Below the pieces are notes generated by a model. It ran no database searches. It saw only the letters and a list, made by a program, of their open reading frames with translations, and was not told the DNA's origin. This document shows positions 1-45,435 of a stretch of DNA of 45,435 bases, piece by piece. The position numbers and the translations under genes were made by a program. This DNA comes from Rhabdothermincola sediminis (GTDB taxonomy: Bacteria; Actinomycetota; Acidimicrobiia; Acidimicrobiales; Acidimicrobilacustridaceae). The stretch spans positions 1 to 45,435 of the forward strand of contig NZ_JACFSZ010000022.1 in assembly GCF_014805525.1 (NCBI RefSeq), written 5' to 3'. Each line of letters begins with the position of its first letter. The first letter of the stretch is position 1.

Positions 1-1
1 G

Positions 2-172
2 GCCGCGCCGTCGTCGGGGTGGCCGCCGCCCGCCCCGGTGCCGCCTCCCGAGGTGATCCCACCGCCACCACCTCCCTGGGAGCCTCCGGCCCCGCCACGC
101 GACGACGAGCCCGGCCTGTCGCCATGGGCCCCACCGGGTGACGATGGCGAAGCATCGCCTCGAAGCGGGTAG
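2..172 (+). CDS. C-terminal end of a proline-rich protein (partial)
   Basis: This frame is open from the window edge to a TAG at 170-172 and encodes 56 residues very rich in proline, including a run of six, ending in an acidic Asp/Glu/Gly/Ser tail. Such tails are typical of disordered cytoplasmic ends of membrane or regulatory proteins. The start and any folded domain lie outside the window, so no function can be given. The next gene begins 9 bases downstream, which suggests one transcription unit. The frame was chosen over the other open frame (stop at 139-141) because its composition looks more protein-like. Confidence 0.4.
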   Translation, partial: AAPSSGWPPPAPVPPPEVIPPPPPPWEPPAPPRDDEPGLSPWAPPGDDGEASPRSG

Positions 173-181
173 TGACCAGCC

Positions 182-859
182 GTGATCCCGATCGTGCTGG
201 CGCCACCGCTCCCCGAGGCCCGGGCCCGGCGACCGTCGTCGATGTCGTTGGCCGGCGCGCTCGGCGCCGCCCTGATCGTCGTCGGGATGGTGGCGGTGGT
301 GGTGTGGGCTGCGGCCGTGTCCCCCTACGGGTTCGCTCGGTTCACGCTCGGGGACGCGGACCGGACCATCAGTGTCCGCCAAGGCGGCACCTACCTCCTG
401 TTCGAGGAGTTCACCGGCGCGGCCGGTGACGAGCCGCCGCTGCCGTTGCAGGTGTCGGTGATCGACCAGCGCGGGCAGCCCGTGGAGGTGACCTACCTCA
501 TCGATCCCACCGACCCTGGGGCGGCGGACAGCTACCGGGTGCCCTTCCACGAGGGGCGGGCGGTGGCCCGCTTCCGGGTCCCCGAGGGCGGTCGTTACCT
601 CGTCCGGGTCGATGCCCGCCCGCCGGGGACGTATCCCGCCGGACTGTACCGGGTTGATCCGGCTGCCACCGTGGCCATCGGCCGTCCGGCGAGTCTCACC
701 TGGATGGGGTCGGTGCTGGTGCCGCTCGTGGTCGGGGTGGCGCCGGTGGTGGCGGGCGTCGGCCTGCTGGCTCGGGCCTGGCGGTCGCGAGCGGGAACGG
801 AGCATGGGGCCCCATCCCTCGTGCCGCGCGGGCGCGGCGGCCTGCGGGCGGTCCGGTAG
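182..859 (+). CDS. Two-helix membrane protein with extracytoplasmic domain, unknown function
   Basis: The protein has 225 residues. Helix 1 is at about 22-46. An outside domain of roughly 110 residues follows, rich in beta-type alternation. Helix 2 is at about 173-197, and the tail is short and Arg-rich. An in-frame TGA at 173-175 means the start cannot lie upstream of GTG 182; ATG 242 (before the first helix) is the alternative. No Shine-Dalgarno is obvious. I do not recognise a family. It directly precedes dapD, and its TAG stop forms the first half of the proposed dapD -10 element, so the two genes may be expressed independently. Confidence 0.7.
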   Translation: MIPIVLAPPLPEARARRPSSMSLAGALGAALIVVGMVAVVVWAAAVSPYGFARFTLGDADRTISVRQGGTYLLFEEFTGAAGDEPPLPLQVSVIDQRGQPVEVTYLIDPTDPGAADSYRVPFHEGRAVARFRVPEGGRYLVRVDARPPGTYPAGLYRVDPAATVAIGRPASLTWMGSVLVPLVVGVAPVVAGVGLLARAWRSRAGTEHGAPSLVPRGRGGLRAVR

Positions 860-862
860 CCT
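857..862 (+). promoter_or_regulatory. -10 element of dapD (leaderless type)
   Basis: TAGCCT lies 8 bases before the dapD ATG, and no ribosome binding site separates them. It fits the TANNNT consensus of actinobacterial leaderless promoters. Its first three bases are the stop codon of the upstream gene. Confidence 0.55.
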
Positions 863-870
863 CGCCGCCC

Positions 871-1695
871 ATGGCCGATCTGCGCGCACGCATCGAAGAC
901 CTCTGGGAGCACCGGGCCGAGTTGGCAGCTGACGACGTGGAGGCCAACCAAGCGGTGTTCGAGGCCATCGCCCTGCTCGACCGCGGTGAGGCTCGGGTGG
1001 CCGAGATCGACGGTGGCGGGCAGGTGGTGGTGCACGAGTGGCTCAAGAAGGCGATCCTGCTGTACTTCAAGCAGTCGGCGATGGCCACCATCGAGCTCGG
1101 CCCGTTCGAGTACGCGGACAAGATCCCGCTGAAGAGCGGTTTCGAGGCGGCAGGGGTGCGGGTGGTGCCCGGAGCCTCGGCCCGGTTCGGGGCGTTCCTC
1201 GACCGGGGTGTGGTGCTCATGCCGAGCTATGTGAACATCGGCGCCCGGGTCGGGGCCAACACCATGGTCGATACCTGGGCGACGGTGGGATCGTGCGCCC
1301 AGATCGGTGCCAACGTGCACCTCTCCGGGGGGGTGGGCATCGGCGGGGTCCTCGAGCCACCCAACGCGGTGCCCGTCATCGTGGGCGACGACTGTCTGAT
1401 CGGCAGCCGCTGCATCGTCGCGGAAGGGGCTCGGGTCGGCGACGGGGTAGTGCTCGGTGCCGGGTGCATCCTCACCGGGTCGATCCCGGTGATCGACGCG
1501 GAGACCGGCGAGGAGCTCGGCCGGGGAGTGGTCCCGCCGTGGTGCGTCGCGGTGGCGGCAACCCGGCCGCGATCGTTTCCCGGTGGGGAGTTCGGGCTGC
1601 CCTGCGTGCTCGTGGTCAAGCACCTCGAGCCGGGGGAGCGCCACGACAAGGCCGCGCTCAACGAGGTGCTCCGTACCCACGGCGCCGCGACCTGA
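871..1695 (+). CDS. dapD: 2,3,4,5-tetrahydropyridine-2,6-dicarboxylate N-succinyltransferase
   Basis: DapD succinylates tetrahydrodipicolinate using succinyl-CoA in the succinylase branch of lysine and meso-diaminopimelate synthesis, in the cytoplasm. The product is 274 residues, the length of the E. coli enzyme. An N-terminal helical domain is followed by a left-handed beta-helix of hexapeptide repeats (about residues 105-215, for example the MPSYVNIGARVGANTMVDTW stretch and GSCAQIGANVHLSGG), then a C-terminal segment. Short E. coli-type DapD differs from the longer mycobacterial type, which is worth noting in an actinobacterium. It is followed after 3 bases by dapE, so the two form an operon for successive steps (with DapC between them in the pathway). 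A leaderless promoter is proposed at 857-862. Confidence 0.93.
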   Translation: MADLRARIEDLWEHRAELAADDVEANQAVFEAIALLDRGEARVAEIDGGGQVVVHEWLKKAILLYFKQSAMATIELGPFEYADKIPLKSGFEAAGVRVVPGASARFGAFLDRGVVLMPSYVNIGARVGANTMVDTWATVGSCAQIGANVHLSGGVGIGGVLEPPNAVPVIVGDDCLIGSRCIVAEGARVGDGVVLGAGCILTGSIPVIDAETGEELGRGVVPPWCVAVAATRPRSFPGGEFGLPCVLVVKHLEPGERHDKAALNEVLRTHGAAT

Positions 1696-1698
1696 CCC

Positions 1699-2766
1699 AT
1701 GGGCTCGGACCTGCTGGCGCTGGCGGCGTCACTGGTGGAGATCCCCTCGGTGAGCTGGCACGAAGCCGCGATCACCGACCATCTCGAGGCCCGGCTCCGG
1801 GCGGTGGCGGGTCTGGAGGTCACCCGGGTGGGCGACAACCTGGTGGCACGCACCCAGCTCGGCCGGCCCCACCGGGTGGTTCTGGCCGGCCACACCGACA
1901 CGGTGCCCGCCGACGGCAACGAGGCGGCCGTGGTCGAGGGTGATCGGCTACGTGGGCTCGGTGCCGCCGACATGAAGGGTGGCCTGGCCGTCATGGTGGA
2001 TCTGGCCGAGACGGTCACCGAGCCCGCGGTCGACGTCACCTACGTCTTCTACGCCCGCGAGGAGGTGGCGGCCGAGCACAGCGGTCTGGCCGAGGTGTGG
2101 TCGGCGCGCCCGGACCTGCTGGCGGGCGACGTGGCCTTGTTGGGTGAGCCCACGCTGGCAGCGGTCGAAGCGGGATGTCAGGGGACGATGCGCCTGCGGA
2201 TCGTGCTGCATGGGGAGCGGGCGCACACGGCGCGGCCGTGGATGGGTCGCAACGCCATCCACCGGTTGGGCGGGTTGCTCACCGCCTTGGCGGGCTACGA
2301 GGAGCGTCGGCCGGTGCTGCAGGGTTGCCGATACCGGGAGGCGCTGCAAGCGGTGGCCGTCGAGGGTGGGGTCGCGGGCAACGTCGTGCCGGACCGGGTC
2401 GTGCTCGAGGTGAACCACCGGTTCGCGCCGGACCGCACCCCGCAGCACGCGCTGGCGCACGTACGGGAGGTGATCGCTCCCTGGCTGGAGGAGGGTGACG
2501 AGCTCACGGTGGTCGATCAGGCGCCGCCAGCCGCGCCAGCGCTCGATCACCCTCTGCTCGGCGCGCTGATCGAGCGCAACGGGTTGCCGGTGCGGGCCAA
2601 GCTCGGCTGGACCGACGTCGCCTTCTTCGCTGCTCGCGGGGTCCCGGCCGCGAACTTCGGGCCGGGTGATGCGGCGATCGCACACACCCGGGACGAGTAC
2701 GTCGAGCGGGCCGACCTCGAGCGGGTGCACGGGGCGCTCGCCGACCTGCTCCGCCGCGGGGCTTGA
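1699..2766 (+). CDS. dapE: Succinyl-diaminopimelate desuccinylase
   Basis: DapE removes succinate from N-succinyl-LL-diaminopimelate to give LL-DAP for lysine and peptidoglycan. It belongs to the M20 family of di-zinc peptidases. The product has 355 residues. Visible metal and catalytic residues are H65-x-D67 in GHTDTVP, D91 in GAADMKGG and the E121-E122 pair in AREEVA. The lid/dimerisation domain spans about residues 160-270, with the HTARPW segment, and a final His lies in IAHTRDEYV. Spacing of 3 bases to dapD implies cotranscription. The gene ends 11 bases before the convergent lexA stop, with no clear terminator between. Confidence 0.92.
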   Translation: MGSDLLALAASLVEIPSVSWHEAAITDHLEARLRAVAGLEVTRVGDNLVARTQLGRPHRVVLAGHTDTVPADGNEAAVVEGDRLRGLGAADMKGGLAVMVDLAETVTEPAVDVTYVFYAREEVAAEHSGLAEVWSARPDLLAGDVALLGEPTLAAVEAGCQGTMRLRIVLHGERAHTARPWMGRNAIHRLGGLLTALAGYEERRPVLQGCRYREALQAVAVEGGVAGNVVPDRVVLEVNHRFAPDRTPQHALAHVREVIAPWLEEGDELTVVDQAPPAAPALDHPLLGALIERNGLPVRAKLGWTDVAFFAARGVPAANFGPGDAAIAHTRDEYVERADLERVHGALADLLRRGA

Positions 2767-2777
2767 GGTCAGGCTGG

Positions 2778-3419
2778 TCAGAGCTTGCGCAGCACGGTGA
2801 CGACCCTCCCGTAGATGGTCACGTCGGCCGGATCGAGCTCCATCGGTGATAGCCGCTCGTTGGCCGGCACGAGAACCACCCTGCCGCCCTTGCGGTTGAA
2901 GGTCTTGACCGTGGCTTCCTCGCCGGGGATGCCGGCCACCACGATGTCGCCCTTCTCGGCCTCGGGCTGCGCCCGAGCGACGACGAAATCGCCGTCGAGG
3001 ATGCCGGCGTCGATCATCGAGTCACCCCGGACCCGGAGCATGAACAGGTCGCCCTCGCCGCAGAAGTCGGCCGGCAGGGGGAGGACCTCCTCGACGTTCT
3101 CCTGGGCCAGCACGTCGGTGCCAGCGGCGACGTCGCCCACGAGGGGGACGTGGCGGACCGGGCGGCGGTCGATGTCGGGCGCGCCCGAGCTCGGGTCGTA
3201 GCGGACCTCGATCGCCCGGGGCTTGGTGGGGTCGCGCTTGAGGAAGCCGAGCCGCTGGAGCGTGGCCAGGTGGCTGTGCACCGTGGACGGGGAGGTGAGA
3301 CCGACCGCCTCCCCGATCTCGCGGACCGACGGGGGGTAGCCGCGATCACGCATCTGCTGCTCGATGAAGTCGAGGATGTCCTGCTGGCGCCGGGTCAGCT
3401 GGGTCGGACTCGGTGACAT
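2778..3419 (-). CDS. lexA: SOS repressor LexA
   Basis: LexA represses DNA-damage genes and cleaves itself when RecA filaments form. The product has 213 residues. A winged helix-turn-helix occupies about 1-70 (VREIGEAVGLTSPSTVHSHL). The cleavage site is A99-G100 in VGDVAAG. The Ser-Lys dyad is S134 (GDSM) and K172 (TVKTFNR). The start was set at the ATG giving MSPSPTQLTRRQ; the longer open frame upstream runs through the operator region and is not protein-like. The divergent LysM gene shares five LexA boxes at 3519-3653, so autoregulation is expected. Confidence 0.96.
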   Translation of the reverse strand: MSPSPTQLTRRQQDILDFIEQQMRDRGYPPSVREIGEAVGLTSPSTVHSHLATLQRLGFLKRDPTKPRAIEVRYDPSSGAPDIDRRPVRHVPLVGDVAAGTDVLAQENVEEVLPLPADFCGEGDLFMLRVRGDSMIDAGILDGDFVVARAQPEAEKGDIVVAGIPGEEATVKTFNRKGGRVVLVPANERLSPMELDPADVTIYGRVVTVLRKL

Positions 3420-3518
3420 CGGCGGTCTCCCTTCCTCGCCGCGTCGTCCGCGGTCGGATCGCCCGTGGACACGCCCACTCGTGGTCGTGCCACTCGTGGT
3501 CGCGCCGCAGCGGTGCTG

Positions 3519-3532
3519 CGAACAGATGTTCG
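3519..3532. promoter_or_regulatory. LexA box 1
   Basis: CGAACAGATGTTCG, a perfect match to the Gram-positive/actinobacterial SOS box CGAAC-N4-GTTCG. It lies closest to lexA, 100 bp upstream of its start codon. Confidence 0.85.
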
Positions 3533-3559
3533 TAGCGTAGCAACAGCCAGGCACAGGTG

Positions 3560-3573
3560 CAAACACCTGTTCG
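3560..3573. promoter_or_regulatory. LexA box 2 (degenerate)
   Basis: CAAACACCTGTTCG keeps the right half GTTCG and the spacing, but has A for G at the second position of the left half. It is probably a weaker site. Confidence 0.5.
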
Positions 3574-3582
3574 GGATCACCC

Positions 3583-3611
3583 TTGACCCGAACGCATGTT
3601 CGTGTCACCAT
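3583..3611 (+). promoter_or_regulatory. Possible promoter of the LysM gene
   Basis: TTGACC (3583-3588) and CACCAT (3606-3611) are separated by 17 bases. The -10 is imperfect. LexA box 3 lies over the -35/spacer, where a bound repressor would block polymerase. Confidence 0.4.
3589..3602. promoter_or_regulatory. LexA box 3
   Basis: CGAACGCATGTTCG, a perfect symmetric SOS box overlapping the proposed promoter of the LysM gene. Confidence 0.85.
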
Positions 3612-3624
3612 GAGGGCCATGGAT

Positions 3625-3638
3625 CGAACGCACGTTCC
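3625..3638. promoter_or_regulatory. LexA box 4
   Basis: CGAACGCACGTTCC has both core halves GAAC and GTTC intact, with one outer mismatch. It lies just downstream of the proposed transcription start of the LysM gene. Confidence 0.75.
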
Positions 3639-3639
3639 C

Positions 3640-3653
3640 GGAACACTTGTTCC
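3640..3653. promoter_or_regulatory. LexA box 5
   Basis: GGAACACTTGTTCC is a symmetric site with intact GAAC/GTTC cores. Its centre is 15 bp from that of box 4, so two dimers would nearly touch. Confidence 0.75.
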
Positions 3654-3736
3654 CGCGGCCTCCACTGGGCGGGTGGTGCCGTGCCGGCGTGCGTTGAACC
3701 GGCGCAAGTGTCACACCCCCTGAGGAGACTCGTCCC

Positions 3737-4210
3737 ATGGCCGCCGTCATCGTCCCCAACCGCCCGGTCGCCCCCCGACCTGTTCCCACCCCTGGCCTCG
3801 CGCCCGCTCGCCGGCCCGAGCTGCGGGTCATCCCTGGTGGCCGCAGCGCGGCCAGGCGCGCACCCGCGGCCGTCTACCGCCGCCGCCGGCTCGCGGCCGC
3901 GGCACTCCTCGTGCTGGTCGCCGGCGTCATGTACCTGGCGGCCATCGGCGCTGCAGCGTTGCTTGGTGGGCACCAGGTTGCCGGGCCGACCCGCGACTCC
4001 GGCGCCCCGTCGGTCCCGGCGCCCACCGGTGTAGCTCCGAGCCGGGCAGAGATGTACGTCGTGCAACCCGGCGACACCCTGTGGTCGATCGCGCGCCGGC
4101 TCCAACCTGAGGGCGACCTGCGCCCGCTGGTGGACCGGCTGGCCGACCGCAACGGCGGAGCGAGCATCCAGGTGGGTCAGCGGCTGTTGCTCGATGCGCC
4201 CGCCGACTGA
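3737..4210 (+). CDS. LysM membrane protein, likely SOS-induced division inhibitor (ChiZ/DivS position)
   Basis: The product has 157 residues: a Pro/Arg-rich cytoplasmic N-terminus (1-50), one transmembrane helix (about 52-77), a linker and an extracytoplasmic LysM peptidoglycan-binding domain (106-153, YVVQPGDTLWSIARRL). AGGAG lies about 9 bases before ATG 3737. Genes divergent from lexA with TM+LysM architecture in mycobacteria (Rv2719c/ChiZ) and corynebacteria (DivS) are SOS-induced and halt division; that role is inferred here from architecture, position and LexA boxes. There is no separate hydrolase domain. It could instead be a simple cell-wall anchor protein. Confidence 0.8.
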   Translation: MAAVIVPNRPVAPRPVPTPGLAPARRPELRVIPGGRSAARRAPAAVYRRRRLAAAALLVLVAGVMYLAAIGAAALLGGHQVAGPTRDSGAPSVPAPTGVAPSRAEMYVVQPGDTLWSIARRLQPEGDLRPLVDRLADRNGGASIQVGQRLLLDAPAD

Positions 4211-4303
4211 GCGGCATCCCTCGGCTCACCGCCCGGCGCGGGCCAGCCCGAGCGTGCTCGTCCTCGCCACGCCTCGGGCCTGCGCTGTGCAGATCGCCGG
4301 CGG

Positions 4304-4309
4304 TAGCGT
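4304..4309 (+). promoter_or_regulatory. -10 element of nrdR (leaderless type)
   Basis: TAGCGT lies 7 bases before the GTG start of nrdR, with no ribosome binding site between. This supports the short NrdR start at 4317. Confidence 0.55.
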
Positions 4310-4316
4310 CGAAGGC

Positions 4317-4784
4317 GTGCGTTGTCCGGCCTGCACCAGTGTCGAGGACAAGGTCGTCGATTCGCGCATGGCCGATGACGGCTCCACGATCCGGCGCCGG
4401 CGGGAGTGTCTCGAGTGCGGTCATCGGTTCACGACCTTCGAGCGCCACGAGGAGCAGCCCATCGTCGTGGTGAAGCGCTCGGGCGACCGGGTGCCCTTCG
4501 ACCGCTCGAAGATCGAGATGGGTGTGGTTGCGGCGGCGAAGGGCAGGCCGGTGACCCTCGAGCAGATCGGTGAGCTCGCGGCCGATCTCGAGGACCGGTT
4601 CCGGCTGGGCGGTGGGGAGGTCACGAGCGAGCAGATCGGGCTCGCGGTGCTGGACGGTCTGCGCGAGCTCGATCAGGTGGCCTACGTGCGCTTCGCGAGT
4701 GTCTACAAGGGGTTCGAGGACCCGGCCGACTTCCAGCGCGAGGTGCGGCTGCTCACCAAGTCGACCGCCCCCAAGCGTCACTGA
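4317..4784 (+). CDS. nrdR: Transcriptional repressor NrdR
   Basis: NrdR senses ATP/dATP through an ATP-cone and represses ribonucleotide reductase genes by binding paired NrdR boxes. The product has 155 residues, the family norm. The zinc ribbon has cysteines 3, 6, 31 and 34 (RCPAC and CLECG) and is followed by the FTTFER motif; the ATP-cone spans about 49-139. The GTG start giving VRCPAC was chosen because the family begins MRCPxC, although the frame stays open upstream. The likely target, nrdJ, lies 2.5 kb downstream with matching boxes. The 3' end overlaps the convergent RibD-C gene by 7 bp. Confidence 0.95.
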   Translation: MRCPACTSVEDKVVDSRMADDGSTIRRRRECLECGHRFTTFERHEEQPIVVVKRSGDRVPFDRSKIEMGVVAAAKGRPVTLEQIGELAADLEDRFRLGGGEVTSEQIGLAVLDGLRELDQVAYVRFASVYKGFEDPADFQREVRLLTKSTAPKRH

Positions 4785-5530
4785 GCCAGCTCACGGCGCA
4801 GGTAGCGCAGGAAGAGCGACCCGTCCTCCTCGAGCACCCGTGAGACCACGAGACCTTCCGGCTGCGGCGGCTCGGCCCCGTGAGCGCAGCGGGGGGACGG
4901 CCCGGCGACGAGCAGGGGAGCGATCGTCAGGCAGAGCTCGTCGATGACCCCTGCGTTGACCAGCTCGCCATTGAGGGCCGGTCCGCCTTCGCAGAGGACC
5001 ACTCCCGCTCCCGTCTCCCGCAGGGTCGCCAGCGCCGCCAGGGGGTCGAAGGTCGTGTCTCCGGCGTCGATGATGTCGGCCACGGCCGCCAGCCGGGCTC
5101 GGCGCTCGGCATCAGCCTTCTCGATGGTGAGCACCAGCGGCCGCCGGGCCGGGTCGGAGAACAGCCGGGCTCCCGGGTCGAGGTCGAGCCGGCCCGACAC
5201 CACGGCGATGCGGGGGTGCGGTTCCTGGCCTCGCTCGAGGCGGAGGCGTTGGTCCCGGGCCGAGGTGCGTGGTGGGCCGTAGTGCTCGGCTCGCACGGTG
5301 CCCGCCCCCACGAGGATCACGTCCGCGATGGAGCGCAGGGCGGTGAAGATGGCCCGGTCGGCGGGGCCCCCGAGACCACCCGAGCGGCCCTCCAGCGCCG
5401 TGGCGCCGTCCGCGCTCTGCACCATGTTCACGGCCAGCCACGGCCGGCGCTCGAGCGGCGCCCGCCGGTCGGTGCGATACAGCTCGGGTCCGTCGACGTC
5501 GCCAGCGGGCTCGGGGAGCAGTTGCCGCAT
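4778..5530 (-). CDS. RibD C-terminal-domain (pyrimidine reductase) family protein
   Basis: The product has 250 residues covering only the reductase half of RibD (DHFR-like fold). Visible features are WLAVNMVQSADGATALEGRSGGLG near the N-terminus, DVILVGAGTVRAEHYGP, and GVVLCEGGPALNGELVNAGVIDELCLTIAP. These are the NAD(P)H and substrate-binding signatures of 5-amino-6-(5-phosphoribosylamino)uracil reductases. The deaminase domain of true RibD is absent. Actinobacterial stand-alone members are often annotated as pyrimidine reductase family proteins, and their exact substrate is uncertain. The start at 5530 is set by a leaderless -10 element 7 bases upstream. Confidence 0.82.
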   Translation of the reverse strand: MRQLLPEPAGDVDGPELYRTDRRAPLERRPWLAVNMVQSADGATALEGRSGGLGGPADRAIFTALRSIADVILVGAGTVRAEHYGPPRTSARDQRLRLERGQEPHPRIAVVSGRLDLDPGARLFSDPARRPLVLTIEKADAERRARLAAVADIIDAGDTTFDPLAALATLRETGAGVVLCEGGPALNGELVNAGVIDELCLTIAPLLVAGPSPRCAHGAEPPQPEGLVVSRVLEEDGSLFLRYLRRELAQ

Positions 5531-5537
5531 GGCGCCG

Positions 5538-5543
5538 ACGCTA
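5538..5543 (-). promoter_or_regulatory. -10 element of the RibD-C gene (leaderless type)
   Basis: On the minus strand TAGCGT is followed by 7 bases and then the ATG at 5530. Confidence 0.5.
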
Positions 5544-5825
5544 GTAGCGACCGGCGGGAGCACTCGGCTCCGCCCGCGACCGCAAGCGAACCCAACGGGC
5601 CCGACCGGCGGCGGATGCCCCGCCGGCCGGCCAGAGCAAGTCGGGAGGTCCGGGCGACCGATTCGGCCGTGTTGCAATGTCGTTGCGGAGGCTCCAGGGT
5701 CCGCGATCGGGTGCCGATGCTCGGGTAGAACCCGCTGCAGAACGCCGTTCCAATCCGTTCGGGCTGCGTGAGCGGTCGGGTCCGGCGGTCTACCCGGCGG
5801 CGCGTGGTGAGTGGTGAGGAGGACG
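5544..5825. other. Intergenic region between divergent genes
   Basis: About 280 bases without a credible gene. The open frames here are shadows. I see no tRNA fold, riboswitch or strong promoter hexamer pair, apart from the RibD-C gene -10 at its left edge and a Shine-Dalgarno at its right edge. Confidence 0.4.
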
Positions 5826-6728
5826 ATGGGGGCTCTGCAGCGTGCGGTCGAGCCGGTCGGCGCGGTGCTCCACGCGGCGCGCCGACCGGCGTCCTACGCC
5901 GGTCAACTGCGCGAGGCCCTCTCCACGGTCATCACCGCGGGGATGTGGCCGCTCGGGTTCACCAGCTCGGACCTGGCCGACGTCGGCCGCCTCGAGGAGC
6001 TGCCGAGCACCGTCGAGACGCCCGTGCTGCTGGTCCACGGGTACGGGGCGAACAAGTCGAACTGGCTGTTCCTGCGCCGCTACCTGGAGCAGGCCGGCTT
6101 CGCCCGGGTGCACGCGTTCGACTACAACCCGCTCGCCGCCGACATCCCGCAGCTCGCGCAGCGATGCGCCGAGTGCGCTGAGCAGCTCCGGGGACGGTTG
6201 GGGGTGGAGCGCATCCATCTCGTGGGCCACTCCCTCGGTGGGGTCATCGCTCGCTATGCGGTGCAGGTGCTCGGCTTGGAGGGGGTCGATGTGTGCATCA
6301 CCATCGCCTCACCTCATGGTGGGTTGCGGCTGGCTAGCTACGGCTCGCCGCTCGCGGCCCTGAGCCCCCTGGCGAGCGGGCTGCAGTTGCGCCCGGACTC
6401 GGAGGTCATGACGCTGCTGCGCTACAGCGCCCGTGCGCTCCCGACCCGGTTCGTGGCGTACTACTCGAACCTCGACATGATCGTCCCGGCTCGCCGGGCG
6501 ATGATCCTCGAGCCGGAGCTGCGGGCGACCAACATCCTGGTCAAGGATCACGGCCACCTGTCCATCGTGCTGTCCCGTCGCCTCGCTCAGTCCGTCGTCG
6601 ATCAGCTCGGCGCGGCCGAGGGTCTGCCCGGTTACGGATCGCCCGTCGTGGGGCTGCCCGAGCACGCCCTGGGCCGTCACCCGGTCGCGGGGTCAGCGGC
6701 GCCGGGCTCGACCCGGGCTACCGGCTGA
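5826..6728 (+). CDS. Alpha/beta hydrolase, lipase/esterase family
   Basis: The product is 300 residues from ATG 5826, or 305 from GTG 5811. AGGAGG at 5817-5822 is only 3 bases before the ATG, so the start is uncertain. The hydrolase core begins at TPVLLVHGYGANKSNW (oxyanion HG motif). The nucleophile is S136 in GHSLGG. The acid is probably the Asp in YYSNLDMIVP and the base the His in KDHGHLSIVLS. The closest family is the triacylglycerol lipase/PGAP1-like group. No signal peptide is visible, though the N-terminal 40 residues are moderately hydrophobic. The substrate cannot be told. Confidence 0.85.
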   Translation: MGALQRAVEPVGAVLHAARRPASYAGQLREALSTVITAGMWPLGFTSSDLADVGRLEELPSTVETPVLLVHGYGANKSNWLFLRRYLEQAGFARVHAFDYNPLAADIPQLAQRCAECAEQLRGRLGVERIHLVGHSLGGVIARYAVQVLGLEGVDVCITIASPHGGLRLASYGSPLAALSPLASGLQLRPDSEVMTLLRYSARALPTRFVAYYSNLDMIVPARRAMILEPELRATNILVKDHGHLSIVLSRRLAQSVVDQLGAAEGLPGYGSPVVGLPEHALGRHPVAGSAAPGSTRATG

Positions 6729-6767
6729 CACGCGAGCCGGCGCGCCTCGCGGCCGGGGCGTCCCCAA

Positions 6768-6835
6768 GCCTGTGGACGTGGTCACCGAGAATCCACCGCG
6801 AATTCACAGGGTTGTACCTCTTTTGTCCCACAGGC
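6768..6835. repeat. Inverted repeat with 8-bp arms
   Basis: GCCTGTGG (6768-6775) and CCACAGGC (6828-6835) are perfect complements separated by 52 bases that are less GC-rich than the surroundings. The role is unknown. Confidence 0.4.
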
Positions 6836-6850
6836 CGTTCTTCGTAGGTT
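6823..6850 (+). promoter_or_regulatory. Possible promoter inside the intergenic region
   Basis: TTGTCC (6823-6828) and TAGGTT (6845-6850) are spaced by 16 bases. Transcription would start near 6857 and run towards nrdJ. There is no obvious reading frame, so a small RNA or a second nrdJ promoter is possible. Confidence 0.3.
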
Positions 6851-7070
6851 GATCCGTGCAACGACGGCTGCGGCGCGGACGGCGGATGGTGGTAAGGCGT
6901 CTGCGTTCTCGCTGGCAGGACGACTCCTTGGGGGACCGCGTGAGGGGAGTGGGAGCTCGACGAGCGACCTCGAGTCCGCGCGGACACCTCCTGACCTGCT
7001 CGTTCGCGCCGCAGCACGCGTCGGTCTGCTGGCGTTGTGCTCCGACGGCTCCCGACTCGCGGATCAACCG

Positions 7071-7100
7071 TTGACAACCTCGTAATTACGGTGATGTAAT
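7071..7100 (+). promoter_or_regulatory. nrdJ promoter (sigma-70 type)
   Basis: A consensus -35 TTGACA (7071-7076) and TGTAAT -10 (7095-7100) are separated by 18 bases. The predicted start near 7107 falls inside NrdR box 1. The leader to the ATG would be about 185 bases. A weaker TAACCT at 7214-7219 could give a shorter transcript. Confidence 0.7.
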
Positions 7101-7104
7101 CACC
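7090..7104. promoter_or_regulatory. 15-bp palindrome over the nrdJ -10
   Basis: GGTGAT-GTA-ATCACC has perfect 6-bp arms and covers the whole -10 hexamer. It may be an operator for a regulator other than NrdR. Confidence 0.4.
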
Positions 7105-7117
7105 GAACATCTTGTGG
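7102..7117. promoter_or_regulatory. NrdR box 1
   Basis: ACCGAACATCTTGTGG shares the core ACATCTTGTGG with box 2. Its left half is imperfect. It covers the predicted transcription start. Confidence 0.65.
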
Positions 7118-7143
7118 CCAGGGGGGCACGTGGGGCTGGCAGA

Positions 7144-7159
7144 CCACAACATCTTGTGG
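7144..7159. promoter_or_regulatory. NrdR box 2
   Basis: CCACAACATCTTGTGG has perfect arms CCACAA/TTGTGG around CATC, resembling the known NrdR-box form with CACAA/TTGTG arms. It is 42 bp centre to centre from box 1. Confidence 0.75.
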
Positions 7160-7292
7160 TGGTCGTCGCGGCGTGGCACACGGCGCGCCCGCGGCTCCCG
7201 GCTCGTCCGCCGGTAACCTGGAGAGCCCCCAGCGTTCCCCGAGCCACATCGACAGGCCCAGACACGGAACCGATCCGGGGAGGAAGCAGCCC

Positions 7293-10085
7293 ATGGCCAT
7301 GGCGCCGGAGCAAGCGGGCATCGGCATCCGCCGACACTTCACCACCGCGGGGGTCCACCCCTACGACATGGTGGCGTGGGAGCGTCGCGATGCTCGCATC
7401 ACCAACTACCGAGACGGCTCGGTGGCCTTCGAGCAGACCGACGTCGAGTTCCCCGTGGGTTGGTCCCAGAACGCGACCAACATCGTCGCCCAGAAGTACT
7501 TCCGGGGGACCCTCGGCACCCCTGAGCGGGAGCACTCGCTCAAGCAGGTCGTCGATCGGGTGGTCGACACGATCACCGAGTGGGGTCGCCGCGACGGCTA
7601 CTTCGTCGACGACGACGAGGCCCAGACCTTCAGCGACGAGCTCAAGTACCTGCTCATCACCCAGCGGGCGGCGTTCAACTCCCCGGTGTGGTTCAACATC
7701 GGGGTGGCCGGCGTGCCCCAGCAGGCGTCCGCGTGCTTCATCCTCTCCGTCGAGGACACGATGGACTCGATCCTCAACTGGTACGTGGAGGAGGGCACGA
7801 TCTTCAAGGGCGGCTCCGGCGCGGGCATCAACCTGTCCCGCATCCGCTCGAGCCACGAGCTGCTGAAGGGCGGTGGCACCGCCTCCGGGCCAGTGAGCTT
7901 CATGCGTGGCGCGGACGCCTCGGCCGGCACGATCAAGTCGGGTGGCAAGACCCGGCGTGCGGCGAAGATGGTGATCCTCGACGTCGACCACCCCGACATC
8001 GAGGAGTTCATCTGGTGCAAGGCCCGCGAGGAGCGCAAGGCCCGTGCCCTCGAGGCCGCCGGGTTCGACATGAGCCTCGACGGTGTCGACATCACCTCCA
8101 TCCAGTACCAGAACGCCAACAACTCGGTGCGGGTCACCGACGAGTTCATGCAAGCGGTGCTCGACGATGCCGACTGGCACCTGCGGGCCGTCACCACCGG
8201 CGAGATCATCAAGACCGTCCGGGCCCGCGACCTGCTGCGCCAGATCTCCCAGGCGGCGTGGGAGTGCGCGGATCCCGGCATGCAGTTCGACACCACCATC
8301 AACCACTGGCACACCGCCTGCAACACCGGCCGCATCAACGCCAGCAACCCGTGCAGCGAGTACATGCACCTCGACAACTCGGCGTGCAACCTGGCCAGCC
8401 TCAACCTGCTCACGTTCCTCGACGAGGACGGCACCTTCGACATCGAGGGCTTCGAGCGGGCGGTCGAGGTGGTGTTCACCGGCCAGGAGATCCTGGTCGG
8501 CAACGCCGACTACCCGACCGCGGCCATCGGTGAGACCTCACGCCGCTTCCGCCAGCTCGGGCTCGGCTACGCCAACCTCGGGGCGATGCTCATGGCCCTC
8601 GGCCTGCCGTACGATTCCGACGCCGGCCGGGCGTGGGCGGCGGCGATCACCGCCCTGATGACCGGTCATGCCTATGCCACCTCGGCTCGCACCGCGGTGC
8701 GCATGGGGCCGTTCGCCGGCTACACGGAGAACGAGGAGCACATGCTGCGGGTCCTCGGCCTGCATCGCGCCGCGGCGGCGGAGATCGACGAGGAGCTCGT
8801 CCCTCACGAGCTGCTCTCCGCCGCCCAGCGCAGCTGGGACGAGGCCTGCGAGATCGCATCCGAGTACGGGGTGCGAAACTCGCAGGCCAGCGTCCTCGCT
8901 CCGACCGGCACGATCGGGCTCATGATGGATTGCGACACCACCGGCGTCGAGCCGGATCTGGGGCTCGTGAAGATGAAGAAGCTGGTGGGCGGCGGCACCA
9001 TGTCGATCGTCAACCAGACCGTGCCCCGGGCCCTGCGCACCCTCGGCTACAGCGTCGACGAGATCGACCGGATCGTCGCCTACATCGACGAGCACAAGAG
9101 CATCGTCGGAGCGCCCGACCTGCGGGCGGAGCACCTGCCCGTGTTCGCCTGCTCGATGGGTGACAACACCATCCACTACCTCGGCCACGTGAAGATGATG
9201 GCGGCGGTGCAGCCGTTCATCTCGGGCGCCATCTCCAAGACGGTCAACCTGCCCGAGGAGGTCAGCGTCGAGGACGTGGAGCAGCTCCACATCGACGCCT
9301 GGCGCATGGGTCTCAAGGCCATCGCGATCTACCGCGACAACTGCAAGGTGGCCCAGCCGCTCGCCACCGCGAAGAAGGAGAGAGCTTCCGACGCCCCGGC
9401 CGCGGCGACCCAGGTGGTGGAGAAGATCGTCGAGCGGATCGTGCAGGAGCCGGTGCGCCAGAAGCTGCCCCGCTCGCGCACCTCGCGCACCTTCGAGTTC
9501 CGAGTGGCGGACTGCAAGGGCTTCGTGACGGTCGGGGAGTACGACGACGGCCGCCCGGGTGAGATCTTCGTGCGGGTCTCCAAGCAGGGCTCGACCCTGG
9601 CGGGCATCATGGACGCCTTCGCCATCTCGGTGAGCCACGGCCTGCAATACGGCGTGCCGCTGCGCAGCTTCGTGGAGGCCTTCACGGGTATGCGCTTCGA
9701 GCCCGCGGGTATGACCGACGATCCGGACATCCGCATCGCCAGCTCGCTGATGGACTACCTGTTCCGCAAACTGGCGGTGATGTACCTCTCGCCCGAGGAG
9801 CGGGCCGAGCTGAACATCCTCACCACGGCGGAGCGCACCCAGCCGACGTTGCCCGGGGTGGAGGAGACCGTCGTCGAGACCCGCCAGGGTGAGCTGCCCG
9901 CCGACCCACCGTCCATCGAGTCGGCGTCCACGCTCGTGGGCCGGGTCGAGCCCGGTGTGGGGGCCCGCCAGCCGGAGGTGCGCCACAGCGACGCGCCGAT
10001 GTGCATGCAGTGCGGGGTGCAGATGGTGCGGGCCGGGAGCTGCCACGCCTGCCCGAGCTGCGGCACCACCAGCGGCTGCAGCTGA
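7293..10085 (+). CDS. nrdJ: Adenosylcobalamin-dependent ribonucleotide reductase (class II)
   Basis: NrdJ reduces ribonucleotides to deoxyribonucleotides with an adenosylcobalamin-generated thiyl radical, independently of oxygen. The product has 930 residues, the usual size for the long actinobacterial form. Visible features: FNSPVWFNIG and ASACFILSVEDTMDSI (first redox Cys region), GGSGAGINLSRIR, NPCSEYMHLDNSACNLASLN (radical/catalytic loop), QASVLAPTGTIGLMMDCDTTG, and a Cys-rich C-terminal tail (MCMQCGVQMVRAGSCHACPS) that re-reduces the active site. ATG 7293 was chosen because GGGGAGGAA lies 7 bases before it; the open frame extends 40 codons further without protein character. Regulation by NrdR is expected from the boxes at 7102 and 7144. 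Confidence 0.97.
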   Translation: MAMAPEQAGIGIRRHFTTAGVHPYDMVAWERRDARITNYRDGSVAFEQTDVEFPVGWSQNATNIVAQKYFRGTLGTPEREHSLKQVVDRVVDTITEWGRRDGYFVDDDEAQTFSDELKYLLITQRAAFNSPVWFNIGVAGVPQQASACFILSVEDTMDSILNWYVEEGTIFKGGSGAGINLSRIRSSHELLKGGGTASGPVSFMRGADASAGTIKSGGKTRRAAKMVILDVDHPDIEEFIWCKAREERKARALEAAGFDMSLDGVDITSIQYQNANNSVRVTDEFMQAVLDDADWHLRAVTTGEIIKTVRARDLLRQISQAAWECADPGMQFDTTINHWHTACNTGRINASNPCSEYMHLDNSACNLASLNLLTFLDEDGTFDIEGFERAVEVVFTGQEILVGNADYPTAAIGETSRRFRQLGLGYANLGAMLMALGLPYDSDAGRAWAAAITALMTGHAYATSARTAVRMGPFAGYTENEEHMLRVLGLHRAAAAEIDEELVPHELLSAAQRSWDEACEIASEYGVRNSQASVLAPTGTIGLMMDCDTTGVEPDLGLVKMKKLVGGGTMSIVNQTVPRALRTLGYSVDEIDRIVAYIDEHKSIVGAPDLRAEHLPVFACSMGDNTIHYLGHVKMMAAVQPFISGAISKTVNLPEEVSVEDVEQLHIDAWRMGLKAIAIYRDNCKVAQPLATAKKERASDAPAAATQVVEKIVERIVQEPVRQKLPRSRTSRTFEFRVADCKGFVTVGEYDDGRPGEIFVRVSKQGSTLAGIMDAFAISVSHGLQYGVPLRSFVEAFTGMRFEPAGMTDDPDIRIASSLMDYLFRKLAVMYLSPEERAELNILTTAERTQPTLPGVEETVVETRQGELPADPPSIESASTLVGRVEPGVGARQPEVRHSDAPMCMQCGVQMVRAGSCHACPSCGTTSGCS

Positions 10086-10111
10086 GCTCGACACGGGCGA
10101 GTGACCGAGGT

Positions 10112-10144
10112 GACCGGGTCCGGTCAGCGATGCCGGACCCGGTC
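10112..10144 (+). terminator. Strong hairpin after nrdJ
   Basis: Twelve-base perfect arms (10112-10123 GACCGGGTCCGG, 10133-10144) flank a 9-base loop, 27 bases past the nrdJ stop. There is no T tract, as is common in high-GC bacteria. Confidence 0.6.
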
Positions 10145-10227
10145 GCGACTCGTGGGGCTCGGTTGGAGGTGAGTGGCCCGCCGATCGCTGGGTAGAGACC
10201 GGTCATGCTGGTGGTGAGGCCCGGGCG

Positions 10228-10919
10228 GTGAACGAGCGCACGACCGTCGCCGCCGGTGTGACCGAGGTACGTCTCGCCCGGCTGCGTCGCTGGAACGTCG
10301 GGCTGGCGGTGCTCCACGGCGCGCAGGCAGTGCTGATCCTGGTCCTCGCTGGGCACTTCGCGGTCACCATCACGTCGACGTTCCCGACCGGGCCACCCGG
10401 CACGGCGCTGCCGGCACCGGAAAGCATCCTCGACGTGCGGGTCGGGCCGGCCTCGCCGTGTTCCTGGCTCTGGCGGCCGTCGATCATCTGACGACCGCCA
10501 CGGTGGGTCGGGGACTCTACGAGCACGACCTGCGCCAGGGCATCAACCGCTTCCGCTGGGTCGAGTACGCCCTCAGCGCCACGGTCATGGTGTTGCTCAT
10601 CGCGCTCTACAGCGGGATCACCGACGTCACCGCGGTCATCGCCATCGCGGGAGCGAACGTGGGGATGATCTTCTTCGGGTGGGTGCAGGAGCTCACCAAT
10701 CCGCCCGGGCGGCCCAGGACCTCGATGCTCCCGTTCTGGTTCGGGACGCTGGTCGGGCTGGCGCCATGGATCGCCATCGCCACCAACGTCGTCGGTGCGG
10801 CGACGGTGCCGGGCTTCGTGTACGGCATCGTCGTGGCCCACGCCACGCTGACCGGGTCGGGGGCTGGGCGCGTCGTAGGAGGGTTCGAAGCCCGACGCCG
10901 AGCTGAGCCCGATGCGTAG
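10228..10919 (+). pseudogene. Heliorhodopsin remnant (frameshifted, truncated)
   Basis: Two overlapping frames together encode about five helices of a heliorhodopsin, a light-sensing retinal protein family with inverted topology. The first frame (GTG 10228) carries RRWNVGLAVLHGAQ and the FPTGPPGTALPAP loop. After a one-base loss near 10447 the frame from about 10449 continues with GLAVFLALAAVDHL, FRWVEYALSATVM (holding the conserved counterion Glu), GVQEL-type FFGWVQELTNPPG, LPFWFGTLVGLAPW and VPGFVYGIVV. Homology stops near 10835; helix 7 with the retinal-binding Lys (family motif LVAKSALAWQ) is missing. It cannot form a pigment. A deletion appears to have joined it to an opposing broken gene. 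Confidence 0.85.
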
Positions 10920-11251
10920 CTCGCCGTAGTCGATGGTCAGGCTCGCCTTGATGTTCAGCCCCTTGACCGTGCGGACCACGTCGTCGTCGAAGTAGATGTC
11001 GGCCCACTCGTCCGCGCAGGCGTAGTCGCTCTGCCCGGGCCGCCCGCTGGGCTGCCAGTTCGCGGGGTGGACCAGGGTAGTCGTCCTCGGCCCCGGTCCA
11101 GATCCTGGTGCAGAACGGGAGCGGCTCCGGCGGGGTGACGGTCGCCGGAGGCGACCAGTAGGACGAGCGCCGAGGTGGCCGCGATCGCGGCGGCAGCCGC
11201 GAGAGCGATGGCGCAGCGCCGGGGGAGGTGGATGGCGGGCAGGTGGGGCAT
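10866..11251 (-). pseudogene. Frameshifted secreted protein, unknown family
   Basis: Read from 11251 downward, the ATG gives a signal-peptide-like start (MPHLPAIHLPRRCAIALAAA then an Ala-rich hydrophobic core). The coding sense moves to a second frame near 11150 (TPPEPLPFCTRIWTGAEDDYP) and to a third near 11075 (HPANWQPSGRPGQSDYACAD, WADIYFDDDVVRTVKGLNIK, IDYGELRIGLSSASGFEPSY). No stop codon remains: the last frame runs on antisense to the heliorhodopsin remnant, so the 3' end was lost at the same junction. The right-hand boundary is approximate. Two frame changes could be sequencing errors, but the missing 3' end cannot be explained that way. Confidence 0.6.
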
Positions 11252-11429
11252 CGTCTTCTCGCTCGACGGCCGCTGTTCGCGCGGGAGCTCCCGAGTAGAC
11301 GAGATCACGGGGGCGCGTGCCCGGTTAGCACACACGGGGTCCCGCGCCCAGGGCCCGTTGAGGCAATTCAACGGTGGGCGGTGCGATCCGGCGAGCCCAT
11401 CGGTCCCCCGGTCGCCCGATGGCGGCTGG

Positions 11430-11435
11430 TAGCGT
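11430..11435 (+). promoter_or_regulatory. -10 element of the lipoprotein gene
   Basis: TAGCGT here would start transcription near 11442, leaving a leader of about 22 bases that includes the AGGGAGGGG ribosome site before GTG 11464. Confidence 0.45.
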
Positions 11436-11463
11436 CCCGCCGTCGTTTCACAGGGAGGGGCTC

Positions 11464-12123
11464 GTGATCACCAGTCGTCGACGTCGCTTGACCATCGCAG
11501 CCGGCATCGCCGCCGCCGTCCTGGTCCTCGCCGCCTGCGGGAAGGACAAGCAGGAGTCGTCCGCGTCCACCACCACGGCCGCGGCCAGCGGCACGACGGT
11601 CGTGCCCAGCAACGCGGCGAGCGTGCGCTACGACGAGCAGATCCAGCAGTGGCTGACCGAGGTCGGCTGCAACCCCGGTGGAGTGGACGGGGTCATCGGC
11701 CCGCACACGGAGGCCGCCATCGTCGAGTTCCAGCAGGCGGAGGGCCTGGCGGCGAACGGTGAGATGGACGCGGCCACCACGAAGGCGCTCGAAGCGGCTG
11801 CTCAGGCGGGGAAGAAGGTGTGCGGCACCACCGGGACCACCGCCTCCACGACCACCACCACCGCCGGCGGGCAGGCCCCCTGCACCCCGACGGCGCTGGT
11901 GGCGGCCATCCCGCAGGGCGACGTGATCACCGGCTACGTCTGCGCCGACGGCTATGCGGGGGTCACCGGCACGGTGGGCAACGGGAGCACGACCACGTTC
12001 CACTACATCCTGCAGTCAGAGAACGGATCGTGGACCAGCCTCGGCGACGAACCGTGCGGCGCGGCCAGCGCCGGCATAGCGCCCGCGGTGCTGGAGATGG
12101 GCTGCCCGCCCGAGCAGGGCTGA
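11464..12123 (+). CDS. Lipoprotein with peptidoglycan-binding-type domain
   Basis: The product has 219 residues. It starts with an Arg-rich n-region, a hydrophobic core and the lipobox LAAC (lipidated Cys25). A Thr/Ser-rich linker follows, then a peptidoglycan_binding_1-like domain (about 53-110: YDEQIQQWLTEVGC, GVDGVIGPHTEAAIVEFQQA), a second Thr-rich linker, and a Cys-containing C-terminal domain (about 137-219) I do not recognise. AGGGAGGGG precedes the GTG. It is probably anchored on the outer face of the cytoplasmic membrane and binds cell wall. It is the only intact gene in the decayed 10.2-12.4 kb stretch. Confidence 0.82.
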   Translation: MITSRRRRLTIAAGIAAAVLVLAACGKDKQESSASTTTAAASGTTVVPSNAASVRYDEQIQQWLTEVGCNPGGVDGVIGPHTEAAIVEFQQAEGLAANGEMDAATTKALEAAAQAGKKVCGTTGTTASTTTTTAGGQAPCTPTALVAAIPQGDVITGYVCADGYAGVTGTVGNGSTTTFHYILQSENGSWTSLGDEPCGAASAGIAPAVLEMGCPPEQG

Positions 12124-12133
12124 CCGCCACCCC

Positions 12134-12374
12134 ATGACCGCGGGGCGGGCCGAGCTGCGCACCGAGCGGCTCGTCCTGCGGCCCTGACGCCAGGAGGACT
12201 GCGAGCCGTTCGCAGCGGGTCATGGAGCGGCTGGGCATGACTCGTGACCCCCGCGACGACTTCGAGCACCCGCTGGTCGAGGCCGGCATGGCCCTCACCC
12301 GGCACGTGCTCTACCGCCTCTCGCGAACCGGGTTCGGGCCCGGTGCGGCGGGCGCGGCGTCCCCCCGCTCCTGA
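12134..12374 (+). pseudogene. GNAT acetyltransferase remnant with large internal deletion
   Basis: The first part reads MTAGRAELRTERLVLRP, then TGA where the family has Trp (RPW), then RQEDCEPFA. This is the usual N-terminus of RimJ/RimL-type N-acetyltransferases. From about 12217 another frame gives RVMERLGMTRDPRDDFEHPL and RHVLYRLSR, the usual C-terminus. The roughly 110 codons holding the acetyl-CoA site are gone. The nonsense codon plus the deletion make this a true pseudogene, not a sequencing artefact. Confidence 0.75.
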
Positions 12375-12412
12375 TTCCGGCCAGCGTGCGCGAGGGGTGG
12401 TGTGCGACCGCC

Positions 12413-12418
12413 TAGGCT
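12413..12418 (+). promoter_or_regulatory. Possible -10 element of the pyrophosphatase gene
   Basis: TAGGCT would start transcription near 12425, giving a leader of about 85 bases. The leader contains a hairpin with arms CCGGCC/GGCCGG at 12460-12474. Confidence 0.35.
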
Positions 12419-12510
12419 CGTGTGCTGTCCCGACGAGACGCGCCGTGGCCAACCGAGAGCCGGCCGAGGGCCGGTGAGCCGGTGCGGCGCTGCCTGCAAG
12501 GAGTTGATGC

Positions 12511-14592
<2,082 letters not shown>

Positions 14593-14628
14593 GCCGGCAA
14601 CCGTCGCTCCACACTCCAGGAGGTCCCG

Positions 14629-14814
14629 ATGCCAGACCTGAGCCTGACCGACGACGAGGTGGCGCTGCTCGCGGAGCTGCTCGAGCAGACGCTGGCCGAC
14701 ATGCGCTACGAGATCGCGGACACCGACAACTCCCGGTTCCGCGACGAGGTGCGCGAGCGCTACTCGCGGATCGAAGCCATCGCCGCGAAGCTCGGGCGCC
14801 CGGCGGGAGGATGA
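14629..14814 (+). CDS. Small conserved-looking protein, 61 aa
   Basis: The 61-residue product is highly charged and predicted helical ([20 protein letters not shown], then [13 protein letters not shown]). It starts at an ATG with AGGAGG 5 bases upstream. It lies 36 bases after the pyrophosphatase gene, so it is probably cotranscribed. No membrane helix, Cys or known motif is seen. The helical pattern suggests a small dimerising or binding protein. The function is unknown. Confidence 0.7.
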
Positions 14815-14833
14815 GCCAGGCCTAGGTGCGCTG

Positions 14834-15265
14834 ATGGAGCCGGAGCTGTTCGCGCTGTACGGCACCCTCATGAGCGGTGAGGGTGGCCAGGAGCGGCTCG
14901 GGCTCCAGGGCCGACTGCAGCCGCGTGGGCCGTGCGTGCTGGCGGGCACCCTCGTCGAGCTCGGCTGGTACCCGGGGCTGGTGCTCGAGCCCGCCGGCCG
15001 GGTCATCGGCGAGCTCGTCCGGGTCGCCGACGCGGGGGTGCTCGAGGTCCTCGACCGCTACGAGGGATTCGATCCCGCGTCCCCCGAGCGGTCGCTGTTC
15101 GTCCGCACCCGGCTCGTGACGGTCGAGCCGGGCGTCGAGGCGTGGGCCTACGTCTTCACCGGTGAGGTCCCGGACGGCAGGGTGATCGCGTCGGGTGACT
15201 GGCGGGCCCACCGGGCCGCTGGCCCGGTCGACCCGCCCGGTCCGGCCGACACCGGCGGGACGTGA
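14834..15265 (+). CDS. Gamma-glutamylcyclotransferase-like (AIG2/GGCT) protein
   Basis: The product has 143 residues with the family's substrate-binding YGTLM near the N-terminus and the catalytic Glu in DRYEGFDP. GGCT-fold enzymes release 5-oxoproline from gamma-glutamyl compounds or cleave gamma-glutamylamines; the true substrate is not evident. The last 25 residues are a Pro/Gly-rich tail. The stop overlaps the GTG start of the next gene (GTGA), indicating translational coupling. Confidence 0.82.
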   Translation: MEPELFALYGTLMSGEGGQERLGLQGRLQPRGPCVLAGTLVELGWYPGLVLEPAGRVIGELVRVADAGVLEVLDRYEGFDPASPERSLFVRTRLVTVEPGVEAWAYVFTGEVPDGRVIASGDWRAHRAAGPVDPPGPADTGGT

Positions 15266-16059
15266 GCGGCTGGTGGCGCCGGGTGATCGGCGCCGATCGC
15301 TGGGACGGGACCGCCGGGCGGCCCCGCTCCGCCAACGGGGCTTCGTCGTTCCACCTCGCCTGGCAGGTGCCTTCCGGCGAGTGGGTGGCGGCGGAGGCGA
15401 CGCTCGAGGTCACCGTGGCCCCGTCGGTGGACGCCCTCTACTTCTGGGCGCTGCAGGTGACCTTCACCGAGGCCGGGCGCCACGGCGGTGCGGCGCACCT
15501 CGGTCTGCAGTGGCACCCCAGCCACCCTGGGCGCACCGCCATCAACTGGGGCGGCTACGGGGCCGGGGGAGGGGAGCTGGCCGGCAGCGATTCGCCCCTG
15601 CCGTCGGCGACCGGCAACCCCAACACCCGGGACTTCGCCTGGCACCCGGCCCGGCCCTACCGGTTGCGGATCCGGCGATCGGGCGAGCTGGCGCCGGGCG
15701 CACCGCCGGGGGCCACGAGCTGGCGGGGGGAGGTGGTGGACCTGGCAGGTGGTGGCCAGGTCACGGTGGTGCGGGAGTTGTTCGCGCCGGGGCGGCACCT
15801 CGCTGACGCGCTGGTCTGGTCCGAGGTGTTCGCCGACTGCGACGCGCCACCCACCGAGGTCCACTGGCGCGAGCTGGCGGTCATCGACGAGCGCGGGCGC
15901 ACGGTGTCGGTGCCGGCGGTGAGGGTGAACTACCAGGCTGTCGCGGAGGGTGGTTGCTCGCAGACCGACAGCTCGGTGGAGGCGGGGGCGTTCGTCCAGC
16001 GGACCTCGACCCCGCGAGCCACTCCTCAGGGGGCGTTGCTGGCGGGGTCGCGCTCGTAG
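15262..16059 (+). CDS. Uncharacterised protein, 265 aa
   Basis: The sequence is rich in Trp, Gly and alternating beta-type stretches (FHLAWQVPSGEWVAAEATLEV, LHLGLQWHP-type, AINWGGYGAGG, RPYRLRIRR, GEVVDLAGGG), suggesting a beta-sandwich. There is no signal peptide or membrane helix. It is translationally coupled to the GGCT-like gene. The last 34 bp overlap the convergent Nudix gene. I do not recognise the family and give no function. Confidence 0.7.
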   Translation: MSGWWRRVIGADRWDGTAGRPRSANGASSFHLAWQVPSGEWVAAEATLEVTVAPSVDALYFWALQVTFTEAGRHGGAAHLGLQWHPSHPGRTAINWGGYGAGGGELAGSDSPLPSATGNPNTRDFAWHPARPYRLRIRRSGELAPGAPPGATSWRGEVVDLAGGGQVTVVRELFAPGRHLADALVWSEVFADCDAPPTEVHWRELAVIDERGRTVSVPAVRVNYQAVAEGGCSQTDSSVEAGAFVQRTSTPRATPQGALLAGSRS

Positions 16060-16745
16060 CGCCAGCCGCTCTCGAGCATCCAGAGGCGATGGCGCGCGCC
16101 GTCGACCACCGCGTCGGCGGTCTCGTAGCCGGCGTCGCCGTGGTAGAGGGCCACCACACCACCCTCGACCATCGCGAAGCGGGTGGCGAAGTGCTCGGCG
16201 GGCCGCGCGGCCAGCGCGCCGAGGACCTCGGTCACGGTGCGGTAGGGCCGGAGCTGCTCCAGGGTGATCCAGGTCGGCGGCGCCAGCTCGATCTCGAGAG
16301 CGTTGCGCCGGGCCATCGCCTCGGCGGGGGTGGTCCAGCAGTGCTCCTCGATCTCCCCGCCGTCGACCACGATCTCGGTGTCGGGGGCCCGGGTGGCGAA
16401 GAACCAGGTGGCGTAGCGGCGCATCCGGACCGGGGGCGGGGTCCAGTGTGAGAACCACACCAGCCCTTCCTCCTCGAGCACCAGGCCGGCTTCCTCCCGG
16501 GCTTCGCGCACCGCGGCCCGCCTGGCCGCGGTCTCGAGGTCGCCGGGGTGGCCGGCCACGTGGTCGGCTTCGTCGATCCGCCCGCCGGGCCACACCCACA
16601 TCCCTCCCGCGAACGCCAGTGCCGAGTTGCGGCGCAGCATCAACGTCTCCAGCCCGCTCGGCCCGTCGCGTAGCGGCACGACGGTCGCCGCGGGGATGGT
16701 GGGGACGTCGGGGTCGGGCTCGGGCAGGGGCACGGGCGCGCTCAC
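16026..16745 (-). CDS. Nudix hydrolase
   Basis: The product has 239 residues. The Nudix box is split by an insert after GGRIDEAD and resumes AARRAAVREAREEAGL, carrying the REx2EE metal-binding helix. The N-terminal strand LMLRRNSALAFAGGMWVWPG and the length resemble the NUDT7/NUDT19 branch that cleaves CoA derivatives, but substrate assignment is inference. The GTG start overlaps the stop of the upstream VOC gene by GTGA, so the two form an operon. Confidence 0.85.
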   Translation of the reverse strand: MSAPVPLPEPDPDVPTIPAATVVPLRDGPSGLETLMLRRNSALAFAGGMWVWPGGRIDEADHVAGHPGDLETAARRAAVREAREEAGLVLEEEGLVWFSHWTPPPVRMRRYATWFFATRAPDTEIVVDGGEIEEHCWTTPAEAMARRNALEIELAPPTWITLEQLRPYRTVTEVLGALAARPAEHFATRFAMVEGGVVALYHGDAGYETADAVVDGARHRLWMLESGWRYERDPASNAP

Positions 16746-17221
16746 CGCTCGCCGCGGGAGCCGTAGCGGGCCAGCTCGCGATCGAGGTCCAGGGGCATCA
16801 CTGGTGCCCGGCCCTCGTACGCGTCCCAGTCGCTGCGGGGGACGAGGTACATGATCTCGAACTCGTTGTCATCAGGATCGACACCGTAGAGCGACTTGCT
16901 GGTGCCGTGGTCGGATGCGCCCGCCAGCGCGCCCAGCTGCCGCAGCGTCGCCGCCGCGCCGGCGAGGTCCTCGATGGTGTCGACCTGCCAGGCGAGGTGG
17001 TAGAGGCCCACCGACCCGGGAGGGGGCGACGGCGCGGTGGGCCCCACCGCGAACAGGCCGAGGTCGTGGTGGTTGCCCGAGCCTGCGGCCCGCAGGAACG
17101 CGGCCCGGCCGGGGACCTGTTCCACCACCTCGAAGCCGAACGCCTCGCGGTAGAAGGCGACGCTGCGGTCCACGTCCCGCACGTAGAGCACCGCGTGGTT
17201 GAGACGCCTGACAGGGATCAT
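16742..17221 (-). CDS. VOC (glyoxalase/dioxygenase-fold) family protein
   Basis: The product has 159 residues from ATG 17221; the frame extends 17 codons further. Two beta-alpha-beta-beta-beta modules are visible: LNHAVLYVRDVDRSVAFYRE carries the first metal His, VGLYHLAWQVDTIEDL the second His, and NEFEIMY the metal Glu. The pattern suits a metal-dependent VOC enzyme such as an extradiol-type dioxygenase or glyoxalase relative. The reaction is unknown. It is transcribed away from the TetR gene, 62 bp apart, and coupled to the Nudix gene. Confidence 0.82.
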   Translation of the reverse strand: MIPVRRLNHAVLYVRDVDRSVAFYREAFGFEVVEQVPGRAAFLRAAGSGNHHDLGLFAVGPTAPSPPPGSVGLYHLAWQVDTIEDLAGAAATLRQLGALAGASDHGTSKSLYGVDPDDNEFEIMYLVPRSDWDAYEGRAPVMPLDLDRELARYGSRGER

Positions 17222-17283
17222 CCCTCCATCCAACCGCGGGAGGGCCTTGTTCCATCCTGCCCCGGCTGTCATGATTCGGGAGA

Positions 17284-17973
17284 ATGCCGTTCTCCCATCA
17301 CGAGATCTCTGCTATCCCTGCCTGGCAGGCCCGGGCGCTCGACCGCTCGCTGTCGGAGGCGAGGGCTCGTTCGGTCGAGCGGCTCTCGCGCTTCGTTGCT
17401 GCCGCCCGTTCGCTCGCCACCGAGTCGGCCAGCGCCGCGTTCACCGTGCAGCAGGTCGTCGAACGCTCCGGGCAGTCGCTCAAGAGCTTCTACCGACTCT
17501 TCGACGGCAAGGACGATCTCTTGCTGGCGCTGCTGGAGGAAGATTGCGCGGTCGGCGCCCTCTTCCTCGCCGAGATGGTCGAGGCCCACGACGACCCCCT
17601 CGAGCGGGTTCGGGCGTGGGTCACCGGCCTGTTCGAACTGATGGCCGCCGGCGACGAGGGCTACGTCGGGGTCCTGGTGCGAGAGTACGGTCGGCTCTCG
17701 GAGGAGCGGCCCGACCAGATGGAACAAGCGGTCGCCCCGTTCCTCGACCTGTTGGTGGACCTGCTCGAGCGGGCGCAGGACAGCGGGGCGGCCCGAGCGC
17801 AGGACACCCGGCGGGACGCGACGCTGGTCTTCACGCTGGTGCTGCGCTGCATCCACGAGCTGGCGTTGGGCCGGGATCCCCGCCCGCCGGGCGAAGTCGC
17901 CGAGCACGTGTGGTCCTTCTGCTGGCACGGCATGTCGGCACCCAACGGCACGGCGAGGCGGAACCGGAGATGA
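17284..17973 (+). CDS. TetR family transcriptional regulator
   Basis: The product has 229 residues. The DNA-binding domain is at about 30-80: SVERLSRFVAAARSLA, AFTVQQVVERSGQSLKSFYRLFDGKDDLLLALL, matching the TetR helix-turn-helix. A helical ligand-binding domain follows. The first 25 residues are an unusual extension. The ATGA overlap with the next gene makes it the first cistron of the 17.3-22.4 kb operon, which it probably regulates. The operator was not identified with confidence. Confidence 0.9.
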   Translation: MPFSHHEISAIPAWQARALDRSLSEARARSVERLSRFVAAARSLATESASAAFTVQQVVERSGQSLKSFYRLFDGKDDLLLALLEEDCAVGALFLAEMVEAHDDPLERVRAWVTGLFELMAAGDEGYVGVLVREYGRLSEERPDQMEQAVAPFLDLLVDLLERAQDSGAARAQDTRRDATLVFTLVLRCIHELALGRDPRPPGEVAEHVWSFCWHGMSAPNGTARRNRR

Positions 17974-19121
17974 CGCTGCGCATCATCTCCGCGGACGACC
18001 ACGTGATCGAGCCCGCCCACCTCTTCGAGGGCCGCCTGCCCGCCGCCCTCCAGCCGGATGCCCCGCGGATCGTCACCGCTGCGGACGGCACCGAGGCCTG
18101 GGAGTACGACGGGCAGCGCTACCCCCAGATCGGGCTCAACGCGGTGGTGGGCCGGCCCAAGGACCAGTGGAGCATGGATCCGGCCCGGTTCGACGAGATG
18201 CGCCGGGGCTGCTGGGACCCGGTGGCCCGGGTCGCCGACATGGACCTCGACGGCGTCGACGTCCAGCTCTGCTACCCCTCGCTCATCGCCGGGTTCGCGG
18301 GCACGGTCTTCCTCGGCAGCCGCGACCCGCGGCTCGGCGTGGCCTGCGTGCGGGCCTGGAACGACTGGCAGCTCGAGGAGTGGGTCGGGTCGAACCCCGA
18401 ACGGTTCATCCCCCTGCAGCTGCCGTGGCTCGCCGATCCCGTGCTCGCCGCGCAGGAGGTGCGCGCCAACGCGGCCCGGGGCTTCAAGGCGGTGAGCTTC
18501 CTCGAGAACCCGGTCGATGTGGGCCTGCCCTCGCTGCACACCGACCACTGGGACCCGTTCCTCACGGCCTGCGAGGAGACCGGCACGGTGGTGTGCCTCC
18601 ATTGCGCCTCGTCCGGCTGGTCGGCCTCGCGCTCGCCGGGAGCGCCTCTCGAGCTGCTCACCAGCCTGTTCCCGGTGAACGCGCTGGTCACCGCGGCCGA
18701 CTGGCTGTGGTCCGGGGTGCCCGTGCGCTTCCCGGACCTGAAGATCTGCCTGGCCGAGAGCGGCATCGACTGGGTGCCGATGCTGATCCACCGCCTCGAC
18801 TACGTGATGGACCACTCCGCCACCGGCGGCGGCGCCTGGGCCGACCGTGAGCACCGCCCCAGCGAGGTGCTCCGGCGCAACTTCTGGTTCTCCGTGATCG
18901 ACCTCAACGCCAGCCTGGTGCTCCGGCACGAGATCGGCGTGGAGCACATCGTGCTGGAGAGCGACTACCCGCACGCCGACTCCACCTGGCCGGAGACCCG
19001 CACCCGGGCCGAGCAGGCCCTCGCGCCGCTCCCGGTGGAGGAGGCGGAGATGATCGCGTGGCGCAACGCCAGCCGTCTGTTCCGCCACGAGCTCCCGACC
19101 TCGACCCGGAAGGCGGCGTGA
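17970..19121 (+). CDS. Amidohydrolase-2 family metal-dependent hydrolase
   Basis: The product has 383 residues. It starts with the SADDHVIEP motif (D-x-H variant of the metal-binding HxH). ADMDLDGVDVQLCYPS, VCLHCASSG (metal His), ICLAESGIDWVPMLIHRLDY and the catalytic Asp in LESDYPHADSTWP follow, in the order of the ACMSD-like/amidohydrolase-2 family. Members decarboxylate or hydrolyse aromatic and cyclic acids. ATG 17970 overlaps the TetR stop and the end overlaps the next start by one base, so expression is coupled. The substrate is unknown. Confidence 0.88.
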   Translation: MTLRIISADDHVIEPAHLFEGRLPAALQPDAPRIVTAADGTEAWEYDGQRYPQIGLNAVVGRPKDQWSMDPARFDEMRRGCWDPVARVADMDLDGVDVQLCYPSLIAGFAGTVFLGSRDPRLGVACVRAWNDWQLEEWVGSNPERFIPLQLPWLADPVLAAQEVRANAARGFKAVSFLENPVDVGLPSLHTDHWDPFLTACEETGTVVCLHCASSGWSASRSPGAPLELLTSLFPVNALVTAADWLWSGVPVRFPDLKICLAESGIDWVPMLIHRLDYVMDHSATGGGAWADREHRPSEVLRRNFWFSVIDLNASLVLRHEIGVEHIVLESDYPHADSTWPETRTRAEQALAPLPVEEAEMIAWRNASRLFRHELPTSTRKAA

Positions 19122-20863
19122 TGCTCGACCTGCTGATTCGTGGCGGCACGGTGGTGGACGGCACCGGCTCACCCGGCCGGCTGGCGGACGTGGCGGTTCG
19201 TGGCGGGCGCGTGGTGGCGATCGGCGCACTCGGTGCCATCGGCGAACCGACCCGCCGCACCATCGACGCCACCGGGCTGGTGGTGGCGCCCGGGTTCGTC
19301 GACCTCCACACCCACTACGACGCCCAGCTGCTGTGGGACCCCACCGCCAGCCCGTCACCCTTGCACGGGGTCACCACGGTCTTCGGCGGCAACTGCGGCT
19401 TCGCGCTCGCACCCGCTGGCGCCGACCACGAGGGCTACCTGGCCCGGATGATGTCGCGGGTCGAGGGCATCCCCCTCACGGCCCTCGAAGCCGGGCTGGA
19501 CTGGGAGTGGACCTCGTTCGGCGACTGGCTCGGCCGGCTGCCCGGCTCGATCGCGGTGAACGCCGGCTTCCTCGCTGCCCACTCGCCGATCCGGCGCGCG
19601 GTCATGGGCGACGACGCGGTGGGTCATCCGGCGAGCGCCGAGCAGATCGAGGCCATGGCCGCGCTGCTGCGGGAGGCGCTCGCCGCGGGCGCGTTGGGCT
19701 TGTCGACCTCGCGGGCGCCGACCCACCACGACGGCGAGGGCAACCCGGTGCCGTCGCGGGCCGCGACGGACGAGGAGGTTTTCCGGCTCTGCGACGTGGT
19801 GGGCGAGTTCCCCGGCACCCAGCTCGAGGCCATCGTGCCCGGTTGCATCAACGGCTTCAGCCCCGACGAGGTGACGTTCCTGTCCACCATGTCGGCCCGC
19901 GCCGACCGCCCCCTCAACTGGAACGTGCTCGGTGTGGGGCACAACGACGGCTGGCGGGAGCAGCTCGCGCTGTCGGACCGGGCGGCGGAGGCCGGCGGTC
20001 GGGTGGTGGCGCTCACCCTGCCGCAGGGGATGAAGCTGCGGCTGACGTTCCTGTCCGGCATGATCCTCGACGCTCTTCCCGGGTGGGCGGACCTGTTCGG
20101 GCTGCCGGTGGCCGAGCGGCTCGCCGCGCTGCGCGACCCGGCGACCCGCCGCCGCCTCGACGAGGGCGCGCGGTCGCCCGACGCGGGGGTCATCGGCGCG
20201 CTGGCCCGCTGGAAGTACCTGCGGGTGGTGGAGACCTTCTCGCCGGAGACCGCACCGTACGAGGGCCTCACGGTGGGCGAGATCGCCGAGCGGACCGGGG
20301 CGGAGCCCTTCGACGCGCTCTGTGACGTGGTGATCGCCGACGGACTGCGCACCGGGTTGTCGCCGGGCATGCTCCCCGAGAGCGACGAACTCTGGCGCAC
20401 CCGGGCCGAGGTGTGGCGCGACCCGCGCACCGTGGTGGGCGCCTCCGACGCCGGCGCCCACCTGGACATGATGTGTGGGGCGACCTACAGCTCGTTCCTG
20501 GTCGGCGAAGCCGTGCGCGACCGCGAGCTGCTCACCATGGAGGAGGCGGTCCACCAGCTCACCGCGGTGCCTGCCCGCCTGTACGGCCTCGTGGACCGGG
20601 GGGTCCTGGCCGAGGGCGTGCATGCGGACATCACCATCTTCGACCCCGCCACCGTCCGGCCGCGCCCGGAGCGCACCCGCGACGACCTGCCCGGCGGGGC
20701 CAGCCGGCTGGTCGCCGAGGCGGACGGCATCGAGCACGTGCTGGTCAACGGCGTCGAGATCGTGCGAGCCGGCGCCTTCACCGGTGCCACGCCCGGCACC
20801 GTGCTGCGCTCCGGCGAGGCCACTACCACCGTGACCGCCCGCCCGGCGGAGCCGTCCCGATGA
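19121..20863 (+). CDS. D-aminoacylase / N-acyl-D-amino-acid deacylase family amidohydrolase
   Basis: The product has 580 residues. The opening LDLLIRGGTVVDGTGSPG, the metal motif DLHTHYDAQLLWDP (HxH) and VTTVFGGNCGFALAP (with the conserved Cys of this branch) identify the D-aminoacylase group of the amidohydrolase superfamily. GASDAGAHLDMM supplies the final metal Asp. The C-terminal FDPATVRPRPERTRDDLPGG is typical of the family. Such genes are often annotated D-aminoacylase, but in catabolic operons the substrate is often another cyclic amide or ester. ATG 19121 overlaps the preceding stop. Confidence 0.87.
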   Translation: MLDLLIRGGTVVDGTGSPGRLADVAVRGGRVVAIGALGAIGEPTRRTIDATGLVVAPGFVDLHTHYDAQLLWDPTASPSPLHGVTTVFGGNCGFALAPAGADHEGYLARMMSRVEGIPLTALEAGLDWEWTSFGDWLGRLPGSIAVNAGFLAAHSPIRRAVMGDDAVGHPASAEQIEAMAALLREALAAGALGLSTSRAPTHHDGEGNPVPSRAATDEEVFRLCDVVGEFPGTQLEAIVPGCINGFSPDEVTFLSTMSARADRPLNWNVLGVGHNDGWREQLALSDRAAEAGGRVVALTLPQGMKLRLTFLSGMILDALPGWADLFGLPVAERLAALRDPATRRRLDEGARSPDAGVIGALARWKYLRVVETFSPETAPYEGLTVGEIAERTGAEPFDALCDVVIADGLRTGLSPGMLPESDELWRTRAEVWRDPRTVVGASDAGAHLDMMCGATYSSFLVGEAVRDRELLTMEEAVHQLTAVPARLYGLVDRGVLAEGVHADITIFDPATVRPRPERTRDDLPGGASRLVAEADGIEHVLVNGVEIVRAGAFTGATPGTVLRSGEATTTVTARPAEPSR

Positions 20864-20924
20864 ACCCTGCTCGTCGCCCGGCGCGCGACCACCCGCGCCG
20901 CACCGGAAGCCCGGAGGACTGCAC

Positions 20925-22160
20925 GTGACCTACGCACCGCCAGCTGTCAACCCCGACTCGCGGGAAGCGAACCCGTACCGGCCCGACGTGGCGGCCGACC
21001 CGCTGGCGTTCTACGACCAGCTCCGCACCCAGTGCCCGATCGCCAACATGGAAGGGGTGCCCTCCGGCACCCACATCATCAGCCGCTACGAGGACGTCAA
21101 GTTCGCGCTCCGGCACCCGGAGATCTTCTCCTCGGACGTGGTGGCGGTGGACATCGGCCAGGACCGGCCGCTGATCCCGCTGCAGATCGACCCGCCGGGC
21201 CACGCCAAGTACCGCCGCCTGATGGACCCCCAGCTCGGCCCCAAGGAGATCGCCTACCTCGAGTCCGACACCCGGGCGCTGGTGAACGACATCGTCGACC
21301 GCTTCATCGGTCGCGGCAGTTGCGACTTCCACGCCGAGTTCTCGGTGCCGTTCCCCTGCACGGTGTTCCTCCAGCTCACCGGCCTGCCGCTCGACGACCT
21401 CGAGCGGTTCCTGACCTGGAAGGACAACATCATCCGCCCCGATGTGCCCCTCGGCGACACGCAGGCCGCTCAGGAGGTGCGCTACGCGACCGGCCGGGCG
21501 ATGTACGAGTACTTCGAGGGCGTCATCGAGGACAGGCTCGCCAACCCCGGCGAGGACGTGATCTCGCGCTTCGTGCACGGCGACCTCGAGGGCCGGACCC
21601 TCAGCCGGGAGGAGATCGCCGATGTGCTGTACCTGTTCATCCTCGGCGGGCTCGACACCGTCACCTCGACCCTCGACTGCAGCATCGCTTACCTGGCGCA
21701 GAACCCGTCGCATCGCCGGGCGCTGGTCGAGGACCCCACGCTCGTGCCGGCCGCGGTGGAGGAGCTGCTGCGGTTGCACACCCCGGTCATGCAGGTGATG
21801 CGGGTCGTCAAGCAGGAGCACGAGATGCACGGGGTCAGGATGCTGCCTGGTGATCACGTGATCGTCATGCTCGGTGCGGCCGACACAGACCCGGAGGAGT
21901 TCGGGCAGACGGCCGGTGACCTGCACGTCGGGCGCGACGCCAACCGCCACTTCGCCTTCGGGGGAGGTCCGCACCGCTGCCTCGGCTCGCACCTCGCCCG
22001 CCTCGAGTTGCGGGTCGCGCTCGAGGAGCTGCACCGACGGATCCCGGACTACGCCGTGGCCGAGGGGGCCGAGCTGTACTACTCGCCGGGGATCCGCGAG
22101 ATCGCGTCGCTGCCACTCGTGTTCGAGCCGGGTCCCACGCTGGTAGGAGCTGCATCGTGA
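20925..22160 (+). CDS. Cytochrome P450
   Basis: The product has 411 residues, typical for soluble bacterial P450s. The I-helix carries LGGLDTVTS (oxygen-activating Asp-Thr), the K-helix EELLR (ExxR), and the heme loop FGGGPHRCLGSHLAR with thiolate ligand C352. GGAGG lies about 8 bases before GTG 20925. It is coupled to a ferredoxin by a GTGA overlap; a ferredoxin reductase must be supplied elsewhere. The substrate is presumably the compound processed by the two upstream hydrolases. Confidence 0.95.
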   Translation: MTYAPPAVNPDSREANPYRPDVAADPLAFYDQLRTQCPIANMEGVPSGTHIISRYEDVKFALRHPEIFSSDVVAVDIGQDRPLIPLQIDPPGHAKYRRLMDPQLGPKEIAYLESDTRALVNDIVDRFIGRGSCDFHAEFSVPFPCTVFLQLTGLPLDDLERFLTWKDNIIRPDVPLGDTQAAQEVRYATGRAMYEYFEGVIEDRLANPGEDVISRFVHGDLEGRTLSREEIADVLYLFILGGLDTVTSTLDCSIAYLAQNPSHRRALVEDPTLVPAAVEELLRLHTPVMQVMRVVKQEHEMHGVRMLPGDHVIVMLGAADTDPEEFGQTAGDLHVGRDANRHFAFGGGPHRCLGSHLARLELRVALEELHRRIPDYAVAEGAELYYSPGIREIASLPLVFEPGPTLVGAAS

Positions 22161-22393
22161 AGATCCACTTCGAGGCGTCCGCCTGCGTCGGTCATGGCCG
22201 CTGCTACGCCCTGGCCCCGGAGGTCTACGACGCCGACGACCAAGGACACTGCATCGTGAAGTTCGAGGTCGTGCCGCCCGAACTGGAGGCGCAGGCCCGG
22301 GCCGGCGCGGCGAACTGCCCCGAGGCCGCGCTCGCGGTGGAGGACGGACTCAGCGGCGGCGCCCGGGCCGCGTCCGCCAGGCCGTCTGGGTGA
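22157..22393 (+). CDS. 3Fe-4S-type ferredoxin, P450 redox partner
   Basis: The product has 78 residues. The cluster motif is CVGHGRC (Cys 10 and 16), with the third ligand in NCPEAAL. A His sits where the fourth Cys of 4Fe-4S ferredoxins would be, as in many actinobacterial P450-associated ferredoxins. The position immediately after the P450 with overlapping start and stop supports electron delivery to it. The 3' end overlaps convergent rsgA by 44 bp. Confidence 0.92.
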   Translation: MKIHFEASACVGHGRCYALAPEVYDADDQGHCIVKFEVVPPELEAQARAGAANCPEAALAVEDGLSGGARAASARPSG

Positions 22394-23432
22394 TCGTGCC
22401 CGGCCGCCGCCGCTCCCGGCGGGCCACCGCCTCGCGGCGCGCCCCGGCTTCCTGCGCCTCCCGGCGGAGCGCCGCGTAGCGGGCCAGGCGGGCCGGGTCC
22501 AACGAGCCCGCCTCCGCGGCGGCTCGCACGGCGCAGCCGGGTTCGCGCTCGTGCCCGCAGTCGCGGAACCGGCATCCCGAGGCGAGCTCCTCGATGTCGG
22601 GGAAGGCGAGCGCCAGGCCCTCCTCGGCCTCCCACAGGCCGAGTCCCCGCAGCCCCGGCGTGTCGATGAGCACCCCGCCGGTGGGTACGAGGAGCAGGTC
22701 GCGGGTGACGGTGGTGTGACGGCCCTTCGCGTCACCGGCTCGCACGCCTCGCGTCGCCTGCACCTCCTCGCCCACCAGTCGGTTGGTGAGGGTGGACTTG
22801 CCCGCCCCGGACTCCCCGAGCATCACCGCGGTGCGGTTCGGGCGGAGCACCTCCCGGATGGGGTCGAGCCCGGTGCCCCGGTGCGCGCTGACCGCCAGGA
22901 CCTCGACGCCCGGCGCCAGGGCTGCCAGCGCCTCGAGTGCGGGGCTCGGGTCGTCCACCAGGTCGGTCTTCGTCGCCACCACGGTGGGTTGCGCGCCGCC
23001 CTCCCAGGCGAGCACGAGCGTGCGTTCCAGCCGGCCGCCGCGCAGCGGCCGATCGAGGCCGTGCACCGCCAGCACCGAGTCGACGTTCGTCGCCAGCACC
23101 TGCTCGCGCTGGCCGTGCGCGTCGACGCGGGTTACGGCCGAGAAACGGGGGAGCACCCCGGCGATGGTGCCGGGGCCGCCGGCGTCCGCAGGCGCGACCG
23201 CCACCCAGTCGCCGGTGGTGGGCATGCGCTCCGCGCCGTCGCTCCAGCCGGCGGCGCGTGCGGGGGCCGTGAACGTGCCCGAGGCCGCCTGCAGGAGGAC
23301 CCGCCCCCGGTCGGCCCGCACCACCCGCGCCGCGATGGTCCCCCGAGGCGCGCTGGCCCACCAGCGCTCCACGCGCTCGTCCCATCCCCAGGCGTGGAGA
23401 GGGTGGCGCTCCCCGGCACCCGCGCCGGCCAT
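22350..23432 (-). CDS. rsgA: Ribosome small subunit-dependent GTPase RsgA
   Basis: RsgA is a late 30S assembly factor. The product has 360 residues with the circularly permuted order of GTPase motifs: G4 TKTD, G5 VSAHRGTG, G1 GESGAGKST, G3 DTPG. An OB-fold-like domain precedes them, and a zinc-finger segment follows (CRFRDCGHEREPGC). The C-terminus is Arg-rich. ATG 23432 was selected because homology starts soon after; upstream in-frame codons run into the divergent SDR gene. Only 40 bp separate the two start codons, so the promoters overlap. Confidence 0.93.
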   Translation of the reverse strand: MAGAGAGERHPLHAWGWDERVERWWASAPRGTIAARVVRADRGRVLLQAASGTFTAPARAAGWSDGAERMPTTGDWVAVAPADAGGPGTIAGVLPRFSAVTRVDAHGQREQVLATNVDSVLAVHGLDRPLRGGRLERTLVLAWEGGAQPTVVATKTDLVDDPSPALEALAALAPGVEVLAVSAHRGTGLDPIREVLRPNRTAVMLGESGAGKSTLTNRLVGEEVQATRGVRAGDAKGRHTTVTRDLLLVPTGGVLIDTPGLRGLGLWEAEEGLALAFPDIEELASGCRFRDCGHEREPGCAVRAAAEAGSLDPARLARYAALRREAQEAGARREAVARRERRRPGTITQTAWRTRPGRRR

Positions 23433-23472
23433 CGAGCTAGTTTGCTCCAACCCGGAACGGAGCGGACATCCA

Positions 23473-24357
23473 GTGGACGAGCCACCTGACATGCGAGGCA
23501 AGGTCGTGCTCATCACGGGCGGGAACTCCGGCATCGGTCGGGTCGCGGCGGTGGAGCTGGCCCGGCTGGGCGCGACGGTGCTCATCACGGCCCGGGACGA
23601 GGCGAAGGGAGCCGACGCGTTGGCCGAGGTGCGCCGCCGGTCAGGTCGCGAGGACGCCGCGGTCCTGCCGCTCGATCTCGGCGACCTGCGCTCGGTGCGC
23701 GCCCTGGCGGAGCGGGTGCTCGGTGGCTATGACCGTCTCGACGTCCTGGTCAACAACGCCGGTGGGGTGCTCTCGGAGCGGACGCTCACCGCTGACGGCT
23801 TCGAGGCCACGTTCGGGGTCAACCACCTCGGCCACTTCCTGCTCACGGAGCTGCTGGTCGGCCGCCTGAGGCGCTCGGCGCCGGCGCGGATCGTGAACGT
23901 GTCGTCGGTGGCCCACCGCTTCGTCGTCGCCGGGTTCTCCTTCGCCGATCCACAGTTCGAGCGCCGGCGGTACCGGGGCGTGGCGGCCTACAACCAGTCC
24001 AAGCTGGCCAACATCCTGTTCACCATGGAGCTGGCGCGGCGCCTGACCGGCACGGGGGTCACCGCCAACGCGATGCACCCTGGCGCGGTGGCCACCGGCT
24101 TCGGGTCCGCCGAGGACACCAAGGGGATCGAGCGGGTGGCCATGGTGCTCGGCCGGCCGTTCCTGATCAGCCCGGAGCGGGGAGCCCGCACGCTCGTCTA
24201 CCTGGCGTCGTCGTCCGCGGTCGCCGGGGTGACTGGTGGCTACTTCGTGCGCTGTCGCATGCACACGCCGAGCCGGGCGGCGCGCGATCCCGGGGCGGCG
24301 CGCCGGCTGTGGGAGCTGAGCGAGCAGTTGCTCGAGCAGGCCGGCGCCGGACGCTGA
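23473..24357 (+). CDS. Short-chain dehydrogenase/reductase (retinol dehydrogenase-like)
   Basis: The product has 294 residues from GTG 23473; ATG 23491 is also possible. The NADP(H) site is TGGNSGIG, followed by NNAG, the catalytic Ser in IVNVSSVAH and the YNQSK Tyr-Lys pair. The acidic-free second strand (TARDEAK) suggests NADP preference. The length and the FGVNHLGHFLLT signature match the WWOX/retinol dehydrogenase-like branch. It diverges from rsgA. The substrate is unknown. Confidence 0.88.
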   Translation: MDEPPDMRGKVVLITGGNSGIGRVAAVELARLGATVLITARDEAKGADALAEVRRRSGREDAAVLPLDLGDLRSVRALAERVLGGYDRLDVLVNNAGGVLSERTLTADGFEATFGVNHLGHFLLTELLVGRLRRSAPARIVNVSSVAHRFVVAGFSFADPQFERRRYRGVAAYNQSKLANILFTMELARRLTGTGVTANAMHPGAVATGFGSAEDTKGIERVAMVLGRPFLISPERGARTLVYLASSSAVAGVTGGYFVRCRMHTPSRAARDPGAARRLWELSEQLLEQAGAGR

Positions 24358-24399
24358 ACCGGCCCGACCACCCCGGGCGGTTCCCGCTCCCGGAGGTGA

Positions 24400-25221
24400 T
24401 CACGCCAGTCCCGCGAGCCGCAGCATGGAGGGGGGCACGCCGTCGTCGCCCGCAGCCAGCATCGCGGCCCGCTCGACGTTGACCGCGTCGAGGTGGCGCT
24501 CGGCCCACCGGTCCCAGGGTCCCGGTGGCACGCGCGACGGGTCGCCGCCCGCTTCGACGCAGGAGTAGAGGTAGGCCTGCAGGGCCAACACGTCGTCGGC
24601 TCCGCCCACTGGGCCGATGCCGGGCACGATGGTGGTGGCGAGGCCGACCAGCTCGCCGAGCGCGTCGGCCCAGGCTTCGGGGTCACCGTCGAACGCGTTG
24701 GGGGTGACCCCGAAGCTGCACATCGCTCCGGCGAAGAGGACGTCGGTCGCGGGGATCAGGGCGACGAGGTTCTCGCGCTGTTCGCCTGCGGTGGGCAGCG
24801 CGCACACCGTCGGTGAGAGCCACGCCGCGGTATCGACGGTGTGGGACACCGGGCGGGTGGCGAAGTCGTCGTCGAAGGCCTGCGCGTGGTCGGGGTAGAG
24901 GGCCCGGTAGACCGCGGGGTTCGCCGGCTGGTCGAGCAGGGCGCTGGTCTGGCGGCGGCCGTAGCGGGCGGCCATCCAGAACACCGAGGACCCACCGGTG
25001 AACTCCACGTGGCTGCTCGTGTAGACCACGCGCCGGACCGGCAGCTGGTTGGCGGCCATCTCCTCGGCCAGTGGCGCGGCGAGCGCCGGTGCCAGCAGGC
25101 AGTCGAGCAGGGTCACCCCGTCGTCGTCGACGATCACTCCGGCGTTGGTGTGCCCGTGACCGGAGGGTTCACTCAGCCACGCGTGCACCCCCGGCGCGAG
25201 CTGCTGCAGTCGACCCCCCAT
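24400..25221 (-). CDS. Metallo-beta-lactamase-fold protein with degenerate metal site
   Basis: The product has 273 residues. The overall pattern (VIVDDDGVTLLDCLL, VVYTSSHVEFTGGSS, LVALIPATDVLFAGAMC) follows the MBL fold. The usual THxHxDH metal motif has become TSSHVEF at 68-74: two of three His are replaced and Asp is Glu, so canonical zinc binding is unlikely. It may be a binding protein or use other chemistry. A leaderless -10 8 bases before the ATG supports the start. Its stop faces that of the SDR gene, 42 bp away. Confidence 0.75.
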   Translation of the reverse strand: MGGRLQQLAPGVHAWLSEPSGHGHTNAGVIVDDDGVTLLDCLLAPALAAPLAEEMAANQLPVRRVVYTSSHVEFTGGSSVFWMAARYGRRQTSALLDQPANPAVYRALYPDHAQAFDDDFATRPVSHTVDTAAWLSPTVCALPTAGEQRENLVALIPATDVLFAGAMCSFGVTPNAFDGDPEAWADALGELVGLATTIVPGIGPVGGADDVLALQAYLYSCVEAGGDPSRVPPGPWDRWAERHLDAVNVERAAMLAAGDDGVPPSMLRLAGLA

Positions 25222-25229
25222 GGGTGCGC

Positions 25230-25235
25230 ACGCTA
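25230..25235 (-). promoter_or_regulatory. -10 element of the MBL-fold gene (leaderless type)
   Basis: On the minus strand TAGCGT is followed by 8 bases and the ATG at 25221. Confidence 0.55.
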
Positions 25236-25323
25236 CCGGCGACTACCCACCCGTTGAACCGTTCATGAGAGCGGGGCTGGGGGCCGCGGATCGGTGAGCA
25301 GTTCGGGGAGAAGGGGCCGCCGG

Positions 25324-25329
25324 TAAGCT
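25324..25329 (+). promoter_or_regulatory. -10 element of the small membrane protein gene (leaderless type)
   Basis: TAAGCT is followed by 8 bases and GTG 25338, with no ribosome site between. Confidence 0.5.
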
Positions 25330-25337
25330 GCCGGCCC

Positions 25338-25559
25338 GTGGCCAACCGGAAGAAGACCCAGAAGAAGCGCAAGCCGAGCCGGCCGCTCCCGAAGGTGGGA
25401 TCGCCGAAGGACGACGCCTACCGGCTCGAGCACAGTCGCCAGGACCTGGTCGACTTCGGTTTGGCCGATCCCAAGCGAGGGCCGGTCAACTGGATCATCG
25501 TGGCAGTGATCGTGGTCCTCCTCGGCCTGGGCTGCCTCGCGCTCATCATGTTCACCTGA
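25338..25559 (+). CDS. Small single-helix membrane protein, 73 aa
   Basis: The N-terminal half is very basic (ANRKKTQKKRKPSRPLPKVG), and a single C-terminal helix follows (about 50-71, WIIVAVIVVLLGLGCLALIM). Tail-anchored proteins with this layout are common in actinobacteria but uncharacterised. The basic part would lie on the cytoplasmic side and could contact nucleic acid or anionic lipid. The stop is 4 bases from the convergent SDR stop. Confidence 0.75.
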   Translation: MANRKKTQKKRKPSRPLPKVGSPKDDAYRLEHSRQDLVDFGLADPKRGPVNWIIVAVIVVLLGLGCLALIMFT

Positions 25560-25563
25560 CGGC

Positions 25564-26343
25564 TCACGCAGTGGTGGCGATGCCCCCGTCGACCGGGATC
25601 ACGGCCCCTGTCAGGTAGGAGCCTGCCTTCGAGCTGAGGAAGATCGCGGTGCCGGCCATGTCGTCGGGCTCGCCGATGCGCCCGAGCGGGCACTGGGCCC
25701 GGATCACGTCGCCGAAGGCGTCGAGGGTGGCGGCCATCATCTTGCTCTCGAAGGGTCCGGGGGCGATGGCATTGACCGTGATGTGATCCCGGGCCAGGCG
25801 CTTGGCCAGCACCCGGGTGAGGTGGTGCACCGCGGCCTTGCTGGTCGAGTACGAGTACGTCTCGAACTCGGGCACCCGGAGGCCGTCGATGGAGCCGATG
25901 TTGATCACCCGGGCGGGATCGGTAGGAGAGCCGGCCGTGGCGAGGCTCGGGACGAGCGCCCGCGTCAGGTGGAACACGCCCTTGACGTTCAGGTCGAGCA
26001 CCCGGTCCCAGGCCGAGTCGGGGAACTCGGCGAGCGGCGCGCCCCAGTTCGCGCCGGCGTTGTTGACCAGGATGCCGAGCGAACCGTCGAAGTGGCTGCT
26101 CACCTCGGCGGCGAGCCGGCGGCACTCGTCCGCTGTAGACAGGTCGGCCGGCATCGCCACGCACTCGCCGATCCGGCCGAGCTCCTCGGCCACCTGGGCG
26201 CACACGTCGGCCTTGCGCGAGGAGATGACCACCCGGGCGCCCGCCTCGACGAACCCGCGGGCGATCATCAGGCCGATGCCTCGGCTGCCACCGGTGACGA
26301 GCGCGGTCTTGCCGTGGATGGAGAACAGGTCGGCAGCAGGCAT
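25564..26343 (-). CDS. Short-chain dehydrogenase/reductase (FabG-like)
   Basis: The product has 259 residues: cofactor motif TGGSRGIG, NNAG at the middle of the domain, catalytic IGSIDG, YSTSK, and the closing segment SYLTGAVIPVDGG, all classical SDR features. Such enzymes commonly oxidise hydroxyacyl or alcohol substrates. ATG 26343 is 2 bases after the stop of the SnoaL-like gene, so the two are cotranscribed. Confidence 0.9.
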   Translation of the reverse strand: MPAADLFSIHGKTALVTGGSRGIGLMIARGFVEAGARVVISSRKADVCAQVAEELGRIGECVAMPADLSTADECRRLAAEVSSHFDGSLGILVNNAGANWGAPLAEFPDSAWDRVLDLNVKGVFHLTRALVPSLATAGSPTDPARVINIGSIDGLRVPEFETYSYSTSKAAVHHLTRVLAKRLARDHITVNAIAPGPFESKMMAATLDAFGDVIRAQCPLGRIGEPDDMAGTAIFLSSKAGSYLTGAVIPVDGGIATTA

Positions 26344-26345
26344 GT

Positions 26346-26834
26346 TCACCCCGGTGGGAGGTTGATGAGCAGGTGGTCGTGGACGTCGCCGTAGAATCGC
26401 GGCAGCAGCATCCGCTCGGTGAACCGCCACTCGCCCAGCCCCGCTGGGCCGGCGCCTTCCCGGCGCTCGAAGCGGTCCCGGTAGCGGCCGGCGGCGATCG
26501 GTTGGAGGGCCACGGCCGGGGTCTGCTGCAGCACGGTGAAATACGAGCGAGCGTGAGCGGTCGCCGCTCCGGCTTCGAGCTCGACGATGACGTTGGTGGT
26601 GACGTGGAGGGTGCGGGGCGTGCCGTCGTCGTGCAGGCGGGTGGTGGCCCGGTAGAGGGCGGTCACCGCCTCGGCTCCCTCGGCCAGCACGGTGCCGTCC
26701 TCGAGTACGATCCGCCCCTGCCCGAACAGTTCACCCAAGCCCTCGAAGTCGCCTTCGTCGATGAGCTGCGCGTAGCGGTGGATCAGGGCCTCGATCCGGC
26801 GATGGTCGTCGGGAGATGCTGGGCGGTCGCGCAC
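26346..26834 (-). CDS. SnoaL/NTF2-like protein
   Basis: The product has 162 residues and shows the cone-shaped NTF2 pattern: an N-terminal helix IEALIHRYAQLIDEGDFEGLGELF, then strands GRIVLEDG, TLHVTTNVIVELE, ATAHARSYFTVLQQ and GRYRDRFERR. Members act as small hydrolases or isomerases, or only bind ligands. It is the first gene of a pair with a FabG-like SDR. The GTG start at 26834 is supported by a -10 element 8 bases upstream. Confidence 0.82.
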   Translation of the reverse strand: MRDRPASPDDHRRIEALIHRYAQLIDEGDFEGLGELFGQGRIVLEDGTVLAEGAEAVTALYRATTRLHDDGTPRTLHVTTNVIVELEAGAATAHARSYFTVLQQTPAVALQPIAAGRYRDRFERREGAGPAGLGEWRFTERMLLPRFYGDVHDHLLINLPPG

Positions 26835-26842
26835 GGGCCCGC

Positions 26843-26848
26843 AGGCTA
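26843..26848 (-). promoter_or_regulatory. -10 element of the SnoaL-SDR operon (leaderless type)
   Basis: On the minus strand TAGCCT is followed by 8 bases and GTG 26834. Confidence 0.5.
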
Positions 26849-27052
26849 CGGGACGTGCCGGGAGCGAACCAGCACCGCCCCCAGGACGGCCGGGCGGGCA
26901 CCGGCGGGACCACTGCGTCCAAGCAGATGCAGGCGTATGCTGACGGGCGCATCGCAGCGGCGCCGGTGGCGGACCGGGACCACGGGTGGGTGGGAAGACG
27001 ACGCGGGACCGCTCCCACCGGTTCGACGAGGTAGCGCGTGAACGGGAGTCCG

Positions 27053-29173
27053 ATGGCTGAGGATCCGCCCCGGCGGGGGCAGGTGGCGCCGCAGCACCAG
27101 CGCGCGGGCTCGGACCTCACGCTGGCTCGCCACATCAGCCGGGTGGCGGCCATCTTCGACGCGGTGCCGGTCGGCGTCGGGGTCTGGTCGGTCGACGGGG
27201 AGCTCCTGCACCCCAACCCGGTGTTCTGCGACCTGTTGCAGATCTGCCGTGACGAGCTGGTGGGCCAGCCGTTCGAAGCGTTCATCGAGCCGAAGCGGGC
27301 GCCGGACGTGCGCCAGTTCGTCGAGGACCTCTGGCGGGGGGAGCGGAACCACTTCGCCTGCGACCTGCGCTGCCGCGGGGTCGACGGTGCCGACCGGTGG
27401 ATGCGGGCCTTCGTCACCGCCGTGTACGGGCCTGCGGCGCGGCCGGCGTACCTGCTGTCGCAGATCTTCGACTTCGCGGACAGCCGGATCCACACCTCTG
27501 CGGGCGAGCGGATGGCCAGCGAGGCCCCCGTGATGCTCTGGCTCACCGACGAGACCGGCGTGCCTCGGGTCGGGAACCGCAAGACCTACGAGTTCCTCGG
27601 CGAGCCGGCCCTCGGCGGCGAGCTGCGGCGGAGCGTCTTCGAGCGCACCCATCCCGGTGACTACGCCCGCCTCGCCGAGCAGATCCGCGAGCGGGTGCGC
27701 TCGTTGAGGCCGCTCGACGTCGTGGCCCGGTCCCGGCGAGCCGACAGCACCTGGCGGGCCCTCCACCACCGGGCCGAACCAGTGTTCGCGCCCGACGGTC
27801 GGTTCACCGGCTATGCCGGCGTGAGCCTCGATGTGACCGAGCAGGAGCGGCTGCGGGCGGAGCTGGCCGAGACCCGTCGCCTGTTCCGCTCCATCACCGA
27901 AGCCGGGCCGGTCGCCGTGGCTCGCCTCGACCGGCACGGTCGCATCACCTACGCCAACTCCCGCTGGGGGGAGGTCCTCGACGACCCCGATGTGCAGTTG
28001 CTCGGTCTGAGCTGGCAGGGCCTGCTCGCGCCCGAGCTGCTCCGCGAGCTGATCGAGCAGGGTCGGTCCGCAGCCGAGACCGGCACGCCGTTCGAGCGCC
28101 GGGTCTCCAAGCTCGACTCGGGGGTGTTCGTGCTCGACCCCGGGAGCGACCTGTCGGGGGCCCGATCGTGGGCAGTGCTGCGAGTGGTGCCGGTGTTCGA
28201 CGACGCGGGCCGGCGGGACGGGTGGATCGCGACCTTCACCGACATCTCGGCGGAGATGGCGGCGGACTCCCGTGCTGATCGCCTGGCGCACGTGCTCGAC
28301 GCCGGATCGGACTTCCTCATGATCGCCGAGCGCAGCGGGGCCATCACCTACGTGAACAACGCCGCCCAGGACGTCCTGGGGATCAGCGCCTTCGATCCCC
28401 GCTCGGGGTCGGAGACACCCGACTTCCTCACCGATGTGTTCGACGGCGACTCGCTCGAGCTGTACCACGAGGTGATCGAGCCGGTGCTCGCGGGGGAGGG
28501 GCTCTGGCGGGGCGAGCTGGCCTTCCGCTCCCGGGAGGGCACCACCATCCCGGTGTCCGCGCTGATCCTCGCCCACCGCAACGAGTACGGGCGGGTCGAG
28601 TCGGTGTCCGCCGTGGCCCGCGACATCAGCGACCTGAAGATGGCGCAGAGCCAGCTGCGTGAGCTGGCCACCCATGACTACCTCACGGGCATGCCTAACC
28701 GGGTGTTGCTCTACGATCGGTTGGAGCAGGCGCTGAACCGTTACCACCGCTACGGTCAACCTGTGGCGCTGCTCTACCTCGATCTCGATCGCTTCAAGCC
28801 GGTCAACGACGACTACGGCCACCACGTCGGCGACCAGGTCCTGCAGAAGATCGCGGACCGCATCAACCGCGTGGTGCGCGACACCGATACCGCGGCTCGC
28901 ATCGGTGGAGACGAGTTCTGCGTGCTCGTGGAGGGACTCGACGATCCCGACGGCCTGCGAGCGGTCGCCGACCGGCTGATCGAGGCCCTGGACGAGCCGA
29001 TCATCGTCGGGGGGGCCGAGGCGCACGTGGGGTGCTCGATAGGTCTGGTGTCGGTCGACGACAGCTGCGCGGACGCGGATGCACTGATGGCCCTGGCCGA
29101 CGCCGCGATGTACCGGGCGAAGGCCGCGGGGCGAGGCTGCTGCGTCGTCTACGAGCCGGGTGGCTCGCCGTGA
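27053..29173 (+). CDS. PAS-repeat diguanylate cyclase
   Basis: The product has 706 residues from ATG 27053 (GGGAG 4 bases upstream; GTG 27038 is in frame). Four PAS-like sensory domains at about 25-120, 145-265, 275-395 and 410-530 precede a GGDEF domain (about 540-695). The catalytic motif GGDEF is intact at 618-622, and an inhibitory RxxD site (RDTD, 609-612) sits five residues before it, so the enzyme should make cyclic di-GMP under product inhibition. There is no EAL domain or membrane helix, so it is a cytoplasmic sensor. Its stop overlaps the start of a VOC gene (GTGA). Confidence 0.92.
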   Translation: MAEDPPRRGQVAPQHQRAGSDLTLARHISRVAAIFDAVPVGVGVWSVDGELLHPNPVFCDLLQICRDELVGQPFEAFIEPKRAPDVRQFVEDLWRGERNHFACDLRCRGVDGADRWMRAFVTAVYGPAARPAYLLSQIFDFADSRIHTSAGERMASEAPVMLWLTDETGVPRVGNRKTYEFLGEPALGGELRRSVFERTHPGDYARLAEQIRERVRSLRPLDVVARSRRADSTWRALHHRAEPVFAPDGRFTGYAGVSLDVTEQERLRAELAETRRLFRSITEAGPVAVARLDRHGRITYANSRWGEVLDDPDVQLLGLSWQGLLAPELLRELIEQGRSAAETGTPFERRVSKLDSGVFVLDPGSDLSGARSWAVLRVVPVFDDAGRRDGWIATFTDISAEMAADSRADRLAHVLDAGSDFLMIAERSGAITYVNNAAQDVLGISAFDPRSGSETPDFLTDVFDGDSLELYHEVIEPVLAGEGLWRGELAFRSREGTTIPVSALILAHRNEYGRVESVSAVARDISDLKMAQSQLRELATHDYLTGMPNRVLLYDRLEQALNRYHRYGQPVALLYLDLDRFKPVNDDYGHHVGDQVLQKIADRINRVVRDTDTAARIGGDEFCVLVEGLDDPDGLRAVADRLIEALDEPIIVGGAEAHVGCSIGLVSVDDSCADADALMALADAAMYRAKAAGRGCCVVYEPGGSP

Positions 29174-29592
29174 CGGGGGCGGGATCGTGGCCGGGTGGGC
29201 CGATCACCGCGCTGCACCACGTGTCGCTGACGGTGTCCGATCTCGACCGCTCCGTGCCGTGGTACCAGGAGACACTCGGTCTCAACGTCGTGGGTGACCA
29301 GCACCACGACGAGGGTCGCACGGTGGTGCTGGCGGCCACGAACGGGACGTTCACCCTGCTGCTGCAGGAGCACAAGGCGCACGAGGGTGCGTCCTTCAGC
29401 GAGTTCCGACCGGGCCTCGACCACCTGTCGTTCCGCCTCGCCGACGTCGAGGCACTCGAGTGTTGGCGGGCCCGGCTGGATCAGCTCGGGGTGGATCACC
29501 AGCCGGTGCGCCACGAGCCTTTCGGCTCGGTGCTGATCTTCCGTGACCCGGACCGCATCCAGCTCGAGCTGTTCGTCGACCCCGCCACCTGA
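29170..29592 (+). CDS. VOC (glyoxalase-like) protein coupled to the diguanylate cyclase
   Basis: The product has 140 residues with two VOC modules: ITALHHVSLTVSDLDRSVPW (first His), GLDHLSFRLADVEAL (second His) and RIQLELF (Glu), so the metal site looks intact. GTG 29170 was chosen because homology begins shortly after and it overlaps the preceding stop. The reaction is unknown. Coupling to a cyclic di-GMP enzyme is unusual but may simply reflect operon packing. Confidence 0.83.
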   Translation: MTGAGSWPGGPITALHHVSLTVSDLDRSVPWYQETLGLNVVGDQHHDEGRTVVLAATNGTFTLLLQEHKAHEGASFSEFRPGLDHLSFRLADVEALECWRARLDQLGVDHQPVRHEPFGSVLIFRDPDRIQLELFVDPAT

Positions 29593-29624
29593 CCTCCTCC
29601 CTGACCTCTTCCCTGAACCCATCC
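29589..29624 (+). repeat. Three 12-bp imperfect direct repeats
   Basis: CTGACCTCCTCC, CTGACCTCTTCC and CTGAACCCATCC follow one another across the stop codon of the VOC gene, giving a pyrimidine-rich strand. Confidence 0.5.
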
Positions 29625-29638
29625 CCCCCATCCCCGAA

Positions 29639-29681
29639 CTGTTCATCCAGGCGCGCCGCGAAGCCGCGTCTTGATGAACAG
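29639..29681. terminator. 43-bp long hairpin
   Basis: Outer arms CTGTTCATC (29639-29647) and GATGAACAG (29673-29681) pair perfectly. The inner 25 bases extend the stem by about seven further pairs. It follows the PAS-GGDEF/VOC operon, so a terminator is likely, though there is no T tract. Confidence 0.55.
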
Positions 29682-29743
29682 CTCGCAGAATGGGTGGTCG
29701 TGCACAGGCGGGCGGGTGAGGAGAGCGGGGTGACGGCGACCGG

Positions 29744-29749
29744 TAGCCT
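29744..29749 (+). promoter_or_regulatory. -10 element of the acyl-CoA dehydrogenase operon (leaderless type)
   Basis: TAGCCT is followed by 8 bases and ATG 29758. Confidence 0.55.
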
Positions 29750-29757
29750 GAGCGCGT

Positions 29758-31566
29758 ATGGCTGCGTACCGACCGCCGCTGCGGGACATCTTCTTCGTGC
29801 TCGACCACCTCGTGGACCTGCCGGCCCTCGCCGCCCTCGACGCGTTCACGAACGCCGATCCGGCCACCGTCAGAGGGGTGTTGGAGGAGAATGCCCGGTT
29901 CGTCAGTGAGGTCATCGCGCCGCTCAACCGTATCGGCGATCTCCAGGGCAGCGTGCACGACCCCACCACCAACACGGTGACCACCCCCGAGGGGTTCAAG
30001 GAGGCGTACCAGCGATACGTCGAGGCCGGTTGGGGTGGGGTGCCGTTCCCGACCCATTACGGCGGGGGTGGCTTCCCGTGGCTGGTGGGCATCGCCATGC
30101 AGGAGCTCCTCAGCTCGGCCAACATGTCGTTCTCCATGGCGCCGTTGCTCACCCAGGGCGCCATCGACCTGCTCTCCCATCACGGCAGCGAGGAGCAGAA
30201 GGAGGTCTTCCTCCCCAAGATGGTGACCGGCGAGTGGACCGGCACCATGAACCTCACCGAGCCCCAGGCAGGCTCCGACGTCGGTGCGGTGCGCACCAGG
30301 GCGGTGCGCCAGGACGACGGCACCTATCGCATCACCGGCACGAAGATCTTCATCACGTTCGGCGAGCACGACCTGGCCGACAACATCGTGCATCTCGTGT
30401 TGGCCCGTACCCCTGACGCCCCTCCGGGCACGAAGGGCATCTCCTGCTTCATCGTCCCCAAGTACCTCGTGAACGACGACGGCTCGCTGGGGGAGCGCAA
30501 CGACGTCGCGTGCGTGTCGATCGAGCACAAGATGGGCATCAAGGCCAGCCCCACCTGCGTGATGTCCTACGGCGACCACGGTGGCGCGGTCGGCTACCTG
30601 GTCGGCGAGGAGAACCAGGGCATGCGCTACATGTTCACGATGATGAACAACGCCCGCCTGTCGGTGGGTCTCGAAGGGCTCGCCATCGGGGAGCGGGCGT
30701 GGCAGGACGCCCTCGAGTACGCGCAGCAGCGCCGCCAGGGGCGTGCGCCGGGCGCACCCCCGGGGGAGATGTCGCTGATCGTCGAGCACCCCGACGTGCG
30801 CCGGATGCTGCTCACCATGAAGGCGTCGGTCGAGGCGATGCGCAACATCGTCTACGTGTGCGCCGAGGCGGTCGATCGATCCACCCATCACCCCGACGAG
30901 TCGGTGCGGGCCGCGAGCAAGGAGCTGCTCGACCTGCTCATCCCCGTGGCCAAGGCCTGGTCCACCGACACCGGCATCGAGGTCACGTCACTGGCGATCC
31001 AGGTCTACGGGGGGATGGGCTACATCGAGGAGTCCGGAGTCCCGCAGCACTTCCGCGACGCGCGGATCACCGCGATCTACGAGGGCACCAACGGCATCCA
31101 GGCCATGGACCTCGTCGGCCGCAAGCTCCCCATGCGTGACGGCCGAGCGGTCGCCGACTACTTCGAGCTGATCGCCTCCATCGATCCCGCCCTGGAGAAG
31201 GCCGGTGACGAGCTGTCCGCGACCCGCGCCGCGCTGGGAGGCGCGCTGGACACGGTGGCCGAAACGACCCGGTGGCTGATGGAGCGAGGCTTCGCCGAGC
31301 CACGGGACGCCCTGGCTGGTGCCACCCCGTTCCTGCGGATGTTCTCCCTGCTGACCGCGGGCTGGCTGATGGCCCGCCAGGCGCTCGCCGCTCGTGACGC
31401 GCAGCAGGAAGCGAGCGGGCAGGAGCTGGAGTTCCTCCGGGCCAAGGTGACGACCGCCCGCTTCTTCTGCGAGCAGATCCTGCCGGCGGTCGACGGGCTG
31501 CGAGCGGCGGTGACCGCCGGTCACGAGCAGCTCTTCGCCGTGAGCCCCGAGGCGATCTCGGGGTGA
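29758..31566 (+). CDS. Acyl-CoA dehydrogenase, large (about 600 aa) type
   Basis: This FAD enzyme introduces the first double bond in acyl-CoA beta-oxidation. The product has 602 residues, longer than classical 380-400 aa members, with an extra N-terminal segment and a C-terminal helical extension. Visible features are WTGTMNLTEPQAGSDVGAVR (FAD/substrate loop), GTKIFITFGEHD, the signature near MMNNARLSVGLEGL, and YEGTNGIQAMDLVGRK with the catalytic Glu. The chain-length preference is unknown. The stop overlaps the lgt start by GTGA. Confidence 0.93.
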   Translation: MAAYRPPLRDIFFVLDHLVDLPALAALDAFTNADPATVRGVLEENARFVSEVIAPLNRIGDLQGSVHDPTTNTVTTPEGFKEAYQRYVEAGWGGVPFPTHYGGGGFPWLVGIAMQELLSSANMSFSMAPLLTQGAIDLLSHHGSEEQKEVFLPKMVTGEWTGTMNLTEPQAGSDVGAVRTRAVRQDDGTYRITGTKIFITFGEHDLADNIVHLVLARTPDAPPGTKGISCFIVPKYLVNDDGSLGERNDVACVSIEHKMGIKASPTCVMSYGDHGGAVGYLVGEENQGMRYMFTMMNNARLSVGLEGLAIGERAWQDALEYAQQRRQGRAPGAPPGEMSLIVEHPDVRRMLLTMKASVEAMRNIVYVCAEAVDRSTHHPDESVRAASKELLDLLIPVAKAWSTDTGIEVTSLAIQVYGGMGYIEESGVPQHFRDARITAIYEGTNGIQAMDLVGRKLPMRDGRAVADYFELIASIDPALEKAGDELSATRAALGGALDTVAETTRWLMERGFAEPRDALAGATPFLRMFSLLTAGWLMARQALAARDAQQEASGQELEFLRAKVTTARFFCEQILPAVDGLRAAVTAGHEQLFAVSPEAISG

Positions 31567-32423
31567 ACGTGGGCCACGCTGCCGCACTCGTCGGGTCGAT
31601 CCCGAGTCCCGGTTCCAACCGGTTGGGCCCACTGCACGCCTACGGGTTGATGATTGCCCTGGGCGTGCTCGCCGCCATCGAGCTCGCCGCCCGGCGGTGG
31701 GCCAAGCGTGGCGGTGACCCCAACGACATGTGGGCGATCGCGGTGTGGGCGGTACCCGCCGGCTTGGTGGGTGCCCGCCTCTACCACGTGATCACCGACT
31801 GGAAGACCTACTTCCCCGACCGGCCGCTCGATGCCCTCGCGATCTGGCAGGGCGGGCTCGGGATCCCCGGAGGCATCATCTGCGGTGTCGCCGTCGGCGT
31901 GTACGTGGGTCGCCGGAAGGGCATCCGGCTGCCCGTCGGTCTCGACACCGTCGCGCCGGCGCTGCCGCTCGCCCAAGCGATCGGCCGGGTGGGGAACTGG
32001 TTCAACCAGGAGGTCTTCGGCCGGCCCTCCGACCTGCCGTGGGGGCTCGAGATCGACCCCGCGCACCGCCCGGCGCGCTACGCCCACGCGGCGACGTTCC
32101 ATCCGACCTTCCTCTACGAGGCGCTTTGGAACCTGGCGCTGGTCGGGGTGCTGGTCTGGCTCGACCGCAAGCGGATCCTGCGGCCGGGCGACCTGTTCGT
32201 GGTCTACGTCGGGGGCTACGGGCTCGGCCGGCTGTGGGTCGAATCGCTGCGCAGCGACGAAGCCAGCCTGCTGCTGGGGGTGCGGGTGAACATCTGGATG
32301 AGCCTGCTCGCCATCGTGGGCGCGGCAGTGGTGCTGGCGGTACGCGGCGTGAGGCGCCGGCCCGGCGACAGCGACGAGCCGTACCTGGGCACCGCCGCGG
32401 CCACCGGCGCGCCGGAGCGCTGA
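31563..32423 (+). CDS. lgt: Prolipoprotein diacylglyceryl transferase
   Basis: Lgt transfers diacylglycerol from phosphatidylglycerol to the lipobox Cys of prolipoproteins in the cytoplasmic membrane. The product has 286 residues with about seven helices. Characteristic sequences are LHAYGLMIALG, VPAGLVGARLYHVI, the Lgt signature GRVGNWFNQEVFG with its essential Arg, FHPTFLYEALWN and GYGLGRLWVESLR. The start overlaps the dehydrogenase stop. A potential substrate, the LAAC lipoprotein at 11464, is in the same window. Confidence 0.94.
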   Translation: MNVGHAAALVGSIPSPGSNRLGPLHAYGLMIALGVLAAIELAARRWAKRGGDPNDMWAIAVWAVPAGLVGARLYHVITDWKTYFPDRPLDALAIWQGGLGIPGGIICGVAVGVYVGRRKGIRLPVGLDTVAPALPLAQAIGRVGNWFNQEVFGRPSDLPWGLEIDPAHRPARYAHAATFHPTFLYEALWNLALVGVLVWLDRKRILRPGDLFVVYVGGYGLGRLWVESLRSDEASLLLGVRVNIWMSLLAIVGAAVVLAVRGVRRRPGDSDEPYLGTAAATGAPER

Positions 32424-32489
32424 GTACCGCCCCGCGGGTCTCGACCATCCTGGACGCGATCGCCACCGGTCCAGCGAGGTCGGCGACGG

Positions 32490-33551
32490 TCAGTGGTGAG
32501 GGTGGGGCGCCAGTGGGGGGTCGCCGGGAAGATCGTCGTCGAGGTCCTCAGCGTCCCAGGCAACCTGACCGGCCAGCCGGTGGAGGTGGCTGCGTCCCCG
32601 CAGGGTGTTCTCCAACCGCTTGTGGGGGTGCCACTCGGGGAGATCCCGGGTCGGGCCGGTTATCGGCTGCTCGGCGAGCTCGCGGCGCAGCTCGTGCACG
32701 TCGTAGGAGATGGCATAGAGCAAGGTTCGCTCCAGCAGGTACTCGTGGCCGAACAACTCCGGGTAGTACTCGGCCAGCCAGTAGGGCACCAGTCGATAGT
32801 CCTCCACCCGGGTGACCCGGGCGTAGTCCTCGGCGACGTGCCAGGCGGGATGGGCGCAGAACCGCAGGAACACGTCGAGGTCCACGTCGGGGGGCGCGCC
32901 CCGGGCCCATTCGAGATCGAGCAGGCCGGTCACGGTGAACCCGTCCCACAGGACGTTCTGGAAGTGCAGGTCGCCGTGGACGAGGGTGTCCGTGGTGTAG
33001 GGCTCGAGGGCCGGTGTGCTGGCGAGCACGAGATGCCGGGTGTCGGCGATGAGACCCCGGTCGACGCCTCGGGCCTGCTCCAGCTCGTCAAGGGCCTGCA
33101 GGAGGGGTTCGACGATCGGGATCCTGGTGGGGTCGAGCAACTGGGGCGCGTCGTCGAGCATTGCCAGCTCGGGCGGGCAGGGCACCGAGTGCAGTGCTCG
33201 CAGCATCGCGGCGAGTTGGCGCACTGCGTTCCGCCGCTCGAAGTCGTTCATCGTGGGCCAGGCCTTGGCCAGCATCTCGCCCGGCAGGCGCTCGGTGATC
33301 AGCCAGTCCGCGCCGAGCTGCCCCCCGTAGGCGATGATCTGCGGGTACTGCACCTCGGGCGGTAGCAGGGCGCCGAGGGTGGCCTCCCGGCGGAGGCGGC
33401 GGTTGGCCCGGCGGTTCACCCGGATCACGTACTGGTCCGCGAGCCACACCTCGTTGGTGACACTGCTGGCGCGCTGGAGCGGCACGTCGATGGCCAGACC
33501 GGCCTCACTCAAGGCCGCGCGGGCGCGGGCCAAGGCGAACGAGTCGCTCAC
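32490..33551 (-). CDS. Aminoglycoside phosphotransferase-family (APH/choline kinase-like) protein
   Basis: The product has 353 residues with a kinase-like fold. WLADQYVIRVNRR holds the nucleotide-binding strand, LITERLPGEML the hinge, LVHGDLHFQNVLWDG the catalytic loop (HGDxxxxN) and LLDLEWA the metal-binding Asp. The family includes antibiotic kinases but mostly small-molecule kinases of unknown substrate, so resistance should not be inferred. GAGGAAA precedes GTG 33551. It lies 87 bp downstream of the PhyH gene on the same strand and may be cotranscribed. Confidence 0.85.
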   Translation of the reverse strand: MSDSFALARARAALSEAGLAIDVPLQRASSVTNEVWLADQYVIRVNRRANRRLRREATLGALLPPEVQYPQIIAYGGQLGADWLITERLPGEMLAKAWPTMNDFERRNAVRQLAAMLRALHSVPCPPELAMLDDAPQLLDPTRIPIVEPLLQALDELEQARGVDRGLIADTRHLVLASTPALEPYTTDTLVHGDLHFQNVLWDGFTVTGLLDLEWARGAPPDVDLDVFLRFCAHPAWHVAEDYARVTRVEDYRLVPYWLAEYYPELFGHEYLLERTLLYAISYDVHELRRELAEQPITGPTRDLPEWHPHKRLENTLRGRSHLHRLAGQVAWDAEDLDDDLPGDPPLAPHPHH

Positions 33552-33571
33552 CCGGTTTCCTCAGCGATGTC

Positions 33572-33590
33572 GAAGTGCACGAAACACTTC
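33572..33590. promoter_or_regulatory. Short inverted repeat upstream of the phosphotransferase gene
   Basis: GAAGTG and CACTTC flank 7 bases, about 20 bp before the start codon. It could be a weak operator or a leader hairpin. Confidence 0.3.
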
Positions 33591-33638
33591 TCGGCGGACC
33601 CCCGACCGGTCTTGACCGTCCTGTGCCGTCTCACGTGC

Positions 33639-34445
33639 TCACAAGGCGTCCCACACCAGGCGCCCGGAAGGGTCTCCGTCGAGCAGGGAAGCTGGGCTGC
33701 GCTTGTCGATGTGCCCGATGAGACCGTTGTAGATGGAGTAACCGACCAGCTCCCGGAGCCGGCGGTCGAACCCCTTGACGATGCGGGGTGGGATGCCGAG
33801 CTGCTGGTTCTCCTGCTGGCGGATGAAGCCTGCGCAGTAGTTCATGGCGATCCCGACCCGGCGCTCGCTCGTACGGTTCGCGCCACCGCCGTGCCACAGG
33901 CTGCCGTGCCAGATGAGCACGCTGCCCTTGCGCATCTCGGCCGGGATGCTCGGGTAGTCCCGGCCGTAGTCGGGATCGTGGTCGCGCAGGTGCGAACCAG
34001 GGATGATGCGGGTGGCGCCGTTGGCCTCGGTGAAGTCCGTGAGCGCCCACATCGTGTTGCACACCACCGGCGGGTGGGGCTTCGGGATGGGGATGAGCTG
34101 GTCGTCCGCGTGGATCGGCTGCGCCGTCTCGCCCGGGCCGATCGAGATCGACGACAGCGACGAGACCAGACAGCCCCGGTCGAGCACCCCTTCGACGATC
34201 GGCAGCACGTTGTCGTGCACGGGGATCCGCTCGTAGAGCGGGCCGTGAACGAGCAGGTTGTAGATGCGGATCGTGCGACGCCCTTCGAAGCTGTTGTCGG
34301 CGGGCGCGACCTGCAGCTCGCGCTCGAGGCGGAGCAGGTCCTCGGCCAGCGCGTCCACGAGATCGGGCTCGATGGCGTCCTCGACGATCGTGTACCCCTC
34401 GGTGGCGATCCGGTCGAGGTGTGCGTGCCGCAGGGCAGGGTCCAC
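33639..34445 (-). CDS. Phytanoyl-CoA dioxygenase (PhyH) family oxygenase
   Basis: The product has 268 residues from GTG 34445. It belongs to the Fe(II)/2-oxoglutarate oxygenases: facial triad H112-x-D114 (QPIHADDQ) and H185 (SLWHGGGANRTS), with an Arg shortly after for the 2-oxoglutarate carboxylate. The substrate is unknown; members hydroxylate lipids, osmolytes or natural products. The shorter start is preferred over 34499 because a TACGAT -10 element lies 6 bases upstream and the extra 18 codons are Arg-rich. Confidence 0.87.
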   Translation of the reverse strand: MDPALRHAHLDRIATEGYTIVEDAIEPDLVDALAEDLLRLERELQVAPADNSFEGRRTIRIYNLLVHGPLYERIPVHDNVLPIVEGVLDRGCLVSSLSSISIGPGETAQPIHADDQLIPIPKPHPPVVCNTMWALTDFTEANGATRIIPGSHLRDHDPDYGRDYPSIPAEMRKGSVLIWHGSLWHGGGANRTSERRVGIAMNYCAGFIRQQENQQLGIPPRIVKGFDRRLRELVGYSIYNGLIGHIDKRSPASLLDGDPSGRLVWDAL

Positions 34446-34451
34446 CGCGCC

Positions 34452-34457
34452 ATCGTA
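34452..34457 (-). promoter_or_regulatory. -10 element of the PhyH gene (leaderless type)
   Basis: On the minus strand TACGAT is followed by 6 bases and GTG 34445. Confidence 0.5.
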
Positions 34458-34536
34458 GGGGAGGGCCTGCCGGCGTGGCGTCCTCTCCCGGCGCCGCACC
34501 GCCGGCGGACAGCCGCGCAGCCGGTGCGGGACGCCC

Positions 34537-34542
34537 TAGCGT
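34537..34542 (+). promoter_or_regulatory. -10 element of the glutathione peroxidase gene (leaderless type)
   Basis: TAGCGT is followed by 8 bases and ATG 34551. Confidence 0.55.
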
Positions 34543-34550
34543 TGCGTGCC

Positions 34551-35039
34551 ATGTCGTTCTATCAGCACCACATCAACTACCTCGACGGCACCCCCGCCGA
34601 CCTCTCCGCGTTCAAGGGCAAGGCACTCCTGGTGGTGAACGTGGCTTCCAAGTGCGGGTTCACCTACCAGTACGAGGGCCTCGAGCGCCTCCATCAGCGG
34701 TTCGCGGATCGGGGCTTCGCCGTGCTCGGCTTCCCCTGCAACCAGTTCCTGGGCCAGGAGCCGGGCAGCCCGGAGGAGATCGCCACGTTCTGCCGCACCA
34801 CCTACGGGGTCGACTTTCCCTTGTTCGAGAAGATCGAGGTCAACGGCGAGGGGAGGCACCCGATCTACGCCGAGCTGACGCAGCTGCCCGATGCCGAGGG
34901 CAAGGCCGGCGACGTGGGCTGGAACTTCGAGAAGTTCCTGCTCAGCCCGGAAGGCGAGGTGGTGGCCCGGTTCCGCACCGGCGTCGAGCCGGAGGCCCCG
35001 GAGGTCATCGAGGCGATCGAGGCCGTCCTGCCGTCGTAG
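34551..35039 (+). CDS. Glutathione peroxidase-family thiol peroxidase
   Basis: The product has 162 residues. The peroxidatic residue is C35 in VASKCGFT (Cys, not Sec). The family signature GFPCNQFLGQEPG (with a possible resolving Cys) and WNFEKFL (Trp-Asn of the catalytic tetrad) follow. Bacterial members usually draw electrons from thioredoxin rather than glutathione; that is inference here. The frame is open for about 1 kb upstream, but homology and the -10 element fix the start at 34551. Confidence 0.92.
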   Translation: MSFYQHHINYLDGTPADLSAFKGKALLVVNVASKCGFTYQYEGLERLHQRFADRGFAVLGFPCNQFLGQEPGSPEEIATFCRTTYGVDFPLFEKIEVNGEGRHPIYAELTQLPDAEGKAGDVGWNFEKFLLSPEGEVVARFRTGVEPEAPEVIEAIEAVLPS

Positions 35040-35118
35040 CTCGGGATCACCCCGAAGCTGCCCAGGCGGGCACCTGACCACGCTCCGGGCGTCCGTCCAG
35101 ATACCCTCGATGCACGAC

Positions 35119-36288
35119 ATGAAGACTTTTGACGCACTGGGTGTTTCCCCAGACCTCGTCGCCACGCTTCGAGAGCGTGGCATCGAACAACCGTTCCCCA
35201 TTCAAGAGCTCACCATCCCGGATGCGCTGGCCGGCCGTGACGTGTGCGGTAAGGCGAAGACCGGCTCGGGCAAGACCCTGGCGTTCGGCCTCCCGATCCT
35301 CGAGCGGGTCAGCCGGGCCGAGCCTGGCCGGCCCCGAGCCCTGGTGCTCGTGCCCACCCGCGAGCTGGCGGGCCAGGTCCGCGACGAGCTGGCGCCGTTG
35401 GCGGCCCGCCGTGACCTGCGGGTGGAGGCCATCTACGGCGGCGCCCGGATGGAGCAGCAGGCCCGTGCCCTGACCGGTCGGGTGGACGTGGTGGTCGCCA
35501 CTCCGGGGCGGATGATCGACTTCATCGGCCGCAAGCAGGTCCGCCTCGACGACGTCGCCCACGTGGTCATCGACGAGGCGGACCGCATGGCCGACATGGG
35601 GTTCCTGCCCCAGGTGGAGTGGATCCTGCGGCACATCCCCGGTGACCACCAGACGTTGCTGTTCTCCGCCACCCTCGACGGGGTGGTGGACACGTTGATC
35701 CAGCGCTACCAGCGGGAGCCGGCGATGCACGAGGTCGCCTCCGGTCAGGTGACCGTGGAGGAGATGGAGCATCGGTTCCTGCTGGTGCACGAGCTGGACA
35801 AGGTGAAGGTGGCGGCAGCCATCGCGGCCGGCGCGACCCGCACGATCATGTTCGTCAACACCAAGCGGGCGGCCGATCGCTTGGCCCGGTCCCTCTCCGC
35901 GGAGGGGGTGCGGGCTCGATCCATCCACGGTGACCTGCGCCAGCGTGAGCGGGAGCGGGCCCTCGGCGACTTCGCAGACGGCAAGCTCCCGGTGCTGGTC
36001 GCGACCGACGTCGCCGCTCGCGGCATCCATGTCGACGAGGTCGACGTGGTCGTGCACTACGACCCACCCGAGGAGCACAAGACCTACCTGCATCGTTCCG
36101 GGCGAACCGCCCGGGCGGGGGAGTCGGGCGTCGTGGTCACGCTGGTGCTGTGGAACCAGGAGCTCGAGGTCAAGCGGCTGATGCGCCGCCTCGGCATCGA
36201 GCAGCCGATCGTGGAGGTCTTCTCCAACGATCCCCGGCTCGCTGACCTGGCGAGTTGGGACCCGGCCGCGAACGCCGCCGTGGTCTGA
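35119..36288 (+). CDS. DEAD-box RNA helicase
   Basis: The product has 389 residues from ATG 35119 (ATG 35110 is only 2 bases past a TACCCT that looks like a -10). Motifs in order: Q motif (FDALGVSPDLVATLRERGIE, then PFPIQ), AKTGSGKT, PTRELA, TPGR, DEAD in VIDEADRMADMGFL, SAT, then in the second domain FVNTKRAAD, DVAARGIHV and HRSGRTARAG. There is no long basic C-terminal tail, so it is a compact helicase for RNA remodelling, perhaps ribosome assembly or cold adaptation. No specific ortholog name is assigned. Confidence 0.94.
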   Translation: MKTFDALGVSPDLVATLRERGIEQPFPIQELTIPDALAGRDVCGKAKTGSGKTLAFGLPILERVSRAEPGRPRALVLVPTRELAGQVRDELAPLAARRDLRVEAIYGGARMEQQARALTGRVDVVVATPGRMIDFIGRKQVRLDDVAHVVIDEADRMADMGFLPQVEWILRHIPGDHQTLLFSATLDGVVDTLIQRYQREPAMHEVASGQVTVEEMEHRFLLVHELDKVKVAAAIAAGATRTIMFVNTKRAADRLARSLSAEGVRARSIHGDLRQRERERALGDFADGKLPVLVATDVAARGIHVDEVDVVVHYDPPEEHKTYLHRSGRTARAGESGVVVTLVLWNQELEVKRLMRRLGIEQPIVEVFSNDPRLADLASWDPAANAAVV

Positions 36289-36300
36289 TTTCGCCCTGGT

Positions 36301-36343
36301 TTGCTCCAGAAGCAAGGCCATCCTGCCGACAGGACACCTGGCC
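36301..36343 (+). terminator. Possible terminator after the helicase gene
   Basis: Two adjacent hairpins start 12 bases after the stop: TTGCT/AGCAA (36301-36315), then GGCCA/TGGCC enclosing CCTG/CAGG (36316-36343). The stems are short and no T tract follows. Confidence 0.35.
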
Positions 36344-36389
36344 GTCCCCGTGCGCGGGCTGGGGACATGTCGTCGATGGGACACCATGC

Positions 36390-37727
36390 ATGAGTGCTGA
36401 AGGCAACGATCGGGACCCGAAGGCCCCTCGCACGTTGTTCTCCCTGGGCCGAGAGGGTTCGAAGAAGCGTCGGTCTCCCGCGGTGGAGGACGAGCAGCCT
36501 CCACCGCCTCCGGCCCCGCCGCCCTCGTCAGAGCTGCCCCCGCCGCCGCCGCCACCGCCGGGCACGCCGTCCTTCTGCGGTGAGTGCGGGACCGCGCTCG
36601 TCGCTGGCTCGGCGTTCTGCGGTGAGTGCGGCGCACCGGTCCCGCGCGGTCCGCTGGTCGAGGTCGCCGGCGCGGAGGCGGTCGAGGAGCCGGAGGAGAC
36701 CGTGGAGGTCCCGGAGGCCGAGCTCGTCGAAGAGGAGGGGGAGGCGGTCGAGGCTGCCGGCGAGGTCGAACTGGTCGAAGAGATGTTCGACGCGGCTGCT
36801 GACGAGGACCTCGATGTCGACACGCCGCTGTCCGTGTTCGCTCCGCCCCCGCCGCCACCCCCGCCACCCCCACCCCCGCCACCTCCACCACCTCCACCAC
36901 CTCCACCACCTCCACCACCTCCACCACCTGCGGTGGAGGATGACGGCTCGGTCGCGGGCGGGACGACCGAGGCGCCGGCCGAGGGCTCCGAGACGGAGCG
37001 GGACACCAGCGACGACACCGTCCCGGTCGCGGCGATGGCCGCGGTCGCCGCGGGCGCCGGGACGGCCGGAGCGGCTGGGGCCGCCGGGTCTCCGTCGTCC
37101 CCACCGGTGCCTGCCGGCGCGGGCACCAAGAGCAACAAGGGGGTGATGATCGGAGTCGGCGGCGCCGTCGTGCTCCTGTTGATCATCGTGGGCATCGTCG
37201 CGCTGGCCGGTGGCGGTGGTGGCGACAAGGACTCGACCGAGGCCGCCTCCTCGGAGGAGTCCACGACCACCACCCGGGCCGAGCGCTCGACCACCACCAC
37301 GGCGGACCCGCCCTCGACCACGTCGTCGGTGGAGAGCACCACCACGAGCTCCTCGTCGACGACGTCGTCGACCAACACGACATCGACCACCGCCGCCGTC
37401 ACCCTGCCACCCCAGACCATCATCGGGCCCCCGCCGACCAACCCCGGACCGACCGGTCCGGCCTTCCTGGTGTTCAGCGGAGGCTCCTGCCAGATCCCGA
37501 AGAACGGCTCGGCCACCATCGGGACGATGTCGAACGTCGGCGGCTCGGCGGGGACCTACTCCGCCTCCAGCCCGCAGCTCACCGTGCCCCAGGGCACCAT
37601 CGCGGCGGGTTCGTCGATCCCGGTGACCGCCACGGCCGCGCCCGGGTACGAAGGGCCGACGACCATCACCTTCAGCGGGCCGGGCCTCTCGGGTACCACC
37701 ATCAGCTGCCGCGTGCTGAACGGGTAG
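36390..37727 (+). CDS. Zinc-ribbon, polyproline, single-helix membrane protein
   Basis: The product has 445 residues. It contains a basic N-terminus, two short proline runs and a zinc ribbon (C63, C66, C77, C80; FCGECG twice). An acidic Glu/Val-rich segment (about 85-145), 29 consecutive prolines (152-180), an Ala/Gly-rich stretch and one membrane helix (about 252-273) follow. Outside the helix lie a Ser/Thr-rich linker (275-345) and a C-terminal beta domain of about 90 residues (FLVFSGGSCQIPKNGSATIG), resembling a surface immunoglobulin-like fold. The zinc ribbon would be cytoplasmic. The ATG was chosen because MSAEGND precedes the first recognisable segment. The function is unknown; the long proline run should demand elongation factor P. 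Confidence 0.8.
   Translation: MSAEGNDRDPKAPRTLFSLGREGSKKRRSPAVEDEQPPPPPAPPPSSELPPPPPPPPGTPSFCGECGTALVAGSAFCGECGAPVPRGPLVEVAGAEAVEEPEETVEVPEAELVEEEGEAVEAAGEVELVEEMFDAAADEDLDVDTPLSVFAPPPPPPPPPPPPPPPPPPPPPPPPPPPPPAVEDDGSVAGGTTEAPAEGSETERDTSDDTVPVAAMAAVAAGAGTAGAAGAAGSPSSPPVPAGAGTKSNKGVMIGVGGAVVLLLIIVGIVALAGGGGGDKDSTEAASSEESTTTTRAERSTTTTADPPSTTSSVESTTTSSSSTTSSTNTTSTTAAVTLPPQTIIGPPPTNPGPTGPAFLVFSGGSCQIPKNGSATIGTMSNVGGSAGTYSASSPQLTVPQGTIAAGSSIPVTATAAPGYEGPTTITFSGPGLSGTTISCRVLNG
36879..36929 (+). repeat. 9-bp tandem repeat inside the polyproline codons
   Basis: CCACCTCCA is repeated 5.7 times without interruption and encodes prolines 164-180. It is the most uniform part of an 87-base proline run (36843-36929) and is likely to vary in copy number in steps of three residues. 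Confidence 0.85.
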
Positions 37728-37730
37728 CGT
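37725..37730 (+). promoter_or_regulatory. -10 element of the DNA methyltransferase gene (leaderless type)
   Basis: TAGCGT is followed by 7 bases and GTG 37738. Its TAG is the stop codon of the preceding gene. Confidence 0.55.
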
Positions 37731-37737
37731 CGCCGCC

Positions 37738-39459
37738 GTGGGTGGCCCGACCCCGGTGTCGAGCTCGGCGGAATACCTCCAGCAGGTCACGGCACACGCG
37801 GCACGACTCGGTCAGGGGAGCGACCAGCCTGCCGGCTCATCGTCCCCAGACCTGCTCGGCATCGCACACCAGGCCCTCCAGGAGCGGGATGCTCGACGGC
37901 GGGCCGGCGCGTTCTACACCCCGGCGCCGGTCGCCCTCAGGCTCGCCCGATTGGTCCTCGAGGACCTCGACCGGGCGGTGAGGGTGTGTGACCCGGCGTG
38001 CGGCGGGGGAGCGTTCCTGCTCGCCGCGGGCCGGGTCCTCGAGAGCCGCGGCCTGTCCCGGCGCCACATCGTCGAGGACCTGCTCTGGGGCGTCGACCTC
38101 GATCCCCGCTCGCTCGCGGTGGCGGAGCTGGCACTGGTCCGCTGGGCGGCCGAGGCGGGCGAGCGCGTCGAGCGGACGAACCTCGCCGTGGCCGACGGGC
38201 TGTGCCGAGGCCTCGACGCCTGGCCCGGGTCCGCGGAGCCCTTCGATGCCGTGCTCGGCAACCCGCCCTTCCAGAGCCAGCTCGCCAGTCGGACCGCCCG
38301 CACCGCCGAGCAGGCCGCGGCGTTGCGCCAGCGGCTCGGCGACGTGGCCAGCGGGTACGCCGACTCGTCGTCGTTGTTCCTCGCCACGGCGGTGGAGCTG
38401 GTCCGCGACGGGGGGCGGGTGGCGCTGGTGATGCCGGAGTCCTTCCTCGCGGCCCGCGATGCCCGCCCCGCACGCCGGTACGTGCTCCGCCACGCGGCGT
38501 TGCGGGGCCTGTGGCTGGCGGAGGGAGCCGTGTTCGACGCCTCGGTCCGGGTCTGCGCCCCGGTGCTCGAACGGCGCCCCCGTGGTGGGCAGCGGCCCGA
38601 CGAACCGATCCGGCGGTGGGTCGGGACGGCGATGGAGCCGGTCGACCCGGCTCCGATTCCCCTCGGCGCCCTGGACACAGCTCCCACGTGGTCGGGGTTG
38701 ATCGCCGACCGGCGCGGCGTGCCCCCGGTGGAGCTCGACACCCCCGGGCGGGGGCGGCTCGGGGACCTGGCCCGCGCCACCGCCGGGTTCCGGGCCCAGT
38801 ACTACGGCATCGGCCCCCACGTGGTCGATGCCGGCGTCGGCGCGTCGGGGCCGCCGGCGGAGGGGCTGGCACCGCTCGTGACCGCAGGTGCGATCGACCC
38901 CCTGCGATGCCTGTGGGGGCAGCGACCGGTGCGCTTCGCCGGGCAGCGATGGACCGCACCGGTGGTGGACCTGGAGGCCCTGCGGCGAGCAGATCCCGAC
39001 CTCGCACGCTGGGCGGACTCGGTGCTGGTGCCCAAGGTCGTGGTCGCCACCCAGACCCGGGTGCTCGAGGCAGCGGTCGATGAGACCGGCGGGTGGTGGC
39101 CGTCGGTGCCGGTGGTGGCGGTGACCGCGGACCCGGAGGACCTCTGGGCCGTGGCCGCGATCCTCCTGGCCCCTCCGGTGAGCGCGTGGGCCATGGCCAG
39201 GGTCGCCGGCGCCGCGCTGTCGGCCGACGCGGTGAAGCTCGCGGCCCGCGAGGTGCTGGAGATCCCCCTGCCGTCTCGTCGCCGCCCCTGGGAGCGGGCC
39301 GCGGCACTGCTACGGGACGGCGCGGCCGCGGCCTCCGTCGGCGACGGCTCACGCTGGCGGGCGCTGCTGGTGCGCGCCGGCGCGGTGATGACCGAGGCCT
39401 ACGGCGCCGGGGAGCGCTGCCTGGCCTGGTGGGAAGCGCGGTTGCCGCCGTTCCGCTGA
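37738..39459 (+). CDS. Solitary N6-adenine DNA methyltransferase (gamma class, TaqI/Eco57I-like)
   Basis: The product has 573 residues. Motif X is GAFYTPAPVALRLARLVL. The SAM-binding motif I is DPACGGGAFL (from residue 85), and the catalytic motif IV is NPPF (175-178), which specifies exocyclic amino methylation, most likely adenine. LVMPESFLAARDAR follows. The 300-residue C-terminal half would hold the target recognition domain (ARATAGFRAQYYGIGPHV). There is no N-terminal nuclease domain (only about 50 residues before motif X), and no restriction gene is adjacent, so it looks like an orphan modification enzyme. Its substrate site is unknown, and rRNA or protein methylation cannot be wholly excluded. 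Confidence 0.88.
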   Translation: MGGPTPVSSSAEYLQQVTAHAARLGQGSDQPAGSSSPDLLGIAHQALQERDARRRAGAFYTPAPVALRLARLVLEDLDRAVRVCDPACGGGAFLLAAGRVLESRGLSRRHIVEDLLWGVDLDPRSLAVAELALVRWAAEAGERVERTNLAVADGLCRGLDAWPGSAEPFDAVLGNPPFQSQLASRTARTAEQAAALRQRLGDVASGYADSSSLFLATAVELVRDGGRVALVMPESFLAARDARPARRYVLRHAALRGLWLAEGAVFDASVRVCAPVLERRPRGGQRPDEPIRRWVGTAMEPVDPAPIPLGALDTAPTWSGLIADRRGVPPVELDTPGRGRLGDLARATAGFRAQYYGIGPHVVDAGVGASGPPAEGLAPLVTAGAIDPLRCLWGQRPVRFAGQRWTAPVVDLEALRRADPDLARWADSVLVPKVVVATQTRVLEAAVDETGGWWPSVPVVAVTADPEDLWAVAAILLAPPVSAWAMARVAGAALSADAVKLAAREVLEIPLPSRRRPWERAAALLRDGAAAASVGDGSRWRALLVRAGAVMTEAYGAGERCLAWWEARLPPFR

Positions 39460-39526
39460 GCGGTCTCTCGGCTCGCGGCGCGCTCGCCTCGGGGTCGAGC
39501 CCGGGGTGCGAGGCCAGCGGGCGGGG

Positions 39527-39532
39527 TACGGT
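39527..39532 (+). promoter_or_regulatory. -10 element of the isocitrate-lyase-family gene (leaderless type)
   Basis: TACGGT is followed by 8 bases and ATG 39541. Confidence 0.5.
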
Positions 39533-39540
39533 CGGCGGCC

Positions 39541-40446
39541 ATGTCCCGGCCCGCATCCCACCCACCTGCCGGTGACCGGCTGCGCGCCCGGCTCGCCGCT
39601 GGGCAGACCGTCCTGATGCCCGGCGTGTGGGATCCGCTGTCGGCTCACCTGGCTCGCGCTGCCGGGTTCTCGACCGCGTTCCTGTCGGGCTACTGCGTGT
39701 CGGGGGCGCACCTCGGGGTTCCCGACATCGGCTTGCTGACCCAGACGGAGATGGCCGAGGTGGCCCGCCGCGTGTGCCGGGCGGCGCCGGAGCTGGCAGT
39801 GGTGGTGGACGCCGACACCGGCTATGGCGATCCGTCGAACACCATCCGCACCGTGGAGCTCTGGGAGGAGGCCGGCGCCGCCGGTATGTTCCTCGAGGAC
39901 CAGCGCTGGCCCAAGCGCTGCGGCCACCTGGACGGCAAGCAGGTGGTGCCCCGCGACGAGTGGCTGGCCAAGCTGCGGGCCGCGATCGCCCACCGCGACG
40001 CGCTGCACGTGACCGCCCGCACCGACGCCCGGGCGCCGCTGGGGCTCGACGAAGCCATCGAGCGGGCTCGGATGGCCGCCGACCTGGGCGTGGACGCGGT
40101 GTTCGTGGAAGCCCCCCGGTCGATCACCGAGCTGGAGCGGATCGCCTCCGCTCTGGAGGGCAGCGTGCTGGTGGCCAACATGGTGGAAGGGGGCAAGACG
40201 CCGCTGCTCACCCCGGATGAGCTGCACGAGCTGGGCTTCGACCTCATCGTCTCGCCGCTCACCGGCCTCTTCTCGGCGGTGCGGGCGCTGCGCGACACCT
40301 TCGAGCAGTTGGCCGGCGCCGGGACCCTGCGGGACGACCTCGGGCGGTTGGCGACGTTCGACGAGTTCACCGCGCTGGTCGAGCTCGACCGCTGGGAGCG
40401 CGCCGGCGATCCCGCCCACGGGGATGGTGCACCCGCAGGCCCGTGA
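39541..40446 (+). CDS. Isocitrate lyase/PEP mutase superfamily enzyme
   Basis: The product has 301 residues and a TIM barrel. Motifs: PGVWDPLSAHLARAAGF, D90-A-D92 in VDADTGYG (metal binding), FLEDQRWPKRCGH with the lyase-type Cys in KRCGH (125-129), and TARTDA. The Cys motif favours a carbon-carbon lyase such as 2-methylisocitrate lyase (PrpB-like) over a phosphonomutase, but oxaloacetate decarboxylase or another 2,3-dicarboxylate lyase is possible. No propionate genes are adjacent. The stop lies in the first 26-bp repeat of the metX leader. Confidence 0.87.
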   Translation: MSRPASHPPAGDRLRARLAAGQTVLMPGVWDPLSAHLARAAGFSTAFLSGYCVSGAHLGVPDIGLLTQTEMAEVARRVCRAAPELAVVVDADTGYGDPSNTIRTVELWEEAGAAGMFLEDQRWPKRCGHLDGKQVVPRDEWLAKLRAAIAHRDALHVTARTDARAPLGLDEAIERARMAADLGVDAVFVEAPRSITELERIASALEGSVLVANMVEGGKTPLLTPDELHELGFDLIVSPLTGLFSAVRALRDTFEQLAGAGTLRDDLGRLATFDEFTALVELDRWERAGDPAHGDGAPAGP

Positions 40447-40510
40447 TCGGGTCACCCGGCGGCGGGCCGTGATCCGACCACCCGGCAGCAGGCCGTGATC
40501 TGGTTACCCA
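40441..40510 (+). repeat. 26-bp tandem repeats, 2.7 copies, before the metX promoter
   Basis: Copies begin at 40441, 40467 and 40493, each starting CCGTGATC; the first two share 22 of 26 bases, and the last is 18 bases long. Each contains GTGATCNG followed by a half-site ending AC; copy 1 is near-palindromic (GTGA...TCAC). They may be regulator binding sites. Confidence 0.65.
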
Positions 40511-40528
40511 CCAGGAGACCGGCCCGGC

Positions 40529-40534
40529 TACGCT
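40529..40534 (+). promoter_or_regulatory. -10 element of the metX leader
   Basis: TACGCT would start transcription near 40541, exactly at the first base-paired stem of the riboswitch. Confidence 0.5.
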
Positions 40535-40540
40535 GTTCGC

Positions 40541-40629
40541 CGACATCAGGAGTGGCCCGGGCAACCGGGTCCGGCAACCTGGGGCGGACACCCAAGGTGC
40601 CTCCCACCCCGAGGGGTGGGGATGTGGCC
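40541..40629 (+). ncRNA. SAM-I/IV-clan riboswitch
   Basis: The order of elements matches the SAM-I/SAM-IV fold. Closing stem P1 is ACATC (40543-40547) with GATGT (40621-40625). P2 follows with GGCCCGG-GCAA-CCGGG-T-CC. The conserved core CCGGCAACC (40571-40579) and AAGGTGCC (40594-40601) form P3. P4 is a hairpin with CCCACCCC/GGGGTGGG arms (40603-40620). A further stem GGCGGCG/CGCCGCC (40633-40647) may belong to the SAM-IV pseudoknot region or the expression platform. Its position before metX fits repression when S-adenosylmethionine is plentiful. SAM-IV is favoured because that class is actinobacterial; exact class assignment needs a covariance model. Confidence 0.75.
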
Positions 40630-40721
40630 AGAGGCGGCGTCGCCGCCAACGGCAACGAAATGTCCGGGCCTCGCCCGCTCGCCCCCGCGGTGTCCGACCC
40701 CCGAGCGACGGGAGAGATCGT

Positions 40722-41939
40722 TTGGCCGATGGTGCGCTTGACGAGGGCTTCGGCCGCGCGCCGATCAGCCCGGCGTCGCTGCCCGCCACCGGCGCGTGGC
40801 GGGTGGGGGACCCGGTGGGTCACCGGCGGTTCCTCACCCTCGCCACCGAGCGGCCGTTCGTGCTGGAGGGCGGCGGCAAGCTCCGGGGGATCACCGTCGC
40901 CTACGAGACCTGGGGGCAGCTCGACGCCGACGCCTCCAACGCGGTGCTGGTGTGCCACGCCCTCACCGGCGATTCGCACGCTGCCGGCCCCAGCGGGCAC
41001 GGGCACCCCACGCCGGGTTGGTGGGACGACCTGATCGGTGCCGGCCGGGCTCTGGATACCGACCGGCTCTTCGTGGTCTGCGCCAACGTGCTCGGCGGGT
41101 GCCAGGGCACCACGGGCCCGTCGTCGATGGACCCCGCCACCGGGCGCCCCTACGGCTCGCGGTTCCCGGTGGTGTCGATCCGCGACATGGTGCGCACCCA
41201 GGCCGCGCTCGCGGACCACCTCGGGGTCGACCGGTGGCTGGCGGTGGTGGGCGGATCCATGGGGGGGATGCAGGTCCTCGAGTGGGGGGTGATGTACCCC
41301 GACCGGGTCCGCTCGCTGGTGCCCATCGCCACCTGCGCGGCGGCCACAGCACAACAGATCGCGTTCAGCAGCGTGCAGCGCAGCACCATCGCCCTGGACC
41401 CGAGATGGCGGGGTGGTGATTACTACGACGCCGCGCCGGGTGACGGTCCGCACCAGGGGCTCGCCATCGCACGGGAGCTGGCCCAGATCACCTATCGCAG
41501 CGACCTGGTCTTCGACGACCGCTTCGGGCGCAACGTGCTCGACCCGATGGATGACACCTTCACCCTGTGGCAGCGCTTCGACGTCGAGGGCTACCTCGAC
41601 TACCACGGCGCCAAGTTGGTCCGCCGCTTCGACGCCAACTCCTATCTGGTGATCTGCAAGGCGATGGACCTGCACGACATCGGGCGAGGGCGCGGCGGGG
41701 TCGACGCGGCACTCCGCCGGGTCGTGGCCCCGACGCTCACGGTCAGCATCGACTCCGACTCCCTCTACTTCCCGTACCAGCAGGAGCAGATTCGTGACGC
41801 GCTGGCCGCCAACGGCACCCCGGTGGAGCACGCGATGGTCACGAGCGATCACGGCCACGATGCCTTCCTGCTGGAGACCGATCAAGTGGGTGACGCGCTG
41901 GTCGCCTTCCTCGAAGACGTGGAGAAACGACATGGCTGA
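40722..41939 (+). CDS. metX: Homoserine O-acetyltransferase
   Basis: MetX acylates homoserine, committing it to methionine. The product has 405 residues with an alpha/beta hydrolase fold: nucleophile S179 in GGSMGGMQVLEW, catalytic Asp in IDSDSLYFPYQQE, His in DHGHDAFLLE. The start is a TTG at 40722 with GGGAGAG about 5 bases before it; the first ATG that would keep the conserved N-terminus is much later, so TTG is preferred. Acetyl versus succinyl specificity cannot be fixed by eye. The gene sits behind the SAM-type riboswitch and overlaps the next gene by 8 bp. Confidence 0.93.
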   Translation: MADGALDEGFGRAPISPASLPATGAWRVGDPVGHRRFLTLATERPFVLEGGGKLRGITVAYETWGQLDADASNAVLVCHALTGDSHAAGPSGHGHPTPGWWDDLIGAGRALDTDRLFVVCANVLGGCQGTTGPSSMDPATGRPYGSRFPVVSIRDMVRTQAALADHLGVDRWLAVVGGSMGGMQVLEWGVMYPDRVRSLVPIATCAAATAQQIAFSSVQRSTIALDPRWRGGDYYDAAPGDGPHQGLAIARELAQITYRSDLVFDDRFGRNVLDPMDDTFTLWQRFDVEGYLDYHGAKLVRRFDANSYLVICKAMDLHDIGRGRGGVDAALRRVVAPTLTVSIDSDSLYFPYQQEQIRDALAANGTPVEHAMVTSDHGHDAFLLETDQVGDALVAFLEDVEKRHG

Positions 41940-43170
41940 CGCTCCCGACGACCCTCGCCCGGGTCAACCGGGCCAGTTGGGCCAGCCGGGCGGGGAAGCG
42001 CGGCGCTCGCAGCTTCGCCCGGAGACGGTGGCCATCCGCGCCGGGCGGGACGACAACGACCGCGCCCTCGCCCCGATCCTCTGGGCCACCACCACCTTCG
42101 TGACGCCGACCGTGGAGGAGGGTCGGCGCTTGGCGACGATGGCTGGCTCGCACCGCTTCTACAGCCGCTACGGCAACCCCACGGTGAGGGGCTTCGAGGA
42201 CGCGATCGCCGCGCTCGAAGGGGCCGAGGCAGCCCGCGCCTTCGCCTCCGGCATGGGGGCGCTGAGCGGGGTGGTGCTCGGGCTGTGCTCGGCGGGCGAT
42301 CATGTGGTCGCCCAGCGCCAGCTCTACGCCGGTACCCAGCTGTTGCTGCAGTCGGTGTGCCCGCGGTTCGGCATCGAGGTCACCTTCGTCGATGCCACCG
42401 AGCCGGGTGCATTCGCCGCGGCCGTCCGGCCGGGTGAGACGGTGCTCGTCCTGGCCGAGACTCCTGCGAACCCCAGGCTCGATCTCGCCGATCTCGACGA
42501 GCTGGGCGCCATCGCCGGGCCGATCACGGTCGTCGACTCGACCTTCGCCACCCCGCTCGGCCAGCGGCCGCTCGACCACGGCGTCGACCTGGTGGTGCAC
42601 TCGGCGACCAAGGCCATCGCCGGCCACAACGACGCCACCATCGGGGTGGTCGCCGGCGCGCGGGACCTCCTCGACTGGCTGTGGAGCTTCGCCGTGCTGC
42701 AGGGCGCGAACGCCTCGCCCTTCGACGCGATGAACGCCCTGCGGGGCCTGCGGACCCTCGGCGTGCGGCTCCGCCAGCAGACGGAGTCCGCTCACCGCTT
42801 GGCCGAGGTGCTCGAGCAGCACCCGCACGTGGCGGAGGTGCGCTACCCGGGGCTGGATTCGCATCCCCAGCGCGACCTGGCCAAGCGCCAGATGAACCTC
42901 GCTGGTGGCCTGCTCACGTTCGACCTGGCGGGTGGCCTGGACGCGGGGCGGACCTTCGTGGAGTCGGTGCGCATCGCTCAGCTCGCCTCCTCCCTCGGGG
43001 GGCCGGAGACGCTCGTGACCCATCCCGCGTCGACCACGCACGTGAGCCTCACCCCCGAGGAGCTGGCGGCCAACGGCATCGGTCCGGGCACCGTACGGGT
43101 CTCGGTCGGCCTCGAGCATCCCGATGACCTGGTGGCCGACGTCCTGCAGGCCCTCGATCGCATCGCCTGA
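41932..43170 (+). CDS. PLP-dependent trans-sulfuration enzyme (cystathionine gamma-synthase/O-acylhomoserine sulfhydrylase type)
   Basis: The product has 412 residues of the Cys/Met metabolism PLP family. FYSRYGNPTVRGFEDAIAALEGAE and SGMGALSGVVL bind the cofactor phosphate, VVDSTFATPLGQRPLDHG holds the pyridine-binding Asp, and K227 in HSATKAIAGHNDATIG is the Schiff-base lysine. LVTHPASTTHVSL completes the active site. The start is ATG 41932 with GGAGAAA upstream, overlapping metX. It should use the MetX product with sulfide (to homocysteine) or cysteine (to cystathionine); the length and motifs are closer to CGS/MetZ than to typical MetY. Confidence 0.9.
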   Translation: MADAPDDPRPGQPGQLGQPGGEARRSQLRPETVAIRAGRDDNDRALAPILWATTTFVTPTVEEGRRLATMAGSHRFYSRYGNPTVRGFEDAIAALEGAEAARAFASGMGALSGVVLGLCSAGDHVVAQRQLYAGTQLLLQSVCPRFGIEVTFVDATEPGAFAAAVRPGETVLVLAETPANPRLDLADLDELGAIAGPITVVDSTFATPLGQRPLDHGVDLVVHSATKAIAGHNDATIGVVAGARDLLDWLWSFAVLQGANASPFDAMNALRGLRTLGVRLRQQTESAHRLAEVLEQHPHVAEVRYPGLDSHPQRDLAKRQMNLAGGLLTFDLAGGLDAGRTFVESVRIAQLASSLGGPETLVTHPASTTHVSLTPEELAANGIGPGTVRVSVGLEHPDDLVADVLQALDRIA

Positions 43171-43196
43171 TCGCTCCCGCTCTGTTGCGGGAGTGA
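43171..43196 (+). terminator. Hairpin directly after the trans-sulfuration gene
   Basis: CTCCCGC and GCGGGAG flank TCTGTT; three further outer pairs (one wobble) extend the stem to ten. It starts at the base after the stop codon. No T tract follows. Confidence 0.6.
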
Positions 43197-43217
43197 GTCG
43201 GTTCGCGGTTTCGAACT

Positions 43218-43257
43218 GGCATGTCAAACGCGTGCCATGGCACGCGTTTGACATGCC
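43218..43257. repeat. Perfect 40-bp palindrome
   Basis: GGCATGTCAAACGCGTGCCA is followed at once by its exact reverse complement, with no spacer. It lies between convergent genes, 48 bases after one stop and 82 before the other. It could be a bidirectional terminator, a cruciform or a protein-binding site. Confidence 0.85.
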
Positions 43258-43267
43258 GGTTGCGTGG

Positions 43268-43313
43268 GGTTGGCCGGTTGGCTGGTTGGTTGGTCGGTCG
43301 GTCGGTCGGTGGT
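43268..43313 (+). repeat. GGTT/GGTC tetranucleotide microsatellite
   Basis: About eleven GGYY units, first mostly GGTT or GGCC/GGCT, then four GGTC in a row. It is purely intergenic, between the palindrome and the enoyl-CoA hydratase stop. Confidence 0.7.
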
Positions 43314-43338
43314 GACGGGGGCGGTGGAGGAGGACCGC

Positions 43339-44097
43339 TCAGCCGAAGAAGGCGCGCAGGGCCGCCTGGTTCTCGGGCGATCCGACGAGGCGTTCGAACT
43401 CGGCTTCCTCGCGTGAGCGGGCGGCGCGCACCGCGTCGAGGCGGGCACTCAGCATCAACGACTTGGTGGCCACCAGGGAACGCACCGGCATCGAGCCGAT
43501 GCGGCGTGCCAGCGTCATCGCCTCGTCGAGCAGGTTGGCTCTCGGCACCGCCCGCCACGCGAGGCCGATGCGCACCGCGGTGTCCGCGTCGACCCAGGGC
43601 TCGGTGAACAGCAGGTGCGCGGCCTCCTGCCAGCCCACGGTGGCAGGAAGCAGCAGGCTGGCCGACGCTTCCGTGGTGACGCCGAGGCTCACGAACGGGG
43701 CCTTCAGGCGTGCCTCGCGCGCCATCAGCACCAGGTCGCAGTGCAGCAGCATGGTCAGCCCGATGCCCACGCCGACGCCGTTCACCGCGGCGATCAGCGG
43801 TTTGGGGAACGTCTCCAGCACCGGCATGAGCTGGCGGTAGCCCGGCTCCTCGCCGGTGGCGAAGGCGCTGGGGTCGGCCATCTCGGCGAGGTCCTGGCCG
43901 GCGGTGAACGCCCGCCCCTCGCCGGTGATCACCACGCAGCCGATGTCGGGGTCCTCGGCCGCGCCCGCCAGCGCATCCCGGCAGGCGAGCCACAGCGCCT
44001 GGTTGAAGGCGTTGAGCACCTCGGGGCGGTTGAGGGTGAGCAGGCGCACCCCCTCGCTGTCTCGGATCGTCACCACGTCGGTCGTCGAGGAGCTCAT
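43339..44097 (-). CDS. Enoyl-CoA hydratase/isomerase family protein
   Basis: The product has 252 residues with a crotonase fold. TLNRPEVLNAFNQAL, the first oxyanion loop FTAGQDL and the second VNGVGVGIGLTMLLHCD (CoA thioester stabilisation) are clear. One catalytic Glu lies in TTEASASLLLPATVG; the first Glu of true hydratases is not evident, so an isomerase or another crotonase activity is possible. It stands alone on the minus strand, divergent from the DUF4328-like gene (123 bp between starts). Confidence 0.9.
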   Translation of the reverse strand: MSSSTTDVVTIRDSEGVRLLTLNRPEVLNAFNQALWLACRDALAGAAEDPDIGCVVITGEGRAFTAGQDLAEMADPSAFATGEEPGYRQLMPVLETFPKPLIAAVNGVGVGIGLTMLLHCDLVLMAREARLKAPFVSLGVTTEASASLLLPATVGWQEAAHLLFTEPWVDADTAVRIGLAWRAVPRANLLDEAMTLARRIGSMPVRSLVATKSLMLSARLDAVRAARSREEAEFERLVGSPENQAALRAFFG

Positions 44098-44220
44098 CGG
44101 GTCCTTCCTGTCGCCTGGTCGCCAGCCGGTCTCGGCGCCTGGGCCGGACGGATCATGGCGCTGGGCCGTTCGGCCCAGATTTGCCTACAGCTGCCGCCCT
44201 GCCCGGTCGATACCAAGGCC

Positions 44221-45312
44221 ATGGTGGGATGCAACGGTTGTCACGCAACGATCACCGCGGCGGATCGCTTCTGTCCAGCCTGCGGCCTGCCCAACCGGCA
44301 GGCTCGGTTCCACCCGAAGTTCGGGCCGGCACCGGAGGAACCTCCGGGACCGCCGCCCCGTCCTGGCGCGCCACCCTCGGGTGTGCCGTACTGCCCCCGC
44401 TGCTGGGCCGAGGTGCGGCTCTCCCATCCCTTCTGCGGTTCGTGCGGGATGCCGCTCGACGACGTGCGAGCTCGAGCGGAACTGGCCCGCTTCGGTGGGG
44501 TGTGGCTCACCCACGGCCCGGACGGTCGTCCCCCCTACCGGTCACTGCGCTTCCTCACCGCCGTGGTGCGGGCGCTCGCGGGTGCCACCATGGTCGTGGC
44601 CCTGCTCGTGGCGAGCAGCTCGGTGCTCGGTCTGATCCAGCACCGCGACCGGTTCAGCTCGTTCCGGGTGGACCAGACCGATGCGGCCAGCTTCACCGGT
44701 CGCCTCCAATGGCTGATGGCGGCGCTCATCGTCGCCGACGCGCTCGCGTTCATCGTCTGGACGACGAGGGCGTACCGGAACCTGCCGCTGCTGGCCGTGA
44801 AGGGGCTCCGGATCCCGACCCGGTGGGCCTGGACGGTGTGGTTCGTGCCGTTCGGGAACCTCATCTGGGGCAAGGAGCTGGTGGATGACGTCTACCGGGC
44901 GAGTGATCCGTCGGCGCCGGTCCTGTCTCCTGGGTGGCGGCTGCGGACGGTGCCGATGCGTGTGCACTTGTGGTGGATCTCGGTGATGGCCTCCGGCGTG
45001 GTGCTGCTCACCGCGCACTGGATGTCGCCCTCCCCGGCGGGTGGAGCGGAGGTGGGTGGCGCGGCGCTGGGCCTGATCGCCGCGGCGCACTTCTCCATCG
45101 CCACCGCCGCGGTGCTCACGGCGCTCCTGGTGACCGAGGTGGCGACCCGCCAACGGCGGCGGGTCGCGCACCTCGGCGTCGCCGGGCAGGCCTCCCGCAC
45201 CGTTGACCTGGCCAGCGTCGCGACGTCGCGCCGGTCGGGCCCCGAGCCCCGGTTCGAGAAGGTCCCGGTCCTGGTGCATGCCGACACTGGTTCCGTGGCC
45301 GGTCGCTACTAG
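44221..45312 (+). CDS. Double zinc-ribbon membrane protein (DUF4328-like)
   Basis: The product has 363 residues. Two zinc ribbons (C4, C7, C18, C21 and C58, C61, C72, C75) are separated by a proline-rich linker. The membrane part has about four helices: VVRALAGATMVVALLVASSS, WLMAALIVADALAFIVW, a W-rich segment RWAWTVWFVPFGNLIWGKEL characteristic of DUF4328, and two C-terminal helices near WWISVMASGVVLLT and AAAHFSIATAAVLTALLV. ATG 44221 was chosen since the frame upstream is antisense to the enoyl-CoA hydratase gene. The function is unknown; the zinc ribbons would be cytoplasmic. Confidence 0.82.
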   Translation: MVGCNGCHATITAADRFCPACGLPNRQARFHPKFGPAPEEPPGPPPRPGAPPSGVPYCPRCWAEVRLSHPFCGSCGMPLDDVRARAELARFGGVWLTHGPDGRPPYRSLRFLTAVVRALAGATMVVALLVASSSVLGLIQHRDRFSSFRVDQTDAASFTGRLQWLMAALIVADALAFIVWTTRAYRNLPLLAVKGLRIPTRWAWTVWFVPFGNLIWGKELVDDVYRASDPSAPVLSPGWRLRTVPMRVHLWWISVMASGVVLLTAHWMSPSPAGGAEVGGAALGLIAAAHFSIATAAVLTALLVTEVATRQRRRVAHLGVAGQASRTVDLASVATSRRSGPEPRFEKVPVLVHADTGSVAGRY

Positions 45313-45375
45313 GACTGTGCTGAGCAAGGCGCCTTCGTGGGGTGGAGGGCGGCCGTCGGTCGTGGGAGGGGCGTC

Positions 45376-45435
45376 GTGTCGTCGGAGGGCGAGCGGGTCG
45401 CGGTGCGGGCAGATCGAAGGGCCGGGTTGAGGTGT
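45376..45435 (+). CDS. Possible gene start, runs off the window
   Basis: GTG 45376, with GGGAGGGG about 5 bases upstream, opens a frame of 20 codons (beginning MSSEGERVAVRADRR) that continues past the window edge. It is too short to identify. Confidence 0.3.
   Translation, partial: MSSEGERVAVRADRRAGLRC

Follow-up and report, generated by a model that had tools for sequence, protein, structure and literature searches.

Between nrdJ and an hppA-type pyrophosphatase gene of Rhabdothermincola sediminis lies a stretch of DNA that reads as a heliorhodopsin gene in two pieces. Is this gene dead, how was it broken, and has it always been at this place? The window, that is, the whole contig of 45,435 nucleotides, was analysed together with the remainder of the genome and with related genomes. 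According to our analysis, positions 10228-10850 very probably represent a heliorhodopsin pseudogene, probably of recent date, that was likely disabled by a frameshift and by a deletion with one end in helix 6.

The heliorhodopsin remnant and its missing end

The remnant is spread over two reading frames of the plus strand. The first one (10228..10449) encodes the N-terminus, helix 1, a loop with GPPGT and the start of helix 2; it covers positions 1-60 of the PF18761 profile and is 69% identical to residues 11-80 of the copy in genome G031, the closest one in the family. The second frame (10449..10850) completes helix 2 and continues, with RWVEY in helix 3, as far as the beginning of helix 6; it covers profile positions 60-192 and is 67% identical to residues 81-218, so that identity with G031 is 67-69% over residues 11-218 of 263. 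The helix numbers used here are those which we take to apply from heliorhodopsin structures. In the profile search of the window, the match of ORF 10228-10491 (+, frame 1) to positions 1-60 had an E value of 1.6e-10, and that of ORF 10458-10919 (+, frame 2) to positions 62-192 of 242 had one of 3.9e-47; both exceed the curated cut-off and identify the region as heliorhodopsin by descent. When all six frames of the entire genome (3.29 Mb, 49 contigs, rated 100% complete) were searched, the pieces 10282-10455 (E 1.7e-9) and 10452-10844 (E 1.4e-47) were recovered, and no others. Such matches are far beyond chance. The two of them, in different frames, meet in the zone 10445..10458 (+). Hence, the first five helices are readable across one frameshift, as a previous sequence-only reading had claimed, and helix 6 is represented by its first part as well.

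The same reading had pointed to the FRWVEY counterion segment, which is indeed legible: the second piece aligns across RWVEY with solved heliorhodopsins, e.g. 48C12 (6su3, E 3.4e-28). In frame 2, the E of WVEYALSATVMVLL is followed by S at +4 and by L at +11, presumably the usual spacing of the three motif positions. These helix-3 positions of heliorhodopsins (E, S, L; ESL) are described in passages of PMC9601134.

For the 3' side, the sequence was anchored at FVYGI and compared with 72 different intact relatives, all of which share at least 62% identity with G031. Similarity stops at 10850/10851: agreement is substantial up to 10841, declines over 10842-10850 and consists of isolated chance matches from 10851 onwards. 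After the FVYGI region the relatives shown go on as FFSFxLNQWL, which the window does not. Because agreement fades over 10842-10850, the remnant reaches about 10 bases beyond the end at 10840 given in the sequence-only reading, which had otherwise located it correctly. Similarity thus ceases within helix 6, before SxxxK and the helix-7 lysine. Compared with the 72-87 intact relatives, the gene carries two disabling lesions, a frame change and a truncation, and instead of one open frame with seven helices there are two frames with helices 6-7 lost.

The missing 3' end was not found elsewhere in the genome by the six-frame profile search or by order-wide protein searches, and its displacement within the genome was rejected for want of any match. 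The order-wide search did recover stand-alone C-terminal pieces (42-68 residues) from four other genomes, so that a displaced 3' end should have been visible in the Rhabdothermincola assembly. Among the family and order genomes listed, the other copies with a truncated C-terminus (G006, G105 and one piece of G017) sit at contig ends, so the truncation is not a conserved form. The description of a dead or dying copy that has lost its retinal-binding lysine helix was borne out, and neither another heliorhodopsin nor a type-1 rhodopsin was found in the genome. No opsin function should be expected of the remnant, because a seven-helix opsin cannot be formed and no lysine is left to hold retinal.

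Neighbours, distribution and ancestry

The upstream neighbour is nrdJ (7293..10085, +), encoding a class II ribonucleotide reductase, recognized by Pfam and by full-length matches in relatives with 79-85% identity. Downstream there is the gene of an hppA-type membrane pyrophosphatase (12511..14592, +; PF03030) that differs from the kind present in relatives. Although hppA matches exist in 35 of the 37 family genomes (own genome included), the window protein is only about 50% (about 47-51%) identical to the relatives' near-full-length matches. It has the motif GNTTAA versus GNTTKA in 25 of 27 relatives' loci, the scan having yielded an unrelated stretch in the other two (L058, L071). We take this difference to mark K+-dependent versus K+-independent membrane pyrophosphatases. 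The lineage seems to have swapped its membrane pyrophosphatase for another type.

It had been proposed that these two neighbours mark the ancestral site, which would imply a gene inherited there from the family ancestor. Heliorhodopsin matches in 28 of the 37 family genomes, own genome included, agree with such an inheritance, and so does genome G058, from another family of the order, where heliorhodopsin follows nrdJ on the same strand. However, the identity of the G058 copy to the G031 query, a member of the window's subclade, is just 45%. When the nrdJ-hppA interval was compared among relatives, as had been suggested, heliorhodopsin followed nrdJ in none of the 12 examined; gene order is well kept upstream of nrdJ in the family and variable downstream. 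Among 161 heliorhodopsin loci (median length 12.4 kb, range 3.4-19.5 kb, some counted in two copies, the wide flanks covering part of the order's heliorhodopsin sites), nrdJ adjoins heliorhodopsin only in G058 and hppA in none. In one further locus (G380) nrdR is at about 6 kb. G058 and G380 belong to the same other family (f23), whose 12 examined loci showed no fixed neighbourhood. Considering these counts and the divergent hppA, we rejected the ancestral nrdJ-hppA site, to which we give about one chance in ten.

The phylogeny also bears on this point. The G031 protein was matched in 116 of the 397 genomes of the order, and relatives of the second frame were found on 222 genome-contig stretches, the closest among the best 80 of these being a copy from an Ilumatobacter MAG (REDU01000051), 76% identical over the matched stretch. 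This MAG has two copies of the window's subclade on separate contigs, L146 (REDU01000051.1) and L151 (REDU01000125.1). A heliorhodopsin tree of 118 rows was built from 117 distinct rows plus the window; the source was 152 full-length sequences out of 172 matching loci, and one full-length family copy (L007) was filtered out, which left 20 of the 21 family copies. The window and G031 fall in an 89-row clade (support 100/99) that includes copies of Ilumatobacter, Nocardioides and Streptomyces, whereas the other 19 of the 20 family rows form part of a separate 21-row clade (99/85). Because 19 of the 20 family rows belong to another subclade than the window, a transfer that brought in or replaced the gene appears at least as likely as family-wide inheritance. 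Of the earlier proposal that an ancestor used the family and that it was lost here, the part that stands is that some ancestor had an intact copy; inheritance throughout the family is less well supported.

In an nrdJ tree of 29 family genomes, out of 35 with nrdJ, the own genome stands on a branch by itself, and six changes are required by the labels intact, damaged and absent. The labels were set manually; G010 and G014, in which a contig end cuts through heliorhodopsin, were given none, and some of the 'absent' genomes are incomplete (G025, 72%). Because occurrence is patchy and the subclades are mixed, the data point to repeated gain, replacement and loss of heliorhodopsin. The loss had been presented as informative about the function of the family; in our opinion little follows from it, and the remnant alone does not reveal the role of heliorhodopsin.

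Age and cause of the loss

The surviving part of the gene appears little decayed. Compared with 87 intact relatives, and excluding the last 8 window residues, none of the 42 columns conserved at 99% is altered; of those conserved at 95%, 3 of 74 are altered (median 0, rank 5 of 88), and at 90%, 4 of 87 (median 2, rank 12 of 88). The NG86 dN/dS values, calculated without the first 15 and last 8 codons, were 0.22, 0.27 and 0.20 against three relatives, and 0.22, 0.16, 0.15 and 0.24 for four intact pairs; dS is near 1, close to saturation, so that the ratio is a blunt test of relaxed selection. With no change at near-invariant sites and dN/dS like that of the intact pairs, death is indicated mainly by the lesions, and the loss was probably recent. 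On the other hand, the above-median number of changed columns and the long end branch of the window in the heliorhodopsin tree (0.42 versus a median of 0.1) could mean an older death.

Facing the remnant, on the minus strand, is what is left of a gene for a secreted Calx-beta surface protein (10860..11251, -), of which everything past about the first 130 codons is gone. Its stretch 11063-10893 has 54% identity over 57 aa with the N-terminal portion of a Calx-beta protein of 1525 aa that the same genome encodes on contig C16, and a signal-peptide-like start near 11251, in a different frame, was seen by eye only. A frame change inside this minus-strand remnant, also noted by eye, is not claimed, as the match to the paralogue lies in one frame alone. 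The paralogue (L259:3857-8434) is nearly private to the genome among the 397 of the order; besides the own genome, the order-wide search with the remnant gave two weak matches (35% and 38%). The break itself spans 10842..10893: heliorhodopsin similarity stops at 10842-10851 and that of the opposite gene is present from 10893 at the latest, 42 unassigned bases (10851-10892) separating the two. Thus the Calx-beta remnant starts within about 43 bases of the heliorhodopsin break.

Further along, the gap contains an apparently intact gene for a lipoprotein with a peptidoglycan-binding domain (11488..12123, +; PF01471, E 2e-14), and lipoprotein-like genes occur near nrdJ in three relatives. It is followed by a second gene remnant (12138..12371, +), acetyltransferase-like by eye only, recognized by matches of 41-54 aa stretches to longer open frames in 3 of the 36 other family genomes. 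Pfam gave no match on either of the small remnants or on the 44-aa matched stretch from one of the second remnant's relatives. Translated comparison of the gap with the fetched loci gave merely scattered short matches in GC-rich sequence. At the other extreme of the window, the contig end (44077-45435) is without a convincing gene, the called ORF 44542-45279 (-) having no Pfam match.

The setting, a stretch with loose gene content, holds a small patch of decaying genes and is most simply read as the result of a deletion that brought two convergent genes together. An intact heliorhodopsin of an actinobacterial subclade (RWVEY type) would have followed nrdJ, its tail facing that of a gene for a large secreted Calx-beta protein. 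It would have been destroyed by a frame change close to where helix 2 begins, together with a deletion that has one end in helix 6, and the deletion probably removed most of the opposite Calx-beta gene too. A frameshift, combined with a deletion between the two convergent genes, is likely to be the cause; that a single deletion joined both genes, the order in which frame change and deletion came, and the recency of the loss are inferred. No relative with both genes intact in the supposed order was found, and the family list contained no other genome of the genus.

A sequencing or assembly artefact, in which a base error would mimic the frameshift and a false join would hide an intact 3' end, could account for a surviving part that looks as constrained as the intact copies. 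Nevertheless, two independent lesions would be required, the genome, rated 100% complete, yielded no 3' end at any other place, and two further remnants lie in the same 2.4-kb gap, so we regard it as unlikely, slightly more so than the ancestral site. Finally, a shortened heliorhodopsin that still works, for instance a lysine-less, retinal-independent membrane partner expressed from ORF 10458-10919, would agree with the lack of signs of strong relaxed selection and with an uninterrupted frame of 153 aa whose codon use is coding-like, and such a five-helix partner would explain why the remaining sequence shows little decay, but it is very improbable: the product would lack helices 1 and 7 and part of helix 2, the last ~20 residues of the ORF are not heliorhodopsin sequence, and other lysine-end losses among the 116 matching genomes of the order occur only at contig ends.

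Genomic context of retinal supply and comparison with other heliorhodopsins

As regards the retinal and carotenoid genes for which the sequence-only reading had advised a search, the genome does have a carotenoid cluster (L253:6534-13378, contig C1). It includes a crtI-family desaturase gene, phytoene synthase-like and prenyl diphosphate synthase-like genes, a type 2 IPP isomerase, two lycopene cyclase domains and a hydroxylase-like gene; a CarH-like B12-binding regulator adjoins it, and one RPE65-family enzyme is present in the genome. The crtI, isomerase and lycopene-cyclase matches exceed the NCBIfam cut-offs, whereas those of the putative synthase, prenyl synthase, regulator and cleavage enzyme are below the equivalog cut-offs. 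A BCD-type enzyme was not found in the genome. The regulator and the cluster are a possible light switch remaining after the loss of heliorhodopsin, a loss apparently caught soon after the event, with cluster, regulator and RPE65-family enzyme kept.

Few heliorhodopsin pseudogenes were thought to have been discussed; in keeping with this, none is described in excerpts of the open-access papers retrieved on heliorhodopsin with pseudogenes or gene loss. As excerpts of Bulzu et al. 2021 (PMC8612252) state, sequences with seven helices and SxxxK were counted, and similar filters are given in excerpts of PMC9166423; surveys with such demands are blind to broken copies like this one. In the same excerpts of PMC8612252, the genes linked with heliorhodopsin are those of oxidative stress rather than nrdJ or hppA.

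The remnant appears to record the ordinary and fairly recent death of a gene of a known family, not a new kind of system. In sequence, in helices 1-5 and in the RWVEY segment it resembles the intact heliorhodopsins of its subclade (G031, the Ilumatobacter MAG copy REDU01000051 and Streptomyces), but these are encoded in one frame and have helices 6-7 with SxxxK, which the remnant lacks. With 48C12 (PDB 6su3) it shares a RWVEY-type helix 3, in a match that spans helices 2-6; 48C12 is, as we take it, complete and retinal-binding, unlike the remnant.

Damaged copies inside contigs were also observed in G018 (contig C5) and G106 (contig C33). The G018 copy (L041:9568-10240), which is 90.5% identical over 222 aa to that of G019, is without helix 1 and the start and has retained its lysine; an intact divergent neighbour adjoins it. 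In G106 (L236:2059-2599) there is a C-terminal piece with a stop plus a 24-residue end on the opposite strand, and an intact heliorhodopsin exists on another contig. Copies cut by contig ends were not counted as damaged (G006, G017, G105, G014, G001, G010, G334, G244, G268 and G393), and G226 was dropped as a third candidate, as the stretch before its match reads N (masked or gapped upstream). Both damaged copies differ from the remnant in that the lysine end is retained and the N-terminal part is missing. Taken with the remnant, they suggest that heliorhodopsin is dispensable and turning over within one bacterial order.
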